The notes under the pieces: model-generated
The model's input: the letters and a program-made list of their open reading frames with translations, nothing else
Databases searched by the model: none
What the model was told of the DNA's origin: nothing
Program-made: the position numbers and the translations under genes
Source of the DNA: Kiritimatiellia bacterium
Lineage (GTDB): Bacteria; Verrucomicrobiota; Kiritimatiellia; RFP12; UBA1067
Direction: 5' to 3'
Assembly: GCA_017563185.1 (NCBI GenBank)
Contig: JAFXIL010000088.1
Span: 1-33,413 of the forward strand
Length of the DNA: 33,413 bases
Shown: positions 1-33,413 of the stretch, one piece after another
How positions within the stretch are numbered: the stretch's first letter is position 1
Layout: every line of letters starts with the position of its first letter

Positions 1-2
1 AG

Positions 3-3149
<3,147 letters not shown>

Positions 3150-3174
3150 TCCCTCTGCCTGAAAGACGCAGCGC

Positions 3175-4185
3175 ATGAAGAAGCCTCTACGGAACCTGGC
3201 CGTCGGCCACTTCCTCAACGAACCGTTCGTCGAGGCCTGCATCCCGCATGCCGCGCGCATCCGCGAGGTGTTCTTCGCGTGGCCGGGCGTGCTCAGCTGC
3301 CGCCCCGCGCCGGAGTTCACCGACGAGATCCGCGGGCGGATGTTCGCAGACCTCATGTGGTGCCGCGAGAACGGCATCCTGCTGGACGCTCTCTTCAACT
3401 GCAACTGCTATGGCGACAACGCAATCAGTCCCGAGCTTGCGGATTTCGTGGAGGCGACGCTTCGCGACATGAACGGACGAGGTCTCTTCCCCGACATCGT
3501 CACCACCACCTCTCCCTTCATCGCCACGGTGCTGCGCCAGCGCTTCCCCCGGGTGAAGATACGCTGGAGCGTGAATCTGCGCGTGCATGGCACCACGGGC
3601 TTCGAGTGCGTGGAGGAGCTGTTCGACTCGTTCTACGTCTCGCGCGAGGTGCAGCGCGATCCGGCGGCTCTCGCCCATGCGCGCGAATGGGCCGATGCGC
3701 ACGGGAAGGTGATGGGGCTGCAGGCGAACTCGGGCTGCCTGAGGCAGTGTCCGTTCCAGCAGTTCCACGACAATCTGCACGGCCACAACCGCATCCGCCA
3801 GAGCGGGGTGGGCGCGAAGTTCGACTTCAGCGTGTTCCGCTGCCGCACGAACTACGCGCGCAGAAACTGGGAGGACTTCATAAGGGCCACGTGGATACGT
3901 CCCGAAGACATGCCGGCCGTCGAGCGGTACGTGGACGTGGTGAAGCTCGCCACGCGCCGCCACAGATTCCCCGTGAAGGTGCTGAACGCTTATGCGACGT
4001 ACTCCTACGACGGGAATCTGCTTGATCTGATGGATCCGGTGCATTCCGACCTCTTTGCGCCGCACGTCATAGACAACAAGTCGTTCCCCGAGGACTTCGC
4101 CTCGACCGTGGCGGCGTGCCCGCATGCGAACGACTGCCGCCACTGCGGCGGCTGCGCCGCGGTGCTTGAAAGGGTGATGAAATGA
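3175..4185 (+). CDS. Peptidase U32-like Fe-S protein (collagenase-like TIM barrel)
   Basis: A 336-residue protein that reads like the U32 family: an N-terminal barrel part with FADLMWCRENGI and a DIVTTTSPF segment, a central SGCLRQCPFQQFH motif (C188, C192), C223 in FRCRTNY, and the typical IRPEDM...VERYVDVVKLATRR segment. The C-terminus carries C315, C321, C324 and C327 as CPHANDCRHCGGC. In characterised U32 proteins such as UbiU/UbiV, RlhA and TrhP, conserved cysteines hold a 4Fe-4S cluster and the proteins act in O2-independent hydroxylation or RNA modification, so hydrolysis is not assumed. The stop overlaps the start of a SAM methyltransferase by four bases, a sign of coupled translation and perhaps of a two-step modification of one substrate. 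Family assignment is by motif only and the substrate is unknown. Confidence 0.6.
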   Translation: MKKPLRNLAVGHFLNEPFVEACIPHAARIREVFFAWPGVLSCRPAPEFTDEIRGRMFADLMWCRENGILLDALFNCNCYGDNAISPELADFVEATLRDMNGRGLFPDIVTTTSPFIATVLRQRFPRVKIRWSVNLRVHGTTGFECVEELFDSFYVSREVQRDPAALAHAREWADAHGKVMGLQANSGCLRQCPFQQFHDNLHGHNRIRQSGVGAKFDFSVFRCRTNYARRNWEDFIRATWIRPEDMPAVERYVDVVKLATRRHRFPVKVLNAYATYSYDGNLLDLMDPVHSDLFAPHVIDNKSFPEDFASTVAACPHANDCRHCGGCAAVLERVMK

Positions 4186-5195
4186 GTGAAAAGTCCGTTC
4201 CGCAGATAGTGGATCTCGCAAGCGCCTTCTACGGAAGCGCCGTGCTCTTCGCGGCGCTTGATCTGGGCGTTTTCAAGGCGATAGAGGAGGCGGGCGGCTC
4301 GACAGAGCTCTTTCCGCTTGCCGACGAGATGGGCGTTTCGCCGCGCGGGCTAAGGCTGCTTCTGGACGCATGCGTGGCAACGGGGATTCTCGGGAAGGAG
4401 GAGGAGGTCTATTTCAACACCTCGGCCGGCAAGGCCGCCCTTGTGCCCGGCGGCCCGGCGGATCTCTCGAAGGCAATCCGCTACAATCAGGACGTGTATC
4501 CCCTTTGGGGACGACTTGCCGAGCTTGCGAAGACCGGCGAACCAGTGGAGCCGCCGCAGATCCACCTCGGCGACGATCCGGAGCGCACACGTCGGTTTGC
4601 GCTTTCGATGCGCGGCAGGGCGCTTGCGATCGGGCGCGGCGTCGTGCCGATGCTGGACCTTTCGGGCTGTGCGCGTCTCCTAGACCTTGCGGGCGGGCCG
4701 GGCACCTACGCCGAGCTTATCGCGCAGGCGAATCCAGGTCTTTCCGTTGTGACGGTTGACGTGCCCGCCGTGAGCGCGGTCGCGGCGGAGTGCGTGGAGG
4801 CTGCCGGCCTCTCGGACCGCATCGAGTGCCGCGCAGGGGACTACCACACGGACGAATACGAGAGCGCGGCCTATGATGCCGTCACCATATTCGGTGCGCT
4901 GCATCAGGAGTCTCCCGAGCAGATCTGTGACATCCTTGCGCGCGCCAACCGCGCCCTGAAGCCCGGCGGGCGCATCTTCATCCTTGACATGATGACGGAT
5001 CGCACTCACGCCTCGCCCGCCTTCAGCGCGCTTTTCGCCGTGAACATGGCCCTCACCACGCAGAACGGCTGGGTCTTCTCCGACGAGGAGCTCAAGCGCT
5101 GGCTTGTCGAGACCGGCTTCGATCCTGCCGACGCCCATCCAGTGCCTCCGCCCATGCCGCACTGGATCCTCAGCGCCGTCAAGGTTGGTTCCTAG
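4182..5195 (+). CDS. SAM-dependent O-methyltransferase-like protein
   Basis: A 337-residue class I methyltransferase of the plant/bacterial O-methyltransferase type. Residues 1-85 form a winged-helix dimerisation domain (ASAFYGSAVLFAALDLGVF, then LADEMGVSPRGLRLLLDAC). The SAM-binding motif I is LLDLAGGPGTYA from about residue 166, followed by an acidic motif VTVDVP and the post-motif region LKPGGRIFILDMM. Members methylate hydroxyls of small aromatic or polyketide molecules; the substrate here cannot be read from sequence. Its ATG overlaps the TGA of the U32-like gene, so the two are probably translated together and may act on the same compound. No other biosynthetic genes are adjacent. Confidence 0.8.
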   Translation: MSEKSVPQIVDLASAFYGSAVLFAALDLGVFKAIEEAGGSTELFPLADEMGVSPRGLRLLLDACVATGILGKEEEVYFNTSAGKAALVPGGPADLSKAIRYNQDVYPLWGRLAELAKTGEPVEPPQIHLGDDPERTRRFALSMRGRALAIGRGVVPMLDLSGCARLLDLAGGPGTYAELIAQANPGLSVVTVDVPAVSAVAAECVEAAGLSDRIECRAGDYHTDEYESAAYDAVTIFGALHQESPEQICDILARANRALKPGGRIFILDMMTDRTHASPAFSALFAVNMALTTQNGWVFSDEELKRWLVETGFDPADAHPVPPPMPHWILSAVKVGS

Positions 5196-5284
5196 TTCGA
5201 ATTCGCAAAGACGCCTGCGAAACTGAGAGGCTGCAGTTCGACACGAGCGGTATCTGGACGTTGCCCCCATCTCGCCGCAGGGAG

Positions 5285-5305
5285 GGACGGCTTTCCGAGC
5301 CGTCC
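5285..5305. other. Intergenic hairpin after the methyltransferase gene
   Basis: Perfect 8-bp inverted repeat GGACGGCT/AGCCGTCC around TTCCG. No T-run follows, so it is not a canonical intrinsic terminator; it may be an mRNA 3'-end stem or a Rho-type boundary element. A weaker stem (CGCCG/CGGCG) lies just downstream at about 5315-5337. Confidence 0.4.
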
Positions 5306-5362
5306 GCAATGGTGCGCCGTTGATGTTGCGTCGGCGCGTCACCCGGCTTAGTCATTTCCCTG

Positions 5363-5391
5363 TTGCGCGGAGGCGCGGAAAATGGTATCAT
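5363..5391 (+). promoter_or_regulatory. Promoter of the Gfo/Idh oxidoreductase gene
   Basis: TTGCGC at 5363-5368, a 17-bp spacer and TATCAT at 5386-5391, preceded by TGG (extended -10). The expected start is about 5398, giving a ~47-nt leader with AAAAAGGA as ribosome site before the ATG at 5445. The same TTGCGC -35 hexamer and spacing occur at 9447. Confidence 0.6.
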
Positions 5392-5444
5392 TAGCCGTGT
5401 TGATTTTCGCGCTAGGCGCATAAACCACAAAAAGGAACAAACAG

Positions 5445-7031
5445 ATGCAGTTCAATCTGAACAGAAGAGAGTTCGTTGGCGGCGCTGCCGCACTTGCGGC
5501 CGCAGGATGCTGCTGCGCAAAGCCGACCCCCCGCTATGGCGGCACCGGAAAGATCCGCCTCGCCGTCGCGGGCGTGATGGGCAAGGGCTTCAGCGACTGG
5601 ATGCCGATGGTCAAGAGCGGCCTCGCCGAAGTGGTGGCCTTCTTCGACGCCGATGCCAACACTGTCAAGAGCGCCGCGAACAACATCGCGAAAGAGAAGA
5701 AGAAGGGCAAGCTGCCCGCCGACTTCATGGATCCCATGAAGGTGCCGTTCTACCACGACTACCGCAAGATGCTCGACGACGCCAAGAAGCTCAACATCCA
5801 GGCGCTCACCGTCTCCACCTCCGACCACATGCACGCCCCCATCGCCATCCGCGCGATGAAGATGGGCATCCACGTCTATGTGCAGAAGCCCCTCGTGCGC
5901 ACCCTCTGGGAGGCCGAGTACTTCGGCAAGACGGCCAAGGAGTACGGCGTGGTCACCCAGATGGGCAACCAGGGCTCGGGCGGCAACGGCTTCCGCCGCA
6001 ACGTGGAGATCCTCCAGAGCGGCATCCTCGGCGACGTGAAGGAAGTGCACGTGTGGACGAACCGTCCCGTGTGGCCGCAGGGCCTCAACGTCGAGAAGTA
6101 CGTCACCAGCCGCACGACGGGCGACGCGATTCCGAAGTCCCTCAACTGGGACATCTGGCTGGGCATCGCCAAGGAGCGTCCGTTCCTCGACATGTATCCC
6201 GCCGGCACCGACGTCTATGACCCCTGGAAGCTCGGCAAGCACGTGTATCATCCGTTCACCTGGCGCGGCTTCTTCGACTTTGGCGCGGGCGCCTTCGGCG
6301 ACATGGCGTGCCACACGATGAACCTGCCGTTCCGCGGCCTCGAGCTGGGCGCGGTGAAGGACGCCCAGTGCACGATGATCGACAGCGAGAACAAGATCGC
6401 CTATCCTCTCAAGTCCATCGTGAAGCTCACCTACGCCGAGCGCGAGTCCAAGGTGCGCAAGGGCGTCAAGCTGCCCGCCGTGACCCTATACTGGTACGAC
6501 GGCCAGGAGAAGCCCAGCGCCGACCTCATGCCGCAGGTGATCGCCAAGGACGGCAAGGTGCCCAACACCGGCTGCCTCGTGATCGGCACGAACGGCATCC
6601 TCTGCTCCACCAACGACTACGGCCAGGACGCCTTCATCGCCCTCAAGGGCGAGAAGGTCGTGCAGAACACCAAGGACCATCCCGCGTGCAAGGCCCTCAA
6701 GGCCGTGCGCCCGATTCCGCTCTGCAAGGGCGTGGCCGCCGCTGGCGGAATGGACAAGAGCTCCGGCGCCGCCGCACTCTCGGCCGACGGCCACTACGTC
6801 GAGTTCCTCACCGCGATCCTTGGCACCAGCGCCAAGTTCGAGGAGACGAACTCCCGCTGCTACTCCGACGTTGACTACTCCATCCCGATGATGGAGGCGA
6901 TTCTCGTGGGCACCGTGGCGCAGCGCCTGCCCAACCAGCTGCTCAAGTGGTGCACCAAGAAGCAGCAGTTCGACAACGAGAAGGCCAACTCGTTCATCAA
7001 GCCCTACATCCGCAGGGGCTTCGAGTTCTAA
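5445..7031 (+). CDS. Tat-exported Gfo/Idh/MocA family oxidoreductase
   Basis: A 528-residue NAD(P)-dependent sugar dehydrogenase-like protein. The N-terminus NRREFVGGAAALAAAG is a twin-arginine signal and is followed by CCC, so lipid attachment at a cysteine is possible. The Rossmann fold starts at about residue 38 (IRLAVAGVMGKG), and VQKP near residue 147 replaces the family's usual EKP motif. The following residues HVWTNRPVWPQG resemble the large periplasmic Gfo/Idh paralogues found in Planctomycetes and Kiritimatiellota. Family members oxidise or epimerise sugars or process glycosides; the substrate is not known here. The gene stands alone, with its own promoter and a strong terminator, and its length agrees with these extended paralogues rather than the ~350-residue cytoplasmic enzymes. 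Confidence 0.88.
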   Translation: MQFNLNRREFVGGAAALAAAGCCCAKPTPRYGGTGKIRLAVAGVMGKGFSDWMPMVKSGLAEVVAFFDADANTVKSAANNIAKEKKKGKLPADFMDPMKVPFYHDYRKMLDDAKKLNIQALTVSTSDHMHAPIAIRAMKMGIHVYVQKPLVRTLWEAEYFGKTAKEYGVVTQMGNQGSGGNGFRRNVEILQSGILGDVKEVHVWTNRPVWPQGLNVEKYVTSRTTGDAIPKSLNWDIWLGIAKERPFLDMYPAGTDVYDPWKLGKHVYHPFTWRGFFDFGAGAFGDMACHTMNLPFRGLELGAVKDAQCTMIDSENKIAYPLKSIVKLTYAERESKVRKGVKLPAVTLYWYDGQEKPSADLMPQVIAKDGKVPNTGCLVIGTNGILCSTNDYGQDAFIALKGEKVVQNTKDHPACKALKAVRPIPLCKGVAAAGGMDKSSGAAALSADGHYVEFLTAILGTSAKFEETNSRCYSDVDYSIPMMEAILVGTVAQRLPNQLLKWCTKKQQFDNEKANSFIKPYIRRGFEF

Positions 7032-7059
7032 CGAGAAGCGTCCAAACGCTGCTAAAGGG

Positions 7060-7090
7060 GACCGCGGCGCCACGCCGCGGTCTTCTTTTT
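7060..7090 (+). terminator. Intrinsic terminator after the Gfo/Idh gene
   Basis: Perfect 10-bp stem GACCGCGGCG/CGCCGCGGTC with a 3-base loop, followed directly by TTCTTTTT. dnaG begins only 22 bases after it, leaving little room for a dnaG promoter. Confidence 0.88.
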
Positions 7091-7111
7091 GGCGCATCCC
7101 GCCGAACATAA

Positions 7112-9028
7112 ATGCCGGGCTTCATCCCAGAGTCAACGCTCGCCGAGATCAAGGCGCGAATCGACCTGCCAGATCTCGTGCGGTCGTATGGAATCGACCT
7201 GCGACGAGCAGGCGCCGACTTCAGCGTGTGCTGTCCCTTCCACCACGAGAAGACGCCGAGCTGCATCGTCCATCCGGACTACTTCCACTGCTTCGGATGC
7301 GGCGAGAGCGGCGACGCCTTCAAGTTCGTGATGAAGATGGAGGGCCTGAGCTTCGCCGACGCGGCCGAGAAGCTCGCGAAGCAGTGCGGCGTCGAGATCA
7401 AGGTGCAGGCCGACGACCCCGAGGCGCGGCGCGCGGCGCACCTTCGCGCTCGACTGCTCGAGCTGCACGCCGAGCTTTCGGCATTCTTCTGCCGCTGCCT
7501 GAAGAGCGCGCCCGAGGCGAAGTGCGCACGCGAGTACATGGCGAAGCGGAACCTCTCGGACGAAATCGCCGAGCGCTTCGCGATCGGCTACGCCCCGCTA
7601 TCCGTCGCCGCGATCCAGAAGTGGGCGCTGAAGTACGGCTACTCCGACGAGGAGATGTTCGCAGCCGGCGTGCTGCGCAAGGGCAGGTACGACAACTCGC
7701 CCCCGTTCTACGGATTCGGCGGCCGCCTCATGTTCACCATCTGCGACCGCTCCGGCCGCCCGATAGCGTTCTCGGGCCGCATCCTCACGAACGACAAGAC
7801 GAAGGCCAAGTACTACAATTCGCCCGAGACCGAGATATTCAAGAAGTCGCGCGTCCTATTCGCCCTCGACAAGGCGGCGCGCGGCATACTCCACGCCCCG
7901 CAACGCGAGGCCATAGTGTGCGAAGGGCAGATAGACGTGATCCGCTGCCACGCATGCGGCTTCAACACCGCCGTCGCGAGCCAGGGAACGGCCTTCGGCG
8001 TGGAGCACGTGCAGCTTCTCAAGAAGTTCGCCGACTCCGTGGTGCTCGTGTTCGATGCCGACGCAGCCGGGCAGAAGGCCGCCATAAAGGTGGGCGGCGA
8101 GTTCCTTGCGGTTGAGATGCCGGTGCGCGTGGCAACGCTGCCGGCGGGCGAAGACCCCGATTCGCTTCTCCGCACGAAGGGACCAGACGCCTTCCGCGAA
8201 TGCCTCGGCAAGGCGGAGTCCATAACGAGCTTCCAGATACGCGCGCTGCGCGCGCAGGAGCCGAATCCCGACTCCATCGACGCGATGGCGCGCGTGAGCC
8301 GCGCGGCGCTTGGAACCATCGTGAAGTGCCCATCAGCCGTCATGCGCGCCGCGCTCCTTGCCGAGGCCGCGCAGATGCTTGGCGTGCCGCAGGCCGCGCT
8401 CGAGGAGGACTACGAGAAGGCGAAGGCGGCCGCCGCCCGCCGTGCGCCGAGCGCCGCCTCGGCGGCGCCGCAGAGCGCAGACAAGGCGCAGCAGACTGAG
8501 CGCAAGGACGACGACTTTCTGGATCCGGCGCGTGCGCCCGAAGCGGCGCCGCCTCCTGCCGAGGCTCCCCTGCCGCCGGCCGAACACGCCCTCTGCGAGC
8601 TCCTCTTCGCCTACGAGGGCGATGCGCAGATCGCCGAGCTGACGGCCGCGCATCTGCCGGACCCCGTTCTCGCGCACGAGTTCACGCGCTGGTTCACGGC
8701 GGCGTGGCGCGCGAGGGAGGGCGGCGAGGCGAACGCGTTCTCGGCGCTGCGCTCCGAGCTGCCCGCCACGCAGTGCGCGTGGCTTGACGCGATCATGCTT
8801 GGAAGGGCGCCCACGGAGCTTTCCGAGCTTTCGCCAGCCGAGATGATGTGCCAGCTGCTCCGCCGCTTGTGGGCGGACGCGCTGCGGCGCGTGCAGGGCC
8901 GCCTGCCGGCGGCGTCCACTCCCGAGAACGACGCGCGCCGGCTGATGTACTCCACGCAGATACGCTGCATCGAGCGCGACCCATGGGAGCGCGCCGTCAA
9001 ACTCCTGAACGCCATAATGCTGACATGA
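7112..9028 (+). CDS. dnaG: DNA primase
   Basis: A 638-residue primase that lays RNA primers at the replication fork. The N-terminal CHC2-type zinc ribbon is seen in CCPFHHEKTPSC...HCFGCGESGDAF (residues ~37-70). The core runs through RFAIGYAP and GGRLMFTICDRSGRPIAFSGR. The TOPRIM site has EGQID near residue 271 and DADAAG near 315, the metal-binding acidic residues. A low-complexity Ala/Pro linker (about residues 440-490) precedes a divergent helicase-binding C-terminal part. The ATG is preceded by no good Shine-Dalgarno site. The TGA overlaps the next start as ATGA, so the DUF192 gene is translationally coupled. rpoD, a frequent neighbour, is absent. Confidence 0.96.
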   Translation: MPGFIPESTLAEIKARIDLPDLVRSYGIDLRRAGADFSVCCPFHHEKTPSCIVHPDYFHCFGCGESGDAFKFVMKMEGLSFADAAEKLAKQCGVEIKVQADDPEARRAAHLRARLLELHAELSAFFCRCLKSAPEAKCAREYMAKRNLSDEIAERFAIGYAPLSVAAIQKWALKYGYSDEEMFAAGVLRKGRYDNSPPFYGFGGRLMFTICDRSGRPIAFSGRILTNDKTKAKYYNSPETEIFKKSRVLFALDKAARGILHAPQREAIVCEGQIDVIRCHACGFNTAVASQGTAFGVEHVQLLKKFADSVVLVFDADAAGQKAAIKVGGEFLAVEMPVRVATLPAGEDPDSLLRTKGPDAFRECLGKAESITSFQIRALRAQEPNPDSIDAMARVSRAALGTIVKCPSAVMRAALLAEAAQMLGVPQAALEEDYEKAKAAAARRAPSAASAAPQSADKAQQTERKDDDFLDPARAPEAAPPPAEAPLPPAEHALCELLFAYEGDAQIAELTAAHLPDPVLAHEFTRWFTAAWRAREGGEANAFSALRSELPATQCAWLDAIMLGRAPTELSELSPAEMMCQLLRRLWADALRRVQGRLPAASTPENDARRLMYSTQIRCIERDPWERAVKLLNAIMLT

Positions 9029-9327
9029 CGATGGATAGAGTTCTGATATGCGGCGTGCGCGCCGAGGTGGCACGCACGTTCTTCCAGAGGCTGCGCGGCC
9101 TGATCGGACGGCGATCGCTGCCGCCCGGGGAGGGAATGCTCATTCTGAAGTGCAACGCGATACACACGTTCTTCATGCGATTCGCGATAGACGCCACGTT
9201 CCTGGACCGCGACGGCCGCGTGGTGAAGACCGTGCGCAACATCAGGCCGTGGCATCCGTTCGTATGGGGCGGATGGCGTGCCGTGAAGGTGCTGGAGACT
9301 GCCGCAGAATGTGTGAGAGATCATTAG
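9025..9327 (+). CDS. DUF192 family protein
   Basis: A 100-residue protein recognised by RLRGLIGRRSLPPGEGMLI, the CNAIHTFFMRFAIDATFLD core and the closing WHPFVWGGWRAVKVLE, which match the DUF192 (COG1430) pattern. The family is a small beta-rich domain of unknown function. Many members are exported, but this one has no signal peptide. The start at 9025 is chosen because it overlaps the dnaG stop (ATGA); a second ATG at 9031 would shorten it by two residues. Confidence 0.82.
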   Translation: MTMDRVLICGVRAEVARTFFQRLRGLIGRRSLPPGEGMLILKCNAIHTFFMRFAIDATFLDRDGRVVKTVRNIRPWHPFVWGGWRAVKVLETAAECVRDH

Positions 9328-9334
9328 AAAGACA

Positions 9335-9517
9335 GTGAATAAAACCATGTTTTTTGTCTTGGCCGCCGTGGCGCTTGTCCACGCCGCCGCCAGAGGCCAG
9401 AACCTCGGAACACTGGGAGCGGACATCCTGCCCGTTCGCTTTGGTATTGCGCAAACAACAATGATAATGTATAATATCGTGCGTCATGACAATTTCAGAT
9501 GTAGCAAAGATCCTTGA
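9335..9517 (+). CDS. Doubtful small ORF with signal-like N-terminus
   Basis: A 60-codon frame from GTG. The first ~20 residues (MFFVLAAVALVHAAARGQ) look like a signal peptide, but the rest has no recognisable domain. The frame runs through the promoter at 9447-9475 and 31 bases into the next gene. It may be the remnant of an exported protein or chance. No ribosome site is evident. Confidence 0.2.
   Translation: MNKTMFFVLAAVALVHAAARGQNLGTLGADILPVRFGIAQTTMIMYNIVRHDNFRCSKDP
9447..9475 (+). promoter_or_regulatory. Promoter of the DRTGG-CBS/HATPase-murD-LysM-ftsW cluster
   Basis: TTGCGC at 9447-9452, a 17-bp spacer and a perfect TATAAT at 9470-9475. Transcription should begin near 9482, only 3-4 bases before the ATG at 9486, so the mRNA is expected to be essentially leaderless; no Shine-Dalgarno site lies between. 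It sits in a distinctly AT-rich patch. Confidence 0.75.
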
Positions 9518-9833
9518 GGGCTCTCTTGTGGTGGGCGACGCGATGGCGTCTCGCGCCGTGGGGGCTGTTGTCGCAAGCGACTTGATGAGCGACGTGCTGC
9601 TCGTGGACGCAGACGACATCCTGCTCCTGACGTCGCTCGCGTCGGATCAGGCGATACGCACGGCCCACATCGTGGGCGCGATGGGCGTTGTGGTGCACGA
9701 CTCGAAGCCCCTTCCCTCGACGATGAGCCAGGTGGCGGGACAGCTGAAGATCCCGCTTGTGTCGTCGCCGCTTTCGAAGTACGAGAGCTGCGTGCGCCTG
9801 CATGCGGCTCTCGAGGCGGAGAAGTCCGCGTAG
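9486..9833 (+). CDS. DRTGG domain protein
   Basis: A 115-residue protein made of one DRTGG domain. Visible landmarks are the N-terminal ISDVAKILEGSLVVG, the VASDLMSDVLL segment and the C-terminal KIPLVSSPLSKYESCVRLHAAL. In Clostridia and Thermotogae, stand-alone DRTGG proteins are found beside a HATPase protein of the anti-sigma/RsbW type, often within [FeFe]-hydrogenase clusters. Here the next gene, 11 bases on, is such a HATPase, so the pairing is kept without a hydrogenase. Biochemical function is unknown; a sensory or ligand-binding role is inferred from partners. It is the first gene behind the promoter at 9447. Confidence 0.7.
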   Translation: MTISDVAKILEGSLVVGDAMASRAVGAVVASDLMSDVLLVDADDILLLTSLASDQAIRTAHIVGAMGVVVHDSKPLPSTMSQVAGQLKIPLVSSPLSKYESCVRLHAALEAEKSA

Positions 9834-9844
9834 GAAAACGCGCG

Positions 9845-10858
9845 ATGGCCGAGGTCCACAAGCCCGTAATACTGCCCCCGCCCCATGCGAGCGACGACGA
9901 GATCATTGCCCGCCATCCGCCGATTCCGCGCGTGGCGACGGACGAGGACTCTCCGCTCGTCATAATGGAGCTTCTCCAGCGCATCAAGATACGCGACGTG
10001 ATGCGCACCGACGTGGTGGTGCTGTCGCGGCGCGACACGATGCGCCGCGCGCAGGATCTGATGCGCCGCAACAGAATCAGCGGAATACCGATAGCGGAGG
10101 GCGGGAGGCTGTACGGGATAGTGTCCGTGGAGGACATCATCCAGGCGCTCTCCGGCGGCTGGATCGACGATGTGATAGTGAAGCACATGTCGAACCACCT
10201 CATCGTGCTCGAGGCCGACATGCCGCTCGCCTTCGCGCTCAAGTACTTCGAGAACTACAACTACGGCCGCTTCCCCGTGCTCAACAAGGAGCATCGCCTC
10301 GTCGGGCTCATCAGCCAACGCGACGTCACGCGCACGCTTCTCTACGAGCTGACGCTTGAGATCAACAAGCTCGAGAAGAAGGCGATGCAGAACTCGCAGG
10401 CGGAGGCCTCGGGCAACAGCCAGGCGGCGTATCTGCTGCGCGAGTGGTCCGTGCTGCACAACGACCTCGAGAACGCGGGCAAGGCCGCGAACGACATCAA
10501 GGCGATACTGCGCGAACACAATGTGGACCGCCGTCTCACGCGCCGCATAGCGGTGGCCGCGTACGAGCTCGAGATAAACATCTGCATCCACTCGCACGGC
10601 GGCAACCTCACGTTCATGATCGCGGACGACAAGGCGACGGTGATCGCGAAGGACACGGGGCCGGGCATTCCCGACGTCGTGTGGGCCTGCAAGGACGGCA
10701 CCTCCACCGCGAACGACTGGATACGCTCGCTCGGCTTCGGCGCGGGCATGGGCCTTGCGAACTCGAAGCGCGTCTCGGACCGCTTCGACATCAAGAGCGT
10801 GATGGGCAAGGGCACCACCGTCACGTGCTCGTTCAACCTCAAGCCCGGCGGGGCGTAG
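9845..10858 (+). CDS. CBS-pair protein with RsbW-like HATPase domain
   Basis: A 337-residue regulator. Residues ~45-165 are two CBS repeats (IKIRDVMRTDVVVLSRRDTMR, then VGLISQRDVTRTLL), which usually bind adenine nucleotides. A short coiled segment follows (LEINKLEKKAMQ). Residues ~195-335 are a GHKL ATPase domain with an N-box of anti-sigma type (AVAAYELEINICIHSHGG), a G1 box DTGPGIPD and a G2 box GFGAGMGL. No histidine phosphoacceptor domain is visible, so a serine-kinase or anti-sigma-like switch is more likely than a histidine kinase. The ATPase half closely resembles the anti-sigma-like protein that accompanies DRTGG proteins near [FeFe] hydrogenases; the added CBS pair suggests energy-charge sensing. 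murD starts 11 bases after the stop. Confidence 0.75.
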   Translation: MAEVHKPVILPPPHASDDEIIARHPPIPRVATDEDSPLVIMELLQRIKIRDVMRTDVVVLSRRDTMRRAQDLMRRNRISGIPIAEGGRLYGIVSVEDIIQALSGGWIDDVIVKHMSNHLIVLEADMPLAFALKYFENYNYGRFPVLNKEHRLVGLISQRDVTRTLLYELTLEINKLEKKAMQNSQAEASGNSQAAYLLREWSVLHNDLENAGKAANDIKAILREHNVDRRLTRRIAVAAYELEINICIHSHGGNLTFMIADDKATVIAKDTGPGIPDVVWACKDGTSTANDWIRSLGFGAGMGLANSKRVSDRFDIKSVMGKGTTVTCSFNLKPGGA

Positions 10859-10869
10859 GAACTGGCGGC

Positions 10870-12084
10870 ATGGGCGAGGCTACGTCAGCGGCGCGCGTCG
10901 TTGTGCTGGGCGGCGGCAGAAGCGGCAAGGCGGCCGCGGCGCTTCTTCGCAGGGAGGGCGCCGAGGTGACGGTGCTGGAGGGCGACGTGCCGTTCCCCGA
11001 AGGAGATTTCGGCCTCTGCGTGACGTCCCCCGGCATTCCGCTCGACCATCCCTGGCAGCGCGCGGCGCGCGGGCGCGGCTTGAAAGTGGTCTCGGAGCTG
11101 CAGCTCGGCGCGGAGCGCTGGCGCGCGCGCGGCGGGCGCATGCTCGCGGTGACGGGTTCGAAGGGCAAGAGCTCGGTCGTCAAGATTGTTGCGGAGGCGG
11201 TGGGCGGCGTTGCGTGCGGCAACTACGGCCTGCCGCTCTGCGACGTGGTGAACGAATGCGACGAGCGCGGGGCGGACGGCGCGGCGGGATGGGCCGTCGT
11301 GGAGGTGAGCTCGTTTCAGATGGAGACCACGGATCTGCCGCATAACGCATTCGGGGCGGCGGCTCTCCTCAATCTGCAGGAGGACCACCTCGACAGGCAC
11401 GGCAGTGCCGAGGTGTACCATGGCCTCAAGCGGCGGCTTCTCGGAATGGCGCGCGTGAAGGTGGACGGCACGGCCGGCGCCTCGCCTGCGCCTGGCGGCG
11501 AGGCTCTGCTCGCGGGATCGTACTTCGACAATTCCGTCCTGCTCCGCAACGGGCTCTGCGCGGTGGCGCTGATGCGCGCCGCAGGCGTGGTGGACGGCGC
11601 GATCGCGGCGGCGTTCGCGCGCTTCGAGCCGCTGCCGCACAGAATGCAGACGGTGTGCGGGGAGGGCGGCGCGCTGTGGATCGACGACTCGAAGGCCACC
11701 TCTCTCGCGGCGCTTGCGGCGGGCGTGGAGATGGCCGCCGCGAGGCTTGGCCGCGCCGAGCCGGGCTCGAAGCCGGGCGTTTTGCTCGTCGCAGGGGGCC
11801 TTTCGAAGGGGGATGATCCATTTTCTGTGATTCCGCGCTTGCGTTCTGGGGTAAAAAAAGTGTATCTTATAGGGCGTTGCGCAGAACAGTTCTTTCACGC
11901 GTGGCGGGAAACCGTGCCGTGCGAGGTCTGCGGGACCCTTGACCGGGCGGTCGAGGCAGCCCGGCGCGATGTCGTTTCCGGCGAGGCCGTGCTGCTCTCT
12001 CCGGGCACGGCCAGTTTCGATCAATTTCAAAATTATGGTGCCCGCGGCGATGCGTTCGCTGCTCTCGTTCGTGCGGGGGCGTGA
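10870..12084 (+). CDS. murD: UDP-N-acetylmuramoylalanine--D-glutamate ligase
   Basis: MurD adds D-glutamate to UDP-MurNAc-L-Ala in cytoplasmic peptidoglycan precursor synthesis. The 404-residue frame has an N-terminal Rossmann part (VVVLGGGRSGKAAAALLRREGAEVTVLE), the ATP loop TGSKGKSS at residues 95-102, the Mur-ligase motifs EVSSFQME and NLQEDHLDRHG, and the C-terminal WIDDSKATS and LLSPGTASFDQF. It is slightly shorter than the usual 430-450. The ATG at 10870 is chosen because it lies 11 bases after the CBS-HATPase stop and begins just before the Rossmann strand; the frame stays open far upstream without coding meaning. With ftsW downstream it is a remnant of a dcw-type cell-wall cluster. 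Confidence 0.93.
   Translation: MGEATSAARVVVLGGGRSGKAAAALLRREGAEVTVLEGDVPFPEGDFGLCVTSPGIPLDHPWQRAARGRGLKVVSELQLGAERWRARGGRMLAVTGSKGKSSVVKIVAEAVGGVACGNYGLPLCDVVNECDERGADGAAGWAVVEVSSFQMETTDLPHNAFGAAALLNLQEDHLDRHGSAEVYHGLKRRLLGMARVKVDGTAGASPAPGGEALLAGSYFDNSVLLRNGLCAVALMRAAGVVDGAIAAAFARFEPLPHRMQTVCGEGGALWIDDSKATSLAALAAGVEMAAARLGRAEPGSKPGVLLVAGGLSKGDDPFSVIPRLRSGVKKVYLIGRCAEQFFHAWRETVPCEVCGTLDRAVEAARRDVVSGEAVLLSPGTASFDQFQNYGARGDAFAALVRAGA
11839..11868 (+). promoter_or_regulatory. Possible internal promoter inside murD
   Basis: TTGCGT, an 18-bp spacer containing seven consecutive As, and TATCTT preceded by TG. It is an AT-rich island in an otherwise GC-rich gene and could give extra transcription of the LysM and ftsW genes about 250 bases downstream. 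Weak case. Confidence 0.25.
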
Positions 12085-12121
12085 CGGCGGCGCGGGGCCA
12101 GCAAAAACGAGGAAGAAGACA

Positions 12122-13510
12122 ATGAAGGTGCAGAAGCTCGGATTGGTTCTGAGTGTGAACATGGCAGCCGCCTGCCTTATGATGCAGGGCTGCAAGGCGG
12201 TCAAGGACGGCAACACGTCGCTTCCTCCCAACACGACGGTTGTGATGAACAATCCCGCGCCCGCTCCGGCGGCGCAACAGGTCGCGGCGCCTACGGCCAC
12301 CGCTCCCCTCGCCGGCCAGGAAATCAGCCAGCAGGCGCCCGCCACGATGAGATCCGGCGTGTCGATCGAGCCTGGCCCCGCAGTTCAGCCTGTCCCTGCG
12401 GTTCAGCCTGCCCCCGCAGTTCAGCCTGCGGCCACTGTCCTGCCGCCGCCGCAGCCCTCGCAGGTGCGTGAGGTGAAGCCGCTGCCTCCGGTGCCGCCGA
12501 AGGCCCACGCGGCGCCAGCCGTCGCCCATACGACGTCTGCCGCCGGTGCGAAGCCCGCCGCCCCTGCCGCCGCCGATGGCTTCGTGTACACGGTCAAGTC
12601 CGGCGATCAGCTGTATGCCGTGAGCCGCCGCTACAACGTGCGCCTTGCGGCGATCGCGAAGGCCAACCCCGGGCTCAACGTCGACCGCATCAGAATCGGC
12701 CAGAAGATCGTGATCCCCGGCGTTGCCGCCGAGCAGGCGCCCGCTGCCGCGGTCGCCACGACAAAGCCTGAGCAGCCTAAGCCCGAGCAGTCTGCGGTGA
12801 TGAACGCCGCCGCCACGCCCACGGCCGCCAACATCACGCCTCCGGCGAAGGGTTCGCAGGCGACGCCCGCCGCCGTCAAGACGAAGACGCCTCCTGCTTC
12901 CGGCGTGAAGACGACCTCCTCATTCAAGCCCTACACCGGCCCCACGAAGGAGTACAAGGTGCGCAGCGGCGACTCGCTCGGAAAGATCGCCTACGACGCC
13001 GGCATCTCCATCCGCGCGCTCAAGGACATGAACAAGCTCACGAAGGACAACCTGCGCGTTGGCCAGGTGCTGCTCATTCCCGCCGAGAAGGTGACGAAGC
13101 CCGCGGCCGACAAGAAGCCAGTCGAGACGAAGGACGCTCCCAAGAGCGAAGTCAAGGTCGAGGAGAAGCCCGTCGAGGTGAAGGCGGCCGTCGAGCCCGC
13201 CAAGGTCGAGGAGAAGCCCGCCGAGGCGGCGCCCGTCGTCGCGCCCGTCAAGGTCGAGGAGAAGCCGGTTGAAGAAAAGCCCGTCGTCGATGCCGAGCCT
13301 GCCGTCACCACGCCCCCTCCCGCCGTTGAAGACGCCGGAAACACGTATGTGGTCAAGGACGGCGACGACCTCGTCTCCGTCTCCATCGCCTGCGGCGTGA
13401 GCCCGAGCCAGCTGATGGACCTCAACGGCCTCAAGGCCGGCGATGGCATCAAGCCCGGCCAGGTGCTCAAGCTGCCTGCGCACGCCACTAAGCCTCAGGG
13501 CGACAAGTAG
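12122..13510 (+). CDS. LysM-repeat lipoprotein
   Basis: A 462-residue exported protein. The start is set at the ATG at 12122, which follows GAGGAAGAAG and gives a signal peptide ending in a lipobox-like MQGC (cysteine at about residue 23). Earlier codons in this frame overlap murD and are not coding. Three LysM domains, which bind GlcNAc-containing glycans such as peptidoglycan, lie at residues ~154-200 (YTVKSGDQLYAVSRRYN), ~276-320 (YKVRSGDSLGKIAYDAG) and ~407-452 (YVVKDGDDLVSVSIACG). The linkers are low-complexity: a VQP(A/V)PA repeat at ~80-105, and Lys/Glu/Val/Pro repeats with KVEEKP occurring several times at ~340-400. No hydrolase domain is seen. Placed between murD and ftsW, it probably anchors in the outer membrane and contacts peptidoglycan. 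Confidence 0.88.
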   Translation: MKVQKLGLVLSVNMAAACLMMQGCKAVKDGNTSLPPNTTVVMNNPAPAPAAQQVAAPTATAPLAGQEISQQAPATMRSGVSIEPGPAVQPVPAVQPAPAVQPAATVLPPPQPSQVREVKPLPPVPPKAHAAPAVAHTTSAAGAKPAAPAAADGFVYTVKSGDQLYAVSRRYNVRLAAIAKANPGLNVDRIRIGQKIVIPGVAAEQAPAAAVATTKPEQPKPEQSAVMNAAATPTAANITPPAKGSQATPAAVKTKTPPASGVKTTSSFKPYTGPTKEYKVRSGDSLGKIAYDAGISIRALKDMNKLTKDNLRVGQVLLIPAEKVTKPAADKKPVETKDAPKSEVKVEEKPVEVKAAVEPAKVEEKPAEAAPVVAPVKVEEKPVEEKPVVDAEPAVTTPPPAVEDAGNTYVVKDGDDLVSVSIACGVSPSQLMDLNGLKAGDGIKPGQVLKLPAHATKPQGDK

Positions 13511-13539
13511 TCGACTCGCTGCTCAACTGGGATGTAGCA

Positions 13540-14715
13540 GTGACGCGCGCCGGCCTGTCTTTTCTCCTCTCCATCGTCGCGCTGCTGGCCATCGGCCTGG
13601 TGGTTCTGGCCTCGGCCAGCGGCGCGTACGGCCTGTACCTGTACAATGACGCCAATCACTTCTTCGTCAGGCAGGTCGTATGGGTGGGCGTGTCGATCGT
13701 GGTCGGCGTGGCAGCCTACTTCTTCGACTACCACAAATGGCGCGAGATGCCATGGCTCACCGTTCTTCTGTATCTGGTCGTGGTGTGCTTGATGGCTGCG
13801 GTGTTCGCGTTTCCGGAGGTGAAGGGGTCGCATCGATGGCTGAAGATCACGTCGTCGCTGCGCCTTCAGCCAAGCGAGTTCGGCAAGCTGGCGGTGGTGA
13901 TCGCCACCGCTGTGTTCATCGACCGTGCGGGCTGGCGCATCTCCAAGTTCTGGAAGGGTGCCGTGAGGGCGTCGTTTCTGGTGGCCGTGATCATGGGGCT
14001 TGCGGTGGCCGAACCCGACTTCGGCGCCACGATGGTGATCGGCATCACGGCCGGCGCGCTCTTCTTCATCTCGGGCATGAAGATACTTCATCTGGTTGCG
14101 CTGGGCGTGATGGGCGGCGTTGCGGTGGGCGTGCCGCTTATGCTCAACAAGAATCGCATGAACCGGATTCTCTCGTGGTTCAAGAGCAGCGTGTCAGACG
14201 GCGGCGCGGCGGTGCTCACCGCCAAGGAGAAGGCGGTCGAGCACCAGGCGAACGCCGCTCTCGTGGCAATCCGCAACGGCGGCACCACGGGCGTGGGATA
14301 CACCAAGTCCATGCAGAAGCTTCAGTATCTTCCCGAGGCGCACACCGACTTCATCTTCGCCGTTGGCGCCGAGGAGTTGGGGCTTGTGTTCTCGCTTGCG
14401 CTGCTGGCGCTGTACGTGACGGTGATGGTGCTGGGCATGATCGCGGCCGCGCGCTCTCCAGATCGCCTGGGCCGCCTGATAGCCTACGGCATGACCTTCC
14501 TCATAGTGTTCCAGGCGCTCTTCAATCTGGGCGTGGTCACGAAGTGCCTTCCCACAAAGGGCATAGCGCTGCCGTTCATAAGCTATGGGGGCACGAATCT
14601 GCTGACGGCGGCGGTGGCGTCGGGAATAATTCTCAATGTTTTTCGTCAAATTGAATCGCCAAAACTCCGTCCAAGGAGTATAATATCACCGATGTTTGAA
14701 ACAGAAGGAGCATAA
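13540..14715 (+). CDS. ftsW: FtsW/RodA/SpoVE family peptidoglycan polymerase
   Basis: A 391-residue membrane protein with about ten hydrophobic segments. SEDS-family glycosyltransferases polymerise lipid II into glycan strands; FtsW works with a class B penicillin-binding protein at the septum. Family motifs are present: KGSHRWLK, QPSEFGKL, the AEPDFGATMVI segment with the conserved acidic residue, QYLPEAHTDFIFAVGAEELG in the large loop and PFISYGGTNLL near the end. The start is a GTG at 13540, 29 bases after the LysM gene. FtsW is preferred over RodA because of the murD neighbour, although murG and ftsQAZ do not follow. The last codons overlap the serC promoter. Confidence 0.88.
   Translation: MTRAGLSFLLSIVALLAIGLVVLASASGAYGLYLYNDANHFFVRQVVWVGVSIVVGVAAYFFDYHKWREMPWLTVLLYLVVVCLMAAVFAFPEVKGSHRWLKITSSLRLQPSEFGKLAVVIATAVFIDRAGWRISKFWKGAVRASFLVAVIMGLAVAEPDFGATMVIGITAGALFFISGMKILHLVALGVMGGVAVGVPLMLNKNRMNRILSWFKSSVSDGGAAVLTAKEKAVEHQANAALVAIRNGGTTGVGYTKSMQKLQYLPEAHTDFIFAVGAEELGLVFSLALLALYVTVMVLGMIAAARSPDRLGRLIAYGMTFLIVFQALFNLGVVTKCLPTKGIALPFISYGGTNLLTAAVASGIILNVFRQIESPKLRPRSIISPMFETEGA
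14679..14684 (+). promoter_or_regulatory. -10 element for serC within the 3' end of ftsW
   Basis: Perfect TATAAT at 14679-14684 in an AT-rich stretch. No good -35 at 16-18 bp (TTGAAT lies 22 bp upstream). The start would be near 14691, giving a ~29-nt leader with GAAGGAG before the serC ATG. Confidence 0.5.
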
Positions 14716-14719
14716 AAAG

Positions 14720-15796
14720 ATGTCTCGTGCATACAATTTCTCGGCCGGTCCGGCCGTGCTGCCGCTCGAAGTGCTGCAGAGCGCGCAGGAAGACCTTGTG
14801 GACTACAAGGGCACTGGAATGTCCGTGATGGAGATGAGCCACCGCGGCAAGACCTACGACGCCATCCACCAGGAGGCCATCGCCACGTTCAAGGAGCTGT
14901 GCGGCCTGAACGACGACTGGAGCGTGTGCTTCGTCCAGGGCGGCGCGTCGCACCAGTTCGCGATGATTCCGATGAACTTCCTCGGCGAGGGGCAGGTTGC
15001 CGACTACGCCAACCAGGGCACGTGGTCCAACAAGGCCCTCAAGGAGGCGCAGGCGATCGGCCGCGTGAACGTGGCGGCCAACTGCCAGAAGGACATCCCT
15101 GCGCGCATGCCGGCCGACGACGAGTTCAAGTGGACTCCCGGTGCGGCCTACAGCCACATCTGCTCGAACGAGACGATCTCCGGCGCGGAGCTCAAGAAGT
15201 TCCCCGTCACCGGCTCGCCTCTCATCTGCGACATGTCCAGCGACATCCTTTCCTGCGAGCGCGACTACACGCAGTTCTCGATGTTCTACGCCGGCGCGCA
15301 GAAGAACCTTGGTCCCTCCGGCATGGCCGTAGTCGCCATCCGCAAGGAGTTCGCCGCGCGTGGCTCGCAGACGATCCCCACGATGCTGCAGTACCGCACC
15401 TTCGTCGACAACGATTCGCTGTACAACACGCCTCCGTGCTGGTCCATCTACATCTTCGGGGAGACGATGAAGTGGGTGAAGAAGATGGGCAAGGAGAACC
15501 TGTTCCGTCTCAACGAGGAGAAGGCGAAGAAGATCTACGACGTGATCGACGGCTCAGGCTTCTACCGCGGCACCGCGCTCAAGGAGTACCGCTCCAACAT
15601 GAACGTAACCTGGCGTCTGCCCACGGAGGAGCTCGAGGCGCAGTTCATCAAGGAGGCCGCAGCTCTCGGGATGTCGTCCCTCAAGGGCCACCGCTCGGTC
15701 GGCGGCGTACGCGCCTCGATCTACAACGCCTTCCCGATGTCGGGCGTTGACGCCCTCGTCGACTTCATGAAGGAGTTCGAGAGGAAGAACGGCTGA
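14720..15796 (+). CDS. serC: Phosphoserine aminotransferase
   Basis: SerC is a PLP enzyme converting 3-phosphohydroxypyruvate plus glutamate to phosphoserine in serine (and often pyridoxal phosphate) synthesis. The 358-residue protein shows the N-terminal YNFSAGPAVLP, MEMSHRG, FVQGGASHQF, the DMSSDIL loop and the PLP lysine in YAGAQKNLGPSG, with C-terminal GMSSLKGHRSVGGVRASIYNA. The ATG at 14720 is preferred over an in-frame TTG at 14696 because GAAGGAG lies at good spacing before it and the TTG would extend the protein with a non-conserved KQKEHKK tail. serA and serB are not nearby. Confidence 0.96.
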   Translation: MSRAYNFSAGPAVLPLEVLQSAQEDLVDYKGTGMSVMEMSHRGKTYDAIHQEAIATFKELCGLNDDWSVCFVQGGASHQFAMIPMNFLGEGQVADYANQGTWSNKALKEAQAIGRVNVAANCQKDIPARMPADDEFKWTPGAAYSHICSNETISGAELKKFPVTGSPLICDMSSDILSCERDYTQFSMFYAGAQKNLGPSGMAVVAIRKEFAARGSQTIPTMLQYRTFVDNDSLYNTPPCWSIYIFGETMKWVKKMGKENLFRLNEEKAKKIYDVIDGSGFYRGTALKEYRSNMNVTWRLPTEELEAQFIKEAAALGMSSLKGHRSVGGVRASIYNAFPMSGVDALVDFMKEFERKNG

Positions 15797-15838
15797 CGCC
15801 GCCGCATGTGAATCTGCAACAGAAAAAAGGAGCCTGTC

Positions 15839-16165
15839 ATGGAAAAGACCTATATGCACACGGGCATCCCCGTGGCCGAGAAGATGGAGGGCATGAACTA
15901 CATGCCCGGCCTCAAGGTGTGGATCTGCAACAACGATGAGTACAAGATCGAGTACCTGTACTGGGAGAAGGACACCCCGTGCGCCTGGCGCATGGTGGCC
16001 GAGACGCATGTGGCGTACAACGTGGCGGACGTGGACGAGGCCGTGAAGGAGGCCGTCGCCGCTGGCGCAGACGTGCTTCTGCCGAAGTACTCCCTCGGCG
16101 GCACGTGCGCGATTGCCTACGTGGGCTGGCCGAACGGTCCGCAGGTCGAGTTCTTCCAGAATTGA
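15839..16165 (+). CDS. VOC-fold (glyoxalase-like) small protein
   Basis: A 108-residue protein with the single-module VOC pattern: an opening HTGIPV, an IEYLYWEKDTP strand, ETHVAYNVADVDEAVKEAVAAGADVLLP and a final AIAYVGWPNGPQVEFFQ with the terminal glutamate typical of metal sites. Many VOC proteins are lyases, isomerases or dioxygenases, and the substrate cannot be told here. A strong ribosome site AAAAAAGGAGCC precedes the ATG. It lies 42 bases after serC and 49 before dhaK; with dhaK it may act on three-carbon carbonyl compounds, which is inference from position. Confidence 0.65.
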   Translation: MEKTYMHTGIPVAEKMEGMNYMPGLKVWICNNDEYKIEYLYWEKDTPCAWRMVAETHVAYNVADVDEAVKEAVAAGADVLLPKYSLGGTCAIAYVGWPNGPQVEFFQN

Positions 16166-16180
16166 CCTTTCCGCCCAGCC

Positions 16181-16204
16181 TTCAACCTTTCAAACCTTCA
16201 AACG
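16181..16204 (+). repeat. 8-bp tandem repeat upstream of dhaK
   Basis: Three successive octamers TTCAACCT, TTCAAACC and TTCAAACG. The same unit in purer form occurs at 30927-30957. Its role is unknown. Confidence 0.55.
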
Positions 16205-16214
16205 AGTCACAGCC

Positions 16215-17219
16215 ATGCCGATGAAGAAATTCATGAACGATCCCGCGAACCTCACCAAGGAGCTCCTTGAGGGTCTCGTGGGCTGCTATTCCGACACCCT
16301 TGCCCTCGTCAACGAGAAGATCGTCGTGCGCAAGACGCCCAAGAGCCCCGACAAGGTGGCGCTCGTCGCGTTCGGCGGCTCCGGGCACGAGCCAGCCATG
16401 CACGGTTTCGTGGGCCAGGGCATGCTCGACGCGTGCGTAGCGGGCGACATCTTCGCCGCTCCTGGCGGCGAGAAGGTGTTCGAGGCGCTCGACTACGTGA
16501 AGCGCGACGCGGGCACGCTGCTCATCACCCTCAACCATAACGGCGACCGCATGAGCGGCTCGAAGGCCATGCGCAAGGCGCAGAAGGCCGGGCTCAAGGT
16601 GGTCGAGATCGTAATCCACGACGACATCGCCCAGGGTCCCGATACTCCGATCGAGGACAAGCGCGGCCTCGGCGGCGTGATTCCCTTCATCAAGGTCGTC
16701 GGCGCAGCAGCCGAGGAGGGCAAGAGCCTCGACGAGATTGTGGAGCTTGCGAACAAGTTCAACGAGGGCATCGCCACGCTCTCGGTGGCGCTCAAGGTGG
16801 CCACGCATCCGCAGAACGGCGGCGAGATCGGCGCCCTTGCGGACGACGAGATGGAGATCGGCATGGGCCAGCACGGCGAAGGCGGCGGCGGCATCTCGAA
16901 GATGTGCACCGCCGACGAGACGGTGGAGAAGATGCTGCCCTCGCTCGTGAAGGCCACGAAGCTCGCCTCGGGCGACAAGGCGCTTCTTCTCATCAACGGC
17001 TCCGGATCCACCACCACGATGGAGATGCTCATCTGCTACCGCAAGGCGAAGTCCATGCTCGAGGCGATGGGCGTCACAGTGCTGCCCGGCAAGTGCGACG
17101 AGCTTCTCACCGTGCAGGAGATGGCTGGCTTCCAGATGATTCTCTGCAAGTGCTGCGATACGTGCGCGAAGTACCTCGCGGCACCGGCGAACGCGCCGTA
17201 CTGGACCACCCTCGGCTGA
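16215..17219 (+). CDS. dhaK: Dihydroxyacetone kinase substrate-binding subunit DhaK
   Basis: DhaK covalently holds dihydroxyacetone through a histidine while a partner DhaL (with DhaM, or with ATP) supplies the phosphate. The 334-residue protein has VALVAFGGSGHEPAMHGFVG, the LLITLNHNGDRM segment, and GMGQHGEGGGG with H220, matching the substrate histidine of E. coli DhaK (H218). The C-terminus NGSGSTTTMEMLICYR also fits. The ATG at 16215 (or 16221) begins just before the conserved MKKFMNDP; the open frame further upstream crosses the octamer repeats and is not coding. No DhaL, DhaM or DhaR gene is in the window, so the phosphoryl-donor partner must be elsewhere. Confidence 0.92.
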   Translation: MPMKKFMNDPANLTKELLEGLVGCYSDTLALVNEKIVVRKTPKSPDKVALVAFGGSGHEPAMHGFVGQGMLDACVAGDIFAAPGGEKVFEALDYVKRDAGTLLITLNHNGDRMSGSKAMRKAQKAGLKVVEIVIHDDIAQGPDTPIEDKRGLGGVIPFIKVVGAAAEEGKSLDEIVELANKFNEGIATLSVALKVATHPQNGGEIGALADDEMEIGMGQHGEGGGGISKMCTADETVEKMLPSLVKATKLASGDKALLLINGSGSTTTMEMLICYRKAKSMLEAMGVTVLPGKCDELLTVQEMAGFQMILCKCCDTCAKYLAAPANAPYWTTLG

Positions 17220-17220
17220 C

Positions 17221-17260
17221 GCAAAGCAGCAGATCGGCTCTGGTTGGCTTTGCCCGATCT
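17221..17260 (+). other. Interleaved pair of 7-bp stems between dhaK and the secretion ATPase gene
   Basis: GCAAAGC (17221-17227) can pair with GCTTTGC (17247-17253), and AGATCGG (17231-17237) with CCGATCT (17254-17260). The arms interleave with no gap between the second arms, so the two helices are probably alternatives rather than a pseudoknot. No T-run follows either stem. Confidence 0.35.
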
Positions 17261-17291
17261 TGCATTTGCGGCCCAAAGGACATAGAGGACA

Positions 17292-18956
17292 ATGACTTCA
17301 AACGACGAATATGTGCTGCAGCTTCTGCGCGAAAAGGGCTACGTCTCGGCTGAACAGCTCGAGGCCGCCTCGCAGGCGATGCGCGAGGAGAACGAGACCA
17401 CCCTCGACGTGCTGGTGGCTTCGGGCACCGTGAGCGAGGACGACGTTCTTGGAACAATCGCCGACACGTTCGGCATCAAGTACGTGTGCATAGACCCCGC
17501 GGCCATCGAACCCGAGGTCGCGAAGCAGATCGAGCCAGAGGTGGCGCGCAAGTACGGCGTGGCCCCGGTGATGGCCGACGCAGACTCCGTCACCGTGGTC
17601 CTCTCGGATCCGATGGGATACGACGCGGTGGACTCGCTCCGCTATGTGCTGCACGGCCGCGACGTTCAGGCCGTGCTCGCGCCCGCGGAGGAGGTTAAGG
17701 CGGTGATGGACAAGCTCTACCCCACCGGGGCGGACGAGATCACCACCCGCAACGACGACGGCTTCGGCGGCGACGAGTCCGCCGGAGACGAAGACGCCCC
17801 CGTAATCCGCCTCTGCTCGCTGCTCCTTTCCAACGCCATCAAGATGAAGGCCTCCGATATCCATCTCGAGCCGATGGAGAAGGAGTTCCGCGTGCGCTAC
17901 CGCATCGACGGCGCGCTCAGGAAGATGGACTCGCCGCCGAAGCGCCTGCAGGGCGCGATTCTCTCGCGAATCAAGATCATGTCGAAGATCAAGATCTCGG
18001 AGAAGCGCATCCCGCAGGACGGTCGCATCCAGGTGAACGTGGGCGGGCGCGACCTCGACCTTCGTGTATCCACCGTTCCGACGAACCACGGCGAGTCGAT
18101 CGTTATGCGTATTCTCGACAAGTCGAACCTCTCGCTCGGCCTGCCGCAGCTTGGCTTCCTCTCCGACGACCAGAACAAGTTCGAGCGCTTCATCCACCTC
18201 TCCGACGGCGTGGTGCTCGTGACCGGGCCTACCGGCTCCGGCAAATCCACCACCCTCTACGCCGCCCTCGGCCAGATCAACCTGCCGGACCGCAAGATCA
18301 TCACGGTCGAGGACCCTGTGGAATACCAGATGAGCGGCATAAACCAGGTGCAGGTGAACCGCGACGTGGGCCTTGACTTCGCGGCCGCGCTGCGCTCGAT
18401 TCTGCGTCAGGCCCCGAACATCGTGATGATCGGAGAAATCCGCGACGACGAAACGGCCGACATCGCGATGGAGGCGGCCCTCACCGGCCACCTCGTGTTC
18501 TCCACTCTGCACACGAACGACGCTCCCTCGGCCATCACCCGTCTCACCGATATGGGCGTTAAGCCGTTCCTCGTGGCATCCGCGGTGCGCGCCTGCCTCG
18601 CGCAGCGTCTCGTGCGCGCCATCTGCGTGAACTGCAAGGAGGAGTATTTCCCCACCGAGCGCGACCTCAAGATGCTCGGCTCCATCGCCAAGGTGCTGCC
18701 CGACCACATGTACGTGGGCAAGGGCTGCCCCAAGTGCAACGGCGGCTACAAGGGACGAAAGGGCATCTTCGAGATTTTTGAGGTCGACGACACGATCCAG
18801 CGCCTCATCTTCGACCATGCCCCCTCCACCATCCTACGCCAGCGCGCCCGCGAAATGGGAATGCGCACGCTGCGAGAGGACGGCATGCTAAAGGTGGCCT
18901 CCGGCATGACATCCCTCCGCGAGGTCCTCCAGGCGACAATGGGCGACGCCGACTGA
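17292..18956 (+). CDS. GspE/PilB-type secretion or pilus-assembly ATPase
   Basis: A 554-residue hexameric ATPase that powers type II secretion or type IV pilus extension at the inner membrane. Residues 1-140 are the MshEN/GspE N-terminal domain (LREKGYVSAEQLEAA; GTIADTFGIKYV). The ATPase core has Walker A GPTGSGKST at residues 312-320, the Asp box ITVEDPVEYQ, the Walker B region IVMIGEIRDDETADIAMEAALTGH (described in parts) and the His box STLHTND. A tetracysteine zinc site CVNC...CPKC lies at about 445-482, followed by YKGRKGIFEIF. Other pilus or secretion genes are not adjacent, so GspE versus PilB cannot be decided. Transcription ends at the terminator at 18986. Confidence 0.93.
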   Translation: MTSNDEYVLQLLREKGYVSAEQLEAASQAMREENETTLDVLVASGTVSEDDVLGTIADTFGIKYVCIDPAAIEPEVAKQIEPEVARKYGVAPVMADADSVTVVLSDPMGYDAVDSLRYVLHGRDVQAVLAPAEEVKAVMDKLYPTGADEITTRNDDGFGGDESAGDEDAPVIRLCSLLLSNAIKMKASDIHLEPMEKEFRVRYRIDGALRKMDSPPKRLQGAILSRIKIMSKIKISEKRIPQDGRIQVNVGGRDLDLRVSTVPTNHGESIVMRILDKSNLSLGLPQLGFLSDDQNKFERFIHLSDGVVLVTGPTGSGKSTTLYAALGQINLPDRKIITVEDPVEYQMSGINQVQVNRDVGLDFAAALRSILRQAPNIVMIGEIRDDETADIAMEAALTGHLVFSTLHTNDAPSAITRLTDMGVKPFLVASAVRACLAQRLVRAICVNCKEEYFPTERDLKMLGSIAKVLPDHMYVGKGCPKCNGGYKGRKGIFEIFEVDDTIQRLIFDHAPSTILRQRAREMGMRTLREDGMLKVASGMTSLREVLQATMGDAD

Positions 18957-18985
18957 CGCGGCGTGCGCCCGTTGCACAGCTACGG

Positions 18986-19018
18986 AAAACGGCCGCGCTT
19001 TTGCGTGGCCGTTTTTTC
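18986..19018 (+). terminator. Intrinsic terminator after the secretion ATPase gene
   Basis: Stem AAAACGGCC/GGCCGTTTT (9 bp) around a GC-rich loop, ending in six Ts. The A-run on the 5' side could make it work in both directions. Confidence 0.88.
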
Positions 19019-19038
19019 TTCCGGCGGCAACAACGAAT

Positions 19039-19267
19039 CCGGAACTTACAAATGAAAAATTTAGGTAATGAGTATAATTACTCATTATGTCAAAAAAAGC
19101 ACAAGAAGGGTCGGCGGAGCGCAGGGCGCTCATGTCGAGGATCAGGACTCTGTGCCTGAGGGGGGGGGCTTTGCCCTCTCCGAGCTCTCCGCGCCTCCGC
19201 GTGATACATCCCAGCACCCAGCCGGACGCGATGAAGCGCGTCCCTCCCCCTCATTTGTAATTTCCGG
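19039..19267. mobile_element. Candidate MITE with 17-bp terminal inverted repeats
   Basis: The segment is bounded by CCGGAACTTACAAATGA at 19039-19055 and its near-perfect inverse TCATTTGTAATTTCCGG at 19251-19267 (16 of 17 match). Inside are a 22-bp perfect palindrome with a -10 box, a run of nine Gs at 19160-19168, and a stretch whose complement reads as an alternating (C)GCGGAGGCGCGGAG pattern resembling dispersed intergenic repeats. A 57-codon frame (19087-19260) opens at the palindrome edge with MSKKAQEGSAERRALMSRI, but its second half is Pro/Ser-rich and looks degenerate. No target-site duplication is obvious. It could instead be a decayed gene. Confidence 0.4.
19066..19087 (+). promoter_or_regulatory. 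Perfect palindrome overlapping a -10 box
   Basis: Arms TAATGAGTA and TACTCATTA around TAAT, a perfect 22-bp dyad. TATAAT (19073-19078) lies inside it, and its last base is the A of an ATG at 19087, so any transcript would be leaderless. It has the form of an autoregulatory operator. Confidence 0.5.
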
Positions 19268-19284
19268 GTGATTTGAGTTGCCAT

Positions 19285-19313
19285 TTGACCATTACGATAT
19301 CATCTGATATAAT
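19285..19313 (+). promoter_or_regulatory. Strong promoter upstream of the metallophosphoesterase remnant
   Basis: TTGACC at 19285-19290, a 17-bp spacer and TATAAT at 19308-19313 preceded by TGA (extended -10). Expected start near 19320. It is the only good promoter seen before the flavin reductase and NUDIX genes, so it probably drives them through the broken first gene. Confidence 0.75.
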
Positions 19314-19398
19314 TACATTGTCATTACAAACCAGCGGAGATAACTAAGGATTTCTGAAGGACTTGCTCTATCAAATAGGCTAAAAGGAGTTTGGGTAG

Positions 19399-19658
19399 AT
19401 GCGCATCATGGCGACATCGGATTTGCACGGAAATCTTGACGGACTTGACCCGACGGGGGCGGACGTCGTCGTCTTCGCGGGCGACGTCGCGCCGCTGCGG
19501 GGACGCGGCCCCTGGCACGTCAACGACCAGAAGAAGTGGATCAACAAGCGCTTCCGCGAATGGACGGCGTCGATTTCGAATCCAGCCGAATCTACAACGT
19601 CTCGCGTCTCGACGAGCGGTACGAAATCGCCTACGAGCCGACATTGTTGGATGTGTGA
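19399..19658 (+). pseudogene. Metallophosphoesterase gene with internal deletion and frameshift
   Basis: The ATG follows AAGGAG and the first ~55 codons read as a calcineurin-type phosphoesterase: MRIMATSDLHGNLDG has the D-x-H metal motif and VVVFAGDVAPL the GD motif. At about base 19566-19580 this frame loses meaning, while the +1-shifted frame continues as SSRIYNVSRLDERYEIAYEP and stops at 19658; that stretch fits the C-terminus of the same family. The central part with the GNH and GH-x-H motifs is missing, so the gene is dead through an internal deletion of several hundred bases. An unshifted reading runs on to 19680 as a non-homologous tail. The intact promoter and ribosome site suggest recent loss. 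Confidence 0.65.
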
Positions 19659-19695
19659 TGGAGAACCGTGTAAACACTGATAAAGGAATAACGAA

Positions 19696-20253
19696 ATGAA
19701 GAAGAACCTTGGAAAGAAAAACTGGATGTTCCCGATGCCGGTGTTGATGATCGGCACCTATGGTGCGGACGGCACGCCCGACGTAATGAACGCCGCATGG
19801 GGCGGGATCACGCTTGAGGACGAAATCACGATCTGCATCGACACCGGGCACAAGACTTGGGCGAACATCGCCGCACGCAAGGCGTTCACCGTCGCGTTCG
19901 GCACGGCCGGCGCCGTGAAGTCCTGCGACTACCTCGGCATCGCGAGCGGCAACAAGATGCCCGAGAAGGTGGCGAAGAGCGGCTTCACCGTGATGAAAAG
20001 CACATTCGTGGATGCGCCCGTCGTCAACGAACTGCCGCTCGTCCTCGAATGCGAACTCGTCTCGATGAACGAGGAGAACTGCAACGTCGTTGGCAAGATT
20101 CTCAACTGCGCGGTGGAAGAGTCCGCGCTGACGGACGGCAAGCCCGACGCGGACAAGATGAAGCCCATCTGCTTCGACACCTGCCAGCACGTCTATCGCC
20201 TTATGGGCGCGACCGTCGCCAAGGCGTTCTCTTGCGGCAAGGAGCTGATGTGA
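19696..20253 (+). CDS. Flavin reductase-like (flavoredoxin) protein
   Basis: A 185-residue FMN-binding protein of the flavin reductase/flavoredoxin type. Marks are the N-terminal WMFPMPVLMIGTYGADGTPDVMNAAWGG, a pattern common in anaerobes, the KAFTVAFGT segment and ASGNKMPEKVAKSGFT. These proteins carry electrons from NAD(P)H or ferredoxin to flavins or acceptors; the exact partner is unknown. AAAGGAATAACG precedes the ATG. The NUDIX gene follows after 11 bases, so they form a pair. Confidence 0.85.
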   Translation: MKKNLGKKNWMFPMPVLMIGTYGADGTPDVMNAAWGGITLEDEITICIDTGHKTWANIAARKAFTVAFGTAGAVKSCDYLGIASGNKMPEKVAKSGFTVMKSTFVDAPVVNELPLVLECELVSMNEENCNVVGKILNCAVEESALTDGKPDADKMKPICFDTCQHVYRLMGATVAKAFSCGKELM

Positions 20254-20264
20254 GGAATATCGAA

Positions 20265-20813
20265 ATGGCAGACCTGACTGAAAAGACGCTCGCGACCGAG
20301 CGCAAGTACACGGGGAAGATCATCAGCGTCGATCTTCTCGACATCGAACTACCTGACGGACGCAAGGCGAAGCGCGAGGTCATCCGCCACGGCAACGCGG
20401 TCGCCATACTCGCGCGCCGTCCCGACGGCAAGTTCGTGTTCGTGAAGCAGTACCGCAAGGCGGCGGAAGAGGCGCTCATCGAGGTCATCGCGGGCGGACT
20501 CGAACCGGGCGAAGACCCGATCGAGGGCGCAAAGCGCGAGACGGCCGAGGAGACTGGCTACGAGGTGACGAGCATAAAGTTCCTCACGACCATCATCTGC
20601 ACGCCCGGCTACTGCGAGGAGCGCATCCACCTCTACTTTGCGGAGCTGTCCGAGACGGCGCACGCCCAGGACCAGGACCCGGACGAAAACGTCTACCCCG
20701 TCGTCCTCTCCGAGGCCGAGGTCGAAGAAGCTATCCGCAACGGCACGATATTCGATTCAAAGACATTGTCCGCCTGGCTCTGCTGGCGGATTGCAAGAGA
20801 GCGCATTGGTTGA
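20265..20813 (+). CDS. NUDIX hydrolase, ADP-ribose pyrophosphatase type
   Basis: A 182-residue protein. The Nudix box is complete: GGLEPGEDPIEGAKRETAEETGY holds the G, E and REx2EE metal-binding residues at about 80-102. The preceding KFVFVKQYRKAAEEALIEVIAGG and the following CTPGYCEERIHLYFA match ADP-ribose/ADP-sugar pyrophosphatases, which split ADP-ribose to AMP and ribose 5-phosphate. The start at 20265 gives the typical N-terminus for the family; the open frame upstream overlaps the flavin reductase gene in another frame. Pairing with a flavin reductase suggests clean-up of damaged nicotinamide cofactors, which is inference. Confidence 0.88.
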   Translation: MADLTEKTLATERKYTGKIISVDLLDIELPDGRKAKREVIRHGNAVAILARRPDGKFVFVKQYRKAAEEALIEVIAGGLEPGEDPIEGAKRETAEETGYEVTSIKFLTTIICTPGYCEERIHLYFAELSETAHAQDQDPDENVYPVVLSEAEVEEAIRNGTIFDSKTLSAWLCWRIARERIG

Positions 20814-20969
20814 TGCCTACAACACACTTGTGACATCGCGCGTGAAAGCGCCACCGCGGCGTGACGATGAGCGAAATCGCGCTTGCTTGGCATTTCGCGA
20901 AGGGTGTGGTCGCGGCAGTCGCTTGCGCGGCGACGGGATTCGCGACGGCGCGGCAGACGGGCAAGCACA

Positions 20970-20999
20970 TTGACATACCCTACGGGGGTATGGTATAAT
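20970..20999 (+). promoter_or_regulatory. csoR promoter
   Basis: TTGACA at 20970-20975, an 18-bp spacer and TATAAT at 20994-20999 preceded by TGG (extended -10). Expected start near 21006, giving a ~26-nt leader with AAAGGA before the csoR ATG. The core reads almost the same as the psd promoter at 31115. Confidence 0.85.
20975..20991 (+). promoter_or_regulatory. CsoR-type operator between -35 and -10
   Basis: Inverted repeat ATACCC-N5-GGGTAT with a run of five Gs, filling most of the promoter spacer. Known CsoR/RcnR-family operators have this form, an AT-flanked C/G tract such as TACCC...GGGTA. Repressor bound here would block RNA polymerase and be released by metal. Confidence 0.75.
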
Positions 21000-21031
21000 A
21001 TGCGGCCGATGAGACATTGAAAGGACAAAAG

Positions 21032-21310
21032 ATGAAAAAATGCATTGAAGACGTGACGTCGCTCCAGCTTAGGCTGAAGAAGATAATCGGACAGCTGACT
21101 GGTGTCCAGAAGATGCTTGTGGAGGACATTCCCTGCGAGGACATCCTCACTCAGCTCAACGCTGCGAACGGGGCGCTACATCGCCTGTCGTTCATCGTGC
21201 TCGACGGGCATCTCCGCCATTGCGTGCGCGAGGGCATCGAAAAAGGGAACGCCGACGAGACGATTGAATCGTTCGCCGAGGCTCTTGAAAGTTTCTCGAA
21301 GATGGCTTGA
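21032..21310 (+). CDS. csoR: CsoR-family metal-sensing repressor
   Basis: A 92-residue all-helical repressor of the CsoR/RcnR/FrmR family. Residues C35, H60 and C64 (PCEDIL and GHLRHC) form the C-H-C triad used by CsoR to bind Cu(I); RcnR has H at the third position and CstR lacks the histidine. The RLKKIIGQLTGVQKMLVED start is the family signature. The ATG at 21032 is chosen for the AAAGGA site; an in-frame TTG at 21017 would add five residues. It probably represses its own promoter through the operator at 20975 and controls the efflux permease that follows. Confidence 0.9.
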   Translation: MKKCIEDVTSLQLRLKKIIGQLTGVQKMLVEDIPCEDILTQLNAANGALHRLSFIVLDGHLRHCVREGIEKGNADETIESFAEALESFSKMA

Positions 21311-21324
21311 ACGAGGTTCGGGAC

Positions 21325-22332
21325 ATGAATGACATATTGCTTGCTTTTGTCCATGTGTTTGCCATGATGGCACCGTGGCTCGTCTTCGGATTCCTCATGG
21401 CGGGTGTCATCGCCGTATGGATTCCGAGAGGCTGGGTCAATCGCATGATGGGTGGCCGTTCCGGGTTTGGCGGCATTCTTCGTGCCGTCGCAATCGGCGT
21501 GCCGCTTCCGATCTGCTCTTGCGGCGTTCTGCCTATCGCCGCCGGATTGCGCAAGCACGGCGCGGGGAAGGGCCCAACCGCCGCACTTCTCATATCTACG
21601 CCGCAGACCGGCATCGATTCCGTTCTGGCAACATACGCACTGCTTGGTCCTGTCTTTGCGGTGGCGCGTCCCGTTGCCGCCGCGCTTACGGGAATCGTGG
21701 GCGGCGCTGTGGTCTCGGCGGTAGGCGGAGAAGATGCGGCCACGGTGTCCGTTGAGGATGCATCCGCCGGTTCGCGGGGGATAAGAGCGATATTCTGGCA
21801 GGCGTACAGGCGGCTTCTTGGGTCCGTCGCAAAGCCGCTTGCGGTAGGTCTAGCCGTTTCTGCGCTTGTCACGGTACTTGTGCCCGACAATTTTTTCGCG
21901 GATGCATTCCACGGCAGCGACTGGATCGCGATGCCGGTGATGGCTCTTGTCGGGTTCCCGATGTACGTATGCTCGACAGCATCGATTCCGATCGCCGCGT
22001 CGCTCGTAGCCAAGGGTGTCTCGCCTGGAGCGGCGTTCGTGTTTCTGATGGTAGGCCCCGCGATGAACGCGATGTCGCTCACGACCGTTGCCGCCCTAGT
22101 CGGACGCAAGGCCGCAGCCGCATACGTCGCTGTGATCATAGTTGGCGCAATCCTCTGCGGCATTGCGATCAACATGGTTCCAAATGCGCTGCCCATGTCT
22201 GCCTCGGTCGCATCTACGAGACACTCGCTTTCCATCGTTCATTGGGCGTCTGCCGTGTTCTTGGCGGCTATGATGGCCTATAATCTGATGCGACCGTTGG
22301 GGATGGGGCATCATGGCCGCCAAGAAAAATAG
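21325..22332 (+). CDS. SO_0444-type Cu/Zn efflux permease (DUF318 family)
   Basis: A 335-residue membrane protein with about eight hydrophobic helices. The signature PLPICSCGVLPIAAGLRKHGAGKGP, described here in parts, the STPQTGIDSV stretch and the second-half repeat VGFPMYVCSTASIPIAASLVAKGVSPGAA belong to the COG0701 permease family, whose SO_0444 branch exports copper and zinc. The C-terminus has a small histidine group (MGHHG). csoR lies directly upstream, supporting metal efflux. The ATG at 21325 is favoured; a TTG overlapping the csoR stop at 21307 is an alternative. The 3' end overlaps the umuD start by 20 bases. Confidence 0.82.
   Translation: MNDILLAFVHVFAMMAPWLVFGFLMAGVIAVWIPRGWVNRMMGGRSGFGGILRAVAIGVPLPICSCGVLPIAAGLRKHGAGKGPTAALLISTPQTGIDSVLATYALLGPVFAVARPVAAALTGIVGGAVVSAVGGEDAATVSVEDASAGSRGIRAIFWQAYRRLLGSVAKPLAVGLAVSALVTVLVPDNFFADAFHGSDWIAMPVMALVGFPMYVCSTASIPIAASLVAKGVSPGAAFVFLMVGPAMNAMSLTTVAALVGRKAAAAYVAVIIVGAILCGIAINMVPNALPMSASVASTRHSLSIVHWASAVFLAAMMAYNLMRPLGMGHHGRQEK
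22279..22284 (+). promoter_or_regulatory. Possible umuD -10 element inside the permease gene
   Basis: TATAAT 29 bases before the umuD ATG. The sequence 16-18 bp upstream (TGTTCT region) is a poor -35 and no recognisable LexA box is seen. If active, umuDC would have a promoter of its own in addition to read-through from csoR. Confidence 0.3.
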
Positions 22333-22744
22333 GGAAGTCTGCGCTGTGAGTAGAACAGTAAAAGTATCGGGGTCGGTGGTGGCCGGTTTCCCGTCGCCGG
22401 CCGAACAGTACCTTGAACCGCCGCTTGATCTGAACGAGTTTCTGGTGAAGCGTCCCTCGGCGACGTTCTTTGTCCGTGTTCAGGGCGACTCGATGGTTGG
22501 CGCGGGCATCAACGACGGTGACCTGCTCGTGGTTGATCGTTCCCTCCGCCCTGCCTCTGGCGACGTGGTCATCGCTAGCGTCGATGGTGATTTTACGGTC
22601 AAAACCTACCGCCATGACAAGGACGGCGTTCGGCTCGAACCGGCAAACCCCAACTATCCCGTCATCCGTCTCAATCCCGGACAGGAACTTGACTACTTCG
22701 GCAAGGTGACGGCCTGTATACACAGATTTGCAGGGAAAAGATAA
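22313..22744 (+). CDS. umuD: UmuD-like SOS mutagenesis peptidase
   Basis: A 143-residue S24-family protein that self-cleaves when stimulated by RecA filament to give UmuD', a subunit of DNA polymerase V. The cleavage site is A24-G25 in VVAGFPSPAE, and the catalytic dyad is S60 (QGDSMVGAG) and K97 (GDFTVKTY). All three positions equal the E. coli numbering (cleavage 24/25, S60, K97), which supports the ATG at 22313 even though it overlaps the permease gene by 20 bases. umuC begins two bases after its stop. The overlap suggests translation coupled to the metal-efflux gene. Confidence 0.93.
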   Translation: MAAKKNREVCAVSRTVKVSGSVVAGFPSPAEQYLEPPLDLNEFLVKRPSATFFVRVQGDSMVGAGINDGDLLVVDRSLRPASGDVVIASVDGDFTVKTYRHDKDGVRLEPANPNYPVIRLNPGQELDYFGKVTACIHRFAGKR

Positions 22745-22745
22745 G

Positions 22746-23993
22746 ATGATTGGATTGGTGGATGGAAACAACTTCTTCGTTTCCTGCGAGCGCGTGTTCG
22801 ACCGCCGCCTCGTTGGACGGCCGGTGGCCGTCCTCTCCAACAACGACGGCTGCTGCGTCTCTCGCTCAAACGAGTTCAAGGCGCTCGGTATTCCGATGGG
22901 CACGCCGTACTTCCAGCTGAAAGATCGCGAGGCGGCGGGCGAGCTGTTCTTCCGCTCGTCCAACTACGAGTTGTACGGCGACATGTCGCGGCGCATCATT
23001 TCCATCCTCCGCGATGAGGCAGTGGATGTAGAGCAGTATTCCATCGACGAGGCGTTCATTTTCCCGCCAACGACGGCCGCCGCAGACTACGCCATCTACG
23101 GGCGGCGCCTACGTGCCAAGATTCTCCGCTGGGTGGGTATCCCGTGCGGCATTGGTTTCGCGCCCACGAAGACGCTCGCGAAGATAGCGAACCACATCGG
23201 CAAGAAGCTTCCCGACGGCGTGTTTCTCATGCTGGACGATCCTACGGAAATACTCTCCGCCCTGCCAGTGCAGGAGGTATGGGGCGTAGGGCGGCGATTG
23301 CCCGCAAAGCTCCACGCCGTGCGGATCATCACCGCCCAGCAGCTCCGCGACGCCGCCGACGATACGATCCGGTCCGTCGGCGGCGTGACGCTCCTGCGCA
23401 CGGCGATGGAGCTGCGCGGCATCCAGTGCCATGAGGGGCTGGACTACGATGCGGACCCAGATTCAATCTCCTGTTCGCGTTCGTTCGGCGAGCCGGCCAC
23501 CACGGCGGAGGCGCTAGCGGAGTCCATCGCCGCCTACACCGCGCAGGCAGCCGCCAAACTCCGCCGGCACGGGCTTCTCGCGTCCGGGTGCAACATCTAC
23601 GCGCAGGTTTTCGCTCCGTGCGGAGGCGGAGACTTTATCGGTCGCACTGTTGTCTTTCCTGCGCCTACGGACGCGACGAACGAGATGCTCCGCGCCATCC
23701 GCGAGGAGGTGGGTGCGCTCTACGTATCAGGGACGCGCTACCGCAAGACGGGCATCGTGTTCTTCGGCCTCGAAAAGCCCGGCACTGCACACCAGACCGA
23801 CCTCTTCGACGCTATGCCGTCATCCGAGAAGTCGCGCCTGTACGCCGCCGTGGATGCTCTTAACGCCCGCTACGGCAAGGGAAAGGTGTTCTCCGCTGCC
23901 CAGGGGCTGGGCGCGCGGTCGTGGCACATGAAGCGGCGGAAGCTCTCCCGACGCCCCACAACCCGCTGGGACGAGCTGATGACGGTGAGATGA
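22746..23993 (+). CDS. umuC: DNA polymerase V catalytic subunit UmuC
   Basis: A 415-residue Y-family translesion polymerase. The palm motifs are clear: IGLVDGNNFFVSCERVFD at the N-terminus with the first metal-binding aspartate, NNDGCCVSRSNEFKALGI, and YSIDEAF with the second D/E pair near residue 100. The PCGIGFAPTKTLAKIANH stretch, the helix-hairpin-helix (VWGVGRRLPAKL) and the little-finger domain with DLFD near the C-terminus (possible beta-clamp contact) follow. The ATG at 22746 begins exactly at the conserved N-terminus. Together with umuD it forms an error-prone polymerase, here the last gene of the csoR-permease-umuDC series. Confidence 0.95.
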   Translation: MIGLVDGNNFFVSCERVFDRRLVGRPVAVLSNNDGCCVSRSNEFKALGIPMGTPYFQLKDREAAGELFFRSSNYELYGDMSRRIISILRDEAVDVEQYSIDEAFIFPPTTAAADYAIYGRRLRAKILRWVGIPCGIGFAPTKTLAKIANHIGKKLPDGVFLMLDDPTEILSALPVQEVWGVGRRLPAKLHAVRIITAQQLRDAADDTIRSVGGVTLLRTAMELRGIQCHEGLDYDADPDSISCSRSFGEPATTAEALAESIAAYTAQAAAKLRRHGLLASGCNIYAQVFAPCGGGDFIGRTVVFPAPTDATNEMLRAIREEVGALYVSGTRYRKTGIVFFGLEKPGTAHQTDLFDAMPSSEKSRLYAAVDALNARYGKGKVFSAAQGLGARSWHMKRRKLSRRPTTRWDELMTVR

Positions 23994-24043
23994 GTGAGGC
24001 ACACCCGCTCCTATCGTTCTTCTTATGTACGGGGATAAGTGCC

Positions 24044-24065
24044 AATTACCGCCTGCGGCAATTTT
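24044..24065 (+). terminator. Weak terminator-like hairpin after umuC
   Basis: Stem AATT-A-CCGC / GCGG-C-AATT with one mismatch and a 2-base loop, followed by TTTAT. Small and imperfect. Confidence 0.3.
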
Positions 24066-24119
24066 ATGATTTCCGTCTGCTTGGTTTTACGATTATCCGA
24101 TTGACGGCTTTACGATTAT
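24063..24119 (+). repeat. Three direct repeats at exact 23-bp period upstream of the ATPase gene
   Basis: TTTACGATTAT occurs at 24086-24096 and 24109-24119, and a degenerate copy TTTATGATTTC at 24063-24073. Starts are 23 bp apart both times. The last two copies flank the -35 box at 24101, so the array is placed like an operator. Confidence 0.6.
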
Positions 24120-24129
24120 ATGGTACACT
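24101..24129 (+). promoter_or_regulatory. Promoter of the DUF4143 ATPase gene
   Basis: TTGACG at 24101-24106, a 17-bp spacer and TACACT at 24124-24129 with a TGG just upstream (extended -10). Start expected near 24136; AAAGGAA precedes the ATG at 24162. It lies within the 23-bp repeat array. Confidence 0.65.
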
Positions 24130-24161
24130 CTCCTCGCAAACAGTGCGAAAGGAAATGTTCG

Positions 24162-25388
24162 ATGCAGTATTTGCGCCATATAGAGACCACGGCGATGGAG
24201 GTGGCTACAACTTTTCGCGCCATGATCGTCTGTGGTCCGCGACAAGTGGGGAAAACGTGGCTTCTGCGCAAGTTGACGGCGCAGATAGGAGGGTATTCCA
24301 TGGTGACGTTAGATGACGATTCGCTTTGCGAGCAAGCGCGTTTCGATCCGGGCTTGTTCGTTCAGGCGCATCCGGCGCCCCTTTATATTGATGAAGTGCA
24401 GCGCGCCCCGGCGTTATTTCCCGCGCTCAAGCGGACTCTCGACGAATCGGATGCCCGAGGACAGTATCTGATGACGGGCTCCCAGCAGTTCAGCCTTATG
24501 AAAGGAGCGAAGGAAAGTCTTGCCGGTCGAGTGGGGATCCTTCGGCTCCAAGGGCTTTCCAAGGCGGAGATCGAGCAAAGGCCGTCAGCGGCTCACTTCC
24601 TTCCCGACATGGACGCTCGCAGATGGCCAGTTTCGGGTGATTGGGGCGTTAGGCGTGTCTATGAGGCCGTGGTCAGGGGATGTTATCCTGAATGCTTCAG
24701 CGAACCGAGGATGAACATATCGCGGTATTTCGCATCATACGTGGAAACCTACATCGAACGCGACATCCGCGAGATGGTGGACATTGCGAATGTCGGCGTG
24801 TTCAGGACCTTCATGCGCGTCTGCGCCGCACGTACGGGGCAACTTCTGAACTACGCCGACCTTGCAAGAGACGTTGGCATCAGCGTACCGACCGCTCGTG
24901 CATGGCTATCGCTCCTGGAAACGTCTGGCATTGTCTACATACTTCACCCGTACTACAACAATCTTATCAAGCGCGCGGTCAAGACACCGAAGCTTTATTT
25001 CACGGATGCAGGGCTTTGTGCGCATCTTCTCGGAATTTCAACTGCCGATGCTGCGATTGCCTCTCCGGCGAGCGGCGCGCTGCTGGAGACGTACGTCGTG
25101 ATGGAAATCATGAAGAGTCATTGGTATTCAGGCTCGGATGCGCAGTTCTGGTTCTTCCGCGATGCGGCAGGACACGAGGTCGATATCGTCATCGAACACG
25201 GTGGAGGCCTGTATCCGGTGGAAATAAAGCGCGCAACTGCAGTAAAGGCGGTTGACATAAGGCGCAACATGGATGTCTTCCGTGCGACTACGGGGCCAAG
25301 CGCTTCAACGGGTGCCGTCGTGCTTGTCAGTAGAACGTTCGGAGCGCTTGACGCAACTACGGCGCTGATTCCAGTGGGAGCATTATGA
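24162..25388 (+). CDS. AAA ATPase with DUF4143 domain
   Basis: A 408-residue protein of the prokaryotic AAA_14/DUF4143 family. Walker A is GPRQVGKT at residues 25-32, Walker B is PLYIDEVQRAP at about 75-85, and YLMTGSQQF is the sensor-like strand. Residues ~200-390 form DUF4143: YVETYIERDIREMV, a helix-turn-helix-like LARDVGISVPTARAWLSLLETSGIV, LYFTDAGLCAHLLG and a PD-(D/E)xK-like fold near the end (GHEVDIVIEHGGGLYPVEIK). The D...E-x-K spacing resembles nuclease-type active sites. The family is abundant in gut anaerobes and its function is unknown; roles as mobile or defence genes have been proposed. The start at 24162 has a good ribosome site. Confidence 0.9.
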   Translation: MQYLRHIETTAMEVATTFRAMIVCGPRQVGKTWLLRKLTAQIGGYSMVTLDDDSLCEQARFDPGLFVQAHPAPLYIDEVQRAPALFPALKRTLDESDARGQYLMTGSQQFSLMKGAKESLAGRVGILRLQGLSKAEIEQRPSAAHFLPDMDARRWPVSGDWGVRRVYEAVVRGCYPECFSEPRMNISRYFASYVETYIERDIREMVDIANVGVFRTFMRVCAARTGQLLNYADLARDVGISVPTARAWLSLLETSGIVYILHPYYNNLIKRAVKTPKLYFTDAGLCAHLLGISTADAAIASPASGALLETYVVMEIMKSHWYSGSDAQFWFFRDAAGHEVDIVIEHGGGLYPVEIKRATAVKAVDIRRNMDVFRATTGPSASTGAVVLVSRTFGALDATTALIPVGAL

Positions 25389-25403
25389 ACTCGAGGAGGG
25401 CAA

Positions 25404-25931
25404 ATGCCGATGATCGTGACAATGGCATCTCGGTTCGTGCGCCTGCAAGGGGCTGAGCTCCCACGAGCCACACGCAACGGATCCCGCGTGACCGTAAGTT
25501 CTACCGACATTCCCGCGAAGGTCGAACGTCTTGGCGACAAGCTGGCACGCTACACCTCGCGGCTCGTGTTCAGCTTCATCGACATCAACGCCTACAAGAA
25601 GGTTGGCGGCAACCTCAAAAAAGGCGGAGTCAACGCCCGTGAGTTCACGCCGGATGAAATGTGCGAAGTGGCGCAACGCATCGGCGAACTGGCGAGAGGA
25701 TAATGCGGCGGCATGGGCAAACTGGAAGTGGCATTGCGATTGTCCTCATGCGGAAACGATCACGGGTGAAACATCAGCAGAGACGAGGTGCGCATGAAAT
25801 GCATTGTCGAGCTATTTGGTAACGACCGAAACGGGCGAAAGATGATCGCGTGGGGGCGGCGCATCGGTTGCACGGATGCAGAACACGTGTTTGACACCGA
25901 ACGTCGGAACGTTACCCAAGCTTATAAATAA
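25404..25931 (+). pseudogene. Decayed DUF1848 (radical-SAM-like) gene
   Basis: The frame 25404-25703 has a stretch (RLVFSFIDINAYKKVGGNL ... FTPDEMCEVAQRIGELA) that resembles the middle of DUF1848 proteins, where a SFxD motif and a paired helix precede a TCAE-like cysteine motif. The N-terminal TDIP and ASR elements appear only as scraps, and the expected 150 residues before the middle part are missing. After 25703 the frame shifts; a separate 45-codon frame (25794-25931) begins MKCIVELFGNDRNGR, similar to the family's C-terminal CID...LFG part. The final CxxxC region is absent. It is read as a gene broken by deletions and frameshifts; a divergent small gene is the alternative. Confidence 0.4.
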
Positions 25932-25944
25932 TCCAAAATTATAA

Positions 25945-25974
25945 TTGACAAAATGGCAGGGGGGGGGGTAAAAT
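25945..25974 (+). promoter_or_regulatory. Promoter with ten-G spacer tract, upstream of the giant surface-protein gene
   Basis: TTGACA at 25945-25950 and TAAAAT at 25969-25974 are separated by 18 bp, and the last ten spacer bases (25959-25968) are all G. Expected start near 25981, giving a ~79-nt leader. Loss or gain of a G would change the spacing to 17 or 19 bp and so promoter strength. A second TATAAT at 25981 has no matching -35. Confidence 0.7.
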
Positions 25975-26059
25975 AATACATATAATTTTTGGGGGTATTG
26001 TTGCAAGTTGCGGTGATGTTCCCGAAGAGGCGTCTGTGCAAATGAGAAAGGAAGCATCC

Positions 26060-29000
26060 ATGGTAGCAAGAAAAGTGCAACGTGGAAGTTCGCGCGTGCA
26101 GTTCGGAAGAGGGATTGCATTCGCTGCGGTTGCAATCTGCGCGGCGGCGTCATTGACGTCGTTTGCCCAGACGATTGACGGCGACCATACCATAAGTACC
26201 GATACGAAACTGACCGAAGACGTCACCGTCAACGGGCAGCTGATTCTCGACGGCGCGGCAGTCGACCTCAACGGCCACAAGCTCACCGTGAAGGGCGTGA
26301 CCGGTCAGGGTGTCATTACCGACACCTTGAACGACCAGTACGCGCTCTATCAGGAACTGACATATCTTGAATCGACCACGGCGGGGAAGCAGTTCATCGA
26401 TACCGGATACATCCACAGCACCAGGTCGAACGTCCACATCAAGTTCCGGCATCCGTCCTATCCGAAGAATTATACGTGGTTCTCCTATTTCGGCGGCGGC
26501 GGGCGCGACGCGAAGTATTCGTTCGGCGGCTGGATCGTCTATACCGGCGGCAGATACTACCATTGGAAGTCGCTTGGAAGCGGCGAAGGGAGTTGGGCGG
26601 GTTCGAGCGCCAACACCGACTACCATCTCTTCATCAGGAAGAGTTCGGCGGCCGGCGACAGCGGCAACTGCTATGTCGCGAACGCAAGCAACAGCGGTTT
26701 GGTCACAGGAGTGGAAAAGGCGAGCGCGACGGAGTGGCCGACCGACGTCACGCCGGTGACGGCGTATCTGTTCGGTCACCACAACCTCGATGGAACCTTG
26801 AACAGCTCCTATGCCGGTTCGCGCATCTATCTTTGCGAGATCAAGGACGGCGGCACCGCCGCCGCCAATCTGGTCCGCAACTTCATCCCGATGAAACGCC
26901 GCGCCGACGACAAGCCGGGCATGATGGACAAGGTGAACGACGTATTCTACACGAACGCGAACCCGGACAGCACGGCGGACTTCACGGCCGGTCCTGCGAC
27001 GGCGACGACGCTCACCGCGACGGCCGCGGAAATCGCCGCCGCCGGAACGCTCGTCCTCGACATCGACGAGGGCGACAGCGTCAATCTTTCCTCGCTGAAG
27101 CTCTACGGCAAGGTGAAACTCGTGAAGACAGGCAAGGGAACGCTTGTGCAGGACGTCTCGGCGGACTGGGTGTGCGGAATTGAAGTGCAGGACGGCCAGT
27201 TCCAGACCACTGACGCGCTGGCCGCGTCGATAAAGACCGATCTTTCGATAAAGGCGGGAACCACGGTGTCAATCGCATGTACGGGCGCGGCGAGCGCCGT
27301 TATGCCGGCGGCGGTGTCGCTGGAGGCCGGTGCGAAACTGCTCTTCGACACAACCGCTTTCTCCGGCGCCGGATTGGAGTTAACGGTCGGCGGCATCACG
27401 TTCGGCGAGGGCGCGACGGCATCCGAATGTATTGCGACGGCGAACCCGCTTTACGGCGTGACGCTCGAAAGCTCGACATTGATACGGCTCGACCGCCTGG
27501 CCGCGCCGATTACCGCCGTGTGGACGGGCAATGGCACGGCAGGGAACTTCGACGATCCGGGCAACTGGAATTGCTACAACAAACTTGGAGGATTGCTCGA
27601 CAATACGACGCTTCCCAGCGCCGATACCGTCCTCTTCCGTCTTGATGCCGACGCCGATTGGACGGCCAAGGGTGCGATCGCTCTCGGCGAGGGCGTGACG
27701 CTCGACCTCAATGGACACAACCTGACGGCGGCGTCCATCACTGGTGCAGGCGTCGTCACCGATACGACCGCCGCCGACATCATTGTCGCGGACGACGGTT
27801 CGATGTACCAGAAAATCAAGTACGTCCAGGCCACGCAGGACGGCGCGAGCAACAGCGCCCAGAACAAGATACAGTATGTCGATACGGGATACTACCACGT
27901 CGGCACGACGAAGATCGATATCCGCGTCGAGTTCCAGGACGTGAGCTATTCCGGCAACTACGGCTATGCGGTTTACTACGGCTGCCGCGATCAGAACAAT
28001 TATAAAACCGCCCAGCTCGGCGGCTGGTTGCACAACAGCAAGTTCTACTACTACGATACGAGCGAACACGACGGCTCGACCGCCTATACCGGCAGAATAT
28101 ACGACATCCGTCTTGATAAAGGCGGTTCCAGCTACGCCAACTACGCGGATGGTACGCGCGCATCCACCCTCGGCACCGGAAACGGAGTCGGCGATAGCAA
28201 TACATACGGAACGGACTACATCTTCGCCAACAACCAGGTACCGAACGGCGGCAAATACTGGCCGTGCAAGTGCAAGGTGTATTCGTGCAAGGTTTACACG
28301 GGCGACACGCTCGAGCGCGACTTCGTCCCTGTGCGTTGCATTTCCGGCGCGAAGGCGGGGCAGGCCGGTTTCTGGTGCGACGTGACAAAGAAGTTCTACG
28401 GCAACAGCGGCTATGGCAAACTGACCGCCGGCCCGGTGGTGCAAAGCGAAACGCCCGGTGGCGAACTCCACATCACCGTGGCGGAGAACGCGACGCTTTC
28501 GTTGGGTGGTCTGGCGACCATCTGCGGCAACGTAAAGGTCGTGAAGGAGGGCGCGGGCGTGCTGACGCTTCCGGCGGACGGGCAGTATTTCGCGGGCGGC
28601 CTCGAGATCGCGGGCGGAACGCTCTCCTTGACGCAGACGGCGGCCTTCCTCGCCGGAACGCCGATTGTCGCGACGGCGGGCGGAACGATAGAGATAGCCG
28701 TCGCCGACGGCACGTCCTACGCCAACAACTTTACGCTCGCGGGCGGCACGCTCAAGGTGCTTGCTTCCGGCACGGGCAATACCACGACGGCGACTATCGC
28801 CGGAACGCTCGCGCTCGCGACAGGCGCGGCGGACGCGCAGCCGGTCGTCTCCATCGACATGACGGACTGCTCCAGCGCGACGTTCCAGCTGAACACGACG
28901 GCGCTCAATGTCGGCACCGGCGTGACTGCTGCTCCCGGCTTCGTCTCGTTCGCCGACCCGACCGCATACGAGGCGAGCATCGAGGGCGGCACGGCAATCA

Positions 29001-30682
29001 AGGTGGAGAGTTTGACTTCGCCCAGGACGGCGGTGTGGACGGGCCTCGGCGAGGCAGGAAACTTCGACGATCCGGGCAACTGGAGCTGCTCGAACAAATA
29101 CGGCGTCGCGCTCGCCAATACGACGCTTCCCGATAACACGACCCTCACCTTCCGTCTTGCGGCGGACGCCGACTGGACGGCCAAGGGCGCGATAACTCTT
29201 GGCGAAGGCGTAACGCTCGACCTCAACGGACAGGTGCTCATAGTGGCGAATAGCGTATCGGGAGGTGCGATAATCGACACTTCTTGCCAGTCCAGCGGTA
29301 TTTACTATGGAGAAAATGGCGATGTCTGTCTGGAAGCGACGTGGTTGCACTCCACCTCGGCCGGAAAACAGTTTATCGACACGGGCTACTGCCATAATCC
29401 AAGAACAGTAGTTGATATGAAAGTCGAATACAATCCGTCTCTGGATGGCAGTGGCAAGTGGTATTCGTATTTCGGCGGCGGCGGACGCAACGGTAGTGGT
29501 TCGGCGGGACAGAACTACGCCTTGGGCGGGTGGATGATCAATGCAAGCCACTGGAAATCCGCCGGAACATCGCCTGAAGGCGCTTGGGGAACCGCGAAAA
29601 ACAATACTGCATTCACGGTCCATTTGAACAAGAGCGGAGATTGCACCATCAACGGGGCGAAATATTGCACCGGCAACGGCGTGGATTGGGGTTCGACGAC
29701 TCCCGTCACGGCATACATCTTCGGCCATCATAACCTTAACGGGACGCTTTACGACAATCCCTACGTGGGTGTGCGCGTGTATTACTGCAAGATAAGCGAG
29801 GGCGAAACCGTCATACGCGACTTTGTGCCTGCGATGAGGATCACCGACGGCAAGCCCGGAATGTTCGACAGGAAAAACAACAAGTTCTATGTAAACGGCA
29901 ACAGTGCCAGCACTGCTGATTTCAATATTGGGACACTTGCATATTCGGCGACTGGCGGTGGCGGCGAACTGCACATCACCGTGGCGGAGAATGCAACGCT
30001 CTCGCTCGCCGACATGTCTAAGATCGCGGGCAATGTGAAGATCGTGAAGGAAGGTGCGGGGACGCTCGTCGCGCCCACGACGGGGCAGTATTTCACCGGC
30101 GGCATCGAGGTCTCGGCGGGGACGCTCTCCATGGGCGGCGCGCTCGCCTATGGCGGCACGATCAATGCGGCAAGCGGCACGACGGTGTCCGTGCCGGCGT
30201 CCGTCGGCTCGGCGGGCACGAGCGTCATCAACATCACGGGCGGCACGCTCGAGGTCGCGAACTGCGGCACGAGCGTCGTCACTGGCACGGTGACGCTCGG
30301 CGGAAACGCTGTCTCGGTTGCCGGATCGTTCGCGCCGGTCTCCGGCACGGCGGCACATACCATCACGTTCGCCGACGGCGCGACGCTCGACTTCACGCAG
30401 TGGACGGGGGAGTTCCCTGTTGCATCGCCGACGATCGCCTACGCCTCCGGCGCGAACATAACCTTGAAGCTTGAACCGGCGACGACGGCCCTCACGGCTC
30501 TGGCAAGGTCGAAGGACGCGGAAACCGGGAAGCCCAACGGCTATCTGTTCTCCTGGGATTCGCCTCCCACCGACGTCGCGTTCAGCTCGGATGCCGCGAC
30601 GAGGGCCAGGTTCCGCGTCGTGCCGGACGAGAACGGCCTTCGCGTGTCTCTCAAGGCCGGTTCCTGCATAATCATCAAATAG
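26060..30682 (+). CDS. Giant secreted protein with three LamG-like/beta-strand-repeat modules
   Basis: A 1540-residue exported protein. The ATG at 26060 is chosen because AAGGAAG lies before it and it yields a basic start plus hydrophobic signal peptide (GIAFAAVAICAAASLTSFAQ, cut after residue ~37). Three ~500-residue modules follow. Each has a LamG-like sandwich around an (I/V)DTGY motif (residues 113, 607, 1106), ending in a F(I/V)P...PG-(M/F)-D-K-x-FY closing segment, then autotransporter-associated beta-strand repeats (NVKVVKEGAGVLTLP, GGLEIAGGTLSL). Linkers with TAVWTG...NFDDPGNW begin at residues 485 and 990. No membrane barrel, sortase motif or clear sorting domain is seen at the C-terminus, which ends SCIIIK. 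It is probably a surface adhesin or glycan-binding protein; the ligand is unknown. Expression may be phase variable through its promoter. Confidence 0.85.
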   Translation: MVARKVQRGSSRVQFGRGIAFAAVAICAAASLTSFAQTIDGDHTISTDTKLTEDVTVNGQLILDGAAVDLNGHKLTVKGVTGQGVITDTLNDQYALYQELTYLESTTAGKQFIDTGYIHSTRSNVHIKFRHPSYPKNYTWFSYFGGGGRDAKYSFGGWIVYTGGRYYHWKSLGSGEGSWAGSSANTDYHLFIRKSSAAGDSGNCYVANASNSGLVTGVEKASATEWPTDVTPVTAYLFGHHNLDGTLNSSYAGSRIYLCEIKDGGTAAANLVRNFIPMKRRADDKPGMMDKVNDVFYTNANPDSTADFTAGPATATTLTATAAEIAAAGTLVLDIDEGDSVNLSSLKLYGKVKLVKTGKGTLVQDVSADWVCGIEVQDGQFQTTDALAASIKTDLSIKAGTTVSIACTGAASAVMPAAVSLEAGAKLLFDTTAFSGAGLELTVGGITFGEGATASECIATANPLYGVTLESSTLIRLDRLAAPITAVWTGNGTAGNFDDPGNWNCYNKLGGLLDNTTLPSADTVLFRLDADADWTAKGAIALGEGVTLDLNGHNLTAASITGAGVVTDTTAADIIVADDGSMYQKIKYVQATQDGASNSAQNKIQYVDTGYYHVGTTKIDIRVEFQDVSYSGNYGYAVYYGCRDQNNYKTAQLGGWLHNSKFYYYDTSEHDGSTAYTGRIYDIRLDKGGSSYANYADGTRASTLGTGNGVGDSNTYGTDYIFANNQVPNGGKYWPCKCKVYSCKVYTGDTLERDFVPVRCISGAKAGQAGFWCDVTKKFYGNSGYGKLTAGPVVQSETPGGELHITVAENATLSLGGLATICGNVKVVKEGAGVLTLPADGQYFAGGLEIAGGTLSLTQTAAFLAGTPIVATAGGTIEIAVADGTSYANNFTLAGGTLKVLASGTGNTTTATIAGTLALATGAADAQPVVSIDMTDCSSATFQLNTTALNVGTGVTAAPGFVSFADPTAYEASIEGGTAIKVESLTSPRTAVWTGLGEAGNFDDPGNWSCSNKYGVALANTTLPDNTTLTFRLAADADWTAKGAITLGEGVTLDLNGQVLIVANSVSGGAIIDTSCQSSGIYYGENGDVCLEATWLHSTSAGKQFIDTGYCHNPRTVVDMKVEYNPSLDGSGKWYSYFGGGGRNGSGSAGQNYALGGWMINASHWKSAGTSPEGAWGTAKNNTAFTVHLNKSGDCTINGAKYCTGNGVDWGSTTPVTAYIFGHHNLNGTLYDNPYVGVRVYYCKISEGETVIRDFVPAMRITDGKPGMFDRKNNKFYVNGNSASTADFNIGTLAYSATGGGGELHITVAENATLSLADMSKIAGNVKIVKEGAGTLVAPTTGQYFTGGIEVSAGTLSMGGALAYGGTINAASGTTVSVPASVGSAGTSVINITGGTLEVANCGTSVVTGTVTLGGNAVSVAGSFAPVSGTAAHTITFADGATLDFTQWTGEFPVASPTIAYASGANITLKLEPATTALTALARSKDAETGKPNGYLFSWDSPPTDVAFSSDAATRARFRVVPDENGLRVSLKAGSCIIIK
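26345..30130 (+). repeat. Threefold ~1.5-kb in-frame repeat within the giant gene
   Basis: Module anchors lie about 1.5 kb apart: (I/V)DTGY codons at 26396, 27878 and 29375, linkers at 27512 and 29027. Some parts are almost identical at base level, for example a 25-base block at the NFDDPGNW linkers and a ~30-base block around HITVAENATL (28467 and 29970). Such identity allows recombination that adds or removes modules. Confidence 0.7.
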
Positions 30683-30708
30683 AACAAGTTGAAAACAGCT
30701 TGTTGATG

Positions 30709-30734
30709 GTGCGCGGGCGAATTCGCCCGCGCAC
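30709..30734. other. 26-bp perfect palindrome after the giant gene
   Basis: Each arm is GTGCGCGGGCGAA, fully self-complementary with no loop. No T-run follows on either strand. A smaller stem AACAAG/CTTGTT lies just before it (about 30683-30704). It probably marks the mRNA 3' end or acts as a protein-binding site. Confidence 0.5.
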
Positions 30735-30766
30735 ATTTACCAATCCCTCAATTTGTCCATGCAGAA

Positions 30767-30977
30767 CGTGTAGATCGTGTAGGAATTCTACACTTCTACA
30801 CGGCCAAAATCCCCTGCGGGGAGTGTCCCCGCAAAATTCTACATGTTTCTACACGTTCTACATGGATAGAATTCTCCCCTTGATTCTCCATTGCTGTGGG
30901 TGACACAATAAGTTGTCATGGAACTTTTCAACCATTCAACCATTCAACCTTTCAACTCATCAACTACACGTTCTACA
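30767..30977. repeat. TTCTACA repeat and hairpin cluster
   Basis: TTCTACA occurs six times, starting at 30786, 30794, 30837, 30847, 30856 and 30971, and the inverse CGTGTAG twice at 30767 and 30776. The inverse copies pair with the first direct copies into a two-step hairpin (30767-30802). A perfect 8-bp stem TGCGGGGA/TCCCCGCA sits at 30815-30833. No ORF of note lies here. The 450-bp gap 30683-31132 thus holds repeats and stems rather than genes. Confidence 0.6.
30927..30957 (+). repeat. 8-bp tandem repeat TTCAACCA
   Basis: Four units: TTCAACCA, TTCAACCA, TTCAACCT, TTCAACT. The same octamer family is found upstream of dhaK at 16181. Confidence 0.6.
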
Positions 30978-31024
30978 CGGTCAAAATCTTCCTCTTGATT
31001 GTCTTATAAATAATCCTGTAGCGC

Positions 31025-31062
31025 GCGAAAGTAAACGCACCATTGCGAAAGTAAACGTACCA
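31025..31062. repeat. Two 18-bp direct repeats with 20-bp period
   Basis: GCGAAAGTAAACGCACCA (31025-31042) and GCGAAAGTAAACGTACCA (31045-31062) differ at one base. Repeated ~20-bp units of this kind resemble the multiple terminal binding sites of IS21-type elements, so this could be a solo element end; no transposase gene is nearby. It could alternatively be a regulator array for psd. Confidence 0.5.
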
Positions 31063-31116
31063 GTTCTGCCTGACTTTTGACAACGCATCGACGTTCCGGC
31101 GAGCGGTTTTTCATTA

Positions 31117-31125
31117 TGGTATAAT
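31117..31125 (+). promoter_or_regulatory. Extended -10 promoter of psd
   Basis: TGG-TATAAT with no fitting -35. TATAAT (31120-31125) ends 7 bases before the ATG, so the transcript should start at or next to the start codon (leaderless). The 18-base context matches that of the csoR promoter apart from one purine. Confidence 0.75.
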
Positions 31126-31132
31126 ATACGGC

Positions 31133-32017
31133 ATGGAGAAACTGGAATACATAGACCGCGCTAGCGGGAAAAGAGTCGCGGAGTCGATCATGGGCGACAA
31201 GGCCCTGAGGTTCGCGTACGAGACGTTGCTCGGGCGCACCTTGTGGCCTGTGTTGTTCGGCTCCCGCGCCATATCGGCGTTCATGGGCCGACGATACGAC
31301 TCGCCACGATCAAGAAAGGACATCGCGAAGCTTGCCGCCATCCCCGGCTGTCGTGCGGAGGAGGCGGAGAAGCCCGTCGAAGAGTACGCCTGCTTCAACG
31401 AGTTTTTCACGCGCCGCCTGAAGCCCGGTGCGCGTCCGGTGGGGGATGGGATCGTGAGCCCGGCGGACGGAAGGCTGCGCGTGTATCTGGATGCGGACGC
31501 AGACACGCCGTTCCCGCTTAAGGGCGCGAAGAGGTCCCTCAGGACCATATTTGATGGCGACGCGCCAGCTGGCAAGTATGACATCGCCGTATTCCGCCTG
31601 GCGCCGGTCGACTACCACCGATTCCACTTCCCGTGCGACTGCACGACCGTTGGGGAGGTTCGCGTGGTGCCTGGAAAATACCACTCGGTGAATCCGATCG
31701 CGCTCATGAGGTATCCAGACGTCTATGCGGACAATGAACGCCAGATCGTGAAGTGCCGTGCCGACTTCGGAGACTTTTACCTCGTGGACGTAGGAGCATT
31801 CGGCGTAGGGACGATCGTCCAGACGTACTCCGGCGACAGGCACGCGAAGGGCGAGGAAAAAGGATTCTTCAAGTTCGGCGGTTCGACGGTGATCTTCGTG
31901 GCGAAAGCTGGTGCCGTGCGCTTCGATGACGACATCGTGAAGAACTCCTCCGATGGACTTGAGACACGTGTTTTGTGCTGCGAGAAGATCGCCTCCTCCG
32001 CGCTCATCGTCGCGTGA
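31133..32017 (+). CDS. psd: Phosphatidylserine decarboxylase proenzyme
   Basis: A 294-residue membrane-associated enzyme making phosphatidylethanolamine from phosphatidylserine. Landmarks are FNEFFTRRLKPGARPV, the SPADGRL segment, FRLAPVDYHRFHFP and the C-terminal KFGGSTVIFV. Self-cleavage is expected between G250 and S251 of GGST, giving a beta chain of 250 residues and a 44-residue alpha chain whose serine becomes the pyruvoyl group. Length is typical. The ATG at 31133 has no Shine-Dalgarno site because the -10 box lies only seven bases upstream. pssA is not adjacent. Confidence 0.95.
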   Translation: MEKLEYIDRASGKRVAESIMGDKALRFAYETLLGRTLWPVLFGSRAISAFMGRRYDSPRSRKDIAKLAAIPGCRAEEAEKPVEEYACFNEFFTRRLKPGARPVGDGIVSPADGRLRVYLDADADTPFPLKGAKRSLRTIFDGDAPAGKYDIAVFRLAPVDYHRFHFPCDCTTVGEVRVVPGKYHSVNPIALMRYPDVYADNERQIVKCRADFGDFYLVDVGAFGVGTIVQTYSGDRHAKGEEKGFFKFGGSTVIFVAKAGAVRFDDDIVKNSSDGLETRVLCCEKIASSALIVA

Positions 32018-32078
32018 ATCGTCGGGCTCAAAATCGCCGCGAAATGACTCGGATGGACGGCAATGAATATTCCGTGTG

Positions 32079-32210
32079 CTACCGCTCCGCGGCCTTGAGG
32101 CGGAAGAAGCGGACGGTGGAGGACGAGGCCGGGATGGCCGCGCCTGTCGCGGCCGCTGCGAGCAGCGCGGCGAAAACCGTGCGAATCTTGCGGAAGGGTG
32201 ATGGTTCCAT
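32079..32210 (-). CDS. Small exported peptide ORF, probably an internally deleted gene
   Basis: A 43-codon frame: MEPSPFRKIRTVFAALLAAA is a good signal peptide, followed almost at once by SSTVRFFRLKAAER. The RFFRLKA ending resembles the C-termini of large secreted proteins in this bacterial group, so the frame looks like a signal peptide joined to the tail of a lost gene. It nevertheless has a plausible promoter (32247-32275), a palindrome over the -10 box and GAGG four bases before the ATG. It may be a dead remnant or a true small secreted peptide. The rest of 32018-32344 shows nothing else coding. Confidence 0.4.
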   Translation of the reverse strand: MEPSPFRKIRTVFAALLAAAATGAAIPASSSTVRFFRLKAAER

Positions 32211-32237
32211 GTCGCCTCATGGTGTGGGTTTGTCAAA

Positions 32238-32256
32238 GTGATAGTAAGTCTATCAC
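32238..32256. promoter_or_regulatory. Palindrome over the minus-strand -10 box
   Basis: GTGATAG and CTATCAC separated by five bases. It covers the -10 hexamer of the minus-strand promoter and so could be an operator. Confidence 0.45.
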
Positions 32257-32275
32257 ATTTCGGCGAGGCTAACAA
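32247..32275 (-). promoter_or_regulatory. Minus-strand promoter of the small peptide ORF
   Basis: Read on the minus strand: TTGTTA (32275-32270), 17-bp spacer, TAGACT (32252-32247) preceded by TGA. Expected start near 32240, about 30 bases before the ATG at 32210. Confidence 0.5.
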
Positions 32276-32344
32276 AGAGGAAAGAAGCAACGGGCGGAGA
32301 CGGACTCGGCAAAGACAGCGGCGGTCCGGCACTCCGCTGCCGCG

Positions 32345-33412
32345 TCAGTTGCCGTCGATCCGAATGCGGTACTTGAAAAACATCTTCGGCGGTACGGGGT
32401 CGATGCCGGGATCGTAGCGCCCGGTGACGGCGTCGAACGGGACCTCGACGGCATGCGTCCAATCCACAAGGTCTTCGCTGGCAAGCACTGTCACCGCCAC
32501 GCCCTCGGTGTTCGCCTGGGGCGGAAGCTTCACGCAGGGCTTGCCGTTCGTATCGAACGTGATGTCAAGTAGCGGCTCGACAAGATCGGCGGGGCCGATC
32601 GAGGGATCGATCCCAAAGACGTACCGCACTCCCGCCGGAATGCCGTTCACCATGTCTTCCGGTTTCGGCATGTCTTCCGGTTTCGGTTCGTCGGTGATGC
32701 CGACGTCATTCAGCCAGAGTTCATACGCGCTGAAGAGCGTCCGCAGGTACGGATACGTCTCTTCGTCGATCTTCCAGACGTCGGCGAAGTCGAGATCTGT
32801 GAAGGACTCTTTCCGCTGCATCTCCTCGTCGCCGAGCGGCGTGATGCCGGCGTAGTCGTCGGAGCCGCTACTCGTGCCGACGGCCTTCAGGCCGTTCTCG
32901 GTGTCCTCATAGTAGGAACCCGTGACGAGACCGGAACTGGCCTGGCCGACGAACGCGCCGCGATAGTTCCCATCGCTCGAGACGTAGCTGTAGCACCAGG
33001 AGTTAGCGATCCGGGCCGTCTTCGACACGCCGCCCGCGAAGCCGCCGACATTGTCGCCGTGTCTGTCGTCGCTGCTGCCGGTGCTGTCCACTGACGATTG
33101 GGCACTCGAGTCCGCGATGAAGCCGCCGCCGTGGTTGCCGACGAAGCCGCCCGTGTACGACTTGCCGGACTCGTTCACCACATAACTTTCCACGCAACAG
33201 CGGAGAATGACGGGCGCGTCTGCGGTGTAACCGACGAAGCCGCCGGCGTTGGCGCTGCTTGTATTCCAGACTTCTCCGACGAACCAGCAGCCGTCCACCA
33301 GCGACTTGGAGTCAATCTTGCCCGCGAGACCGCCAACGCCGACGTCCTCCAATCCGGAGTCGGCCGGACCGCCGGTGACATAACCATCCTTCACTTGCAC
33401 GCCGCTCACGCG
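32345..33412 (-). CDS. GLUG-repeat surface protein (5' end outside window)
   Basis: The visible C-terminal ~355 residues of a larger secreted protein. Short glycine-rich GLUG-type repeats recur about every 25-35 residues: VGGLAGKI, AGGFVGYT, TGGFVGNHGG, VGGFAGGVS, RGAFVGQ. They end in a FADVWKIDEETYPYLRTL closing motif that is common after GLUG arrays. A 120-residue tail with PKPEDM twice and a beta-rich end (KMFFKYRIRIDG) follows. GLUG repeats occur in adhesins and peptidases of gut bacteria. The frame is open past the window edge; the GTG at 33409 is unlikely to be the real start. Confidence 0.75.
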   Translation of the reverse strand, partial: RVSGVQVKDGYVTGGPADSGLEDVGVGGLAGKIDSKSLVDGCWFVGEVWNTSSANAGGFVGYTADAPVILRCCVESYVVNESGKSYTGGFVGNHGGGFIADSSAQSSVDSTGSSDDRHGDNVGGFAGGVSKTARIANSWCYSYVSSDGNYRGAFVGQASSGLVTGSYYEDTENGLKAVGTSSGSDDYAGITPLGDEEMQRKESFTDLDFADVWKIDEETYPYLRTLFSAYELWLNDVGITDEPKPEDMPKPEDMVNGIPAGVRYVFGIDPSIGPADLVEPLLDITFDTNGKPCVKLPPQANTEGVAVTVLASEDLVDWTHAVEVPFDAVTGRYDPGIDPVPPKMFFKYRIRIDGN

Positions 33413-33413
33413 G

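Follow-up and report, generated by a model that had tools for sequence, protein, structure and literature searches.

The window analysed here is a stretch of 33,413 nucleotides from a draft genome of the Kiritimatiellota (3.2 Mb, 206 contigs; hereafter G000, with C numbers for its contigs). On its plus strand, at 25945-25974, lies a promoter whose -35 box TTGACA (25945-25950) and -10 box TAAAAT (25969-25974) are separated by an 18-bp spacer, AAATGGCAGGGGGGGGGG (25951-25968), which consists of AAATGGCA followed by ten Gs (25959-25968). This reading, taken directly from the sequence, is exactly the arrangement given in the first-pass annotation, and in a draft assembly of 206 contigs a tract length may be one base off. 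The two boxes flank the tract, which is uninterrupted and within the length at which slippage can be expected (about 8 or more); it is the putative slippage site of the locus. The TTGACA is intact, so the homopolymer does not stand in place of the -35 box as in an opc-type promoter, and it ends 91 bp upstream of the ATG rather than lying within the frame 3' of the start. A 5' leader (25983-26042) and a Shine-Dalgarno-like AAAGGAAG (26047-26054) follow on the same strand.

The ATG at 26060 opens a reading frame (26060-30682, plus strand) for a protein of 1540 residues. It had been described as secreted and modular, and both attributes were recovered: the N-terminus is signal-peptide-like, and three related all-beta modules lie at 26339-26998, 27791-28438 and 29312-29938, the second and third with 48% and 28% identity to the first. 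Repeats of the PATR/autotransporter type were indicated by Pfam at a sub-threshold score, which together with the N-terminus points to a surface or secreted product, and a location at the cell surface is predicted. An autotransporter beta-barrel domain was found with neither Pfam nor NCBIfam, and the protein does not qualify as a type V autotransporter. The AlphaFold model of the first module had a mean pLDDT of only 60, and Foldseek returned no match for it at E 0.001, the weak matches being lectin-like beta-sandwiches; a binding role for the module is therefore only a guess. The protein ends (30640-30682) in a short hydrophobic stretch with a single K or R, as do many tract-controlled proteins of this genome (C60, C134, C159, C174, C178 and C23; endings such as IIIK, IILR, ILIR, VIIR, ILFR, MIVK and VLVK). 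This C-terminus, which we could not assign to a known family, is a possible sorting signal.

The window promoter is not the only one of its kind in the genome. G000 contains some 26 G runs of at least 9 nt, and nine of these runs sit between promoter boxes (score of at least 9/12, with the TTGA and TATA/TAAA cores intact). A tenth tract promoter, with G8, is found on C174, and a weaker eleventh on C23 combines a good -10 box with a poor -35 box. About ten promoters thus carry G8-G13 in the spacer, each preceding a gene for a large signal-peptide protein. Runs of at least seven Gs occur in 0.028% of the 18-mers of sampled G000 DNA, versus 4 of 49 promoters of the form TTGAC-N12-22-TATAMT; 0.014 such promoters would be expected (p about 1e-9). 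A signal-peptide-like start, called by a simple hydrophobicity rule, was present in 11/11 tract-promoter genes versus 15/39 tract-free ones (Fisher p = 2e-4, in a post hoc test that includes some paralogous tract promoters). The complete tract-driven proteins have 600-1600 residues and start 38-98 bp from the tract, and the modules of the window's protein recur in several of them. A G9 run at window 19160-19168 was considered as a further promoter and rejected, as it has no boxes.

Two other loci of this genome deserve mention. At C19:18842-18872 (L232) possible promoters pointing in opposite directions flank a G10/C10 tract. The gene read to the right codes for an adhesin-like protein of the thioester-domain plus SpaA type, which is to our knowledge unusual outside Gram-positives, and this gene has a nearer, tract-free promoter candidate as well. 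The predicted protein of the C138 gene (L238) ends in an Arg/His/Gly-rich segment resembling an out-of-frame reading, which suggests that the gene or its assembly carries a frameshift.

The spacing of ordinary promoters gives a measure for that of the tract promoters. In the tract-free promoters of G000 the commonest spacer is 18 bp (22/45), followed by 17 bp (15/45), and the two lengths together account for 37 of 45. It had been proposed that the loss of one G would restore an optimal 17-bp spacing at the window locus. This does not agree with our counts: as 18 bp is the modal spacing in this genome, the G10 promoter is probably ON or near ON as assembled, and not one G away from its optimum. 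In a post hoc comparison of related promoters, a 17-18 bp spacing was found in 9/21 pure tracts and in 8/8 interrupted ones (p = 0.006). Over 51 tract promoters, a longer tract goes with a shorter remainder of the spacer, and the two compensate in this way (r = -0.49, permutation p = 3e-4). Such a pattern is expected if pure tracts vary around a spacing that works and interrupted tracts stay fixed at it. Within G000, interrupted tracts precede signal-peptide genes at C180:2016-2044 (G5AG4, 17-bp spacer) and C160:20611-20640 (G6CGG, 18-bp spacer), and both may be former switches that have become locked; a paralogue of the C160 gene, at a distance of 6 kb, carries a pure G10.

The earlier annotation had suggested counting tract lengths in related genomes, and this comparison brought out one-G differences at two other loci as well as wide variation within the family of the window promoter. 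In the C134 gene's promoter the tract is G10 in G000 versus G11 in G013, between identical flanks, and in the C174 gene's promoter it is G8 versus G7 in the same two genomes. The family itself comprises 18 homologous promoters of the form TAATTGACAAAAynGnCA-G(n)-TAAAAT, distributed over G000, G010, G012 and G014 of the same genus and G136 of another genus in the same family. The TTGACA is kept across these five genomes, although most members were found with a search pattern containing TTGACA and only those on G012 C91 and G010 C145 through DNA homology; the -10 box varies to TATAAT (G136), TAGAAT (G010 C145) and CAAAAT (G012 C91). Pure tracts in the family range from G6 to G12, with spacers of 14-19 bp, and two G010 paralogues that are 87% identical have G8 (C14) versus G9 (C160). 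In five members the run is broken by another base, always at a spacing of 17 or 18 bp; one of these, GGGAGGGGG on G014 C63, has flanks equal to those of the window promoter.

The switch is not fixed to the gene in the window. The nearest orthologue of the gene body, on G014 C50, shares 92% DNA identity from window 26133 onward, but its signal peptide is not the same and its promoter is of the ordinary, tract-free kind (TTGACG, 16 bp, TAGACT). It was considered as a sister-species orthologue of the window promoter with another tract length and had to be rejected, because its promoter is unrelated. Conversely, a homologue in another genus (L108, G136) retains a homologous promoter and a partly conserved leader (72% identity over 104 bp, promoter included) with a G10 tract, but only a 14-bp spacer. 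Taken together, a gene that lacks the tract and a promoter that is kept elsewhere suggest that the switch may move among surface-protein genes as one unit of promoter, leader and signal peptide, although these are few cases. Many genomes of the genus contain the roughly 120 bp just upstream of the promoter (25791-25912) at 75-89% identity; this stretch holds a 45-codon ORF starting MKCIVELFGNDRNG, beside a DUF1848 fragment (25404-25703).

The same design recurs in the order. The pattern TTGACN-N0-10-G7-N0-6-TATANT gave 41 matches in 27 of 162 genomes of the order, against none for the reversed pattern and 6 for a C7 version. In a phylum-wide sample it was present in 9/43 genomes of the order versus 1/345 elsewhere. 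The tract lies next to the -35 box, centrally or next to the -10 box, depending on the promoter. A scan of named genomes yielded at least 119 stretches with spacer promoters of G9 or longer, mostly from gut Clostridia, Bacilli and Saccharibacteria and including some isolates; the design is therefore not special to the Kiritimatiellota. Among the matches listed, 102 had a nearby reading frame, and 74 of the 102 frames had a signal-peptide or membrane-like start. Also among the matches listed are G9-G14 spacer promoters before lipoproteins or secreted proteins (L139, L168, L170, L175, L181 and L214), with spacers of mostly 16-20 bp; they belong to isolates cultured from the gut, namely Pumilibacter muris, P. 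intestinalis, Anaerocaecibacter muris and Hydrogenoanaerobacterium, and to Streptobacillus notomytis.

We consider it likely that the G10 run is a contingency tract in a sigma-70-type promoter, in which slippage shifts the spacing and hence the transcription of the 1540-residue surface protein. In the proposed mechanism, replication slippage would add Gs to the tract or remove them, which would alter the distance between the boxes in steps of 1 bp and thereby transcription of the gene. The promoter would be weaker with tracts of at most G8 (spacers of up to 16 bp) and with tracts of at least G11 (spacers of at least 19 bp). We infer that such slippage takes place within one population and affects transcription. 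The window promoter would be one of about ten, all placed before large secreted proteins, and its promoter and leader would belong to a family whose members are scattered through the genus and can be swapped between surface-protein genes. Judged from its DNA, the microbe probably switches surface proteins on and off by gain or loss of Gs.

The poly-G might instead be a fixed promoter feature, such as a regulator binding site or a structural G-rich spacer, that involves no switch. The order-wide bias to G (41 matches versus 6 with C) and the conservation of the tract position across genera, seen at L108, would fit this idea. However, the lengths differ among orthologues and paralogues, what is roughly kept is the total spacing and not the tract, its position inside the spacer varies, and interrupted copies work out at a normal spacing; we regard a fixed feature as unlikely. 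Transcription could also start from the TATAAT at 25981-25986, a perfect -10 hexamer, so that the tract would be irrelevant. This hexamer lacks a -35 box at 16-18 bp, where the poly-G lies, and a TGn extension, and it is not conserved in the family, in contrast to TTGACA and TAAAAT, which makes a downstream start very unlikely.

Translational phase variation would require the ATG at 25953 (AAAATGGCAGGG), upstream of the tract, which a tract of G8 or G11 would place in frame with the protein; at those lengths the frame is indeed open into the protein. This ATG lies upstream of the -10 box and has no Shine-Dalgarno sequence, while the real start at 26060 has one. Moreover, it is missing in most family members, which read AAAACCG at this place, and the tract lengths of the family are not confined to differences of three. 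We find this reading highly improbable. There is even less to be said for the tract being an assembly or sequencing artefact, for instance two-colour Illumina poly-G, a view already contradicted by the data and to which we give almost no credence. Long G runs do lie at or close to the ends of two G000 contigs (C167 ends exactly in G14, and C193 has G12 at 21-32); at these ends variable tracts may have broken the assembly, or the runs may be read artefacts. The promoter tracts, on the other hand, lie inside contigs, their flanks on either side match across many genomes that were deposited separately, and they fall precisely between the promoter boxes, compensating for the rest of the spacer.

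Phase variation through spacer homopolymers has precedents in other bacteria. In the vlp gene family of Mycoplasma hyorhinis every promoter has a poly-A in its spacer. The resemblance to the present case is that a set of surface-protein genes each have a homopolymer of their own between the promoter boxes; there the tracts are of A, whereas here they are of G and the genes are dispersed and only partly related. Akkermansia represents a related phylum-level group. In A. muciniphila homopolymeric tracts were found inside genes (capsule) and mononucleotide phase variation was suggested (PMC3048395), whereas the tracts described here lie in promoter spacers. In porA of Neisseria meningitidis a poly-G lies between the -35 and -10 boxes and the spacing decides promoter strength (PMC7864442). 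The window locus shares with porA the poly-G within the spacer and the surface-protein target, but porA is one locus, and the genome studied here, from a different phylum, has about ten loci and a dispersed promoter family. The TP0126 gene of Treponema pallidum, an OmpW homologue, likewise has a poly-G between the boxes, with transcription best at 17 bp (PMC7864442). It differs from our case in that the tract-free promoters here favour 18 and 17 bp, and in that TP0126 encodes a small outer-membrane protein and the window gene a large modular secreted one.

The first-pass annotation had placed the tract exactly as in porA and opc. The parallel with porA stands. That with opc is limited to a homopolymer in the promoter of a surface-protein gene, because the poly-C of N. 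meningitidis opc encompasses the -35 region (PMC7864442) and the TTGACA of the window is intact. The central proposal of that annotation, that slipped-strand mispairing at a poly-G in the spacer switches a surface-protein gene, is strongly supported by the recurrence, the secreted targets, the tract lengths of orthologues and paralogues and the interrupted variants, without the claim of being one G from the optimum and without the opc parallel. The proposed phase variation of the porA/TP0126 type is thus well supported by recurrence, secreted targets, length differences among homologues and interrupted variants at 17-18 bp.

In the open-access literature we found no paper that joins the Kiritimatiellota with phase variation and none on homopolymer promoters of gut bacteria. 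The mechanism is already known. The novelty lies in the lineage and the number of loci, in a shared promoter family and in variants that appear to be locked. Slippage-driven promoter switching is so far known mostly from host-restricted pathogens, and about ten such promoters aimed at secreted proteins in an uncultured gut member of the Kiritimatiellota would make contingency loci a tool of commensals also. The natural pure and interrupted spacers of 14-19 bp offer a ready-made series on spacing versus promoter strength outside the Proteobacteria. A wider reading, for which we see about equal reason for belief and doubt, is that the gut Kiritimatiellota of this order possess a combinatorial surface phasome that spans the genome. 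In it, some ten unlinked promoters with G tracts, spread in part as exchangeable promoter/leader/signal-peptide cassettes, would step independently, and base interruptions would act as natural locks at a working spacing. Numerous uncultured Clostridia, Bacilli and Saccharibacteria of the gut share the promoter design.

A different type of spacer element is also present in the window. At 20970-20999 (TTGACATACCCTACGGGGGTATGGTATAAT) an inverted repeat lies in the spacer of a promoter. The promoter precedes a small ORF whose product looks like a metal-sensing repressor, and an ArsP-type permease (21307-22332) comes next. Promoters of a similar kind are found at C28:31854, before a TetR-like gene, and at C94:17397.
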